Positions 1-46,798 of a DNA stretch of 46,798 nucleotides are shown here, piece after piece. The position numbers and the translations under genes were made by a program. The stretch is from Myxococcales bacterium (GTDB lineage: Bacteria > Myxococcota_A > Polyangia > Polyangiales > Houyiibacteriaceae): the NCBI GenBank assembly GCA_019637115.1, contig JAHBWH010000053.1:1-46798 (forward strand). The letters are read 5' to 3'. Under the pieces are notes generated by a model. That model searched no databases. It was given only the letters and a program-made list of their open reading frames with translations, and was not told the origin of the DNA. The first letter of the stretch is position 1; each line of letters opens with the position of its first letter.

Positions 1-432
1 GTCCTCCCCCGCCTATCCGTTCGATCGACCTTCGGACCTCCCGATGCCTCTCCCGGTCGTGGGAATCGGGACGCTCCCGGTGCACGACGCTCGGACGACG
101 GCTCTTCGCACCCGGATTCGTTCGAGTGACCTGGGAGAACGAAGCGCGCCCGGCGCCTTCGGACGTTCGACGGAGCTCACGCCTGGAAATAGAAAGTAGG
201 GTCGGAGGCGAGCGCCGTCGTGAGCTGCGCGCACGACCGCGCTCGCAGGGTCCGACCTGCGCGAGGTGGCGACGTCCCGTGTCGAGAGCGCGGCGGTCTT
301 CCGGAATGGGAGATGGGCTTGCCCGCTCCGCGCTGAGGCGCTGCGCTCGGCCGGTGGGTCCGACCGGCCGCCGGGTCGGCGGCGCGGACTCCAACGCGAC
401 GCGGACCGCACGGACGCGACGCTGCAGGTGCA

Positions 433-632
433 CGGCCACGTCCACGTGCGCGTGTACGTCCACGTCCACGTGCGCGTGTACGTCCACGTCCACGTCCACG
501 TGCGCGTCCACGTACGTGCGCGTGTACGTCCACGACCACGTCCACGTGCGCGTGCGCGTCCGCGTCCGCGTCCGCGTCCACGTCCACGTCCACGTCCACG
601 TCTACGTGCGCGTGCGCGTGCGCGTGCGCGAC
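433..632. repeat. CGTCCA/CGTGCG hexanucleotide satellite
   Basis: A degenerate hexamer array made of CGTCCA and CGTGCG units with a few CGTGTA and CGTCCG variants. The stretches of GTGCGC and GTGTAC near 606-632 and 465-483 alternate purine and pyrimidine strictly, which is the sequence class that can adopt Z-DNA. Open frames across it encode only H-V, R-V or S-T dipeptide repeats, so it is not treated as coding. Related arrays lie at 14448-14567 and 35247-35335. The sequence before it (1-432) holds nothing I can identify. Confidence 0.9.
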
Positions 633-725
633 CAGAAACGTCCGTCCGGGTTCCGCGGGGGATAGAAGCGCGAGAGGACCACAGCGAAGCGCTACTTCGC
701 ACGACACGGACTCGGACGGCCTCGG

Positions 726-956
726 TCGGACACGAACGCAGACACGAACGCAGACACGAACGCAGACTCGGACTCGGACTCGGACTCCGACTCGGACTCC
801 GACTCGGACTCGGACCCGGACGCGGACCCGAACGCGGACCGGACTCGAACGCGGACCCGAACGCGGACTCGAACGCGGACCCGAACGCGGACTCGAACGC
901 GGACCCGAACGCGGACCCGAACGCGGACCCGAACGCGAACGCGGACTCGAAACCGA
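726..956. repeat. GGACTC/GGACGC-type hexanucleotide satellite
   Basis: A hexamer array that begins with 12-nt GACACGAACGCA units, passes through GGACTC and GACTCC units, and ends in alternating GGACCC and GAACGC units. It sits just past the stop codon of the pirin gene (975) on the far side from that gene. The DSDS, NADP or RVRV-like frames it creates are low-complexity translations of the satellite, not a protein. The same GGACTC core recurs at 35337-35382, 37185-37271 and 43149-43406. Confidence 0.9.
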
Positions 957-974
957 CCGAATGAGGCACACCCC

Positions 975-1880
975 TCAGGGAAGCGGGATCCGCTCCGTCT
1001 CGCCCGGCACCCGCGGGAAACGATCCTCTCGCCAATTGTCCTTGGCCAGCTCGAGGCGCTCTTGCCGGCTCGACACGAAGTTCCAGAAGAGGAAGCGCTC
1101 TCCCACCGGGGCTCCACCGAGCAACATGGCGCGCGATCCCGGCGCGAGCGCGACGCGCGGGTCGCTGCGCGGCGTGAAGACGACCATCTGCCCGGGGCCG
1201 TGCGTCGACCCCGCGACGGCGGCCTCCCCGGCGACCACGTAGAGCGCCCGCTCTTCGTGCTCCTCTGGCAGGCGCAGCTCGCCGCCCTCGGGCGCTTCGA
1301 TCGCCACGTAGAGCGTCGGCGAGAAGACCTTCACGGGCGAGCGCCGCCCGTAGGCCTCGCCGGCGATGACCGTCATCCGCACCCCGCCGTGCTCGAACGA
1401 GGGCAGCTCGTCGGCCTCGTGATGGTGGAACTCGGGCTCGGTCTCCTCGTGCTCGACCGGCAGCGCCACCCAGACCTGGATGCCATGCAGGGCCGCGCCC
1501 GCTTCCCGCTCGCTCGCGGGCGTGCGCTCGGAGTGGACGATGCCCTTCCCCGCCGTCATCCAGTTCACCTCGCCAGGGACGATGTCCACCTCGGAGCCGA
1601 GGCTGTCTCGATGCGTCACGCGCCCCTCGTAGAGCCACGTCACGGTCGCGAGCCCGATGTGAGGATGCGGCCGAACGTCCATGCCCTGCCCGCTCGGCAG
1701 CTTCACGGGACCCATCTCGTCGAAGAAGACGAAGGGCCCCACGAGACGCCGCTTCGGCGCCGGCAACACGCGGCGCACCGAGAACCCGCCGAGGTCACGC
1801 GCGCGCCCCTCGATCACCATCTCTATGGACGCCGCGTCGCGCTCGACGCAGGTCGGCTCGTCGGCCGGTCTCCAGCTCAT
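975..1880 (-). CDS. Pirin family protein (bicupin)
   Basis: Pirin-like bicupin of 301 aa. The N-terminal cupin carries the family hallmarks: DEMGPV, then HPHIGLATVTWLYEG with two of the metal-binding His, then HRDSLGSE and the stretch ending GKGIVHSE with the third His and the Glu. A second cupin follows (HGIQVWVALP, then a FHHH-containing strand). Bacterial pirins bind one Fe(II); some have quercetin 2,3-dioxygenase activity and others are redox sensors, and the sequence does not say which applies. The ATG at 1880 is preceded by GAGGGAAT and was preferred over an in-frame start 43 codons upstream, whose translation runs through a CCAACGAA repeat. It is downstream of, and co-oriented with, the small gene at 1972-2220. 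Confidence 0.92.
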   Translation of the reverse strand: MSWRPADEPTCVERDAASIEMVIEGRARDLGGFSVRRVLPAPKRRLVGPFVFFDEMGPVKLPSGQGMDVRPHPHIGLATVTWLYEGRVTHRDSLGSEVDIVPGEVNWMTAGKGIVHSERTPASEREAGAALHGIQVWVALPVEHEETEPEFHHHEADELPSFEHGGVRMTVIAGEAYGRRSPVKVFSPTLYVAIEAPEGGELRLPEEHEERALYVVAGEAAVAGSTHGPGQMVVFTPRSDPRVALAPGSRAMLLGGAPVGERFLFWNFVSSRQERLELAKDNWREDRFPRVPGETERIPLP

Positions 1881-1971
1881 GATTCCCTCGTTCGTTGGTT
1901 CGTTCGTTGGTTGGTTCGGCGGCCACCGTCGACGAGCGAAGGCGCTCCCTCGCGCCTGCTCGTCGTCGCGC

Positions 1972-2220
1972 TCAGGGTCGGATCGTCTCGGTGGCGAAGG
2001 CCACCCCATCGCCGTCGATCCAGCGGAGCGTGATCTCCCCCGACGTCGGGTCGAACGCCAGCTCCGTGTAGTTGTTGCGCCCGCTCGAGAAGGAGAACTG
2101 GGGCGGCCGGCAGTTCGTGAAGAGCGGGTTCGAGATCTGCGCGGCCGGCCCGACCAGCACCTCCCATTGCAGCAGCTCTCGCCGCGTCAACCCGCGGCGC
2201 TCCTCCTCGTCCCGGTCCAT
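1972..2220 (-). CDS. Small conserved-looking protein of unknown function
   Basis: An 82-aa protein I do not recognise. The ATG at 2220 has a good GAGGTG Shine-Dalgarno at about 5 nt; an alternative GTG at 2265 adds 15 residues. The first 20 residues are charged (MDRDEEERRGL), and the C-terminal half has balanced hydrophobic and polar residues (PPQFSFSS, TLRWIDGDG) as expected of a small beta-rich fold. No signal peptide or Cys pair is visible (one Cys only). It sits 76 nt after the tandem-DsbA gene and 91 nt before pirin on the same strand, so it may share their transcript. Third-position GC is high, in favour of real coding. Confidence 0.6.
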   Translation of the reverse strand: MDRDEEERRGLTRRELLQWEVLVGPAAQISNPLFTNCRPPQFSFSSGRNNYTELAFDPTSGEITLRWIDGDGVAFATETIRP

Positions 2221-2296
2221 CGCGCACCTCGCCACGCCGCACGGCGCGCGCGAAGCTTCACCCACCCCGTGCGCGTTGGAAAGCCCCGCGGCGGGC

Positions 2297-3691
2297 TCAG
2301 GGAGACGCCGCCAGCTCGCGCGCGATCACGGCCTCGAAGGCCTCGAAGGGCTGGGCGCCCGAGACGAGCCGACCGTTGATGAACGAGCTCGGCGTCCCGA
2401 TGCGCGCGCCCGCGTCCTGCACCGCGCGCATGTCCGCCTCGATCGCGGGCCGATGCGTCTGGCGCTCCAGCGCGCGCCGGACCTGCCGTGGATCGACGCC
2501 CCGCACCTCGCGGGCGAGCTCCACGAGCGCGTCGGTGTCGAGCGAGCGGCGCTGACCGAAGGCGTCGAAGACGAGATCGTGGAAACGCCAGAACCCCGCG
2601 TCGCCTACCTGCGCGAAGACCTCTCGAGCGGCCTCGGCCGCTGGCATCGCTTGTTGGTGGAAGGGCAGCGGGTAGTCGCGCCAGATGATCCGGACGTCGT
2701 TCGGGTGCGCCTGGAGGATCTGATCGAGGGTCGGCCGGATGCGCCCGCAGAAGGGGCATTGGAAGTCCGAGAAGATCTGGATCGTCACCCGCGCGTTCGC
2801 GGGGCCGCGGCTCGGCGCGCGCGCTGGGACCGGGACCGCGTAGACCGCCGGCTCCTCGGGCGGCGCCGCGACGCGAGGCGGCTCGGCCGGGGCCTCCGTC
2901 AGCGCGCCCTGCATCCGGCGCGCGTAGACGGCGCTCGCGGGCACGCCTTGGGCGACCTCGGCCCGTGCGAGGGCGAGCTCTTCGCGGACGATCTCGTCGA
3001 AGTTGTCATAGGGCTGCGCGCCCATCAGCTTGCGGCCGTTGATGAAGAAGCCGGGCGTGCCGCGAGCGCCGAGGCGCGCGGCGGCACGCTGATCCTCTTC
3101 GATGCTGGCCCGGTGCGTCCCGTCGTCGAGCGCGCGCCGGACCTGGGCGACGTCCATCCCGAGCGCGGCGGCGTAGCCCTCGAGCTCGCTCCGCCCGAGC
3201 TGCCGCTGGTTCTCGAAGAGGAGGGCGTGCATCTGCCAGAAGAGGGGGTCACCGCCCTGCCGGAACGCCTCGCGGGCGATCTCCGCCGCGGGCATCGCGT
3301 TGCGATGAAAGGGGAGCGGGTTGTCGCGCCAGACGATACGGAGCTCGCCGGGGTAGGCCTGCAAGAGCCGCTCGAGGGTGGGCTCGACCCGTGCACAGAA
3401 GGGGCACTCGAAGTCGCTGAAGATCACGATCGTGACGAGCGCGTCGACCGCGCCGCGCGAAGCAGCCCCGACCGTCTCTACGCGCAGCCGCACGACGTCC
3501 TCGTCGGGGAGCGGCACGTCGGCGACTTCCGCCTCGGCCGCGGGCTGCTCGGCGCGCGGGGGCGAGCTGACGGCCACGACGTCGGCGGTCGGAGGCGGGG
3601 TCGACCCGCAGGCGACCCAGAAGAGCCATCCGCCGACGAGCCACACGCCCGCACCCGACCCCGGCTGCAAACCTCGAACGATCGCGTTCAT
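2297..3691 (-). CDS. Tandem DsbA-like thioredoxin-fold lipoprotein
   Basis: A 464-aa predicted lipoprotein with two complete DsbA/thioredoxin-like domains. Residues 1-28 form a signal peptide ending in a WVAC lipobox (Cys28), followed by a Pro/Ala/Glu-rich linker. Domain 1 has its redox motif CPFC at residues 96-99 (DFECPFC) and the cis-Pro loop GTPGFFINGR near 211-220. Domain 2 repeats this with CPFC at 312-315 (DFQCPFC) and GTPSSFINGR near 432-441. Both contain the WRDxPLPFH strand seen in DsbA-like proteins that act with thioredoxin-fold oxidoreductases. It probably exchanges or isomerises disulfides in the periplasm from a membrane anchor. The ATG at 3691 has no Shine-Dalgarno but lies 7 nt after a TAGCGT box. 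A longer in-frame reading back to 5398 is antisense to the helicase and is rejected. Confidence 0.93.
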   Translation of the reverse strand: MNAIVRGLQPGSGAGVWLVGGWLFWVACGSTPPPTADVVAVSSPPRAEQPAAEAEVADVPLPDEDVVRLRVETVGAASRGAVDALVTIVIFSDFECPFCARVEPTLERLLQAYPGELRIVWRDNPLPFHRNAMPAAEIAREAFRQGGDPLFWQMHALLFENQRQLGRSELEGYAAALGMDVAQVRRALDDGTHRASIEEDQRAAARLGARGTPGFFINGRKLMGAQPYDNFDEIVREELALARAEVAQGVPASAVYARRMQGALTEAPAEPPRVAAPPEEPAVYAVPVPARAPSRGPANARVTIQIFSDFQCPFCGRIRPTLDQILQAHPNDVRIIWRDYPLPFHQQAMPAAEAAREVFAQVGDAGFWRFHDLVFDAFGQRRSLDTDALVELAREVRGVDPRQVRRALERQTHRPAIEADMRAVQDAGARIGTPSSFINGRLVSGAQPFEAFEAVIARELAASP

Positions 3692-3698
3692 GGCGGGG

Positions 3699-3704
3699 AC
3701 GCTA
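3699..3704 (-). promoter_or_regulatory. Putative -10 box (TAGCGT) for the tandem-DsbA gene
   Basis: TAGCGT on the minus strand, followed by 7 nt and then the ATG at 3691. A transcript started at the usual distance from this box would begin at or next to the start codon, so the mRNA would be leaderless. No convincing -35 element is visible. Confidence 0.45.
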
Positions 3705-3874
3705 CCACTCCCGACGCGAGGGGAAAGCCGCAGGGGCCGCGACCCCGGCGGTACGGAGCAGCAGGGCCCGCGATCCCGCCAAGGCGGAGAGCCGAACGCA
3801 CGCCGGGCCGAACGCAGCCCCCCTCTGCGAACGTGGGACGCAACTCCCGCCGCGCGGGGGCGAGAAGGCCCGCG

Positions 3875-5287
3875 ATGGCGACGAAGGTCGAGGCCGAGGC
3901 TACGTGTGCTAGGACTCCGGCGGTGATTCGACTTCGCTTCGCCCAGGGCACGCTCGAGCTGCACGGCCTCGAGAAGGACGACCCCGAGGCGCCGCCCGAG
4001 GCGCGCTGGGATCCCCGCTCGGGCTGCTATCGCGCCGAGGCGATCGACTACGCGCGGCTCGTGATGCGCTTTCGCCGCGACAAGCGCGAGTACGCGGACG
4101 ACGCCCGCGCCTACGCCGAGCTCGCGGACGGCCTGCGCGTCCGACGCGATCCCCGCCCCTACCAGAGCGAGGCGCTCGACGCCTGGTGGAAGGCCCGCGG
4201 CCGCGGCGTCGTCGTGTTGCCGACGGGCGCGGGCAAATCGCACGTCGCGATGATGGCCATCGACCGCGCGCGGCGGAGCACGCTCGTCGTCGCGCCGACC
4301 CTCGACCTCGTCCGCCAATGGTACGACGGGCTGCGCACGAGCTTCGGCGTGCCCGTCGGCGTGGTCGGCGGCGGCGAGCACCGCGTCGAGGACATCACGG
4401 TCACGACCTACGACAGCGCCTACATCCACATGGAGCACCTCGGCGCCCGCTTCGGCCTCGCGGTCTACGACGAGGCCCACCACCTCCCGAGCGAGACCTA
4501 CGCGCTCGCGGCGCGCCTCGCGATCGCCCCTTTCCGGCTCGGTCTCACCGCGACGCCCGAGCGCCAGGACGGCCGCGAGTCGATCCTCGACGACATCGTC
4601 GGGCCGATCGTCTATCGCAAGGAGATCGTCGCGATGAGCGGCGACTACCTCGCCGACTACGACACGGAGCGCGTCGAGGTCGAGCTCTCCCCCGAGGAGC
4701 GCGAGCGCTACGAGGAGGCGCGCGCCGTCTACCGCGCCTTCGTGACGCAGCAAGGCATCCGCCTCGGGACGCCGCAGGGCTTCGCGGACTTCATCGCACG
4801 CACGGCGCGCAGCGAGGAGGGTCGGCGCGCGATGGCCGCCTACCGCGAGCAACGCCAGCTGGCCTTCTGCGCACCCGCCAAGCTCGAATACCTCGAGCAC
4901 CTCCTCGACCAGCACCGCGACGACCGCGCGATCCTCTTCACGCAGGACAACGCCACCTGCTACGCGATCAGCCGCCGGTTCCTGGTGCCCGCGATCACGC
5001 ACCAGACGAAGATCGGCGAGCGGAGCCACGTCCTCGAGGGCCTCGCGTCGGGCCACTACCGCGCGGTGGTGACCAGCAAGGTCCTCAACGAGGGCGTCGA
5101 CGTGCCGGACGCGAACGTCGCCATCGTCGTGAGCGGCAGCGGCAGCGTACGCGAGCACGTGCAGCGGCTCGGCCGCGTCCTCCGCAAGAAGGGCGACAAG
5201 CGCGCGATCCTCTACGAGCTGGTCACGGCGCGCACCGGCGAGGCGTTCACGAGCGAGCGACGGAGGGATCACGTTGCCTACCGCTGA
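3875..5287 (+). CDS. XPB/Rad25-family DEAH helicase
   Basis: Superfamily 2 DNA helicase of 470 aa resembling archaeal and bacterial XPB. An N-terminal damage-recognition-like region (about 17-90) precedes the motor: Q-motif region RPYQSEAL, Walker A LPTGAGKS at 115-122, motif Ia near VVAPTLDLVRQW, DEAH at 199-202 followed by His, motif III TAT at 225-227, an insertion rich in Glu/Arg (about 268-330) in the thumb position, motif V NEGVDVP near 405-411 and motif VI QRLGRVLR at 430-437. XPB melts DNA at damage sites together with a nuclease partner, and the next gene encodes that partner type. Two starts are credible: ATG 3875 (GAAGG 6 nt upstream) and GTG 3923 (AGGA 8 nt upstream); homology-like sequence begins at VIRLRF, which favours the latter slightly. 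The long open frame upstream is antisense to the DsbA gene. Confidence 0.93.
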   Translation: MATKVEAEATCARTPAVIRLRFAQGTLELHGLEKDDPEAPPEARWDPRSGCYRAEAIDYARLVMRFRRDKREYADDARAYAELADGLRVRRDPRPYQSEALDAWWKARGRGVVVLPTGAGKSHVAMMAIDRARRSTLVVAPTLDLVRQWYDGLRTSFGVPVGVVGGGEHRVEDITVTTYDSAYIHMEHLGARFGLAVYDEAHHLPSETYALAARLAIAPFRLGLTATPERQDGRESILDDIVGPIVYRKEIVAMSGDYLADYDTERVEVELSPEERERYEEARAVYRAFVTQQGIRLGTPQGFADFIARTARSEEGRRAMAAYREQRQLAFCAPAKLEYLEHLLDQHRDDRAILFTQDNATCYAISRRFLVPAITHQTKIGERSHVLEGLASGHYRAVVTSKVLNEGVDVPDANVAIVVSGSGSVREHVQRLGRVLRKKGDKRAILYELVTARTGEAFTSERRRDHVAYR

Positions 5288-5430
5288 GACCAGTTCTCGT
5301 GGGACCGCGTCGCACGCCTTGGCCTCGCAAGGCGTCGCTTCTTGGAGCGCCTCGTCGCACGGTGTCTCGTCGCACGGTGTCTCGTCGCGCCTCGACACGT
5401 CGCGTCCCTCGACGTCACCACGAGGCCTCG
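5288..5430. other. Helicase-nuclease intergenic gap with short direct repeat
   Basis: 143 nt between the XPB-like helicase and its putative nuclease partner. It contains CTCGTCGCACGGTGT twice in tandem (about 5350-5379) followed by a degenerate third copy. No Shine-Dalgarno or clear promoter precedes the ATG at 5431, so the two genes may or may not be cotranscribed. Confidence 0.5.
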
Positions 5431-6627
5431 ATGCTCTCCGCTGATCACGTCCGAGCGTTCCGCCGCAAGGACGAGCTCCACCTGCGTCGCTTCGACGCCA
5501 AGCAGCGGGCGCGCGCGCTCGAGATCGCGGCCGAGTACGTCGACATCGCGCGACACGCCATCGGCGAGGAGCGCGCCTCCGTGATGGAGGCCCTCGCCTC
5601 GGTCGACCTCGAAGCGCGCGAGCAGAAGATCGCCGAGGGCCTCAAGAAGCTCGTGCTCGACCGCGCCGAGTTCGAGAGCGAGGCCACCCTCGATCCCGTC
5701 ACGCTCCGGGCGGAGGTCTTCGGCGCCGCCTCCAAGGCGCGCCAAGAGGGCAGCTTCGATCGAGACGCGCTCCTGTCGACGCTCGCCGCGAAGCACGGCG
5801 TCGGCCCCGAGGAGCTGGAGCGCCTGCTCTACGCGGACCTCAAGCAGGCGCATCGCCTGCTGAGCTTCACGGACTGCGAGCCCGACGCCATCGTCGACGC
5901 CTACGAGCTCGGCCAGGTGCAGGCGGTGCTGCTCCGCGCCGAGCGGGTCACCGCCGCCGTCCGCTGCGTCGATCCCGCGGGCTATCGCCACCTCTTCCGC
6001 GCGCTGAAGTTCCACCGCCTGCTGCATCGCATCGCGGCGGTCCCGAGCGGCGGCTACCTCGTCGAGATCGACGGCCCCGCGAGCCTCTTTGGCGCGACGA
6101 CCAAATACGGCCTCCAGCTCGCGCTCGTGCTCCCAGCGCTGCGGGCCTGCGACGCTTGGACCCTCGACGCGATGGTCCGCTGGGGCAAGGACCGCTCCCG
6201 CCTACGCTTCCACGCCGAGGGCAGGCGCGAGGGCGCGCCCGAGGAGCCACCCTTCCCCGACGAGCTCGCCACGCTCTACGACAAGCTCCGCGATCAACGC
6301 GACAAGCACGGCTGGGAGGTCGAGGTCGCTAGCGCGATCTTCAGCGTACCCGGCGTCGGCGAGCTCGTGCCCGACCTCGTGCTGCGGAAGGGCGAGCGCG
6401 AGGTCTTCGTCGAGGTGCTCGGGCATTGGTCCCGCGACGCCGTCTGGAAGCGCGTCGAGGCCGCGGAGCGCGGCCTCCCGGCGCCCGTGCTCTTCTGCGC
6501 CTCGAGCCGGCTCCGCGTCAGCGAGGAGGTCCTCCCCGACGACGCCCCCGCCGCGCTCTACGTCTACAAGGGCGTGATGAGCGCCAAGACCGTGCTCGAG
6601 CGCGCGACCGCGCTCGCAGCCCGCTGA
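5431..6627 (+). CDS. DUF790 / Bax1-type nuclease, XPB partner
   Basis: A 398-aa protein of the DUF790 family, known in archaea as Bax1 (binds archaeal XPB), a structure-specific nuclease that works with XPB. The N-terminal half is helical and charged. The C-terminal part holds a PD-(D/E)xK-like core: a conserved Glu near 297-299 (WEVEVA), VPDLVLRKG with Asp315, then EVFVEVLGHW with Glu328 and the family-typical G-H/F-W. The canonical Lys after the Glu is replaced by Leu, as is usual in DUF790 (EIVGFW-like). Directly following an XPB helicase, it is most simply a repair pair in which the helicase opens DNA and this protein cuts it. An in-frame reading extends upstream past 5431, but that sequence is the repeat-bearing gap and the tail of the helicase gene in another frame. 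Confidence 0.88.
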   Translation: MLSADHVRAFRRKDELHLRRFDAKQRARALEIAAEYVDIARHAIGEERASVMEALASVDLEAREQKIAEGLKKLVLDRAEFESEATLDPVTLRAEVFGAASKARQEGSFDRDALLSTLAAKHGVGPEELERLLYADLKQAHRLLSFTDCEPDAIVDAYELGQVQAVLLRAERVTAAVRCVDPAGYRHLFRALKFHRLLHRIAAVPSGGYLVEIDGPASLFGATTKYGLQLALVLPALRACDAWTLDAMVRWGKDRSRLRFHAEGRREGAPEEPPFPDELATLYDKLRDQRDKHGWEVEVASAIFSVPGVGELVPDLVLRKGEREVFVEVLGHWSRDAVWKRVEAAERGLPAPVLFCASSRLRVSEEVLPDDAPAALYVYKGVMSAKTVLERATALAAR

Positions 6628-6787
6628 GCGGCAGCGCTGTAGAATGGCGCGAGCACCCGTGGGTCCCGTCTGCGCCCGAGTCGGTGAACGCGCTCCCATG
6701 GAAGGTGTTCGTCGTGCTCCCGTGGGTGCGCGGTTGAACGACCGGGTCCTGATGGCGCGGCGTCGCGCCGTGTCGCATCTTCGGCTG

Positions 6788-7078
6788 ATGGACATCGAGG
6801 TCATGCATCGGGTCGGCACGCCGAAGGGCGCGTTCACGGTCGAGGACGAAGGCGAGCGACTCGCGGAGATGACCTACTCGTGGGCGGGAGATGAGTTCTT
6901 CATCATCGACCACACCCACGTCGACGATCGGCTGCGCGGGAAGGGCGCGGGCGCGAAGCTCGTGGCCGCGGCGGTCGCGTATGCGCGCGAGCGCGGCGTG
7001 ACCATCTTGCCCCTCTGCCCCTTCGCGAAGTCGGTCTTCGACCGGACGCCCGAGTACGCCGACGTCCTGCGGCGTTGA
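6788..7078 (+). CDS. YjdJ-type small GNAT N-acetyltransferase
   Basis: A 96-aa compact GNAT-fold protein. The central stretch FFIIDHTHVDDRLRGKGAG includes the acetyl-CoA pyrophosphate loop (R-x-x-G-x-G), followed by a helix and the strand ILPLCPFAKSVFDRTPEY, which is typical of the YjdJ/Gcn5-like mini-GNAT family (about 95 aa). Substrate unknown. The ATG at 6788 was chosen because family similarity begins there; several upstream in-frame ATGs (6644, 6752) would add low-complexity sequence. It follows the DUF790 gene by 160 nt and may be read independently. Confidence 0.8.
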   Translation: MDIEVMHRVGTPKGAFTVEDEGERLAEMTYSWAGDEFFIIDHTHVDDRLRGKGAGAKLVAAAVAYARERGVTILPLCPFAKSVFDRTPEYADVLRR

Positions 7079-7273
7079 GTGATCGCGTCCGCGTGATCTT
7101 CGGCGCCGCGGCTGCACCGTGTCAGCGAAGGACTGGGCATTCGCGAGCCCGTGGCACCTGCTCGCCGGAAGCGCGCGGAGGCAATCTCCGCGCTCCTCCG
7201 CCCGCCCAGGCGCTCCAGAGCGCCTCGAACCAATGCTCATGACGCGCGAGGCGCGATCGGGTACTCCTGACGC

Positions 7274-8215
7274 ATGAATCGCAGGTGGGGTTGGATGACG
7301 GTGGCGGCGTTGCTGTGGTCGACCAGCGCCGTGGCGCAAGGCGAGTCACGCGAGGACGAAGCGCAGGCGCTCTTCCATGCGGGGCGCGCCGCGTTCGACG
7401 CGGGCCACTTCGACACTGCGCTGAGCCGGTTCGAGGAGGCCTACGAGCTGAGCGGGCGGACGCTGCTTCTCTACAACATCGGCGTGACGGCCGAGCGCTT
7501 GCGTCGCGACGCGCGCGCCCTCGAGGCGTTCGAGCAATATCTGACCGAGCACCCCAACGCGGAGAACGCGTCGCAGGTTCGGGCTCGGATCGAGATCCTC
7601 CGCGAGAGCCTCGCGCGCGGGGAGACCTCTGCCGAATCGGACACGCCGTCGGAGTCGGAGGATGTCGACGCCCCGGTTGCGCCGACGGACCGACGGACGG
7701 CCACGATCACGGGAGCGGTCTTGAGCGGAGCGGGGCTCGTCGGGCTGGGCGTCGCGTGGGGCTTCTATGGCTCGATGCGTGGCTCGGTGAGTGACTTTCG
7801 GGGCGATGGTCCCACCACGTCGGGCTTCCTCGACCGGCAATCCGCGATGGACGCCGCCGAGACGCGAGTCTACTTCACCGGGCTGGGCGCGGGCCTCATC
7901 GCGACGTTGGGCATGCCCTTGTGGCTCCCCGACCGAGGTGACGTGCCGTGGTGGAGCTACGTCATCGGTGCCGCGGGGCTCGGGCTCGCGGCGGGTGGCG
8001 TCGTCGCCCTCGCATCGCAATCCGAGTGCGTCGATCAGCTCTGCACGCGCCGAGAGCCTTCGGGAGCCCTCGGAGCGCTCCTGCTCGGCCACGCGCTGCC
8101 GTTGCTCGCGGTCCCGCTCACGTACTTGCTCCGCAAGGCCACCGGCTCGCGGCTCCGAGCGTCGATGGAAGCCTCGCCGCACGCCGTGCGGCTCGAGATT
8201 GGAGGCGTGTTGTGA
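7274..8215 (+). CDS. Secreted/membrane TPR protein
   Basis: A 313-aa protein with a signal peptide (residues 1 to about 22, ending AVAQG), then a TPR region (about 25-120) with typical A-LFHAGRAAFDAGHFDTAL and LLLYNIGVTAERL helices, an acidic Ser/Glu/Asp linker (about 118-138), and a C-terminal part with three or four hydrophobic helices (GAVLSGAGLVGLGVAWGF; GLGAGLIATLGMPLWL; YVIGAAGLGLAAGGVVAL). This layout (TPR, then a glycine-rich membrane region) is common in myxobacteria and usually lacks a known function. The stop codon overlaps the GTG of the MopE-like gene (8212), so the two are probably coupled. A weak TACTCC box lies 6 nt before the ATG and there is no Shine-Dalgarno. Confidence 0.85.
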   Translation: MNRRWGWMTVAALLWSTSAVAQGESREDEAQALFHAGRAAFDAGHFDTALSRFEEAYELSGRTLLLYNIGVTAERLRRDARALEAFEQYLTEHPNAENASQVRARIEILRESLARGETSAESDTPSESEDVDAPVAPTDRRTATITGAVLSGAGLVGLGVAWGFYGSMRGSVSDFRGDGPTTSGFLDRQSAMDAAETRVYFTGLGAGLIATLGMPLWLPDRGDVPWWSYVIGAAGLGLAAGGVVALASQSECVDQLCTRREPSGALGALLLGHALPLLAVPLTYLLRKATGSRLRASMEASPHAVRLEIGGVL

Positions 8216-9777
8216 CTCGTTGCATCCTCCTCTTGGCGCTCCCGGCCCTCCTCGCGTGCCGGAGTCCGACGTGCCCCCCGGGGTACGAGATCGACGGTGA
8301 CCGATGTGCCCTCTCGGGCGAGGTGGACGGCGGCGCCGACGCGTCGACCGACGCGCCGACCGAGGACGTGGGCTGTCGCTCGTATCGCGACGCGGACGGC
8401 GACGGTTTCGGCGACCCGAACGACTTCGTCAGCGAGTGCCCGCCGCCCGAGGGCTACGCCTCGAACGCCGACGACTGCGACGACACTCGGGGAGACGTGA
8501 ACCCGGACGCCACCGAGCTCTGCAACGGAATCGACGACGACTGCGATGATCGCATCGACGAGACCTTCGAGTGCCCGCAGGGGTCGACGGACGCCGCATG
8601 CACGACGAGCTGCGGCAGCATGGGCAGCGGCCAGTGCAGCGCGAGCTGCACGTTGGACTCCTGCGACCCGCCGGCAGAGAGCTGCTCGTACGCCGACGAC
8701 GACTGTGACGGCCTGATCGACGAAGGCCTGCAGAGCTTCGTCCCGTCGGTGGAGTACGGCAGCTCGACCGCCGCCGTGCGCACCTGGACCTTCGGTGGTG
8801 ACGCTCCCGTCGTCTTCACCCTCTACAGCGGCGGGATCATGCTGGCGCAGCGGTTCACCCCGGAAGGGGCTCCGTCTGGCGCCGAGACCGAGGTTTACAC
8901 CGTCTCGTTGACCCTCGAGGCCGCGACCTTGCTGGTCGACGTGGCCCGAGTCGGCGACGACGGGTACGTCCTGATGGTTCCCAACGACGACGGCTCGATC
9001 CTCGAGGCGCGGCGCATCGGCCCGGACTTCGCGGTTCGTACGACGACGGATATCGCGACGGGGAGTCAGATCCGCGGGGGCGCGATCACCGCCACGGGGA
9101 CCAACATCCTGGTCGCCTACGTCCTCGACGACGGCGTGCTCCGCCTCCGCGCGATGACGCCGGAGCTCGTCGCGCAGGCCCCGAGCAACCTCACGACCGG
9201 CGCGTTCGGCATCGTCGCGCTCGCGTCGCGCCCGGGCTCGTCCGATTGGTGGGTGGCCTACACGAACGCTTCGGGCCTGCGTCTGCAGAAGGTTCGCCCA
9301 AACGGCAACGTCGTCGGGGGGGCGATCGTCGTCGACGCCGCCATGCAGCGCTGGTTTCCGACCTTGGCGCTCGCCGACGACGGAACCCTCGGCCTCGTCT
9401 ACGCACAAGGCACCGCGGACGACGCCCGGCTCAACTTCCAGGTGCGCCGAGGCGACGACGGGTCGCTCGTCTCGACCCGGTTGCTCCCAGAGCTCTGGGG
9501 GTTCTGCCTGTACTTCGCCGTGCCGACGTGTCGACCTTCGGACGTCGTCTGGAGCGGCTCGCGCTGGCTATTGACCCATGTGGCGCCCGATGGCGACCAG
9601 CAGGTCACGCGCCTGCTCGTCCATGACCCGACTGGGACGCTCGAGAGCGAGCATGTCATGGCCCGCTCCACCGACCAACTGAGGATGTCGAGCGGAGCTC
9701 GCCTGGCCTCGGGGACGACGCTCGTGACGACCCCCACCCCCGGCCGACCCCGCTACGCCTTGTTCGGCTGCCACTGA
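8212..9777 (+). CDS. MopE-like metal-binding-motif lipoprotein
   Basis: A 521-aa secreted lipoprotein. The signal peptide ends in LLAC; the mature protein starts with a short Cys-containing segment and a D/A/T linker. Between about residues 55 and 180 it carries EF-hand-like DADGDGFGD and two copies of the MopE pattern (N-A-DDCDD, CNGIDDDCD, then YADDDCDGLIDEG), which bind Ca2+ or other divalent metal in related proteins. The C-terminal about 330 residues form repeated beta-strands with WxxAY-like motifs, suggesting a propeller or repeat-beta domain. The GTG start overlaps the TGA of the TPR gene by 4 nt. Partner or substrate not evident. Confidence 0.88.
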   Translation: MTRCILLLALPALLACRSPTCPPGYEIDGDRCALSGEVDGGADASTDAPTEDVGCRSYRDADGDGFGDPNDFVSECPPPEGYASNADDCDDTRGDVNPDATELCNGIDDDCDDRIDETFECPQGSTDAACTTSCGSMGSGQCSASCTLDSCDPPAESCSYADDDCDGLIDEGLQSFVPSVEYGSSTAAVRTWTFGGDAPVVFTLYSGGIMLAQRFTPEGAPSGAETEVYTVSLTLEAATLLVDVARVGDDGYVLMVPNDDGSILEARRIGPDFAVRTTTDIATGSQIRGGAITATGTNILVAYVLDDGVLRLRAMTPELVAQAPSNLTTGAFGIVALASRPGSSDWWVAYTNASGLRLQKVRPNGNVVGGAIVVDAAMQRWFPTLALADDGTLGLVYAQGTADDARLNFQVRRGDDGSLVSTRLLPELWGFCLYFAVPTCRPSDVVWSGSRWLLTHVAPDGDQQVTRLLVHDPTGTLESEHVMARSTDQLRMSSGARLASGTTLVTTPTPGRPRYALFGCH

Positions 9778-9837
9778 GCAGCGACGCGCACTCCGGGGAT
9801 CGCGCGGGGTCGACCTGCTCCGTTCCACTCCCTTCCC

Positions 9838-9987
9838 TCACCGCAGGCGATGGGCGGACCGTGGGTGGGGGATGGCCGCCTCGGGATGGGTGACGTCGAG
9901 GATGCCCATGTCGAGCGCGCCGGCCACGAGGGTGCGTGTGCCCCCGACCAGCGCGGTCAGCTCCCAAGAGAGGTCGTGACCGGTCCG
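9838..9987 (-). pseudogene. Coding-like remnant, no start codon at a usual position
   Basis: Between the MopE-like gene and the DUF167 gene, the minus-strand frame ending in TGA at 9838-9840 reads a protein-like stretch (GHDLSWELTALVGGTRT, then LVAGALDMGILDV) in which about 43 of 49 codons end in G or C. The frame upstream runs into the DUF167 gene in a different phase, and there is no start codon at the head of the segment; the first ATG would leave only 23 residues. I read it as a decayed 3' end of a lost gene, or as chance in GC-rich DNA. Confidence 0.25.
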
Positions 9988-10004
9988 TTGGCGAGGCGGC
10001 GTTC

Positions 10005-10292
10005 TCAACCCGCGACGAGCGCGCGGATCGCGGCCTCGTCTGCCCCCGTGACCTCGACGAGCTTGTCGCGGCTCTTCTCGCCGCGGACGATGCGGACGGC
10101 TCCGCGCGGCAGACCGAGCGCTTTCGCGATCAGCGTCACGAGCGCGTCGTTGGCCGCTCCCTCCACCGGCGGCGCCGTCAGCGCGACCTTGAGCGCGCCG
10201 CCGTGCAGCCCGAGCACTCGCTCGCGCGACGCGCGCGGCATCACGCGCACCGCGAACGACCAGGCCTCACCGTTTGCGCGCACGTCGAACAA
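10005..10292 (-). CDS. DUF167 / YggU family protein
   Basis: A 95-aa protein of the DUF167 (YggU) family, with the conserved core RVMPRASRERV, GGALKVALTAPPVEGAAN and the GAVRIVRGEKSRDK segment; normal family length is about 95-100 aa. Its cellular role is unknown. The TTG at 10292 is chosen because GGGAG lies 6 nt upstream; a GTG at 10283 is the alternative. Either start overlaps the last codons of the LPMO-like gene, so it is the third gene of a tightly packed operon. Confidence 0.85.
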   Translation of the reverse strand: MFDVRANGEAWSFAVRVMPRASRERVLGLHGGALKVALTAPPVEGAANDALVTLIAKALGLPRGAVRIVRGEKSRDKLVEVTGADEAAIRALVAG

Positions 10293-11058
10293 GGAGCGCT
10301 CCCAGCGCGATCGACCACGGCACGCTCGCCGCCGCGTTCGGCGTCGCGCGGCACGCGCACCCGCCCGTCGCCCCGTGATCGTGGTCGTCGTCTCCCGCGT
10401 CGGGCGGAGGACCCGCGTCGCGCGCGCCCGCGTCCGCGTCCGCGACGCCACCGTCCGCGCCCACGACGCCTCCGTCGGTCACGCCCGCGTCGACCTCGTC
10501 GCGCACGAGCACGAGATCGGCGCATTGGTAGTAGATGTCATTGCCCGGCACGGTGTAGGGCGGCTTGTCGTACATCACCTGGATGAGCTGCAGCGTGCAG
10601 CGATCGCAGGCGACGTCGGGCAGCGTGATCTCCGCCTCGTACGCCCCGCCGCCCGTGCGGTCCGCGATCAGATCGAGCAGGACGAGGTCGTTCGAGTAGG
10701 CGTCCATCATCTCCGGCGGGTCGACGAAGCCGTCGTGGCCGTCGGGGTCGAAGGCGATCCGGTAGTGCGAGGGGTGGTCGATGGTCTCCGTCCACCGCAC
10801 GGTGATCGTCTCGCCCGCGCGGAAGACGGTGACGTCGCCGCCGCGCTCGCTCCCGGTGACCCCACATGGGCCGAACTTCTGGCTGCTCGTCCTGGGCGAC
10901 GGGAAGTCGAGGCGGATGTGGGCCGCGGCGCTCGTCGCGAGGAGACCCAGGCCGAGCGCGACGAGGGCCGCTCGGCGTCGGCGTGACGAACGACGACGCC
11001 GGCCCTCGGGGACGCTAGTGCAGAGGGACGCACGCGCGTCATCGAGACCCATCGTCAT
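10267..11058 (-). CDS. LPMO-like copper oxygenase-type protein with MYXO-CTERM anchor
   Basis: A 263-aa exported protein. A long basic n-region leads to a signal peptide whose likely cleavage (TSAAA / HIRLDF, after residue 46) leaves His47 at the mature N-terminus, the position of the first ligand of the copper histidine brace in lytic polysaccharide monooxygenases. A second candidate His is in TIDHPSHYRI (95 or 98), and YYQCADLVLV near 176-185 resembles the conserved strand of LPMO-like folds. A D/A/G linker leads to the C-terminal GGCACR motif, a hydrophobic helix and an RRARKR tail, the MYXO-CTERM sorting signal handled by myxosortase. NCBI annotates such myxobacterial proteins as polysaccharide monooxygenase-like; catalysis is not proven. 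The ATG overlaps the stop of the PHP gene (ATGA at 11055-11058). Confidence 0.82.
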   Translation of the reverse strand: MTMGLDDARASLCTSVPEGRRRRSSRRRRAALVALGLGLLATSAAAHIRLDFPSPRTSSQKFGPCGVTGSERGGDVTVFRAGETITVRWTETIDHPSHYRIAFDPDGHDGFVDPPEMMDAYSNDLVLLDLIADRTGGGAYEAEITLPDVACDRCTLQLIQVMYDKPPYTVPGNDIYYQCADLVLVRDEVDAGVTDGGVVGADGGVADADAGARDAGPPPDAGDDDHDHGATGGCACRATPNAAASVPWSIALGALLVRRARKR

Positions 11059-12668
11059 CGCGCCGCCCCCCACGTGTCGAAGGACGCCCGCCCCATCGCC
11101 CGCTCGGCGAGGCGCGTGCGCGCGAGCCAGCGAGGAGAGGCCCGACGAGCGCTCATTGGCTCGAGCGAGTCGTCCTCGCCCACGCCCGGCTCCTCTTCAC
11201 CCGGCTCCGTGTCTTCTGGTGGCGGCAGGTCGACGAAGATGGGGCTCGAGTACACCCAGACCACCTCGCGGATCAGCATGTCGGCGCGGGTGCCGAGGTA
11301 GGGCCGCGTGTGCTCGGGCACCATGCGGACCTCGACGCGATACGCGCCCGGCACGTCGGCGACGTACGAGAGGTCACCCGTGGACACGCGCGCGACCTCC
11401 TCGCCGCCTCCGTCGGCGGCGCGGAGCAGCACGATCTCGACGGTCGGCGCCGGATCCGAGGGGAAGCCCGCGGGCAAGGTCGGCCTCGCGACCCGCAGCG
11501 TGGCGCCGAGCGGGACGTCCTCGCCCATCTCCGCCGACACGCCCTCGTGCTCGGCGACGAAGTCGAAGCCCACCGGCGTGCCGAAGACCTCGTGCACCAC
11601 GTAGAGGCGCCCCCGCGCGAGCGCGTCCGCGACCCCCTCGGGGCCGACCTCGTCGACGAGGAGATGGTTCGTGATCCACGACATCATCCGCCGGTAGCTG
11701 TCAGCGCGCTCACCGTCGGCGAGCATGGTCGGGAAGGTGTTCTCGTGGGCGTCGCAGCCACCGGTCGCGCTGACGCGCCGTCCCTCGGCGAGCAGCGTGT
11801 CCCACTTGGCGAGCGAGACGTCGTGGCGGCTGAGGAAGGACAACACGGCGAGATCCGGCGCGAGGTTCAGGCGCGACATCGAGAAGTCGAGCAGCCGCCC
11901 GAGGTAGCTGCCGTCGCTCAGCCCGAGGTGCTGGTCGCGGATGCGAGGATCGACGTCGGCGTGGAGGTTGTAGAGCTCGAGCCCGTCGACGCCCCACCGC
12001 CGCAGGTCGTCGACACTCTGCTGCTCGGTATGCGCCACCCAGATGGCCGCCCCGGCCTCGCGAAACGCCCTGATCGCCTCGGGGCTCGACGCGTCGTAGA
12101 GCTCGCCGAGCTCGCGCACGGTCGTCGTCGTCTCACCGGGGTGACGCCGCAGCCCAATCGGCATGAGGCGGTTCTCGCTGCCGACCGTGAGCAGCGTCCG
12201 ATGCGACGAGCCCTCGCACGCCATGCGGCTGGCATGGGTCCGCCCCTCAGCGTCGACGACGGGCTCGTCGTCGCCGACGATCCACAGGGCGTCGGCGAAG
12301 GGCACCTCGTTCACGTGGGGCGAGTGGTCGGTGATCATCGCCGCGTCGACGTGGAGCCGGCAGAGCGAGGCGCGGAAGCTGGCGAGGCATGGCGCGTCGG
12401 CGAGCTCGCCGTCGACCCAGCCCTCCCCGTCGCAGGCGTCGTGCGAGAGCGGCGAGTGGACGTGCACGATGGTCCGCGCGATCGAGCGCCCTCGGCGCTC
12501 CCCGAGCGTGGCGGTCGGCGGGAGCTCGCCCGGCCAGACGAGGGAGCTCGCGGCGTCGAGCGCCGCCCCGTCCTGGCCCGCGTCCTCCGCGCCGGCGTCC
12601 GGGCGCACGTCGTCGTCCCCCCCACAACCCAGGGCGAGCACACCCATGAGACCAGCCATCCACCGCAT
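11055..12668 (-). CDS. PHP-domain-like lipoprotein
   Basis: A 537-aa lipoprotein: signal peptide ending LALGC, an Asp/Ala-rich linker, then a PHP-type (polymerase and histidinol phosphatase) metal-dependent domain. Visible His/Asp motifs include VHVHSPLSHDAC, MITDHSPH, WVAHTEQQ, LYNLHADVD and the late TGGCDAHEN, in the order expected for a PHP TIM-barrel. The C-terminal about 130 residues form a beta-sandwich-like domain (VEIVLLRAADGG ... YRVEVRMVPEH). PHP proteins are hydrolases, often phosphoesterases; the substrate of the secreted myxobacterial type is unknown. It heads a three-gene overlapping operon with the LPMO-like and DUF167 genes. The in-frame extension upstream of 12668 is translation of the TCGCGA satellite. 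Confidence 0.85.
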   Translation of the reverse strand: MRWMAGLMGVLALGCGGDDDVRPDAGAEDAGQDGAALDAASSLVWPGELPPTATLGERRGRSIARTIVHVHSPLSHDACDGEGWVDGELADAPCLASFRASLCRLHVDAAMITDHSPHVNEVPFADALWIVGDDEPVVDAEGRTHASRMACEGSSHRTLLTVGSENRLMPIGLRRHPGETTTTVRELGELYDASSPEAIRAFREAGAAIWVAHTEQQSVDDLRRWGVDGLELYNLHADVDPRIRDQHLGLSDGSYLGRLLDFSMSRLNLAPDLAVLSFLSRHDVSLAKWDTLLAEGRRVSATGGCDAHENTFPTMLADGERADSYRRMMSWITNHLLVDEVGPEGVADALARGRLYVVHEVFGTPVGFDFVAEHEGVSAEMGEDVPLGATLRVARPTLPAGFPSDPAPTVEIVLLRAADGGGEEVARVSTGDLSYVADVPGAYRVEVRMVPEHTRPYLGTRADMLIREVVWVYSSPIFVDLPPPEDTEPGEEEPGVGEDDSLEPMSARRASPRWLARTRLAERAMGRASFDTWGAAR

Positions 12669-12697
12669 ACCAGGACGAGGATGCCAGGTCGCGCGCG

Positions 12698-12945
12698 GGG
12701 TCGCGAGGGGGGGGTCGCGACTCGCGAGACGGTCGCGAGGCGGTCGCGAGGAGTTCCGAGGCGGTCGCGAGGCAGTCGCGAGGCCGGGTCGCGAGGCCGG
12801 GTCGCGAGGCAGTCGCGAGGCCGGGTCGCGAGGCCGGGTCGCGAGGCCGGGTCGCGAGGCCGGGTCGCGAGGCCGGGTCGCGAGGCCGTCGCGAGGAGTC
12901 GCGAGGAGTCGCGAGGAGTCGAGAGGAGTCGAGAGGGGCCCGCGA
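12698..12945. repeat. TCGCGAGG minisatellite (10-13 nt unit)
   Basis: A tandem array of units centred on the palindrome TCGCGA, mostly as 13-nt GGGTCGCGAGGCC or 10-nt AGTCGCGAGG. Roughly 20 copies of TCGCGA fall within 250 nt. The array fills the gap between the divergent PHP and GuaB1-like genes and stops about 40 nt before the GuaB1 -10 box. Confidence 0.9.
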
Positions 12946-12983
12946 GGGGCCCGATCGCCCGCCCCGCGTCGGGTCGGGGGTAC

Positions 12984-12989
12984 TACTAT
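12984..12989 (+). promoter_or_regulatory. Putative -10 box (TACTAT) for the GuaB1-like gene
   Basis: TACTAT followed by 6 nt (CGCCTC) and the ATG at 12996. There is no Shine-Dalgarno between box and start, so the transcript is predicted to be leaderless. The sequence 17-18 nt upstream has no TTGACA-like element. Confidence 0.5.
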
Positions 12990-12995
12990 CGCCTC

Positions 12996-14441
12996 ATGCG
13001 ATTTCTCCACGCCCGCGACGCCGAGCTCGAGCTCGCGCTCGACGACGTCTTCCTCGTGCCTGGGTACTTCGACGGCGGGTCGCGCCTCGAGGTCGATCTA
13101 CGGCCCGACGACTTCCCGATCGGCTCACACCCCGTCGTCTCCGCGAACATGAACGCGGTGACCGGCAAACGCATGGCCGAGACCATGGCGCGCTATGGCG
13201 GCCTCGGCGTGCTTCCGCAAGACATGGCGATCGAGACCGTGCAACGGATCGTCCGGCACCTGCACGCCGCGCACGCGCGCTTCGACACCGCGCTCACCGT
13301 GTCTCCCGAGGCCACCTTGCGCGACGTCGCGGGCATCATCCGCAAGCGCGCCCATGACATGGTCGTGGTCGTCGACGCGGAGCAGCGGCCGCTCGGGATC
13401 GCGACGAGCCACGACCTGCGCGATCGCGACCAATACACCCCCATCGAGCGTGTGATGTCGCGTGAGCTGGTCGTCGTCCGCCACGACATGGACGACCGCG
13501 CCGCGTTCGACGTGATGCACGGCGCGCGCGTGAAGGTCGCGCCGGTCGTCGGCGCGGACGGTCGCCTGCTCGGCGTGCTCGGCCAGGGCGACGTCGTGCG
13601 CATGGCGATCATGGCGCCCTCGCTCGACGCGCGCGGCGAGCTCGCGGTGGCGGCGGCCATCGGCATCTCGCAGGGCACGGCCGAGCGTGCGGCCGCGCTC
13701 GTCGAGATGGGCGTGGGCGGTCTGGTGATCGACACCGCGCACGGGCACCAGCGGCGCATGCTCGAGGCGGTCGCCGAGGTGCGCGCGCTCGTCGGAGGCC
13801 GCGTTCCGCTCGTCGCAGGCAACGTCTGCACCCCCGAGGGCACCGCCGCGCTCCTCGACGCGGGCGCGGACGTCGTGAAGGTCAACGTCGGCCCGGGCGC
13901 GATGTGCACGACCCGCATGCAGACCGGCGTGGGCCGCCCGAGCTTCACGAGCGTGCTGCACTGCGCGCGCGAGGCGCACGCGCGGGGCAAGCACGTCTGG
14001 GCCGATGGCGGCGTCAAGCACCCGCGCGACGTCTCGCTCTACCTCGCGGCGGGCGCGTCGCGCGTGATGATCGGGACGATGCTCGCGGGCACCTACGAGA
14101 GCCCCGGGGACATCCGCGAGGACGCGCAAGGTCGCCTCTACAAAGAGAACTACGGCATGGCGAGCGCGCGCGCCGTCGGCGATCGCACCGAAGGCGAGGA
14201 CGCGTTCACGCGCGCGAAGAAGAGCTACTTCCGCGAGGGCATCAGCACGAGCCGCATCTACTTGCGCGAGGGCGCGCAGAGCGTGGGCGCGATCCTCGTC
14301 GACGTGCTCACCGGTGTGCAGAGCGCGATGACCTACGTCGGCGCGAAGACACTCCCCGAGCTGCGCGAGCGCGCCGTCGTCGGCGTCCAGACCCCAAGCG
14401 GCTACCACGAGGGCACCCCGCACGGCGCCGTCCGAGAGTGA
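12996..14441 (+). CDS. guaB1: GuaB1-type IMP dehydrogenase/GMP reductase family protein
   Basis: A 481-aa member of the IMPDH/GMP reductase family that matches the GuaB1 subtype in length and organisation. The TIM-barrel opens with LALDDVFLVPGYFDG and PVVSANMNAVTG, is interrupted by a CBS pair (about 97-200; DMVVVVDAEQRPLGIATSHDL and VAPVVGADGRLLGVL), and continues with LVAGNVCTP, the catalytic loop VGPGAMCTTRMQTGVG (Cys304) and the phosphate-binding ADGGVKHPRDV and GTMLAGTYESPG. Actinobacterial GuaB1 has been shown to be a GMP reductase, which would recycle GMP to IMP; this is the likelier role here but cannot be read from sequence alone. Monocistronic, starting just after a TACTAT box. Confidence 0.9.
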   Translation: MRFLHARDAELELALDDVFLVPGYFDGGSRLEVDLRPDDFPIGSHPVVSANMNAVTGKRMAETMARYGGLGVLPQDMAIETVQRIVRHLHAAHARFDTALTVSPEATLRDVAGIIRKRAHDMVVVVDAEQRPLGIATSHDLRDRDQYTPIERVMSRELVVVRHDMDDRAAFDVMHGARVKVAPVVGADGRLLGVLGQGDVVRMAIMAPSLDARGELAVAAAIGISQGTAERAAALVEMGVGGLVIDTAHGHQRRMLEAVAEVRALVGGRVPLVAGNVCTPEGTAALLDAGADVVKVNVGPGAMCTTRMQTGVGRPSFTSVLHCAREAHARGKHVWADGGVKHPRDVSLYLAAGASRVMIGTMLAGTYESPGDIREDAQGRLYKENYGMASARAVGDRTEGEDAFTRAKKSYFREGISTSRIYLREGAQSVGAILVDVLTGVQSAMTYVGAKTLPELRERAVVGVQTPSGYHEGTPHGAVRE

Positions 14442-14447
14442 CGGGGG

Positions 14448-14567
14448 ACGTGGACACGGCCACGACGCCCACGCCCACGACGCCCACGACGTCCACGTAC
14501 GCGTCCACGTCCACGTGCGCGTCCACGTGCGCGTCCACGTCCACGTCCACGACTCGCGTCCACGACT
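14448..14567. repeat. CGTCCACG hexamer satellite
   Basis: Degenerate hexamer array (CGTCCA, CGTGCG, CGCCCA, CGACGC) between the convergent GuaB1 and SulP genes. It is the second copy of the family described at 433-632. Confidence 0.85.
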
Positions 14568-14571
14568 TGCG

Positions 14572-16401
14572 TCAGCTCGCCGCGGCCGCTCGACCGACCA
14601 CCGCCACCCGACGTTCGCCCTCTTCCTCGGGCCGCGAAGCGGCCCTCGGGCGCTCCACCTCGCCCGTCGGAGGCGCGCCCACGACCGCGTCGTGCACGCG
14701 CAGGGTGTGCCCCGCCGAGCCGAGCTTCTGCCACAGCCCGCTGCGCTCCATCACCTCGCGCACCGGTCCCTTCACCCCCGCCAGCACGAGGTCGATGCCG
14801 CGCTCGCGGTAGGCGTGCCAGAGCTCGGCGAGCGCTGCCTCGGCCGACGAGTCGAGCTGGTTGATGCTCGTCGCGTCGAGCACTACGCGGCGCAGGCGCT
14901 CCTCCATCGCGAGCTCCTCCTTCTTCAGCGTCTCCTTCAAGAAGGTGACGTTGCCGAAGTAGAACTGCGCGTCGATCCGCAGCGCGAGCACGCCAGGCGT
15001 GCGCTGGGCGTCGGGGTAGTTCGCGACGTTGCGATACTCCTCGGTGCCCGGCAGGCGACCGAGGATCGCCACGTGCGGCCGCGTCGTCCGGACCACGAAG
15101 GCGACGAGCGAGGCCCCGACGCCGACGAGGATGCCCTCCTCGATCCCGAGGGTGAGCGTCGCCACGAAGGTCGTGACCAGCAGCGCGAGGTCGGTCCGCT
15201 TCACCTTCCAGAGGTGCTTGACCTCGTGGACGTCCACGAGCCCGGCGACCGCCGTCAGGATGATCGCGGCGAGGACCGCACGCGGCAGGTAGTAGAAGAG
15301 CGGCGTCAAGAAGAGCAGCGTCAGCCCCACGACGGCCGCCGTGATGAGGCTCGCGAGCCCCGTCTTCGCGCCAGCCTGTGCGTTGACCGCCGTGCGCGAG
15401 AAGCCACCCGTGACCGGGTAGGCGCCAAAGAACGAGCCGGCCACGTTGGCCGCGCCGAGGCCGACGAGCTCCTGGCTCGGGTCGACCTCGTAGCGGTTCA
15501 TGCGGGCGAAGGCCTTGGCGACGCTGATCGACTCCATGAAGCCGACGAGGGCGATGGTGATCGCGGTCGGAAGCAGCGCCTTCAACGCCGCCGCGTCGAG
15601 CGTCGGCAGCGAGGGCGAGGGGAAGCCCGCCGGCACGTCGCCGACGATCTTGACGCCCGCGTCCTGCAACCCGAGCCCGAAGACCGCGAGGCTGCCGAGC
15701 ACGACGACCGCGAGCGCGCGCGGGAAGCCCTTCTTCCAGCGCTTCATTCCCTCGAGCAGGACGATCGAGCCAGCGCCGAGGGCGACCGTCGCGACGTGCC
15801 ACTGCGAGACCGACGAGACGGCCGCGCCGACCTTCGTGAAGAGGCTCCCGCCCGGCAGCTCCACACCGAGGACATGGCCGAGCTGGCTCGCCCCGATGAT
15901 GAGCGCCGCGGCGCTCGTGAACCCGCTGATCACCGGGTGCGAGAGGAAGTTCACGAGGAATCCGAGCTTGAAGAAGCCCATCCCCATCTGCAGCACGCCG
16001 ACGACGAGGGAGAGGCCGATCGCGTAGGCGATGAAGCTCTCGGTGCCAGGCTCGGCGATGGTCGCGACACCCTGCAAGGTGAGCAGAGAGACCATCGCGA
16101 CGGGGCCGACGGCGAGCTGGCGCGAGGTGCCGAGCAGCGCGTAGACCGCGAGCGGCACGACCGAGGCGTAGAGGCCGATGATGGGCGGGAGCCCTGCGAG
16201 CATCGCGTACGCCATGCCCTGCGGGATGAGCATCACGGCGGTGGTCAGGCCGGCCGAGACGTCGCCGCCGAGGTTCCGGCGGTCGTAGCCTGGCAGCCAC
16301 GTGAGGAAGGGCAGGAAACGACGTGCGCCCTTCGGCGGAGGTTGTGGCCGGCCGAGGTCGACCGCCGAGGTCGACTCCGCCGTCGTGCCGCCGGAGGTCA
16401 T
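14572..16401 (-). CDS. SulP family anion permease with STAS domain
   Basis: A 609-aa inner-membrane transporter. About a dozen hydrophobic segments run from residue 45 to about 430, including the SulP signature region LGGDVSAGLTTAVMLIPQGMAYA and the later VAGSFFGAYPVTGGFSRTAVN; a cytoplasmic STAS domain follows (about 455-570: LALRIDAQFYFGNVTFLK, then VVLDATSINQLDSSAEAAL). SulP proteins move sulfate, bicarbonate or other anions by symport or exchange. The ATG overlaps the stop of the upstream YeeE-like gene by 4 nt (16398-16401), and the cluster context (YeeE/YedE pair and persulfide dioxygenase) points to sulfate or another sulfur anion. It is last in the minus-strand operon. Confidence 0.93.
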   Translation of the reverse strand: MTSGGTTAESTSAVDLGRPQPPPKGARRFLPFLTWLPGYDRRNLGGDVSAGLTTAVMLIPQGMAYAMLAGLPPIIGLYASVVPLAVYALLGTSRQLAVGPVAMVSLLTLQGVATIAEPGTESFIAYAIGLSLVVGVLQMGMGFFKLGFLVNFLSHPVISGFTSAAALIIGASQLGHVLGVELPGGSLFTKVGAAVSSVSQWHVATVALGAGSIVLLEGMKRWKKGFPRALAVVVLGSLAVFGLGLQDAGVKIVGDVPAGFPSPSLPTLDAAALKALLPTAITIALVGFMESISVAKAFARMNRYEVDPSQELVGLGAANVAGSFFGAYPVTGGFSRTAVNAQAGAKTGLASLITAAVVGLTLLFLTPLFYYLPRAVLAAIILTAVAGLVDVHEVKHLWKVKRTDLALLVTTFVATLTLGIEEGILVGVGASLVAFVVRTTRPHVAILGRLPGTEEYRNVANYPDAQRTPGVLALRIDAQFYFGNVTFLKETLKKEELAMEERLRRVVLDATSINQLDSSAEAALAELWHAYRERGIDLVLAGVKGPVREVMERSGLWQKLGSAGHTLRVHDAVVGAPPTGEVERPRAASRPEEEGERRVAVVGRAAAAS

Positions 16402-16874
16402 GCCGCCTTCTCCGCGTTGCTCGAGGCGCGCTCACGCTGGCGCGATCGCAGGTTGTCGAGCTGCTGGAAGAGGAACATCCCGCCGAACATGCCGGCGACC
16501 ATGATGAGCGCCTTGCTCGACATCGCGCCGACGCTGGTCAGCGCCGGCCCCGGGCAGAAGCCACCGAGCCCCCAGCCGAGGCCGAAGAGCGCCGCACCCG
16601 CGACGAGTCGGAAGTCGATGTCGCGGCGGGTCGGCAGGCGGAAGCGGTCCTCGAGGAGGGGCCGCGCGCGGCCCTTCACGAAGCGATACACGGGCAGGTA
16701 CACGAGCATGCCGCCGCCCATGACGAAGGCGAGGCTCGGGTCCCAGCTCTCGAGTCCGCGAGAGAAGTCGAAGAATCCGATGACCTTCGCGGGGAGGGTC
16801 ATGCCGCTGAGGGCGAGGCCGGTCGCGAAGAGCAACCCGGTCCCGAAGGCGGAGAGATGGGCTTTGGGGGTCAT
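16398..16874 (-). CDS. YeeE/YedE-type (DUF6691) membrane half-protein
   Basis: A 158-aa membrane protein with four hydrophobic segments and the conserved GWGLGGFCPGPAL (Cys107), the hallmark of the second half of YeeE/YedE transporters. In many bacteria a YeeE/YedE transporter is split into two short genes and sits beside a persulfide dioxygenase; full-length YeeE (TsuA) takes up thiosulfate through conserved Cys residues. GGAG lies 9 nt before the ATG. The gap to the upstream partner gene is 22 nt, and its own stop overlaps the SulP start, so the three genes form one operon. Confidence 0.9.
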   Translation of the reverse strand: MTPKAHLSAFGTGLLFATGLALSGMTLPAKVIGFFDFSRGLESWDPSLAFVMGGGMLVYLPVYRFVKGRARPLLEDRFRLPTRRDIDFRLVAGAALFGLGWGLGGFCPGPALTSVGAMSSKALIMVAGMFGGMFLFQQLDNLRSRQRERASSNAEKAA

Positions 16875-16896
16875 GTCGACGTCTCCAGTTCCGAGG

Positions 16897-17328
16897 TCAG
16901 ATCGTGCCGCCGAAGAAGGTGGTCACGGCGAAGACCATCGCCGCGGCGGTGGCCATGAAGGTGAGTACGGCGACCAATGATCGCCCCGAGAACCGGCTCA
17001 GACCGCAGATGCCGTGGCCGCTCGTGCAGCCGTTGCCCATCTGGGTGCCGAAGCCGACGAGGACGCCCGCTGCGAGCAGCGCAGGGACGCTGCGATCGAT
17101 CGTGACGGCGAACGACTCGGGCGAGAGCAGCCCATAGACGACGCCGCCGGTGAGCAGCCCTGCGACGAAGAGCACGCGCCAGAGGGTGTCGCCGGCGCCC
17201 GCGCGGAGGACCCCGCCGGTGATGCCGCTGATGCCCGCGATCCGGCCGTTCAGGACGAGCATCGCGGCCGAGGCCAGCCCGATGAGCAGGCCGCCCAGCA
17301 GAGAGGTGAGAGGGGTGAAGTTCTCCAT
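16897..17328 (-). CDS. YeeE/YedE-type membrane half-protein
   Basis: A 143-aa membrane protein with four hydrophobic segments and the conserved [17 protein letters not shown] motif (Cys101, Cys108), the first-half signature of YeeE/YedE sulfur-compound transporters. Together with the 158-aa partner it would make a complete two-Cys transport path, as shown for thiosulfate in TsuA. The ATG at 17328 was chosen over an upstream in-frame start at 17427, whose added residues look non-native (MLLLLLIG, then Pro-rich). First gene of the minus-strand operon, divergent from the MBL genes. Confidence 0.9.
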
Positions 17329-17496
17329 GGTGTAATCTTCGTGGGGTGGGGTGGGTTCGAGGGGTAGGCCGGAGGAGACGTTGCCCGTGAAGCAGCGCCT
17401 CGGACCGATGAGCAGCAGGAGGAGCACGGGGCGTGCCAGGCGGCGCCCGCGCAGGGTTTGCGCGAAATCGCTACAGGTCGAGGGCTCAGGTCGAGC

Positions 17497-17550
17497 GGAG
17501 CCGTGGCACGACGTTTCAGCGGCTCCGGTACATCGTCGCGCAACGTTTCA
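17497..17550 (+). promoter_or_regulatory. Putative enhancer (upstream activator) sites for the sigma54 promoter
   Basis: Two features lie 70-120 nt upstream of the predicted start site. ACGTTTCA is repeated in direct orientation at 17511-17518 and 17543-17550, 32 nt apart, which is three helical turns. GGAGCCG (17497-17503) and CGGCTCC (17520-17526) form a 7-bp inverted repeat with a 16-nt gap around the first copy. Position and phasing fit a bacterial enhancer-binding protein; the binding protein is not in this window. The rest of the 333-nt gap 17329-17661 has no other gene-like content. Confidence 0.4.
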
Positions 17551-17590
17551 CGCACACGCGCAACTCGCGAAAATCCTTTGGTCCGCTGGG

Positions 17591-17606
17591 TGGCACGTGG
17601 CCTGCA
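17591..17606 (+). promoter_or_regulatory. Sigma54 (-24/-12) promoter candidate
   Basis: TGGCACGTGGCCTGCA matches the RpoN consensus TGGCACG-N4-TTGCA at every position except the first T of the -12 element (C here); the invariant GG and GC dinucleotides are exactly 10 nt apart. Transcription would start near 17616, giving a leader of about 45 nt with AGGAGA 5 nt before the ATG at 17662. Confidence 0.6.
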
Positions 17607-17661
17607 CTACACCCCGACGACATCCGAGCTCACGACGAGCTCTCACCCCCAGGAGAACCCC

Positions 17662-18582
17662 ATGCAGATCCGCGCCTTCTACGACGAGCCGACCTACACC
17701 CTCACCTACGTCGTCTGGGACGAGGCCACCAAGGACGCCATCGTCATCGACCCCGTGCTCGACTACGACCCCCTCGCGTCGCAGACCTCGACCAAGTCGC
17801 TCCGCGAGCTCGAGACCTTCGTCATCGAGGAGGGGCTGAAGGTTCACTGGGTGCTCGAGACGCACGCGCACGCCGACCACCTCAGCGGCTCGCAATACCT
17901 GAAGGCGAAGCTCGGCGCGGGCGTCGTCATCGGCGAGCACATCCAGATCGTCCAGAAGACCTTCAAGGGGATCTTCGATCTCCTCGAGCAGTTCCCGACC
18001 GACGGGAGCCAGTTCGAGCATCTCGTCCAAGACGGTGAGACGTTGAAAGCTGGCTCGCTCGACATCGAGGTGATCGCGACTCCCGGCCACACGCCGGCGT
18101 GCGTCACCTACAAGATCGAGGACGCGCTCTTCACCGGAGACGCGCTCTTCATGGACGACTACGGCACCGGCCGCTGCGACTTCCCGGCCGGCAGCGCGAG
18201 CGATCTCTACGACTCGATCCAGAAGCTCTACGCCTTCCCGGACGCGACGCGCGTCTTCGTCGGCCACGACTACCAGCCCGGCGGCCGCGAGGTGAAGTGG
18301 GAGACCACGATCGGCAAGTCCAAGGCGAACAACCCGCAGCTCAAGGGCTCGACGAAGAAGGACGAGTTCGTGAAGATGCGCGAGGCTCGCGACGCGACGC
18401 TCGCCCCGCCGCGCCTCATCTTCCAGAGCGTGCAGGTCAACGTCGACGCCGGGCGCCTGCCCGACCCCCACGGCAACGGCAAGCGCTACCTCGCGCTACC
18501 CCTGAACCTCTTCAAGCCCACCGACGACCTCGGCGAGATCGTCGTCAAGGACCTGAAGGACGCGCGCGAAGCCGCCGAATGA
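17662..18582 (+). CDS. MBL-fold hydrolase of the persulfide dioxygenase/Blh group
   Basis: A 306-aa metallo-beta-lactamase-fold protein. The metal motif THAHADH puts His68, His70, Asp72 and His73 in place; [16 protein letters not shown] and [10 protein letters not shown] supply the remaining ligands. The C-terminal stretch ([18 protein letters not shown]) is typical of the Blh-like branch of bacterial persulfide dioxygenase relatives. The family oxidises glutathione persulfide to sulfite, or acts as a glyoxalase-II-like hydrolase; neighbours make the sulfur role more likely. AGGAGA precedes the ATG at 17662. It is first in an operon with the dioxygenase-rhodanese fusion 57 nt downstream. Confidence 0.88.
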
Positions 18583-18639
18583 GCGCGGCCCTCGCCGTCC
18601 ACGTCGAACCCACCCGTCTCCCTCACGCGAGGACCCACC

Positions 18640-19728
18640 ATGATCTTCCGACAGCTCTTCGACCCCGAATCCTCCACCTACACCTACCTGCTCGGGGACG
18701 AGAAGACCCGAAGCGCCATCCTCGTCGACCCGGTGCGCGATCAGGTCGAGCGCGACGCGCAGATCCTCGCCGAGCTCGATCTTCGACTCGAGCTCACGCT
18801 CGAGACCCACGTGCACGCCGACCACATCGCTGGGTCGGGGGTGCTCCGGCAACGCTTCGGCACGAAGTCCGTCATGAGCGAGGACGCTGGCGCGCAATGC
18901 GCCGACATCATGGTCGCGGACGGCCAACGGCTGGAGGTCGGCGCCATCCAGATCGAGGCGCGCAAGACGCCGGGACACACGAACGGCTGCGTGACGTACG
19001 TGGTCACCGAGGCTGGGAGCGACGCGCCTGCCAAGGTCTTCACGGGTGACGCACTGCTCATCCGAGGCTGCGGCCGGACCGACTTCCAGCAGGGCGACGC
19101 CGAGACGCTCTACGAGTCCGTGCACGAGAAGATCTTCTCGCTGCCCGACGAGACCTTCATCTACCCGGGTCACGACTACAAGGGGCGCACCGTCAGCACG
19201 GTCGCCGAAGAGAAGCGCCACAACCCGCGCCTCGGGGGCGGCAAGACCAAGGCCGAGTTCGTCGCCATCATGGGCGCGCTGAAGCTCCCACAGCCCAAGA
19301 AGATCGCGGAGGCCGTCCCGGCGAACCTGCTCTGCGGCGTGCCGCAGGCGGCCGATCCGCTCCCCGAGCGAGCGTGGGCACCCATCGAGCGCCGCGCCGA
19401 CGGCGTGCCCGAGGTCACGGTCGCGTGGACGCGCGATCACCTCGCCGAGCTCCGCGTGGTGGACGTGCGCGAGGAGGACGAGTTCCACGGCCCCCTCGGC
19501 CACATCCCGAACGCGGAGCTCATCCCGCTCGGCACGGTGGAGGAGCGGGTCCAGGCCTGGGACCGCGAACAAGCGATCGCCATCGTCTGCCGCTCGGGCG
19601 GGCGCTCGGGCCGCGCGGCGCTCTCGATGGAGAAGCTCGGCTTCCGGCGCGTCGTCTCGGTGCGCGGCGGCATGCTCGAGTGGAACCAGAAGGCGAGCGA
19701 GCCGGAGGCCCCCGTCCTCTGCGGATGA
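18640..19728 (+). CDS. Persulfide dioxygenase-rhodanese fusion
   Basis: A 362-aa cytosolic fusion. The N-terminal ETHE1-like domain (1 to about 235) has THVHADH (His57, His59, Asp61, His62), PGHTNGCVTY with His113, FTGDALLIRGCGRTDF with Asp137 and the RGCGRTDFQ signature specific to persulfide dioxygenases, giving the 2-His-1-Asp iron site. The C-terminal rhodanese domain (about 258-350) ends in the active-site loop VCRSGGRSGRAA with Cys317. Fusions of this kind oxidise glutathione persulfide to sulfite and use the rhodanese Cys to move sulfane sulfur to or from thiosulfate. With the YeeE pair and SulP next door, the cluster would import thiosulfate, handle persulfide and export or exchange oxidised sulfur. 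Confidence 0.94.
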   Translation: MIFRQLFDPESSTYTYLLGDEKTRSAILVDPVRDQVERDAQILAELDLRLELTLETHVHADHIAGSGVLRQRFGTKSVMSEDAGAQCADIMVADGQRLEVGAIQIEARKTPGHTNGCVTYVVTEAGSDAPAKVFTGDALLIRGCGRTDFQQGDAETLYESVHEKIFSLPDETFIYPGHDYKGRTVSTVAEEKRHNPRLGGGKTKAEFVAIMGALKLPQPKKIAEAVPANLLCGVPQAADPLPERAWAPIERRADGVPEVTVAWTRDHLAELRVVDVREEDEFHGPLGHIPNAELIPLGTVEERVQAWDREQAIAIVCRSGGRSGRAALSMEKLGFRRVVSVRGGMLEWNQKASEPEAPVLCG

Positions 19729-19975
19729 GGGCCGCTCCCACTTCACCTCTTCGACGACGTCCCCCACGGGTACACCGAGCTCGACGAACCGACGAGCTCG
19801 CCTTCTCGAGGACCGTCCCCCGCCCGTGCGCTGAGGCCTGGGGCGCCGTGAACGTCCGACGCGGTCGCCGTGTCGCTTACGCCCGACGAGGCCGCGATCG
19901 TGACGGTCCAAGCGCGAAAGCGCCGCCGACGGGACCTCCGCGGCGCCCGGTGGCGCCCGCACGTGACGACCGAGG

Positions 19976-20629
19976 TCAGTCGATGTTGATGGGCACGTTC
20001 ATCGTCGCGCCTCCCTGGAAGATGATCCCGCTCACCTCGACGCGGTTCGCGCCGGCCGTCAGCACGCCCGAGTAGCGGCCGGGCATCACGACGTGGTGTT
20101 CGTTCGAGGGCTCGAGCACCACCTCGTCGCTCGTCCCCTCGCGCGTGACGACCAGGCGCCAGCGGTTGATCGCCTGCCCGCGCCGCCGAACGTCGATCCG
20201 GACGCGAGCCACGGCCCAGCTCACCGTCACGCGCGCGCGGCCGCCCGCCTCGACGTACGCCGACTCTTCCCGCGCCTCGGCGCCCCGGAGCGCGCCGCGC
20301 GCGAGCTCGCCGACGACGCGATAGCTCCCCGACGGCACCGTGAAGGTCTGCCCCGACGCGCCCTCCGCGACGACCTCCCCGGCGTCGTCGACGACCTGCA
20401 CGCGACCCTGCGCGTCCTCGTTGCCGAGGCGCAGCGTGACCTGGAGCTCCCCCGGCCCCGTCGGCGCGTCGTCCTCGATCAGCTCCTCCTCTTCCTCGTC
20501 GTCGATGGGCGCCGAGTGGCCGACGGACCCGACCTCGTCGCCCGAGGTGTCGTCGTCGGAGGGCGTCGGCGCCGAGCCGCCGCCACAAGCCATCGCGACC
20601 GCAGCCAGGATGATCGTGATCTCGCGCAT
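19976..20629 (-). CDS. Lipoprotein with beta-sandwich-like repeats
   Basis: A 217-aa lipoprotein of unknown function. Signal peptide ending in VAMAC, then an acidic linker containing EEEEE, then about 150 residues of alternating strands (LQVTLRLGNEDAQG, QTFTVPSGSYRVVGEL, ARVTVSWAVARVRIDV) that look like two Ig- or PEGA-like beta domains. The ATG at 20629 has GAGAGA upstream; the open frame above it (to 21007) is discarded. The 247-nt gap to the persulfide dioxygenase gene (19729-19975) holds no convincing gene. Confidence 0.82.
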   Translation of the reverse strand: MREITIILAAVAMACGGGSAPTPSDDDTSGDEVGSVGHSAPIDDEEEEELIEDDAPTGPGELQVTLRLGNEDAQGRVQVVDDAGEVVAEGASGQTFTVPSGSYRVVGELARGALRGAEAREESAYVEAGGRARVTVSWAVARVRIDVRRRGQAINRWRLVVTREGTSDEVVLEPSNEHHVVMPGRYSGVLTAGANRVEVSGIIFQGGATMNVPINID

Positions 20630-20921
20630 GCTCTCTCTCGCTTTCAGGGGCCCGCTCGAGGCCCTCGGGGTCCACTCCTTGGGGTCGACGGGCGTGCGAG
20701 GCTCGTCCTCGCCGCGCGTCGCCTCCTGCATACCACGCGGCCGCGGGAAACGAACGCGGCGGCCGCCGAGCCCGACCGGCCGGCCGAACGCGGCCCGCCA
20801 GCCGGACGCGATCGCCACCCGACGCCCCGCGCGGCCCCTCACCCACGCCCGACGTGTCCACAGGCCCACGGGCCTCACGCGTCTCGCGCGCGCGCGCCCC
20901 CCGGCACGCCCAGTGCTCCTG

Positions 20922-21905
20922 ATGCACGGAGCACCTCCGAAGCGAGGTACGCTCCCGAGGCTCTCCGTGCTCCGCGCCCTCTCCCACGCGACCACCCTCT
21001 GGCTCATCGGGCAGCTCCCGCGAGGCCCGCGCGCCTACCACGCGCTGACCTGCGGTCTGCTCGGCTCGCAGGCCTTCCACCCGAAGAAGCTCGCGGGCGT
21101 CTGGCCACGCTACGCCGAGCTCGTCGCCGCTCACGGGCAGCCGATGGAGGGCGCGCGGGTCTGGGTGCACGAGGCCGGCTGGACGCCCTTCAGCGCGCTC
21201 GCGGCCTACCTCCTGAGCGGGCGGGGCGCGACGCTCACGAACGGCGCCCACGTCCGCGTGCTCGACCGCTACGTCCGCGCCTCGGTCGAGGCCGCGCTCG
21301 CGATGCCTCTCGGCGACGATGCCCGACGGCGAGCCCGACGCGAGGCGCTCGCCGCACTCGGCGCCGAGCGTGGCGCCCGCTGCCTGGTGGATGCCACGGG
21401 CGGCACGATCTTCAATGCCGTGGCGCCCACCGCCGTCCCGCTCGACGACGCCTCGATCGACCTCGTCCACAGCGGCAACGCCCTCGAGCACTACCCCGTC
21501 GCGACCCTGCGCGGCTTCCTCGCCGAGCAGCGCCGCATCCTCCGGCCGGGCGCGCTCGCGTCGCACGTCGTCGATCACCGCGATCACCTCTGCCACGTCG
21601 ACCCGCGCTGGCCGACCCACGCCCACCTCGCGTGGAGCGACGCGGTCTATGGCTCGCTCTTCGGGCACCCGCTCTTGCACCACAACCGCCTCTCGCCGAC
21701 CGAGCTCCGCGCGCTCTTCGAGGGTGCGGGCTTCGAGGTGCTCGCCGTCCGCCGCGCTGGCGAGGGGCGCGTCTACGTCGACGACGCGCACCTCGCGGAC
21801 GCGCCCTCGGGCGTGCCCTCCTGGGCGGACGGCCCCCGCGCCCGGAGCTGGTCGCACCTCGACCAGCGGACCGCCTACGCCCACTACCTGCTCCGCCGTC
21901 GTTGA
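20922..21905 (+). CDS. Class I SAM-dependent methyltransferase-like protein
   Basis: A 327-aa protein of the type-11 methyltransferase kind. The C-terminal two thirds contain the post-I/motif II region DDASIDLVHSGNALEHYPV, then RGFLAEQRRILRPGALASHVVDHRDHL, a usual arrangement for polysaccharide-cluster methyltransferases; the glycine-rich motif I is weak (VDATGGTIFN). Start uncertain: ATG 20922 or, 15 codons later, GTG 20967, which has a TACGCT box 13 nt upstream. It is followed with no gap by a sugar transferase and a GAPDH-like gene, so a role in surface-polysaccharide modification is plausible. Confidence 0.78.
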   Translation: MHGAPPKRGTLPRLSVLRALSHATTLWLIGQLPRGPRAYHALTCGLLGSQAFHPKKLAGVWPRYAELVAAHGQPMEGARVWVHEAGWTPFSALAAYLLSGRGATLTNGAHVRVLDRYVRASVEAALAMPLGDDARRRARREALAALGAERGARCLVDATGGTIFNAVAPTAVPLDDASIDLVHSGNALEHYPVATLRGFLAEQRRILRPGALASHVVDHRDHLCHVDPRWPTHAHLAWSDAVYGSLFGHPLLHHNRLSPTELRALFEGAGFEVLAVRRAGEGRVYVDDAHLADAPSGVPSWADGPRARSWSHLDQRTAYAHYLLRRR

Positions 21906-21940
21906 CCGCAGACCCGCTCGCCCACGAGCCGAAGAGCCCC

Positions 21941-22678
21941 ATGCCCCCCGACGCCAAACGCCTGCTCGATCTCACCCTCGGCGGCCTCGCGACCGTCGCG
22001 CTCGCCCCCGCCGCGCTCGGCGCCGTCGGCGCGCTCCTCGCGCTCGACGGACGCCCGGTGCTCTTCCGACAGACACGCGTCGGCCAGGGACGCGCCCCCT
22101 TGACCGTCCTCAAGCTCCGCACCTTCCGGGACGGCAGGGTCACGCGGGTCGGGCGCTGGCTCCGCGCCACCGGCCTCGACGAGCTGCCTCAGCTCGTCCA
22201 CGTGCTGCGCGGCGAGATGAGCCTCGTCGGCCCGCGCCCGCTCACCCCGGAAGACGTCCGCCGGCTCGGCTGGGACGCGCCACGCTACGACCCACGCTGG
22301 TCGGTCCGACCGGGGATCACGGGCCCCGCGCAGCTCCACGACGGCCCATGCGACGCCCGCGTGAGCTGGCGCTTCGACCGCGCCTACGTGGCGCGCGCGA
22401 GCGCCGGCCACGACCTCTCGCTGCTCCTCGGCTCCGCGCTCGCGCTCGCGCTCGGCAAGCGCCGCGCCCGTCGCCTGCTCAGCCTCTCGCGTCGACGTCG
22501 CCCCTCTGGGCGGCGCTCGCGCGCCGAAGAGAACGCGCCGCGCCCCTCGCACGCCGAAGACGACGCGCGAGGCCTCTCGCGCGCCGAAGAGAACGCGCGG
22601 CGCGCCCGGCCACGCGCAAACGACGCTTGGGCGCGCCTCGTTCGACGCCTCGACGTGCTCGCGCAGGTGGCGCGATGA
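21941..22678 (+). CDS. Bacterial sugar transferase (initiating glycosyl-1-phosphate transferase type)
   Basis: A 245-aa protein with the core of the bacterial sugar transferase family: KRLLDLTLGGLATVAL (membrane re-entrant helix), VLFRQTRVGQGRAPLTVLKLRTF, then TGLDELPQLVHVLRGEMSLVGPRPL and VRPGITGPAQL. Such enzymes move a sugar phosphate onto undecaprenyl phosphate. The normal basic segment after FRQ is shortened. The last about 60 residues are an Arg/Ala/Glu tail with a repeated SRAEENAR motif that matches a DNA minisatellite (22513-22606). An in-frame TTG at 21902 is a possible earlier start that would overlap the previous stop. Its stop overlaps the ATG of the next gene by 4 nt. Confidence 0.88.
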   Translation: MPPDAKRLLDLTLGGLATVALAPAALGAVGALLALDGRPVLFRQTRVGQGRAPLTVLKLRTFRDGRVTRVGRWLRATGLDELPQLVHVLRGEMSLVGPRPLTPEDVRRLGWDAPRYDPRWSVRPGITGPAQLHDGPCDARVSWRFDRAYVARASAGHDLSLLLGSALALALGKRRARRLLSLSRRRRPSGRRSRAEENAPRPSHAEDDARGLSRAEENARRARPRANDAWARLVRRLDVLAQVAR

Positions 22679-23673
22679 AGATCCTCGTCCGCGGCCTCGG
22701 CAACGTGGGCACCACGCTCGCCAACCTCTGCCTCGCCCACCGCGACCTGCTCGGCGTCGACGTCGTGCACGTCGAGAAGCAGCTCGCCTCGCCCTGGCTC
22801 GAGGCGGACCTCGCCTTCCTCGAGGCGCGCGGCGCCGTGGTGCACCGGCGCGAGCGCGCGCCCGCGCCGCTCGACGAGGTCGACTACGTCTTCGACTGCC
22901 GCGCCGCGGGCATGCCCCGCGCGGACCGAGACCTCTACGAGGCGCTCCCTCGGCTGCGAGGGGTGAGCGCGCAGGGCACGGAGCTCGGCTTCGGCGTCCC
23001 TTACGTGCTCGGCGTCAACGACGAAGCGATCGCGGGCGCGCGCTTCGTGCACGTCGCGTCGTGCAACACCCACGCGCTCTCCAGCCTGCTCCGCGCGTTC
23101 GCGGGGCCCCACCTCGACGCGCTGGTCGACGCCGACTTCGTGGTCGCCCGCCGCGCAGAGGATCTCGGCTCGCACGAGCGGCTCGTCTCGGGGACGGTCG
23201 TCGCGCGCCACCGCGAGGTGGGCGTTGGCACGCACCACGCGACGGATCTACGCCACGTCTTCGCGACCGTCGGCCTCCGCCCCGCGGTGACGAGCTCGGA
23301 CGTGACCACCCCGAGCCAGCTCTTGCACACCGTCCGCTTCTCGCTCCGCCTCGACCCGATGCCGGACGCGGACGCGCTCGAGGCCGCGGTGACGCGCGCC
23401 ACCTACCTCGCGACCACGAAGAAGCTCGACGCCGCGCGCGTGTTCGAGCTCGGCCGGCGCTACGGCGCGCAGGGCCGCCTCTACGCCCACGCCGTGGTCG
23501 TCTCGCACGACCTCCTCGTGACGTCGGACGCGGTGCGCGGCTGGGCCTTCGTGCCGCAAGAGGGCAACACGCTCCTGTCGACCCTCGCCTCGTTCCTGCT
23601 GCAGACGGACCGCCCCGGCGCGCGCGACGCGATCGTCACGCTGAGCCGGGCGCTCCTGCTGCGCGCGCTCTGA
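22675..23673 (+). CDS. Type II (archaeal-like) GAPDH family protein
   Basis: A 332-aa NAD(P)-dependent dehydrogenase with the layout of archaeal type II glyceraldehyde-3-phosphate dehydrogenase. It opens with VRGLGNVGTTLANL (dinucleotide-binding GxGxxG), has the catalytic region VHVASCNTHALSSLLRAF with Cys130 (archaeal enzymes have SCNTTGL here), then GVGTHHATDLRHVF and VTTPSQLLHTVRFSLRL, and a C-terminal helix region ARVFELGRRYGAQGRLY. THA in place of TTG after the Cys-Asn suggests a changed substrate site. The gene overlaps the sugar transferase stop (ATGA), so it probably works on a phosphorylated sugar derivative or in the same glycan pathway rather than in central glycolysis. Substrate unknown. 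Confidence 0.8.
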   Translation: MKILVRGLGNVGTTLANLCLAHRDLLGVDVVHVEKQLASPWLEADLAFLEARGAVVHRRERAPAPLDEVDYVFDCRAAGMPRADRDLYEALPRLRGVSAQGTELGFGVPYVLGVNDEAIAGARFVHVASCNTHALSSLLRAFAGPHLDALVDADFVVARRAEDLGSHERLVSGTVVARHREVGVGTHHATDLRHVFATVGLRPAVTSSDVTTPSQLLHTVRFSLRLDPMPDADALEAAVTRATYLATTKKLDAARVFELGRRYGAQGRLYAHAVVVSHDLLVTSDAVRGWAFVPQEGNTLLSTLASFLLQTDRPGARDAIVTLSRALLLRAL

Positions 23674-23688
23674 TCGACGCTGCGCCCC

Positions 23689-23814
23689 AACCCGAAGCCG
23701 CGGGCGTGACCATGCGAACGCATGCACATGCGTGCACGCGCTTGCGCACGTTGCGCGCGCTCGGATCTCGGATCTGACGCCAGCACTCCAACCGAAGCGC
23801 GGACGTGACCATGC
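23689..23814. repeat. Imperfect direct repeat flanking palindromic, alternating purine-pyrimidine DNA
   Basis: A segment of about 27 nt (CCAA-CCGAAGC-GCGG-CGTGACCATGC) occurs at about 23689-23715 and again at 23788-23814. Between them lies the inverted repeat ACGCAT-GCAC-ATGCGT (23718-23733) and a nearly unbroken alternating purine-pyrimidine run. It sits between the GAPDH-like gene and the hydrolase lipoprotein. Confidence 0.6.
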
Positions 23815-23870
23815 ACACGGGAGCGCACCCGGCGCGCGCGCACCGATCGCGAACGCCGCTCGCGTTCGCC

Positions 23871-23876
23871 TATGCT
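23871..23876 (+). promoter_or_regulatory. Putative -10 box (TATGCT) for the hydrolase lipoprotein
   Basis: TATGCT followed by 7 nt and the ATG at 23884. An ATG inside the box itself (23872) is in frame but would lie upstream of the predicted transcript, so the second ATG is preferred. Confidence 0.45.
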
Positions 23877-23883
23877 GCGCAGC

Positions 23884-25962
23884 ATGTCTCGTCCACTCTC
23901 CACGTCCGCGCTCATCGGCTCCCTCTTCGCGCTCGCCTGCGGCGGCGACGACGACGCGCCCCCCACGGACGCGGCGGTCGACGACGCCTCGGCGGACGCC
24001 AGCGACGCGGGGCCCAGCGGTCCCGCGCGCGCCGTCTTCGACCTCGACGGCCTCGACGACGACTTCTTCGCCTTCCCCTTCCCCTCCGATCTGCGCCTGA
24101 GCGACCGAGGCACCCCCGACCTCACGGGCTTCCCGATGACGATGGTCACGATCGTCGGTGACCTCGCGCGTGTCTCTGCGGAGCGCCCCGCGTGGTCCGT
24201 CACGCCCGTCGCCTTCTTCCGCTTCACGGCGCCGCTCGCGCCCCGCGCGACCTCCGACGTGCTCGCACCCACGCCGAGCTCGCCCTTCTGGCTGGTCGAC
24301 GTCGATCCAGCGTCACCCGATCGCGGCGCCCTCGTCCCCACCATCGCGCTCACCCTCGAGACCGACCTCTACACGGGCCACGCCCTCGTGGCCGTCGCGT
24401 CGGTACCGGGATGGGTCCTGCACCCTGGCCGCCGCTACGCTTTCGTGGTGCGCGCGGACGCTGGCGGGTGGGATGGCGGCCCCGTCGAGACCGACGAGAC
24501 GCTCCAGGCATTGCTCGCGGGCGAGACACCGGCGCGCCCGTGGGGCGCGCGGGCCGCCGCGCTCTACGCGCCGCTGCGGGAGACGCTCGCGACGCTCGGC
24601 GTCGCGCCCGCCGACGTAGCGCACGCGACCGTCTTCACGACGGGGGACGTAGTCCAAGACCTCGCCGAGCTCGTCACGGCGCTGCGCGCCCGAGAGCAGG
24701 TCGACCTCGAGGACCTCGCGCTCGACCCCCGCGACGGCGCGAGCCACGAGCGCTACTGCGAGCTCCTCGGCACGGTGTCGATGCCTCAGTTCCAGCGCGG
24801 CGAGCCGCCCTTCGACACGGAGGGCCGCTTCGAGCTCGGAGGCGACGGGCTGCCCATCGTCCAGCGGCGCGAGAGCGCGCGCGTCACCGTCACCGTGCCG
24901 AAGGGCCCCATGCCCGAGGGCGGCTACCCGCTCTTCCTCTACCTCCACGGCTCGGGCGGCCGCGCCTCGCAGGTCGTCGACCGCGGGCCCTTCGCCCGCG
25001 GCGGCACGCCAGCGGTCGGCGAGGGACCGGCGCACGTCATCGCCGCGCACGGCTTCGGCGCCGTGGCGCAGGCGCTCCCGCTCAGCCCCGACCGCCTTCC
25101 GGGGGCGAGCGCGACGGCCTACCTGAACCTCAACAACCTCGCCGCCTTCCCTCACACCTTCGCGCAGGGCGTGATCGAGTCGGCGCTGCTCCTCGACGCC
25201 ATCGAGCGCCTCCGCATCACCCCGGCGATGCTCGGCGCCTGCGAGGGCCCCACGCCCCCCGCGGGTGAGACGGAGCTCTTCTTCGACCCCGGCGCCACCG
25301 TCGGGCTCGGCCAGTCGATGGGCGCGATGTACCTCAACATGCTCGGCGCGATCGAGCCGCGCGTCCGCGCCCTCGCCCCCACCGGCGCGGGCGGCTTCTG
25401 GAGCTACATGATCCTCGAGACCGAGCTGATCCCCGGCGTGCGCGGCCTGCTCGCGAGCGTGCTGCGCACGCGCAGCGAGCGGCTCTCCCACCTTCACCCA
25501 GCGATGCACCTGCTCGGCCTCGGCTGGGAGCCCGCCGACCCGATGGTCTTCATGCCCCGCGTCTCGCGGCGACCGCTCGCGGGCGCCGACCCGCGCCCCA
25601 TCTACCAGCCCGTCGGCCGCGGCGACAGCTACTTCCCTCCCGTCCTCTTCGACGCGATGGCGCTGGCATACGGACACCGCCAGGCGGGCGATCCCGTCTG
25701 GGCGAGCATGCAGGAGAGCCTCGCGTGGGCCGACCTCGAGGGCTTCGTGCCCTACCCCGTCAGCGACAACGTGCAGAGCGAGGCCGGCGCGGCCTACACC
25801 GGCGTCGTCGTCCAATCCGCGGGTGACGGCTTCAGCGATCCGCACGACATCTTCATGCAGATCCCCGGCGTCCGGCATCAGTGGGGGTGCTTCCTCCGGA
25901 GCGCGATCGACGGCGCGCCCGCGGTCCCCGCCCCGGCCGAGCCGGGCTCGCCCTGCGAGTAG
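23884..25962 (+). CDS. Alpha/beta-hydrolase-like lipoprotein
   Basis: A 692-aa lipoprotein. Signal peptide ending SLFALAC (lipobox Cys19), an Asp/Ala/Ser linker, then a region beginning DDFFAFPFPSDLRL that is typical of large myxobacterial secreted hydrolases. The alpha/beta-hydrolase domain follows, with the oxyanion-hole strand LFLYLHGSGG and the nucleophile elbow VGLGQSMGAMYL (Ser in GQSMG); likely acid and His residues lie near the C-terminus (SAGDGFSDPHD, GVRHQWGC). Probably an esterase or lipase-like enzyme outside the cytoplasm; substrate unknown. Monocistronic; the next sequence is a 14-nt repeat array. Confidence 0.85.
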   Translation: MSRPLSTSALIGSLFALACGGDDDAPPTDAAVDDASADASDAGPSGPARAVFDLDGLDDDFFAFPFPSDLRLSDRGTPDLTGFPMTMVTIVGDLARVSAERPAWSVTPVAFFRFTAPLAPRATSDVLAPTPSSPFWLVDVDPASPDRGALVPTIALTLETDLYTGHALVAVASVPGWVLHPGRRYAFVVRADAGGWDGGPVETDETLQALLAGETPARPWGARAAALYAPLRETLATLGVAPADVAHATVFTTGDVVQDLAELVTALRAREQVDLEDLALDPRDGASHERYCELLGTVSMPQFQRGEPPFDTEGRFELGGDGLPIVQRRESARVTVTVPKGPMPEGGYPLFLYLHGSGGRASQVVDRGPFARGGTPAVGEGPAHVIAAHGFGAVAQALPLSPDRLPGASATAYLNLNNLAAFPHTFAQGVIESALLLDAIERLRITPAMLGACEGPTPPAGETELFFDPGATVGLGQSMGAMYLNMLGAIEPRVRALAPTGAGGFWSYMILETELIPGVRGLLASVLRTRSERLSHLHPAMHLLGLGWEPADPMVFMPRVSRRPLAGADPRPIYQPVGRGDSYFPPVLFDAMALAYGHRQAGDPVWASMQESLAWADLEGFVPYPVSDNVQSEAGAAYTGVVVQSAGDGFSDPHDIFMQIPGVRHQWGCFLRSAIDGAPAVPAPAEPGSPCE

Positions 25963-26013
25963 CGGCGCCTCGCGACGGCGCGCTTGCCGCCGCTGCCCAT
26001 CATCGACGACGGG

Positions 26014-26256
26014 CGACGCGCGGATGGCGACGCGCGGATGGCGACGCGCGGTTGGCGACGCGCGGATGGCGACGCGCGGATGGCGCCGCACGGATGGCGC
26101 CGCACGGATGGCGCCGCACGGATGGCGACGCGCGGATGGCGCCGCACGGATGGCGCCGCACGGATGGCGCCGCCGGATGGCGATGCGCGGATGGCGCCGC
26201 ACGGATGGCGCCGCACGGATGGCGCCGCACGGATGGCGCCGCACGGATGGCGCCGC
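26014..26256. repeat. 14-nt minisatellite, about 17 copies
   Basis: Head-to-tail units GGATGGCGCCGCAC and GGATGGCGACGCGC, about 17 copies with small defects, filling the gap between the convergent hydrolase lipoprotein and Mur ligase genes (25963-26323). Because 14 is not a multiple of 3, all three frames read RADGDARMA/APHGWR-type repeats, none of which I take as protein. Confidence 0.92.
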
Positions 26257-26323
26257 GCGCGCCCGCAGCGAGGAGCACGCGCGAGCGGCTCGCTCCCGCT
26301 GGCGACGCGCCGTGGAGCTGTAC

Positions 26324-27550
26324 TCAGGGCTCGCCGAGCAGCGCGCGGACGACCGCCGCGTCGTCGAACGCGCGGGTCTCGCCGCGCGACGTCTGCGTCG
26401 TCTCGTGGCCCTTGCCGGCCACGACGACCACGTCGGTCGCGCCCGCCTGCGCGAGCGCGTGCGCGATGGCCGCGCGACGGTCGAGCTCGACGTGCCAGCG
26501 CGCGCCCTCCCCCTCCGCGCCCGCGCGCACCGCGTCGGCGATCGCGCGCGGGTCCTCGTGGCGCGGGTTGTCGGTCGTCAGCACGACCTCGTCCGCGAGG
26601 CGATGGGCGACCGCGCCCATCATCGGGCGCTTGCCTTGGTCCCGCGCGCCGCCGCAGCCGAAGACGACGAAGACCCGCGCCGAGCCCGCAATCTCCCGTG
26701 CCGCGCCGAGCGTGCCCTCGAGCGCGTCGGGGGTGTGCGCGTAGTCGACGACCACGAAGGGCTCGCGCGCGACGAGCTCGAAGCGTCCGCGCACCCCTGG
26801 GAAGCCCTCGACGCCCGCGCGGACCACCTCGGGCGAGAGGCCGAGCGCGAGCCCGGCGAGCGCCGCCGCGAGCGCGTTCGCCGCGTGCACCCGGCCGCGC
26901 AGCGCGAGCCGGAGGACGGGCTCGTCGCCCCCGAAGCGCGCGGAGGTCTCCGTCGGCGCGAGGCGGACGAGCGTCCCGTCGCGGCTCACCTCGATCGCCG
27001 CCGCCTCGAGCTGCCCCCCGCGGCCATACCAGCGTCGCTGTACGCCCTTCGGGATGACCTCGTCGAGCAGCGCGCTCGACGGGTCGTCGGCGTTGAGGAC
27101 CGCGACGCCGCCGCTCGGGAGCGCGAGGAAGAGGCGCGCCTTCGCGGCGAGATAGGCCTCGGGCGAGCCGTGCAGATCGAGGTGGTCGCGCGTGAGGTTC
27201 GTGAAGACTGCGACGTCGGGCCGCCAGCGGCTCGCGAGCCCGCCGGCGAGCGCCTTCGACGTGGTCTCGAGCGCGAGCACCGGCTTGTCCCCGCTCGGCC
27301 ACGTCAGCGCCGCCGTCCGCTCCGCGGTCGCGAGGAACTCGAGCGGCGCCGTCGGCGCCTCGACCCGCTCGCCCGCCACCCACGCGCCGATCGTCGTGAG
27401 GAGCGCGGAGGGCGCGCCGCTCGCGGCGACGATGCTCGCCACGAGCGAGGTCGTCGTCGTCTTGCCGTTCGTGCCGGTCACCGCGCAGGTGCGGGTCCGG
27501 GCGTGCGCGGCCGCGAAGCGGCGCGCGAGCTCGTCGGGGGGGATCGTCAT
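26324..27550 (-). CDS. MurE-like Mur ligase lacking the N-terminal domain
   Basis: A 408-aa Mur ligase whose closest visible match is MurE (UDP-MurNAc-dipeptide:diaminopimelate ligase). Present: P-loop VTGTNGKTTT (24-33), the carbamylated-Lys region AAKARLF (Lys137), DYAHTPDAL, GCGGARDQGKRP, the DAP-recognition motif DNPRHEDP (327-334) and AGKGHET. Missing: the roughly 80-100-residue N-terminal domain that holds the UDP end of the substrate in standard MurE (about 490 aa); the SSHAL motif is also changed to TTSKAL. ATP-binding and C-terminal domains look intact, so it may be a paralogue that joins DAP or another amino acid to a substrate without UDP. The gene stands alone, not in a dcw cluster. 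Confidence 0.85.
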   Translation of the reverse strand: MTIPPDELARRFAAAHARTRTCAVTGTNGKTTTTSLVASIVAASGAPSALLTTIGAWVAGERVEAPTAPLEFLATAERTAALTWPSGDKPVLALETTSKALAGGLASRWRPDVAVFTNLTRDHLDLHGSPEAYLAAKARLFLALPSGGVAVLNADDPSSALLDEVIPKGVQRRWYGRGGQLEAAAIEVSRDGTLVRLAPTETSARFGGDEPVLRLALRGRVHAANALAAALAGLALGLSPEVVRAGVEGFPGVRGRFELVAREPFVVVDYAHTPDALEGTLGAAREIAGSARVFVVFGCGGARDQGKRPMMGAVAHRLADEVVLTTDNPRHEDPRAIADAVRAGAEGEGARWHVELDRRAAIAHALAQAGATDVVVVAGKGHETTQTSRGETRAFDDAAVVRALLGEP

Positions 27551-27592
27551 CGGTCCGAGCGCTGCGTCATCCGTTCGGGGTCACTCGCGCCC

Positions 27593-28024
27593 TCACTCGT
27601 ACACCGGGTTCCAACCGATGCACTCGCCGCTCGGATCCCATTGCACGCACTCCTGGGTCGGCGCGTACATCGCGCCGCCGCCCCACGCGACGCACTCGCC
27701 GCTCGGATCCCAGCCCGTGCACTCGTCCGCGGGGATGTAGCCCGAGTCCCCGCCCCAGCCGACGCACTCGCCGCTCGGATCCCAGCTCGTGCACTCGTCC
27801 GCGGGGCTCCCGAAGTCGGCGTAGGCGACGCACTCGCCCGTCGCGTCCCAGTTGGTGCACTCCGGCTCACCGCCGGTCTGCGCGCCCACCTGCACGGCCT
27901 CGCCGCCGGTCGTCTGGACGCCGTGCTCGTCCTCCGGGTGCTCGACGATGATGCACCCCGTGCCGACCCGCCCGAGGCCGAGCCCGAGCACGAGGGCGAA
28001 GAACTTGTGACGGTCGACGGTCAT
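27593..28024 (-). CDS. Lipoprotein with repeated C-x2-W-D-P-S-G-E-C motif
   Basis: A 143-aa lipoprotein that I do not recognise. The signal peptide ends RVGTGC; about 30 residues of Gly/Thr/Glu linker follow. The remaining about 95 residues hold four copies of a Cys-Trp repeat: CTNWDATGECVAY, CTSWDPSGECVGW, CTGWDPSGECVAW and CVQWDPSGECIGW, joined by spacers of about 10-14 residues rich in Gly/Ala/Tyr. Each copy has two Cys seven apart, which could form a small disulfide-closed turn or bind metal. GGAGG lies 5-6 nt before the ATG. Cell-surface or periplasmic location expected. Confidence 0.8.
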   Translation of the reverse strand: MTVDRHKFFALVLGLGLGRVGTGCIIVEHPEDEHGVQTTGGEAVQVGAQTGGEPECTNWDATGECVAYADFGSPADECTSWDPSGECVGWGGDSGYIPADECTGWDPSGECVAWGGGAMYAPTQECVQWDPSGECIGWNPVYE

Positions 28025-28110
28025 GATTCCTCCGAAGGGGCGCACTCTACGCTCGCGCCGGGGCCTCGAAAAGCCGGCTTCACGTCTTCATGGGCTGCCA
28101 GCCGCTGTAC

Positions 28111-28473
28111 TCAGCGGCCCTCGAGCGTGCAGCTCACGCGGGTCTGGAACTCGCTCGCCGGCGACCCGCGCCGCGTCACCACGCGCTCGGTCGCGCCGGG
28201 CGCGACGCGGACACGCTGCGGGCTCGGGTCGACGTCGGTGGCGACGTCGCAGCGCGCGGATCGATCGCACGTGCTGCGGACGACGACGACGTGCGTGTAG
28301 CCGTAGCCCTGGAAGGGCGCCTCCTTGGAGACCCGGATGCACGGCGGGAGCGGCGGCTCGTCGGCGCGCGCGTGCGGCGCGACGAGCGCGCCGAGGCTCG
28401 CGGCCAGCGCGGCCCCTCGGATCCAGGACCTCATGGACCTTCCGACGATGGCTCGCGGCGTCGCATTCATCAT
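28111..28473 (-). CDS. Small secreted protein of unknown function
   Basis: A 120-aa exported protein. After an n-region, RGAALAASLGALVAPHARA gives a signal peptide with cleavage after residue about 38. The mature about 82 residues contain four Cys (PPCIRV, STCDRSARCDVA, SCTLEGR), which could make two disulfides, in a beta-rich segment (YTHVVVVRSTC, RVRVAPGATERVV). GGAGG is 8 nt upstream of the ATG at 28473; a second ATG follows immediately. Not recognised. Confidence 0.72.
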   Translation of the reverse strand: MMNATPRAIVGRSMRSWIRGAALAASLGALVAPHARADEPPLPPCIRVSKEAPFQGYGYTHVVVVRSTCDRSARCDVATDVDPSPQRVRVAPGATERVVTRRGSPASEFQTRVSCTLEGR

Positions 28474-28737
28474 GGAGGGATCCTCCCCGCGCTCGCAGCA
28501 GGCGTCAACGAAGCGCCGACGGTCCGCCGAAGGCGGTGGAGCTCGGTCTGGCGGCGGCACGGCGTGACGGCAATTCGCGACGAACGCTGGCGTTGCCCGG
28601 CTCAGGTGAAGGTAGCGCTCGGCCCCCGCGCCGTGCGATGAAGTGGCCTCGGCGGGTCGGCAGGGGTGCCACACGCTGCACCCGCGGGCTTTGGGGCGCG
28701 GGTTTGGGCCGAGGTTTTTTGGGCCAAGGGGTTTGGA

Positions 28738-31638
28738 ATGCTGCTTCGAAGACTGCTTGGGATCCTGGTCGTGCTCGGCATGGCCTGTGGAGACGACGAC
28801 ACGACGCCGACGCTCGACGCCGGCGCCGACGGCGGCGACGCCGGGACCGACGCCGGTCCTGAGGGGCCGATCGAGATGATCCCGCTCACGAGCGAGCGCG
28901 CCTTCGGGGGCCTGACGAGCCACGTCGACGCCGTCCTCGACGAGCGCGGGATGTGGCACATCTACGGCGCCGAGCTGCTCGACGTCATCCGCGTGCAGGG
29001 CTACCTGCAGGCGCGCGACCGCATGGGCCAGATGGACTTCATCCGTCGCCAGGCCACCGGCCGCCTCGCCGAGTTCGCGGGCAGCTTCGAGCCCTCGCTC
29101 GTGCAGGTCGACGCCGACTCGCGCTTCCAGGGCCACCGCCGCAACGCCGAAGCGATTTGGGAGACGCTCTCCGCTGACGAGCGCGCGCTCGTGCAGGCGC
29201 ACGCCGACGGGGTCAACTTGCACATCCAGGACCTGCGCGACGGCCGCGCCGTCATGCCGCGCGGCCTCGTCAGCGCGATCCCCGTCGAGAACCTCTCCGA
29301 TTGGACGCCGCTCGACACGCTCGCCATCGCCCGCCTGCAGGCCGCGTCGCTCAGCTACGACGCGAACAGCGACCTGAGCCGGACGCGCAACCTCAGCGAC
29401 TGGCGCACGCACGTGACGGGCGACGCCGACGATCCGCGCGTCGCGCGCCTCGCGGGCGCCTACCACGACCTCTTCCCCTTCCGCCCGGCGCGCGAGGTCT
29501 TCAACCAGGACGGCTTCCCCAACGTCGGTACCGACAGCGGCACCCGCGCCCTGAACCCACCGCGCCTGCGTCCGCGCACGAGCACGCCGCTCATCAAGCC
29601 CGACGTGCTCGCCGCGGCGCAGACCTTCTTCGAGCGCGTCGAGGCCCGCTTCGAGCTGCTCTTCGGCGACAGCTTCCGCGGCTCGAACAGCTGGGCGGTG
29701 AGCGGCGAGCACACGGCCAGCGGCGCGGCGATGATGGCCAACGACCCACACCTCTCGCTCACGAGCCCCTCGCTCTTCTGGATGGCGCACGTCAACACCC
29801 GGCGCCGCGGCGGCGACGTCGACGTCTCGGGCCAGATGATCGCGGGCACCCCCGTGAACATCTTGGGCTTCAACGAGTCGATCGCCTGGGGCCTGACGAC
29901 GAGCGGCTACGACGTCGCCGACGTCTACCTCGAGATCATCACCCCGGGCGAGGGCCGCGGCACGGTCGAGCTCGACGGGGCGCAGGTCGCGATCGGAGAG
30001 GACGTCGAGATCATCCGCAACGACCTCGGCGTCGAGACGCGCGTCGTCTTCGAGCGCGTGCCGCACCACGGCCTCATCATCCCGGGCACCCGCCGCGCCT
30101 GCGAGGCGAGCGACCCGCCGCCCTGCGAGGTCGGGAAGGATCAGGCGCTGAGCGTGAAGTGGACCGGCAACGAGCCCACGAACGAGGCCGGCGCCTTCCT
30201 CGACCTCTACACCGCGCGCAACGTCGACGACGCCCGCGACGCCTTCCGTCGCTTCGAGGTCGGCGGGCAGACGCTCACCGTCGCCGACCGCGACGGCAAC
30301 ATCTACTACACCAGCTCGGTCCGCATCCCCGTCCGCCAGGCCGGCGCGCTCACGTACGATCCGACGACGACCGACGGCGCCCTCCCCTGCTACGTGCTCG
30401 ACGGGACCGGCGGCATGGAGTGGACGGGGAGCTACCTCGACGAGCGCTACATCCCCCACCAGCGCAACCCCGCGCGCGGCTTCGTCGCGACCGCGAACGC
30501 CGACCCGGTCGGTGTCACCGCGGACGGCGACGTCCTCAACGGCGTCGACCCGAGCTCGACCGCGGACGACTTCTACATCGGCTGCGACTTCGACCGCGGC
30601 AACCGCCTCGCCCGCATCACCGAGCGCCTCGAGGCCCTCGTCGCGGGCGACGCCGTCACGCCCGAGGACATGTCCGCCCTGCAGAACGACGCGGTCTCGC
30701 CCTTCGGCCGCATCCTGACGCCGATGATCCTGGCCGAGCTCACCCGCGCCTTCGAGGAGCGCGCGACCCCCGGCACGCATGAGGATCTGAGCGCCGCCGT
30801 CGTCGAGCTCGAGGATGCGCTCGAGCGCGTCGAGATGGCGCGCGACCGGCTCGTGGCCTGGACGAGCTTCGACACGCCCGCCGCCGTCGAGGGCTCGCCG
30901 AGCGCGGACGCGATCGCCGACAGCGTCGCCACCTCGATCTTCAACGCGACGATGGGCCACCTCATGCGGCTCACCTTCGACGACGAGTTCGACTACTTCC
31001 ACGACGGCGAGCTCAACGGCAACCCGCGCCGCTCGAACCTCGCGGCCACGACGATGATCTTGCTCGCGACCCGCCCCGAGACGCTCGTGACCTGGGACGC
31101 CGACCTCGGCGACTCCGTGCTCTGGGACGACCTCGGCACCGACCCGGTCGAGAGCCGCGGCGATCGGGTGCTGCGCGCCGTCGCGGCTGCGCTGGTCACG
31201 CTCGAGGAGACCTTCTCGAGCCCGGACATGAGCACCTGGCGCTGGGGCCAGATCCACACGCTCCGCCTCGACGCCCTCGTCCCGGTCGGCATCTTCGGAA
31301 GCGACCCGATCTCGATCCCCGTGCCCGGCGACCCGATGTTCCCCCACGGCTTCCCCCGCCAGGGCGATCGAGACGTCGTCGACTCGGCGAACTTCGGCAT
31401 GTTCAACTTCTTCCAGCGCGACTACGGCTCCGGACCGCAGCAGCGCCTCGTGGTCGAGATGCGGCCCGATGGCCCCCAGGCGTGGAACGCGCTCCCGGGC
31501 GGCAACAGCGAGGACCCCGACAGCCCGCACCACCGAGACGAGATGGAGCGCTGGCGCCGCAACCAGGTCAGCCGCGTGGCGTTCACCGAGGACGAGGTGG
31601 TCGCGGCGGCCACGGCGCGCTTCCGCTTCACCCCCTGA
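28738..31638 (+). CDS. Penicillin acylase (S45) family lipoprotein
   Basis: A 966-aa Ntn-hydrolase precursor. The signal peptide ends LGMAC (Cys17), followed by an Asp/Gly/Ala linker. The family pattern is complete: RDRMGQMDFIRRQATGRLAE in the alpha-chain, the self-cleavage site at RGSNSWAV where Ser316 becomes the N-terminal nucleophile of the beta-chain, NDPHLSL shortly after, and FNESIAWGLTT. S45 enzymes cleave amide bonds such as those of penicillins, acyl-homoserine lactones or other N-acyl compounds. A membrane-tethered form is unusual compared with free periplasmic acylases but is seen in myxobacteria. The upstream region (28670-28737) is G/T-rich with repeated TTTGGG and has no clear promoter. 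Lone gene. Confidence 0.9.
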   Translation: MLLRRLLGILVVLGMACGDDDTTPTLDAGADGGDAGTDAGPEGPIEMIPLTSERAFGGLTSHVDAVLDERGMWHIYGAELLDVIRVQGYLQARDRMGQMDFIRRQATGRLAEFAGSFEPSLVQVDADSRFQGHRRNAEAIWETLSADERALVQAHADGVNLHIQDLRDGRAVMPRGLVSAIPVENLSDWTPLDTLAIARLQAASLSYDANSDLSRTRNLSDWRTHVTGDADDPRVARLAGAYHDLFPFRPAREVFNQDGFPNVGTDSGTRALNPPRLRPRTSTPLIKPDVLAAAQTFFERVEARFELLFGDSFRGSNSWAVSGEHTASGAAMMANDPHLSLTSPSLFWMAHVNTRRRGGDVDVSGQMIAGTPVNILGFNESIAWGLTTSGYDVADVYLEIITPGEGRGTVELDGAQVAIGEDVEIIRNDLGVETRVVFERVPHHGLIIPGTRRACEASDPPPCEVGKDQALSVKWTGNEPTNEAGAFLDLYTARNVDDARDAFRRFEVGGQTLTVADRDGNIYYTSSVRIPVRQAGALTYDPTTTDGALPCYVLDGTGGMEWTGSYLDERYIPHQRNPARGFVATANADPVGVTADGDVLNGVDPSSTADDFYIGCDFDRGNRLARITERLEALVAGDAVTPEDMSALQNDAVSPFGRILTPMILAELTRAFEERATPGTHEDLSAAVVELEDALERVEMARDRLVAWTSFDTPAAVEGSPSADAIADSVATSIFNATMGHLMRLTFDDEFDYFHDGELNGNPRRSNLAATTMILLATRPETLVTWDADLGDSVLWDDLGTDPVESRGDRVLRAVAAALVTLEETFSSPDMSTWRWGQIHTLRLDALVPVGIFGSDPISIPVPGDPMFPHGFPRQGDRDVVDSANFGMFNFFQRDYGSGPQQRLVVEMRPDGPQAWNALPGGNSEDPDSPHHRDEMERWRRNQVSRVAFTEDEVVAAATARFRFTP

Positions 31639-31673
31639 GGCACTTCGCCACACCATTGATGAGGCGACCCCAC

Positions 31674-31705
31674 GGTCCGTCGAAGAACCCCTTCCCCGAC
31701 GGACC
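31674..31705. terminator. Stem-loop downstream of the acylase gene
   Basis: GGTCCGTC (31674-31681) and GACGGACC (31698-31705) form a perfect 8-bp stem with a 16-nt loop, 35 nt after the acylase stop. No T-run follows, so it may be only a weak terminator or an mRNA-stabilising hairpin. The rest of 31639-31957 has nothing gene-like except the kinase promoter box. Confidence 0.4.
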
Positions 31706-31942
31706 TCGGGTTGGAGGGCTCCCTCGGGTTTTCCCTGGGCAGAGGCGTCTCGCCGATGTCGGCCACGGCGCGCGGTTCCAGCGCTCTCCCCACGGAGGGG
31801 GGCTCTTCGACGATCCGAGGAACACTCGGTCCCAGCGTCGACCCACGCGGCCGGCCCCCCGCTCCCCGACGAGGCTCGAACGGGACGGAGTGTTTCTCGT
31901 GCCGTCCGCCCGAAGGGGGAGGCTCCCCCCGCCGCCTCGCGC

Positions 31943-31948
31943 TACCAT
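31943..31948 (+). promoter_or_regulatory. Putative -10 box (TACCAT) for the kinase gene
   Basis: TACCAT, then 9 nt, then the ATG at 31958. The predicted leader would be only about 2-3 nt, with no Shine-Dalgarno. Confidence 0.4.
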
Positions 31949-31957
31949 GCGGCGCTC

Positions 31958-33673
31958 ATGGCGTCCCCCGCCACACCCCGCGCGATCGAGCCCCCCGTGA
32001 GCGAGTCGGTTCCCGTCGACGACCCGCTCGTCGGCCGCGTGCTCGAGGACCGCTACCGCGTCGACTCCCTCCTCGGGGAAGGCGGCATCGGCCGCGTCTA
32101 CCGCGCCACTCACCTCAAGCTCGATCGGCCGGTCGCGCTCAAGGTGCTGCACGAGGGCTTCCGCGACGCCGAGGACATCCGCCTGCGCTTCGAGCGCGAG
32201 GCCAAGACGCTCTCGGCGCTCCGGCACCCCCACATCGTCACCATCACCGACTACGGCGTCGCCGAGGGCATGCCCTACCTCGTGATGGAGCTCGTGGAGG
32301 GCCGTGACCTCGACGCGCTCATCGAGTCCGCGAAGCAGACCCTGCCCATCGAGCGCGCCGTCGGCCTGATGACGCAGGTGCTGCGCAGCCTCGCGCACGC
32401 GCACGCGCTGGGCATCATCCACCGCGACCTCAAGCCGGCGAACGCGCTGCTCCAAGAGCTGCCCGACGGCACCGACCACGTCGAGGTCCTCGACTTCGGG
32501 CTCGCGAAGTTCATCGACGACGCCCCCGCGGCGCCCGCCAGCCCGAAGCTCACGCGCGCGGGCACGATCGTCGGCACGCCGGCGTACATGGCGCCGGAGC
32601 AAGCGTCCGCGGGCCACTGCGACGCGCGCACCGACGTCTACGCCGCTGGGGTGATGCTCTTCGAGCTCGTCACCGGCGAGCTGCCCTTCGTCACCACCGA
32701 TCCGGGGGCGATGCTGCGCGCGCACCTGGCGCAGGCGCCGCCGAAGCTGCGCAGCCTCCGGCCCGACGCGCCCGCCGCGCTCGAGGCCATCGTCGCGCGG
32801 GCGCTCGAGAAGGACCCCGCGCGGCGCTTCGCGGACGGCGCCGAGATGCTCCAGGCGCTCGAGACGGTCGCGCACCCTCCGGAGCGCGAGAGCGCGACGG
32901 ACGCGCTGCGTCAGACGATGCAGTCGCTGTCGGTGCAGGTCCCCGAGAAGCTCCGGGGTGTCGCGACGCAGCTCAAGCTCGACGAGCGCCTCGAGGCTTT
33001 GCACCGCCGGCTGCCGTCGCGCCTCCAGGTCCTCCCGCCCCGTGCCCTCGCGGGCGTGTTCATTGGGCTCGTCGCGCTGGTCTTCGTCCTCGTCGTCGCG
33101 AGCGCGCTCGGCGGCGACGAGGAGGAGGAGACCGAGCCGCCGCCCGACGTCCACGCGATCCAGCGGCTGCTGCCGCCCTTGCCGCCCGACACCCCGCTCA
33201 TGGAGGTGCGCCAGACGGTCGAGCTGCCGCCGGCCCGCGACCCTTGGCAGTCCGGCGCGGGAGAGCTCCCGCCCGAGCTCTTCTCGCTCAAGGCGCAGGT
33301 CGATCAAGGGCGCCGCCTGAACCGCCGCTACATGGGGAGCGTCCGGCAGATCGCGTCCCAACATCCGAACGACTGCCGGCCGAAGCTCGTGCTCGCGCGC
33401 GCGTACGTGCTGCAGCGCTGGCTCTCGCACGCCTTGCCCTATTATTACGACGTCCTCGAGCTCGACCCGAGCTGCCGCGGCGAGCCCGCGATGCTCGCGA
33501 GCATGCTCGAGATGGTCCGCAGCGAGAACCTCGAAGAAGAAGCCTCGCGGGCGGTCGTCCGAATCTACGCGCGCGAGGCGCTCGAGCCGACGCGCGCCGA
33601 GCTCGCGCGCACCCGCCGCCCCGTGGAGCGCGAGCGCCTCGAGCGCCTCATCGCCGCCCTCGAAGCGCTCTGA
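31958..33673 (+). CDS. Transmembrane Ser/Thr protein kinase (Hanks type)
   Basis: A 571-aa kinase. Domain: LLGEGGIGRVYRA P-loop, ALKVL with Lys62, Glu81 in the C-helix, HRDLKPAN with catalytic Asp157, DFG at 179-181, activation-loop end GTPAYMAPEQ and the Asp in DVYAAGVMLFEL. A transmembrane helix follows at about 363-384 (AGVFIGLVALVFVLVVASAL), and the outer about 185 residues are helical with repeats resembling TPR units (CRPKLVLARAYVLQRW, ALPYYYDVLELDPSC). This is the usual myxobacterial sensor kinase layout: cytoplasmic kinase, one membrane pass, periplasmic sensor part. Substrate unknown. Confidence 0.93.
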   Translation: MASPATPRAIEPPVSESVPVDDPLVGRVLEDRYRVDSLLGEGGIGRVYRATHLKLDRPVALKVLHEGFRDAEDIRLRFEREAKTLSALRHPHIVTITDYGVAEGMPYLVMELVEGRDLDALIESAKQTLPIERAVGLMTQVLRSLAHAHALGIIHRDLKPANALLQELPDGTDHVEVLDFGLAKFIDDAPAAPASPKLTRAGTIVGTPAYMAPEQASAGHCDARTDVYAAGVMLFELVTGELPFVTTDPGAMLRAHLAQAPPKLRSLRPDAPAALEAIVARALEKDPARRFADGAEMLQALETVAHPPERESATDALRQTMQSLSVQVPEKLRGVATQLKLDERLEALHRRLPSRLQVLPPRALAGVFIGLVALVFVLVVASALGGDEEEETEPPPDVHAIQRLLPPLPPDTPLMEVRQTVELPPARDPWQSGAGELPPELFSLKAQVDQGRRLNRRYMGSVRQIASQHPNDCRPKLVLARAYVLQRWLSHALPYYYDVLELDPSCRGEPAMLASMLEMVRSENLEEEASRAVVRIYAREALEPTRAELARTRRPVERERLERLIAALEAL

Positions 33674-33789
33674 CGCCGAGACGCGGGGCGCCGCTCGACG
33701 ACGAGGCGGACGAGTCCGTCGCGGGCCCGGAGCGTCCACGAGAAGTCCCTCGGGAACGCGAGCGCCTGGAGCGCGGGCGGAGGCCGGGC

Positions 33790-35214
33790 CTACGCCTGCA
33801 CGCCCGTGCGCGCGAGCAGCTCCGCGAGGCGCGCGTCCGCCTCCTCGCGGTGCGCGCGGTAGCGTTCGTCGCGGACGATCGAGCGGTGGAAGTCACCGGC
33901 CTCGCCGATCGGCTGACCCGCGACCCACATCGCGTGGATCGCGGCGTCGACGTCGCTCGTCACGAGCGCGCCGACCACGTCCGCCGCGGGCCAGAAGGTG
34001 GGATGGTCGACGTCGTAGACGACCACGTTCGCGAGCGCGCCGGGCGCGAGCACGCCCGCGCGCACGTGGGGGTGGAGCGCGCCCGGAACGCTCGTGATCC
34101 TCGAGTAGAGCTCGGCGGGGGCGGCCGCCGCCTCGAAGCGCGCGTAGCTCGCGTCGCGCGCGCGCTGCACGGACGCCGCGTCGCCGCGGCCCGCGAGGAA
34201 GCGCTCGTACGCGTCGCCGAAGCTCGCGGGGAGCGTGCGCATCCCGGCGACGAGGCGCAGCTCCTTGCGGAGCTGCATCGAGTCGTTGCTCGCCGCGCAA
34301 TCCGTCGCGACCACCCAGCTCACGCCGGCCGCTTCCCAATGGTCGACGCGCGCGGGGAAACCGAAGAGGAGCTGCGCGTAGGGGCACGCGACGAGGGCGT
34401 GCGCGGGCCCGAGGCGCGCGAGCTCGGCGTCATCGACGAAGAGGGCGTGCGCGAACACGCCGCGCGCGTGCTCGAGCAAGCCGACGCGCTCGAGCAGCCC
34501 GAAGGGGGTGGTGCCGTGCACCTCGCGCGCCCGCTCGACCTCCTCGAGCGACTGCGCCAGGTGGGCATGCACCGGCAACCCTAGGCGCTCGGCCATCGCG
34601 CCGACCTCGCGCCAGAGCGTCGGCGAGACCGTGTCGGTGGCGTGGGGGCCGAGCGCCGCGTAGACGCGCGGCATCCCCGCGAGCGCGAGCGTCTCCGTCG
34701 CCTCGAGCTCCTGCTCCCAGCGCGGCGTCGCTCCCCTCGGCGCGCGGGGATCGACGCTCGGTCCGGCGAGGTCCTGGACCGTCGGGGCGATCACCGCCGC
34801 GAGGCCGGTGTCGGAGATCCCCGCGGCGAGCGCGGCGCCGAAGAAGTAGTGGTCCCAGACGAGGCCCACCCCCGAGAGCAGCGACTCCCACGCCCCCATG
34901 CGCGCGAATGCCCGGACGTCCTCGGGCGTGAGCGCGTGCTCCACGCGATAGAAGAGATCCTCGACCACGTTCCCCGCCGTGGCGCCGCCGACGCGACCGC
35001 GCAGCGTCGAGAGCGCGCAGTGGGTGTGCGCGTTCACCAGCGCGGGGGCGATCAGCCGGTCACGAAGCTCGATCGGCTTCGGCGCGTCGCTCGGCGCCGG
35101 CCCCCGGCCCACCGCGGCGATCCGAGGCCCCTCGACGCGCACCCAGCCCGGCGCGACGCAAGGGATCGACGACTCCTCGAAGAGAACCCGAGACGACACG
35201 AGCGTGAAGGCCAC
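33790..35214 (-). CDS. Amidohydrolase family protein (SAH/Atz deaminase-like)
   Basis: A 474-aa metal-dependent amidohydrolase. The metal site is complete: NAHTHC with His63 and His65, PVHAHLAQS with His216 and His218, VFAHALFVDD with His256, and VATDCAASND with Asp305. The order and the TDCAASN motif place it near the S-adenosylhomocysteine/methylthioadenosine deaminase and triazine-hydrolase group; substrate is not decided. The start codon is GTG (35214), 6 nt after a TAGGCT box and without Shine-Dalgarno. It is convergent with the kinase gene and stands alone. Confidence 0.9.
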   Translation of the reverse strand: MAFTLVSSRVLFEESSIPCVAPGWVRVEGPRIAAVGRGPAPSDAPKPIELRDRLIAPALVNAHTHCALSTLRGRVGGATAGNVVEDLFYRVEHALTPEDVRAFARMGAWESLLSGVGLVWDHYFFGAALAAGISDTGLAAVIAPTVQDLAGPSVDPRAPRGATPRWEQELEATETLALAGMPRVYAALGPHATDTVSPTLWREVGAMAERLGLPVHAHLAQSLEEVERAREVHGTTPFGLLERVGLLEHARGVFAHALFVDDAELARLGPAHALVACPYAQLLFGFPARVDHWEAAGVSWVVATDCAASNDSMQLRKELRLVAGMRTLPASFGDAYERFLAGRGDAASVQRARDASYARFEAAAAPAELYSRITSVPGALHPHVRAGVLAPGALANVVVYDVDHPTFWPAADVVGALVTSDVDAAIHAMWVAGQPIGEAGDFHRSIVRDERYRAHREEADARLAELLARTGVQA

Positions 35215-35220
35215 CCCCGC

Positions 35221-35226
35221 AGCCTA
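35221..35226 (-). promoter_or_regulatory. Putative -10 box (TAGGCT) for the amidohydrolase
   Basis: TAGGCT on the minus strand, 6 nt before the GTG at 35214; the hexamer satellite 35247-35382 begins about 20 nt upstream of it, in the -35 region. Confidence 0.45.
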
Positions 35227-35246
35227 CGACGCCGGGCCGCCGACGC

Positions 35247-35382
35247 CACGTCCACGCTCGCGTCGTCCACGACGTCCACGTGCGCGTCCAGGTCCACGTG
35301 CGCGTGCGCGTGCGCGTCCACGTCCACGTGCGCGTGTCCGACTCCGTGTCCGAGTCCGACTCCCTGTCCGACTCCAAGTCCA
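35247..35382. repeat. Composite hexamer satellite (CGTCCA/CGTGCG then GAGTCC/GACTCC)
   Basis: The first 90 nt are CGTCCA and CGTGCG units, including a strict alternating GTGCGC run near 35297-35316; from about 35337 the array turns into TCCGAC/GTCCGA units. This pairing of the two satellite families repeats the order seen at 433-956. Confidence 0.85.
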
Positions 35383-35404
35383 CAAAGGAGCGGGATAACC
35401 CCGT

Positions 35405-36610
35405 TCAACCCGGCAGAGGACTCGCGTCCGACGCCTCGAGCGCCAAGCGAGGCTCCTCGACGCCGACACGGATCACGACCTCTCCCGACGCGCCGCGCGA
35501 CTGGACCGCGCGCGCGCCCCCCAGCTCCACGGCGAAGACCGCCTCGACCAGCGTGACCAACCACGCGGGGACCTCTCCATCGGTCGGCCGAAAGACCAGC
35601 ACGCCGCCGCCCGCCTCGCGCTCGAAGCTCGCGCCGGTCCCCACACCCAGCGCCTCGATCAGCCCAGCGAGGTCGTCCGCGCGCGCAGCGACGCTCCAGC
35701 GCCACACGAGCGCGGCCCCGCCGTCGCCGTGCACGGCCTCGAGCGTCGACGCCAGGTCGCGGACGACTCGGCACGCGAGCGCCGCCCCCGCGCGCACGCG
35801 CTCGCGCCCCGCTTCGGCCTCCGCCGCGGCGCGCGACGCCTCCGCCTCGCTCATCCGGAGCCGAACCTGGAGCGCCTCTTGCGCGACGTTGTGACGCCGC
35901 GTCGCCTGCGCGGCGTCCTCGACCGCGGCCGCCAGCCGCGCACGGAGCGCGTCCAGCTCGGCGAGGGCGGCCTCGAGCTCGGCGCTCTTCGCGGCGACGA
36001 CCGCGGCCTTCTCCGAACGCTCCATCGCGAGCGCGTCGAGCTCGGCGGCGTTCTCCTTCGCGAGCTGCTCGAGCTTCGCTTCGCTCGACTGGATCACCTG
36101 CTCGACCTTCGCTGCGTGGGCCTTCGCGGCGTCCTCGAGCTCGACGGCCAGCGCCCGAGCCCGCGCCTCGGCGTCGAGCGCTCGCTGCGCGGCGCGGTCC
36201 AGCGCGCTCTGCGCCTTCTCGCGCGCCGCCGCGGCGTTCTTCGCCTCTTGCTGCCACTTCCGCTCGAGCTCGGCCTCGCGCGCGGCGACGGCCGCGCCCT
36301 TCTGGTCGTCCCACGTCGCCCGCAGGGCGCCGAGCTCCGCCTCGACCTGCTCGGCGCGCGAGCGCGCCTTCTCGCCCCGGCTCCGCTCCTGCTCGAGCGA
36401 CTTCTCGAGGTCGGCGAGGAGGCGCGCGAGCGTGTCGCGCTCTCCTTGGAGCTCGGCGAGCGCGCGCTCCCGCTCGGCGAGCTCGCGCTCCCGCTCGGCG
36501 AGCGCGCTCTTCGTCTGCGTCGCCTCGTCTTCGATCGCCTTCCACTCGTCGGCCGAGTGGATCACCCGACCGAAGAGCGTCGTCGCCTTCGCTTTGGCGT
36601 CGTCGCTCAT
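35405..36610 (-). CDS. Coiled-coil protein with small C-terminal domain
   Basis: A 401-aa cytoplasmic protein. Residues about 20-285 form a nearly continuous coiled coil of Glu/Ala/Arg/Lys heptads (ALAERERELAERERALAEL; ALDAEARARALAVELEDAA). The last about 110 residues form a globular domain (VVRDLASTLEAVHGDGGAAL, VWRWSVAARADDLAGLIEALG, VPAWLVTLVEAVFAVELGG) that I do not recognise. Its ATG overlaps the stop of the roadblock gene by 4 nt, so the pair is cotranslated; a scaffold or adaptor in a GTPase/roadblock system is plausible, by inference from the neighbour only. Confidence 0.85.
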   Translation of the reverse strand: MSDDAKAKATTLFGRVIHSADEWKAIEDEATQTKSALAERERELAERERALAELQGERDTLARLLADLEKSLEQERSRGEKARSRAEQVEAELGALRATWDDQKGAAVAAREAELERKWQQEAKNAAAAREKAQSALDRAAQRALDAEARARALAVELEDAAKAHAAKVEQVIQSSEAKLEQLAKENAAELDALAMERSEKAAVVAAKSAELEAALAELDALRARLAAAVEDAAQATRRHNVAQEALQVRLRMSEAEASRAAAEAEAGRERVRAGAALACRVVRDLASTLEAVHGDGGAALVWRWSVAARADDLAGLIEALGVGTGASFEREAGGGVLVFRPTDGEVPAWLVTLVEAVFAVELGGARAVQSRGASGEVVIRVGVEEPRLALEASDASPLPG

Positions 36611-36963
36611 TGGAGCGCACCCGTCGCCGTCGCGCTGCCATCCACCACGCGGCGCATGAAGCTCAGCAAGATGCCGGGAGGCACTTCCGGCTTGGCGATG
36701 ACCGTGAGGTGCCCGCCGTCTGGCAGCACGGCCACGAGGAGGACGCGGCCTTGGAACATGATCATCACGACGTTGCACTCGCCGCAGCGCCAGCCCGCGC
36801 CCAGACGATCGACGCTGCGCACGAGGAGATCGATCCGCATGGCGTCGACCTCCGTCGCGGGGAGCTGACCCGCTTGGGCCACGATCCGGCCGTGACCATC
36901 GGTCTGGACGATGCCGTCGGCGTGCCGACCCACCTCTTCGAAGACCTCTCCGATCTCCCGCAT
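36607..36963 (-). CDS. Roadblock/LC7 domain protein
   Basis: A 118-aa protein of the roadblock/LC7 (MglB-like) fold: helix REIGEVFEEVGRHADGI, strands VQTDGHGRIVAQAGQL, helix AMRIDLLVRSVDRLG, and strands NVVMIMFQGRVLLVAVLPDGGHLTVIA. Two Cys (RCGEC) sit in a central loop. Such proteins regulate small GTPases or scaffold signalling complexes. The ATG at 36963 is preceded by GGGAGGATT; a longer frame reaching 37101 lacks support. First gene of a two-gene operon. Confidence 0.87.
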   Translation of the reverse strand: MREIGEVFEEVGRHADGIVQTDGHGRIVAQAGQLPATEVDAMRIDLLVRSVDRLGAGWRCGECNVVMIMFQGRVLLVAVLPDGGHLTVIAKPEVPPGILLSFMRRVVDGSATATGALQ

Positions 36964-37087
36964 AATCCTCCCAACGGCTCCCGCGGGGCCCGTCGCCCGT
37001 GGGCCGGCCGCCTCCGCCCGCCCAACCTCGCCGACCCGCAACGTCTGTCGTTCCAGACTGCCCCGAGGGTACTCGCTCCGGCGTGTC

Positions 37088-37121
37088 ATTGGAGATAGCA
37101 CAGTTGTATTATTTTACTCGC
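37088..37121 (-). promoter_or_regulatory. AT-rich promoter region of the roadblock operon
   Basis: A striking AT-rich island (minus strand TTGCGAGTAAAATAATAC, then AACTGTGCTATCT) in otherwise very GC-rich DNA. It contains TTGCGA, followed 17 nt later by TGCTAT, and also an internal TAAAAT. Either could be the core promoter; the leader to the ATG at 36963 would be about 120 nt. Confidence 0.45.
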
Positions 37122-37184
37122 AACGCTCGTCCCACACGCCACCACAACAGGCTCCGCAACCGCCCGTGACGCCTCGCGTCCGCC

Positions 37185-37271
37185 GAGTCCGAGTCCGAGT
37201 CCGAGTCCGAGTCCGAGTCTGAGTCCGAGTCCGAGTCCGAGTCCGAGTCCGAGTCCGAGTCCGAGTCCGAG
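37185..37271. repeat. GAGTCC hexanucleotide satellite
   Basis: About 14 nearly perfect GAGTCC units (one GAGTCT) between the roadblock promoter and the 3' end of rarA. GAGTCC is the complement of GGACTC; every unit contains GAGTC or GAGTCT-C, so the GANTC core repeats every 6 nt. Confidence 0.92.
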
Positions 37272-37317
37272 AGCCGGAAGACGGCGCCGCCCGTCGCCGC
37301 CGTCGCGTGGCGTCGCG

Positions 37318-38640
37318 TCACGAGCCCGACTCGTTGGGCTCCCCTGGCTCCCCCGGCTCCCCCGGCTCCCCCCTCAGCCTCGCGAGGCGCGCGCCGATCT
37401 GCGCCTCCAGGCCGTTCCGAGTCGGCACGTAGTAGCGCCGGCCCACGAGCGCGTCGGGGAGGTAGACGGCGCCCCTCGCGAAGCCGCCTTCGTCGTGCGG
37501 GTAGCGGTAACCCACGCCGTGCCCGTCCGCCTTCATCAGCGCCGTCGGCGCGTTGCGCAGCGGCATGGGCACCGGCAGCGCGCCGTGGGCCTCGACGTCC
37601 TTGCGCGCGGCGACGAAGGCGACGTAGGTCGCGTTCGATTTCGGCGCCACCGCGAGGTAGGTGCAGCATTGCGCGAGCGTGTGCATCGCCTCGGGCATCC
37701 CGAGCCGGTGGAACGCCGCGTCCGCCGCGACCGCGACCTGCAGCGCGCGAGGATCGGCGTTGCCCACGTCCTCGCTCGCGAAGATGATCATCCGCCGCAA
37801 GAGGAAGCGAGGGTCCTCTCCGGCCTCGAGCATCCGCATCATCCAGTAGAGCGACGCGTCGGGGTCGCTCCCGCGCATCGACTTGATGAAGGCGCTGACG
37901 ACGTCGTAGTGCTGCTCGCCGTCCTTGTCGTAGAGCAACGTCTTGGACTCGAAGGCCTGCGCGACGGCGTCGACGTCCACGGGGCGTCCGTCGGCGGCGA
38001 GCGCCTCGAGCACCGTCAGGGCGCGTCGCGCGTCGCCACCGGACGCGTGCGCCAGCGCGCGAATCGCCTCGTCGTCGACCTTGGCCTCGGGTAGCCCCTT
38101 CGCATCCTTGAGCGCGCGGCGCAGCAAGCGCTCGACCTCGTCGGGCGTGAGGCTCTCCAGCCGAAAGACGCGGGCGCGGCTGAGCAGGGCCGCGTTCACC
38201 GCGAAGCTCGGGTTCTCGGTGGTGGCGCCGACGAGCGTGACGGTGCCGTCCTCGACGTGCGGCAGGAGCGCGTCCTGCTGTGCCTTGTTGAAGCGGTGGA
38301 TCTCGTCGACGAAGAGGATCGTCCGTCCTCCGCGGCGGCGCCGGTCCTTGGCTGCGGCCAGGAGCTTGCGGAGCTCCGGCACCCCACCGAGCACGGCGCT
38401 GAAAGGCTCGAACGTCGCCGAGGTCTCCTGGGCGAGCACGCGCGCGAGCGTCGTCTTCCCGGTCCCGGGCGGCCCCCAGAGCACGATCGACGGCATGCGG
38501 TCCGCCTTGACGAGCCGCGCGAGCAGCTTGCCGGGCCCGAGCAGGTGCGACTGCCCGACGATCTCGCCGAGCCGCTGCGGTCGCATCCGCTCGGCGAGCG
38601 GCGCCGACGCCTGAGCCTGTCGGTCGAAGAGGTCCTCCAT
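37318..38640 (-). CDS. rarA: RarA/MgsA family AAA+ ATPase (replication-associated recombination protein A)
   Basis: A 440-aa clamp-loader-like AAA+ protein. It opens with MEDLFDRQ and PLAERMRPQRLGEIVGQSHLLG, has Walker A GPPGTGKT (56-63), Walker B VDEIHRF (111-117), sensor 1 GATTENPSF, the arginine-finger region LLSRARVF, and the C-terminal tetramerisation part with FASEDVGNADP and CCTYLAVAPKSN. RarA/MgsA acts at stalled replication forks with SSB. The extreme C-terminus (GEPGEPGEPGEP) is a 9-nt DNA repeat that extends the reading frame and is not part of the family. The in-frame extension upstream of 38640 is not coding. Confidence 0.94.
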   Translation of the reverse strand: MEDLFDRQAQASAPLAERMRPQRLGEIVGQSHLLGPGKLLARLVKADRMPSIVLWGPPGTGKTTLARVLAQETSATFEPFSAVLGGVPELRKLLAAAKDRRRRGGRTILFVDEIHRFNKAQQDALLPHVEDGTVTLVGATTENPSFAVNAALLSRARVFRLESLTPDEVERLLRRALKDAKGLPEAKVDDEAIRALAHASGGDARRALTVLEALAADGRPVDVDAVAQAFESKTLLYDKDGEQHYDVVSAFIKSMRGSDPDASLYWMMRMLEAGEDPRFLLRRMIIFASEDVGNADPRALQVAVAADAAFHRLGMPEAMHTLAQCCTYLAVAPKSNATYVAFVAARKDVEAHGALPVPMPLRNAPTALMKADGHGVGYRYPHDEGGFARGAVYLPDALVGRRYYVPTRNGLEAQIGARLARLRGEPGEPGEPGEPNESGS

Positions 38641-38862
38641 GGCGCGGAGGCTGGCCCTTGCCCAACGGGCGGGCAACCGGCGGCGCCCTTGGACGCTGAG
38701 CGCCTTCTCCCGGGGGCCGGGCGAGGGCCCTCTGCTCGGCGGAGCTGCGGAGCTCCTCGGCGGAGCCGCGACCTCCCCGATGGCGCGCCGTCGTTCCCCG
38801 ACGGGTTCCGCTTCGACGGAAGGCTTGACGCAGATCCCGGCACCCTCTACCCCCAGGAGGCG

Positions 38863-38994
38863 ATGAAGGTGCAGCTCGGCTTCGACTTCGGGCCGCGCGA
38901 GGCCGCCGAGGCCCTCGGAGCGGGCGAGGCTTCGGCGCCTCGGCCAGACGCGCCGCCGACGGCGTCGCCGCGACCCGACGCGCCCCGGACCTGA
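38863..38994 (+). CDS. Short open frame, possible detached N-terminus of the SprT-like gene
   Basis: A 43-codon frame starting at an ATG that has AGGAGG 2 nt upstream. It reads MKVQLGFDFGPREAAEAL and then a Pro/Asp/Ala repeat that is the translation of the 15-nt satellite. The first 18 residues look like a genuine protein start; the frame then ends in the repeat, and the metallopeptidase downstream is in another frame. It could be a separate small peptide or the original start of that gene, displaced by repeat growth. Confidence 0.3.
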   Translation: MKVQLGFDFGPREAAEALGAGEASAPRPDAPPTASPRPDAPRT

Positions 38995-39151
38995 CGCGCC
39001 CGACCGACGTGCGCTCCGACCTGATGCGTGTGCCGCGACCCGACGCGCCCGACCAGACCGCGCTGCCGACGGCGTCGCCGCGACCTGACGCGCCCTGACC
39101 CGATGGCCTGATCCGACGCGCCGCGACCCGACGCGCCGCCGCGACCCGACG
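38939..39151. repeat. GCGACCCGACGCGCC satellite
   Basis: Imperfect repeats of about 15 nt (GCGACCCGACGCGCC and variants), five clear copies, plus two copies of a longer GCCGACGGCGTCGCCGCGAC unit near 38956 and 39065. Occupies the gap between rarA and the metallopeptidase; 38641-38862 holds nothing I can identify. Confidence 0.8.
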
Positions 39152-39152
39152 C

Positions 39153-40007
39153 GTGCGCGCCCCCGCGTGCCGTCGGCCAGCGCCCCCGAGCTCCCCACTG
39201 GCGAAGAACCGCCCCGCGGCGCCTGCGGCCGCCTTCGCGCCCTATGCGAGCACGCTCGCGGCCACGCTCGGGCTGCCCGACCCCGCTCGGGCCAAGCGTC
39301 GCTCCCCCACGTCCTCGAGCCCGCGCGTCATCGCGACCACGCACCTCGCGCTCTCGATCGAGCGCGTCGTCGGCGCGCCCGTCGACGTGGTCGTCACGCA
39401 GAACCGGCGGATGATGGTCTCGGCGCGACGAGAGGCCGACGCGCTCGTCGTGCGCGTCCACGAGATGTTCCTGCTCGCCCCCGCGCCGGTGGTCGACGCG
39501 CTTGGGCGCTACCTCAAGGACCGACGCAAGGAGGACGCGGCGATCCTCGACACCTTCATCGCCTCGCGACGCGAGCTCATCACCAAGCCGAAGGTCCGGC
39601 GGACGGTGCTGCGCACGCGCGGCGCCCACCACGACCTGCGCGAGATCTTCGAGGCGCTCGAGCCCCGCTTCGTCGAGAGCTTCGAGGGGGTCCAGATCAC
39701 CTGGGGCCGGCTGACCCGGCGCAAGCGGGGCCAACGCGGGCTGCAGCTCGGCACCTACTCGCCGTCCGAGCGCCTCATCCGCATCCACCCCATCCTCGAC
39801 CAGGCGTGGGTGCCCGGCTTCGTCGTCGCGACGGTGGTCCACCACGAGATGCTCCACCACGCGCTCCCCGCGGTGATGGACAACGGCCGCGCGTACTTCC
39901 ACACGCCCGAGTTCCGGCGCCGCGAGGCCGCCTATCCCGACCACGCGCGCTGCGAGGCGTGGGAGCGGGCGAACATCGGCAACCTCCTCCGCTCGATGCC
40001 GCGCTGA
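39153..40007 (+). CDS. SprT-like zinc metallopeptidase
   Basis: A 284-aa protein with HEMLH at residues 231-235 (in VVHHEMLHHALP) and the following FHTPEFRRREAAYP (His250), the SprT/zincin pattern. Residues 1-55 are Pro/Ala/Arg-rich low complexity; the structured part begins near RVIATTHLALS and includes GTYSPSERLIRIHPILDQAWVP, typical of SprT-like proteins. SprT/Spartan relatives can cleave proteins crosslinked to DNA, but many bacterial members are uncharacterised. The GTG at 39153 directly follows a satellite array and has no Shine-Dalgarno, so the true N-terminus is in doubt. Confidence 0.83.
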   Translation: MRAPACRRPAPPSSPLAKNRPAAPAAAFAPYASTLAATLGLPDPARAKRRSPTSSSPRVIATTHLALSIERVVGAPVDVVVTQNRRMMVSARREADALVVRVHEMFLLAPAPVVDALGRYLKDRRKEDAAILDTFIASRRELITKPKVRRTVLRTRGAHHDLREIFEALEPRFVESFEGVQITWGRLTRRKRGQRGLQLGTYSPSERLIRIHPILDQAWVPGFVVATVVHHEMLHHALPAVMDNGRAYFHTPEFRRREAAYPDHARCEAWERANIGNLLRSMPR

Positions 40008-40102
40008 TCCTCGCCTTGGCATCCTCGCGTTCGACCCCATACCCTGCTCGGCGGGACGCCCCGCTCGACGGGACACGCCACTCGGCACGTGGAGGAGAGG
40101 TC

Positions 40103-40726
40103 ATGAGGACGATGATGCTGGCGCTGGTCGCGGTGCTCTCGATGTCGGCGCTCTCGATGCCCGGAAGCGCGCTCGCTCAGGAGCCCCAGGCCGCGGCCCC
40201 CGTGGCGGCAGTGGGGGCAGCAGCGGCGCTCGACCCCGCCGACGGCGCGCTCGTGCTCCGGCCGAGCTTCCTCTGGGGCTTCATCAAGGAGGACCGCACG
40301 CACGGTTTCGGCGGCGGGCTCGAGCTCTTGCGCTACCCGAACGCCTCCGGCTGGCGCTGGGGCGTGTTCGCCGAAGGGCTCGGGCAGCTCGACGGCGCGT
40401 GGCGGGTCGCGGGCGGGCTCTCCGGCGGGTACGGCGTCTTCGGTACGCAGATCGGGCTCGCGCACCGCACCGTCGGCGACTACGCCGCGGCGACCTCGCT
40501 GCAGATCGCCAAGACCCTCACGCTCGGCCCCGCCGGGATCGCGCTGCGCGTCACCCTCCCGATCCATCACCACCAGCCCGCGCAGCTCCCCGCGATGGAG
40601 CGGCAAGGCGTCGAGATGGCGCTGGTCTTCCAGCTCGGCTGGTCGTTCACCGTGCGTGGCGTTCGGCCGCGGCACACACACTCGTGCGGCTCGCACGGCC
40701 ACGGCCGCAGCGGCGACCTGCTCTGA
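40103..40726 (+). CDS. Exported protein, possible outer-membrane beta-structure
   Basis: A 207-aa protein with a clear signal peptide (MRTMMLALVAVLSMSAL to about residue 26, SALAQ) and GGAGGAGAGG just upstream of the ATG. The mature part has a short Ala/Pro stretch, then alternating amphipathic strands (ALVLRPSFLWGF, GFGGGLELLRYPNASGWRWGVFAEGL, AWRVAGGLSGGYGVF, GIALRVTLPIHH) like a small barrel or lipocalin-like fold. The C-terminus is His-rich (HTHSCGSHGHGR) and might bind metal. Function not recognised. Confidence 0.8.
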   Translation: MRTMMLALVAVLSMSALSMPGSALAQEPQAAAPVAAVGAAAALDPADGALVLRPSFLWGFIKEDRTHGFGGGLELLRYPNASGWRWGVFAEGLGQLDGAWRVAGGLSGGYGVFGTQIGLAHRTVGDYAAATSLQIAKTLTLGPAGIALRVTLPIHHHQPAQLPAMERQGVEMALVFQLGWSFTVRGVRPRHTHSCGSHGHGRSGDLL

Positions 40727-40728
40727 CG

Positions 40729-40849
40729 CCCGCCTCGCGGAAGCGGGCTCGGCCGCGGAGCGCCCTCAGAGCCCGCTCGCGGAAGCGGGCTCGGACGCCG
40801 AACGCTCTCAGAGCCCGCTCGGGGAAGCGAGCTCGACCGCCGATCGCCC
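40729..40849. terminator. Triple hairpin repeat between convergent genes
   Basis: Three tandem copies of a unit of about 41 nt, each starting with an AGCCCGCT-CGCGGA-AGCGGGCT-type hairpin (near-perfect in copies 1 and 2, degraded in copy 3) and ending CCCTCAGA. It separates the convergent exported-protein and prs genes and is placed to stop transcription from both sides. Confidence 0.6.
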
Positions 40850-41800
40850 TCAGACGAAGAGCGAGCTGACCGAGTCGCTGTGGTGAATGCGCTTGATCGC
40901 CTCACCGAGCAGCTTCGCGACCGACAGCACGCAGAACTTGCCCGAGGCCTTCGCTTCGGCCGTGAGCGGGATCGAGTCGGTCACGATGACCTCCTCGAGC
41001 GGCGACGCCACGATCCGCTCGATCGCCGGCCCCGAGAGCACGGCGTGGGTCGCGGCGGCGAAGATGCGCCTCGCCCCCTTCTCCTGCAGCGCACGCGCGG
41101 CGTTGGTGATCGTGCCCGCCGTGTCGATGATGTCGTCGAGGAGCACGCAGTCGCGGTCCTTCACGTCACCGATGATGTGCATGATCTCGGAGATGTTCGC
41201 CTTCGGCCGCCGCTTGTCGATGATCGCGAGCTCGGCCCCGACCCGCTTGGCGTAGGCGCGCGTCCGCTCCACGCCGCCCGCGTCCGGAGACACGAAGACG
41301 GGCGCGGGGTCGCCCGAGAAACGCGGCCGCATATGCTCGAGAAAGACGGGCATCGCGTAGAGGTGATCGAAGGGGACGTTGAAGAACCCCTGGATCTGGC
41401 CCGCGTGCAGGTCCATCGCGACGACGCGGTTGATGCCGGAGGCCGTGAGCAGATCGGCCACGAGCTTCGCGGTGATCGGCGTGCGAGGGGCCGCCTTTCG
41501 ATCCTGTCGCGCGTAGCCGTAGTACGGCATGACCGCGGTGATGGAGCCCGCCGAGGCGCGCTTGAGCGCGTCGGTCATGACGAGCAGCTCCATCAGGTGA
41601 TCGTTCACCGGCGCGCAGGTGGGCTGGATGATGTAGACGTCCACGCCCCGGACGTTCTCGAGGATCTCCGTGAACACCTCGCCGTCCGAGAAGCGCGCGT
41701 TCTTGACACGGCCGAGCGGGAGCTCGAGGTAGCTCGCGATCGACTCGGCGAGGGGGAGGTTGGCGCTGCCGGAGAACACGCAGGTCGACTTGAACACCAT
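40850..41800 (-). CDS. prs: Ribose-phosphate pyrophosphokinase (PRPP synthetase)
   Basis: A 316-aa class I PRPP synthetase of standard length that makes phosphoribosyl pyrophosphate from ribose 5-phosphate and ATP. Motifs: [17 protein letters not shown] and [11 protein letters not shown] at the N-terminus, [10 protein letters not shown] (catalytic flexible-loop region), [13 protein letters not shown] (cation site), and the PRPP loop [18 protein letters not shown] precedes the ATG at 41800. Expressed alone from the promoter at 41907-41935. PRPP feeds purine synthesis, linking it loosely to the GuaB1-like gene in this window. Confidence 0.97.
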
Positions 41801-41906
41801 GAGTCTCCTCGCTGCCTTCCCCCGCTGAGGGCGATTCCTCGCCAAACGCGGGCCATTCCGCCATCGCGCGGTCGCCGCACCACCTGGGGGCCGCCGATCG
41901 CGCCGA

Positions 41907-41935
41907 TGGGTAGCAACCGCCCTCGGGGGTGTCAA
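41907..41935 (-). promoter_or_regulatory. Housekeeping promoter of prs (TTGACA-N17-TACCCA)
   Basis: On the minus strand TTGACA (41935-41930), a 17-nt spacer and TACCCA (41912-41907) followed by T. The -35 is a perfect consensus. The start point would be near 41900, giving a leader of about 100 nt that ends with GAGGAG before prs. The remaining intergenic DNA to 42269 shows no gene. Confidence 0.65.
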
Positions 41936-42269
41936 ACGGGATCCGAGTCCGTGACGCGGCGACCTCGAAAAGAGGCGTTCGGAGGGGGCTCGAGCGGGGC
42001 GACGGATCGCCTCGAGACCCCCCGAGATCGCCCGAACCGAGCTGCGGCCAACGAGGCCACCGGGCGTCGCTTTGGCGCGCATCCCCTTGAGCCCACGAGG
42101 GAATCGGCGGCTCACGGTCGACACACCCTCGAGGCCCCCGCGAGGCCGCGCGTCGCTTCTCGGGCCTCCGCGATTGCGCTCGTCGGCCAGCCTCGTCATC
42201 GTCGCGGCCACGTCGAGGGAGCGTTGCCGTCCACGCTGGCCCACCACCTCGACGATTTCGGGAGGAACG

Positions 42270-43073
42270 ATGTCCGTCACCGTCACGCTCGTCACGGATC
42301 GACCCACTTTTGCGCCGGTGTGGCGCGACGCGCTCCAGCGCCACGACTTCGCGATGAGCCTTCGTGAGCCGGCGTCCCTCGGCCGCTTCCCCGTTCAGGG
42401 GACCGTCGTCGTCTTCGATGCGGCGGCGGATGGCCTCGACGAGGACGATCTCCTCAGCGGCGTCGGGTACGTCCGCGCGGCCGGCGGCGTCGCCGTCGTG
42501 TACGTCGAGGGCGAGATCGAGCCGATCGTCGAAGAGATCTGCGCAGGGTGCGTCGCGCGCTCCCCGAGCGACGTCGACCGCGTCGCGCGCAACCTCGCGC
42601 GCCGCCTGGACGCCGATCGCGCCAAGCGCTTCGAGTTCGTGACGGTCGCGCCGAGCGACGACGAGATCCTCGCGATCCTCGGCGACGGGCACTCGACCCT
42701 GGTCAAGCGGCCGCTCGGCGCCGAAGACGACGGCAGCGAGGTCGTCGCGATCGCGCTGGCGGACGACGCGACGCACGCGACGCTCGAGCTGCAGAGCGGC
42801 GCCGAGCTCGTGCTGCACGTCGAGAGCTTCGGCGCGACGCACACCAACGGCGCGAGCATGCCCATCGACGGCGCCCGCCTGGGCGCGCGTCTGCGCGCGC
42901 TCCGGCTCGAGGCGGGCCTCACGCAGGCCGAGCTCGCTCGGCGCACGGGCATCCACCGCCCCAACATCGCCCGCGTCGAGGCGGGGCGCCACACGCCCTC
43001 GCTCGAGACGCTCACGCGCCTCGCGACCGCGATCGGCGTCCCCGCGACGCGCGTCCTCGCCGCGGAGGCCTGA
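42270..43073 (+). CDS. XRE-family regulator with C-terminal HTH
   Basis: A 267-aa protein. The C-terminal about 65 residues are a clear XRE/Cro helix-turn-helix ([40 protein letters not shown]). The N-terminal about 120 residues alternate strands and helices ([42 protein letters not shown]), resembling a degenerate receiver or sensor fold; a middle beta segment (about 130-190) resembles a small DUF2442-like domain. GGAGGAACG precedes the ATG. It is divergent from prs, and a strong terminator follows. Target genes unknown. Confidence 0.83.
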
Positions 43074-43093
43074 GCCCACGGCAGCATCGACGG

Positions 43094-43117
43094 AGGCCCG
43101 AGCCAGCGCTCGGGCCT
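43094..43117 (+). terminator. Intrinsic-type terminator after the XRE gene
   Basis: AGGCCCGAGC (43094-43103), a 4-nt loop, and GCTCGGGCCT (43108-43117) form a perfect 10-bp GC-rich stem followed by TCGTCGTT. The T-run is poor but the stem is strong and lies 20 nt after the stop codon. Confidence 0.75.
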
Positions 43118-43148
43118 TCGTCGTTCCGTCGGGTTGGAACACCGAACC

Positions 43149-43406
43149 GGACTCGGACGGACTCGGACGGACTCGGACTCGGACTCGGACTCGGACTCGG
43201 ACTCGGAATCGGACTCGGAATCGGACTCGGACTCGGACTCGGACTCGGAATCGGACTCGGAATCGGACTCGGACTCGGACTCGGAATCGGACTCGGACTC
43301 GGAATCGGACTCGGACTCGGAATCGGACTCGGAATCGGACTCGGACTCGGAATCGGACTCGGAATCGGACTCGGAATCGGACTCGGAAATCGGACTCGGA
43401 ATCGGA
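43149..43406. repeat. GGACTC/GGAATC hexamer satellite, about 40 units
   Basis: About 40 units of GGACTC with GGAATC interspersed, never two GGAATC together. Both unit types contain GANTC (GACTC or GAATC). Only two 4-nt GGAC insertions at the left edge and one 7-nt GGAAATC break the period. It lies between the XRE terminator and the promoter of the M74 gene; open frames reading DSDSES or GLGIGL through it are not proteins. Confidence 0.95.
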
Positions 43407-43420
43407 CACGCGCCGGACAT

Positions 43421-43450
43421 TTGGGGGCGACGCGGCGCTCGCGCTACGAT
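43421..43450 (+). promoter_or_regulatory. Putative promoter of the M74 gene (TTGGGG-N18-TACGAT)
   Basis: TACGAT (43445-43450) lies 6 nt before the GTG at 43457, with TTGGGG 18 nt upstream of it. No Shine-Dalgarno is present, so a leaderless mRNA is predicted. The GANTC satellite ends 15 nt upstream of the -35. Confidence 0.5.
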
Positions 43451-43456
43451 CCACCC

Positions 43457-44308
43457 GTGCGCCTCGTCGCGATCGCCGTCCCCCTCGTCCTCGCCGCGTG
43501 CGCGTCGCGCGCGCCGACGCAGACCACCGTCTCGCACGGCGACACGGCGGACGGCTGGCTCGAGAACGGCGTCCCGATCGCGGATCGCGGCGAGGGCTAC
43601 ATCCGCGCGCGGCCCGGCGAGAGCACCCGCTTCGGGACCCCCGCGATGGTCTCGCTCATCGAGCGGTCCGCCGCGGAGGTCGCGCGCGCCTTCCCAGGCG
43701 GCGCACCGCTCCGCGTCGGCGATCTCTCGGCCCCGCAGGGAGGCCGACACAGCCGCCACCGGAGCCACCGCAACGGGCGCGACGTCGACCTCATCTTCTA
43801 CGCGACCGACCCGGCCGGACGTGCCGTGCCCGGCCGGGGCTTCGTCGCCTACGATCGCCACGGCGTCGGGGTCGTGCCGCCGGAGCTTCGAGAGCAGAGC
43901 GGCGAGATCCTCCGCTTCGACGACGCCCGCAACTGGCACCTCGTCCGCACGATGTTGCTCGACCGCGAGGTCGAGGTGCAGTGGATCTTCTGCTCGCACG
44001 GCGTGAAGGCGCGGCTCCTCGCCTGGGCGGCCGCGCACGAGCCCGACCCCGAGGCGCTCTTTCGGGCCGCGTGGATCCTGCAGCAGCCCTCGCGCGGCGC
44101 CCCCCACGACGACCACTTCCACGTCAGGATCGCCTGCGACCTCGACGAAGCCGCCGCGCCCTTCGACGCCTGCCGCGATCGCGGCCCGGTCTGGTCGTGG
44201 TGGCGCGACGCCGTCGCGAAGCGCGACGCTTACGCGCCCCTCGACGATCTCGGCCTGGTCGAGGCGCTCCTCGACGAGGCCCCCGACCTCCGCCTCGCGG
44301 CGCGCTGA
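43457..44308 (+). CDS. M74-type (MepA-like) murein endopeptidase lipoprotein
   Basis: A 283-aa lipoprotein (lipobox LAAC, Cys15). The catalytic zinc pattern of penicillin-insensitive murein endopeptidase is present: [11 protein letters not shown] with His104 and Asp111, and HDDHFHVRI with His220/His222 near the C-terminus. MepA cleaves the D-Ala-DAP crossbridge of peptidoglycan; membrane anchoring would place it at the cell wall. The GTG start follows the TACGAT box. A frame extending far upstream is translation of the satellite. Confidence 0.88.
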
Positions 44309-44384
44309 CTCGGTCGCACTCGGGCGCGCTCGACGCGGGCGGGGCTTACCGCACCGTGGGCTCGGCCGACGGCCCCAGTCCCGA

Positions 44385-44520
44385 GACGCTGTCCCAAGAC
44401 GCTGTCCCAAGACGCTGTCCCAAGACGCTGTCCCAAGACGCTGTCCCAAGACGCTGTCCCAAGACGCTGTCCCAAGACGCTGTCCCGAGACGCTGTCCCA
44501 AGACGCTGTCCCAAGACGCT
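44385..44520. repeat. 13-nt minisatellite GACGCTGTCCCAA
   Basis: Eleven GACGCT occurrences at an exact 13-nt period (10 full units), with a single A-to-G change in two units. Located 71 nt before the start of the TPR gene. Confidence 0.95.
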
Positions 44521-44591
44521 CACGCCCCCGGGTTGACCCTGGGCCGCAGGGACGTAGCTTTGGCGGCCGGCGCCCCCGCCGCCCACCGACC

Positions 44592-45566
44592 ATGGCCAGA
44601 GAACCCCGAGACCTCGATCCCCTCAACGCCCACCTCGACCGCGCGTGGGACCTCGTCTCGGAGGGCGACTTCGATGGCGCGCTCGACGCGGCGCAGAAGT
44701 CCCTCGAGATCGACGAGGCGTCTCCCGAGGCCCACAACCTCATGGGCTACGTGCTCGCCGCTGCTGGCCACCTCGAGCCCGCGATAGCCCACTACCGCGA
44801 GGCCATCGAGCTCGACGCGAGCTTCTTCGAGGCGATGCTCAACGCCGCCGAGGCCTACCTGCAGCTCGACCAGATCCAAGAGGCGCTCGCGATGGCGAGC
44901 GACGCCACCGACGTCGCGCACACCCACGACGAGCGCGCCGACGCGCTGCTCCTGCAGATCGACGCGCTCCTCGCGGCGGGCCGTCGCGAAGAGGCCGAAG
45001 AGCTCGTGCGCGATCTGCCGGAGGGTCCCTTCGAGAACCCCTCGCTCGACTTCCTCGTCGGCCGCGCCCTCTACGAGACGGGCGACATCGAGGGCGCGTC
45101 GATCCGCATCGAGCAGGCTGCGGGCTCGGGATCGATGGACCCCGACGTGCACTATTACCTCGGCCTCGTGCGCGAGAACCGGGGCGATCTCCGTGGCGCG
45201 GTCGCGGCGTTCCTCCAAGCGCGCGACCTCGAGCTCGAGACCGGGCGGCCCCCGTGGTCCGAGCCCATTCCCCGCTTCGAGCGGCGCGTGCTCGCCGCCA
45301 TCCGCTCGCTCGAGGGCGGCCTCGGCGACAAGCTCGACGGCGCGCTCGTGCTCGTCGACGAGGTCCCGGGCGCGGAGGTCGTCAGCGAGGGCATCGATCC
45401 CCGCGCGCCGCTCCTCCTCGACGACCTCCCGCTCGCCGACGGCAGCCAGCTCCGCCGCTGCTTCGTCTACCAGCGCAACGTGGAGCGGCTCTCGACCGGC
45501 CCCGAGCACGCACAAGAGGTGCTCACGCGCCTCTTCGCCGAAGAGATCCCGCGCGCCTTCGAGTGA
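44592..45566 (+). CDS. TPR protein with a degenerate metallopeptidase-like C-terminus
   Basis: A 324-aa cytoplasmic protein. Five or six TPR-type helix pairs run from about residue 10 to 210 (ALDAAQKSLEIDEASPEAHN, AIAHYREAIELDASFFEAML, VHYYLGLVRENRGDLRGAVA). The C-terminal about 110 residues (LDGALVLVDEVPGAEVV, SEGIDPRAPLLL, FVYQRNVERL, EVLTRLFAEEIPRAF) follow the pattern of the minimal zincin-like DUF1025 metallopeptidase fold, but the position where HExGH is expected reads FAEEIPRAF at the very end, so there is no zinc site. Probably a non-catalytic scaffold. No Shine-Dalgarno close to the ATG. Confidence 0.82.
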   Translation: MAREPRDLDPLNAHLDRAWDLVSEGDFDGALDAAQKSLEIDEASPEAHNLMGYVLAAAGHLEPAIAHYREAIELDASFFEAMLNAAEAYLQLDQIQEALAMASDATDVAHTHDERADALLLQIDALLAAGRREEAEELVRDLPEGPFENPSLDFLVGRALYETGDIEGASIRIEQAAGSGSMDPDVHYYLGLVRENRGDLRGAVAAFLQARDLELETGRPPWSEPIPRFERRVLAAIRSLEGGLGDKLDGALVLVDEVPGAEVVSEGIDPRAPLLLDDLPLADGSQLRRCFVYQRNVERLSTGPEHAQEVLTRLFAEEIPRAFE

Positions 45567-45606
45567 AGGCGCAGACAGCTGCGCGAAGACCACCGCCAAC
45601 GGCGAA

Positions 45607-45785
45607 GCCGCTCACCACCGACGGCGAAAGACGCTCACCGCCGACGGTGACGCGCTCACCACCGACGGAGAAGACGCTCACCACCGACGGCGAAGCCGCT
45701 CACCACCGACGGCGAAGACGCTCACCACCGACGGAGAAGACGCTCACCCGCCGGCTCCTACCGAAGGCGCTCACCGCCGACGGCT
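45607..45785. repeat. 22-nt minisatellite GCTCACCACCGACGGCGAAGAC
   Basis: About eight copies, four of them exact to within one or two bases with a strict 22-nt period (about 45654-45748), the outer ones diverged. Fills the gap between the convergent TPR and pseudouridine synthase genes. No unique spacers, so not CRISPR. Confidence 0.9.
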
Positions 45786-46537
45786 CACGGCGTGTCGAGC
45801 GCGTCCGGCTCCCCACCAAGCCCCCACCACGCGCTCGCGAAGTCCTCGGGGACGGCGGAGGTCACCTCGAGCGTGGCGCCTGGCCGAGCGACGTCGGGGA
45901 GCACGAGCGTCGCGCAGTGCAGCATCACCCTCCGCGCGGTCACGACGCGGCCGTCGTCACGGACGAGACGCCGGGGCCCGCCGTAGATCACGTCACCGAA
46001 GAGCGGCGCGCCCGCGTGGGCCGCGTGCACGCGGAGCTGGTGGGTGCGGCCAGTCTCGGGATGAAGCGCGAGCAGCGCGCCCGCGGGGGCGCTCGCGCGC
46101 AGCGCGTAGCGGGTCGCCGCCGACCGGGCGCGACGCTCGGGCGGCAGCGCCGCCGGATCGGTGACGACCACGCGGCGCCGCTTGTCCTGCGGGTCGATCG
46201 CGAGCGCGGCCTCCCACCGCCCCTCGGCCGGCGCTGGCGCCTGCGCGACGAGCGCGAGGTAGAGTCGCCGGTACGTCCCGTCGCGGCGCGCGGCCAGGAG
46301 CGCGTCGTTCGCCTCGCGTGTGCGGGCGAAGGTGACGAGGCCAGTGACTTCGGCGTCGAGGCGCGAGGTCGCGTGCAGCCGCGGCGCCTCCGGGTCGAGC
46401 GTCGCGACGAGCTGCGTGAGCGCGAGCTCGTCGCCCGGCGTGGTCGTGGCCAGCCCGCTCGGCTTCTCGACGACCAACAGGTGCGCGTCGCGGTGCGCGA
46501 TGCGGATCGCGCTCGGCTCCATCGCGACGCGCCTCAT
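45785..46537 (-). CDS. RluA-family RNA pseudouridine synthase
   Basis: A 250-aa pseudouridine synthase. The catalytic loop is HATSRLDAEVTGLVTF with Asp61 (family consensus HRLDxxTSG; here the first His is replaced by Ser and Ala follows the Asp). The later HPETGRTHQLRVHAAHAGAPLFGD is the standard RluA C-terminal motif. No S4 domain, so substrate could be tRNA or 23S rRNA. The ATG overlaps the stop of the upstream PEP-utilising gene by 4 nt (46534-46537). Confidence 0.9.
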   Translation of the reverse strand: MRRVAMEPSAIRIAHRDAHLLVVEKPSGLATTTPGDELALTQLVATLDPEAPRLHATSRLDAEVTGLVTFARTREANDALLAARRDGTYRRLYLALVAQAPAPAEGRWEAALAIDPQDKRRRVVVTDPAALPPERRARSAATRYALRASAPAGALLALHPETGRTHQLRVHAAHAGAPLFGDVIYGGPRRLVRDDGRVVTARRVMLHCATLVLPDVARPGATLEVTSAVPEDFASAWWGLGGEPDALDTP

Positions 46538-46798
46538 CCGTGACCGACGAGCGTGGGGGCCGCCGACGCCTCGGCGACCGCCTCGACCAGGTGCACCTCG
46601 CCGCGGTCTCCGTCGAGCCGCACGCGATCCCCCGTCCTCAAGGTCGCCATGCCGTGCTTCACGTTGACGACCGCGGGGACGCCGTACTCGCGCAGCACGA
46701 TCGAAGCGTGCGAGAGCGGGCCGCCGAGATCCGTCACGACCGCGCTGGCGACCAAGAAGAGCGGCGACCAGCCGACGTCGGCCTGCGCGACGACGAGG
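46534..46798 (-). CDS. PEP-utilising enzyme, C-terminal mobile (phosphohistidine) domain, partial
   Basis: The last 87 residues of a protein that continues past the right edge of the window. The sequence ADVGWSPLF, then TDLGGPLSHASIVLREYGVPAVV, is the swivelling phosphohistidine domain of PEP synthase, pyruvate phosphate dikinase or rifampicin phosphotransferase relatives; the His in LSHASI is the phospho-carrier. Which enzyme it is cannot be told without the N-terminal part. Coupled to the pseudouridine synthase. Confidence 0.85.
   Translation of the reverse strand, partial: LVVAQADVGWSPLFLVASAVVTDLGGPLSHASIVLREYGVPAVVNVKHGMATLRTGDRVRLDGDRGEVHLVEAVAEASAAPTLVGHG

Follow-up and report, generated by a model that had tools for sequence, protein, structure and literature searches.

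The window, meaning the whole stretch of 46,798 nt that was analysed, corresponds to contig C384 in a genome of 8.88 Mb. It carries genes for persulfide oxidation and for sulfur transport that diverge from a 333-bp intergenic region, between yeeE and blh, in which two sigma54 promoter matches lie on opposite strands and face outward. The features of the locus are as follows, from left to right.

14572-16401, minus strand: sulP, SulP sulfate-permease family protein with a STAS domain
16398-16874, minus strand: yedE, second YeeE/YedE half (DUF6691, PF20398)
16897-17328, minus strand: yeeE, YeeE/YedE-type sulfur transporter half (Sulf_transp, PF04143)
17438-17423, minus strand: divergent sigma54 -24/-12 promoter TGGCACGCCCCGTGCT, toward yeeE-yedE-sulP, predicted transcription start about 17412
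17497-17526: inverted repeat GGAGCCG (17497-17503) / CGGCTCC (17520-17526), flanking half-site 1
17511-17518, plus strand: candidate activator half-site 1, ACGTTTCA
17543-17550, plus strand: candidate activator half-site 2, ACGTTTCA, three helical turns (32 bp) to the right of half-site 1
17591-17606, plus strand: sigma54 -24/-12 promoter TGGCACGTGGCCTGCA, toward blh-pdo, predicted transcription start about 17615-17619
17651-17655, plus strand: AGGAG, ribosome-binding site of blh
17662-18582, plus strand: blh, metallo-beta-lactamase-fold persulfide dioxygenase module, with a match to NCBIfam Blh (NF040641) over the dioxygenase portion of that model
18640-19728, plus strand: pdo, persulfide dioxygenase-rhodanese fusion

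No regulator gene adjoining either operon was identified in the list of open reading frames. Many short tandem repeat arrays, with periods of 6 to 72, are scattered elsewhere in the window (26012-26256, 43148-43407 and 44378-44520, among others).

A preliminary description of this DNA had proposed a single sigma54 promoter, with GG-N10-GC spacing, for the persulfide-oxidation genes. Such a site is present: in TGGCACGTGGCCTGCA, a GG at 17592-17593 and a GC at 17604-17605 are separated by a gap of 10 nt (the GC had been placed at 17603, a slip of one base). It is, however, one member of a divergent pair, of which the minus-strand partner had been overlooked. Both members score 11 out of 12 against TGGCACG-N4-TTGCW, and their predicted transcription starts were taken about 12 nt beyond each -12 GC. 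The genome has one rpoN gene. A sigma70-like promoter was sought in the yeeE-blh region and none was found, and a search against Rfam gave no match.

Genome-wide, the strict 16-mer pattern TGGCACGNNNNNTGCW was found 25 times, versus 27 times for its reversed control, so that a lone copy of the promoter is little proof of function. Two of the 25 sites fall in the single 333-bp region, facing outward, where about 0.0009 would be expected.

The question that genome-wide counts could not settle was settled by the orthologs of blh. Of the 184 genomes searched in the order, 55 have such an ortholog, and 60 loci were compared together with their surroundings. A site was scored as conserved if it had the GG-N10-GC spacing, matched at least 10 of 12 positions and lay no more than 170 bp from the start codon. 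This was the case for 25 of the 60 orthologs, whereas 0.57 would be expected from random segments of the same loci (0.94% of them). We therefore regard TGGCACGTGGCCTGCA as a real promoter, and the comparison supports conservation across the order of a predicted sigma54 promoter for blh. Forward and divergent promoters are both present in the genus-mate G008, the one further genome of this genus in the set compared, and in G011, and G003 has the forward promoter with a weaker divergent version (10/12). In several genomes with yeeE-led operons, the sigma54 site lies upstream of yeeE instead. Of the 42 genomes in which blh and the activator described below occur together, 16 have no promoter recognised at 10/12.

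The preliminary description had also pointed to a duplication of ACGTTTCA, 32 nt apart, and read it as a phased enhancer. Both copies are indeed there, positioned between the two divergent promoters, and half-site 1 would stand about 102 bp from both predicted transcription starts. Other copies of the pair, which it had been suggested to look for, were not found: the pair occurs once in 8.88 Mb. With the spacing relaxed, GTTTCA-N4-34-GTTTCA also occurs once in the genome, at the yeeE-blh region, and the reversed control pattern twice. A genome-wide regulon defined by the exact half-site pair was thus rejected, for want of a second locus. Among the other strict 16-mer sites only one (L023, at G000:C399:18283) has a half-site, a single GTTTCA inside another palindrome, and this site was set aside. 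It is a strict sigma54-like match that is preceded by the palindrome TTCACTTCCGAA...TTCGGAAGTGAA and lies near a degenerate sigma54-activator gene.

Inspection of relatives gave the repeats more weight. In the regions upstream of blh from 37 genera, GTTTCA ranked first of all hexamers (16 of 37, versus 7% of control segments), and GTGCCA, which is the -24 half of the promoter, ranked third. GTTTCA was present within 200 bp upstream of 29 promoters out of 39, versus 4% of random segments, with most copies 40-100 bp ahead of the -24 element. The spacings between copies of the same orientation were 10, 11, 12, 16, 20, 21, 31, 32, 41 and 44 bp; they cluster at multiples of about 10.5 bp (about 10, 21, 32 and 41). 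By randomisation, none of 100,000 draws was as phased, and 49 of 100,000 were when one pair was taken per locus. The 32-bp spacing recurs in G169 and G033. The genus-mate G008 retains this spacing and the interval up to the -24 element, and its half-sites are degenerate (ACGTCGCA, ACGTCTCA). These comparisons support the reading of the GTTTCA repeats as phased enhancer half-sites. The inverted repeat described around the first ACGTTTCA copy is present, but it is not conserved in the genus-mate; it is probably incidental, and GGAGCCG/CGGCTCC was rejected as an operator.

In relatives, a sigma54 activator of the PAS-AAA+-Fis type adjoins blh and is often its immediate neighbour. An N-terminal domain with the motif LLCG...RPVAEAL is common to the homologs of this activator. 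The source genome has one full-length ortholog (G000:C90:44185-45456), at 64% identity; the next-best match begins only at the AAA+ domain. The gene of this protein, hereafter the C90 activator, is unlinked to the blh and yeeE genes and follows an acyl-CoA dehydrogenase gene. An unlinked activator of the FisR kind, for which a genome search had been suggested, was thus found, and its orthologs in relatives adjoin persulfide dioxygenase genes.

A search with the PAS domain only retrieved 39 loci, all from Myxococcota or, judged by title, from deltaproteobacterial MAGs of that kind. The relatives that carry a name are all Myxococcota, and the nearest include Sandaracinus. For 30 of the 39 loci, blh, pdo, yeeE/yedE or sulP lies within 5 kb, versus 0 of 20 for the other sigma54 activators of the source genome (p about 4e-9, leaving aside one distant SulP-family match of 29% identity). 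Among the 184 genomes, the activator is present in 64, blh in 55 and both in 42 (p 2e-14), and half-sites were found in 30 of the 42 blh genomes that have the activator versus 2 of the 13 that do not (p 5e-4). Since related genomes, such as those of one genus, do not count as independent, all these p-values overstate the significance and are guides only. One of the two half-site genomes scored without activator, G114, has a linked activator devoid of the PAS domain. Its gene (at locus L116), an open frame of 335 residues, spans the interval between 1159 and 154 bases ahead of a blh that has a sigma54 promoter, and its product is possibly constitutive. The activator was also sought in the G008 assembly (89% complete), in which the half-sites are degenerate, and was not found.

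The N-terminal domain was modelled from the homologs, rather than from the C90 protein itself. The predicted model has a PAS fold (mean pLDDT 85.6), and its best PDB matches are PAS and LOV domains. One cysteine of the domain is conserved, in 35 of 36 homologs. The C90 activator has this residue, Cys53, and an unconserved Cys120.

The comparison with FisR of Cupriavidus, on which the preliminary description was built, held for the logic of the system and failed for membership. Like FisR, the C90 activator consists of an N-terminal PAS-like domain, an AAA+ domain and a Fis-type HTH, and its relatives are linked to persulfide dioxygenase genes, although the C90 gene itself is unlinked. For the FisR protein of C. 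pinatubonensis (JMP134), three conserved cysteines (PMC9774590) and a Cys53-Cys64 tetrasulfide (PMC9495516) have been described. In C. metallidurans CH34 (NC_007974, L173), FisR, with cysteines 53, 64 and 71, is encoded beside the dioxygenase gene, the product of which is 50% identical to the Blh of the window. In contrast to Cupriavidus FisR (Cys53, Cys64, Cys71), the C90 activator keeps one conserved cysteine, so that the intramolecular tetrasulfide described for FisR would be impossible. In a tree of the AAA+/HTH part, the single-cysteine proteins form one clade (support 0.98), and C. metallidurans FisR is placed outside it, together with a three-cysteine paralog (L185_2) from G001. No GTTTCA is present in the region upstream of C. 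metallidurans pdo.

Having one conserved cysteine and belonging to a separate clade, the C90 activator is not an ortholog of FisR. By the tests made, and with GTTTCA missing upstream of C. metallidurans pdo, it would be FisR-like in its layout and working without being a member of the family. A canonical three-cysteine FisR was looked for in the source genome and rejected: in a search with full-length FisR, the C90 protein was the only match to extend over the N-terminal part. In G001, three-cysteine FisR-like and single-cysteine activators stand side by side (L126, G001:C634). The fisR-pdo intergenic region of C. metallidurans (L173) contains repeated CTGCCAA units about 150-190 bases upstream of pdo, which may possibly be a FisR operator different from GTTTCA.

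Cysteine loss in such activators has a precedent, since FisR of A. baumannii, a sigma54 activator that induces a PDO1-SQR operon on sulfide, is likewise reported to be without the Cupriavidus cysteines (PMC7315123). There, fisR is adjacent and divergent, and the operon includes SQR and TauE, whereas in the window the activator is unlinked. In the same species yeeE/yedE/pdo2 forms a separate BigR operon, whereas here yeeE/yedE and the dioxygenases share a predicted sigma54 control region. The bigR-blh and yeeE-yedE-pdo2 operons of Xylella and Acinetobacter contain the same enzyme and transporter families as the window, but they are controlled by the ArsR-type repressor BigR, whereas sigma54 activation is predicted here.

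Consider RNA polymerase-sigma54 bound in closed form at the two outward-facing promoters. The C90 PAS-AAA+-Fis activator would bind the GTTTCA half-sites between them, which would lie on one face of the helix, three turns apart, the first being approximately equidistant from both predicted starts. Through DNA looping and ATP hydrolysis, it would open both promoters, with transcription presumably starting at the predicted positions. The trigger would most likely be reactive sulfane sulfur, in the form of persulfide or polysulfide, with Cys53 of the PAS domain as the point of detection. Of the gene products, some would oxidise persulfides and others would carry sulfur compounds through the membrane. 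We have good confidence in this scheme of a two-way sigma54 region opened by the C90 activator at GTTTCA half-sites, most likely in response to sulfane sulfur. Points that weigh against it are the unlinked position of the C90 gene, the degenerate half-sites of G008 together with the failure to find an activator in that assembly, the 16 of 42 genomes without a recognised promoter, and the single cysteine, which leaves no room for a FisR-type tetrasulfide. Its computed elements are the promoter pair and its conservation, the half-sites and their phasing, the linkage and co-occurrence of activator, genes and half-sites, and the PAS fold. Persulfide sensing, with Cys53 as the sensor, is suggested by the gene context and by analogy with FisR, bearing in mind that PAS domains bind many ligands.

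For the myxobacterial clade at large, we see an even chance that activators with a single-cysteine PAS domain detect sulfane sulfur without the intramolecular tetrasulfide of FisR, through different chemistry such as a persulfide or a link between subunits, and drive divergent sigma54 promoters via phased GTTTCA. A literature search on the regulation of sulfur detoxification in the phylum found nothing; the present analysis names a regulator for it, together with the sites that this protein is predicted to bind and the genes that it targets. The C90 activator is also a natural single-cysteine counterpart to the three-cysteine FisR sensor, so that the number of cysteines needed by a persulfide-sensing sigma54 activator becomes directly testable by comparing the two.

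The most serious alternative keeps the activator and changes its signal: the PAS domain would read redox state, oxygen, light or a flavin, and the persulfide genes would be only a part of the response. The closest PDB folds are LOV/PAS domains, some of them flavin-binding, and the single cysteine of the activator lies close to where LOV domains have theirs. However, the LOV signature GxNCRFLQ is absent, the genes linked in relatives are those of persulfide dioxygenases and sulfur transporters, and the exact GTTTCA pair is found nowhere else in the source genome. We consider another signal unlikely, while granting it more room than the remaining alternatives.

Somewhat less probable still is that the sigma54 promoters are real and that a different sigma54 activator, such as a phosphorylated response regulator, binds GTTTCA in response to another signal, for instance sulfur starvation or development. 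With 59 PF00158 matches in the genome there would be other candidates, the C90 gene is unlinked to the sulfur genes, and its binding to GTTTCA is a prediction. Against this, the C90-type clade is the only one linked to these genes in relatives, and the presence of half-sites tracks that of a C90-type activator.

Control by sulfane sulfur through the C90 activator may also be set against the idea that the sigma54-like sites and repeats arose by chance, and that the genes depend on a sigma70 promoter and an ArsR/BigR-type repressor, as in bigR-blh operons. Such regulation is known for yeeE/yedE/pdo2 operons elsewhere (PMC7315123), and across the genome the 16-mer pattern is no more frequent than its control. 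The order-wide conservation of the promoter, the divergent pair, the spacing conserved in the genus-mate and the failure to find a sigma70-like site make this very improbable. Least credible of all is a derivation of the GTTTCA repeats from ParB parS sites (GTTTCACGTGAAAC), as remnants or relatives: the half-site letters are the same and contig C391 carries four parS-like sites, but parS needs a 2-bp gap and inverted order, whereas the copies in the window are direct repeats 32 bp apart, GTTTCA keeps a set position with respect to the -24 element, and it is absent upstream of blh in most genomes without the activator, so that this origin was rejected on spacing and order.

The four copies of the parS core on that contig lie within 1.9 kb (G000:C391, 51976-53834, L180-L183), and the cluster is probably a chromosome partitioning region.
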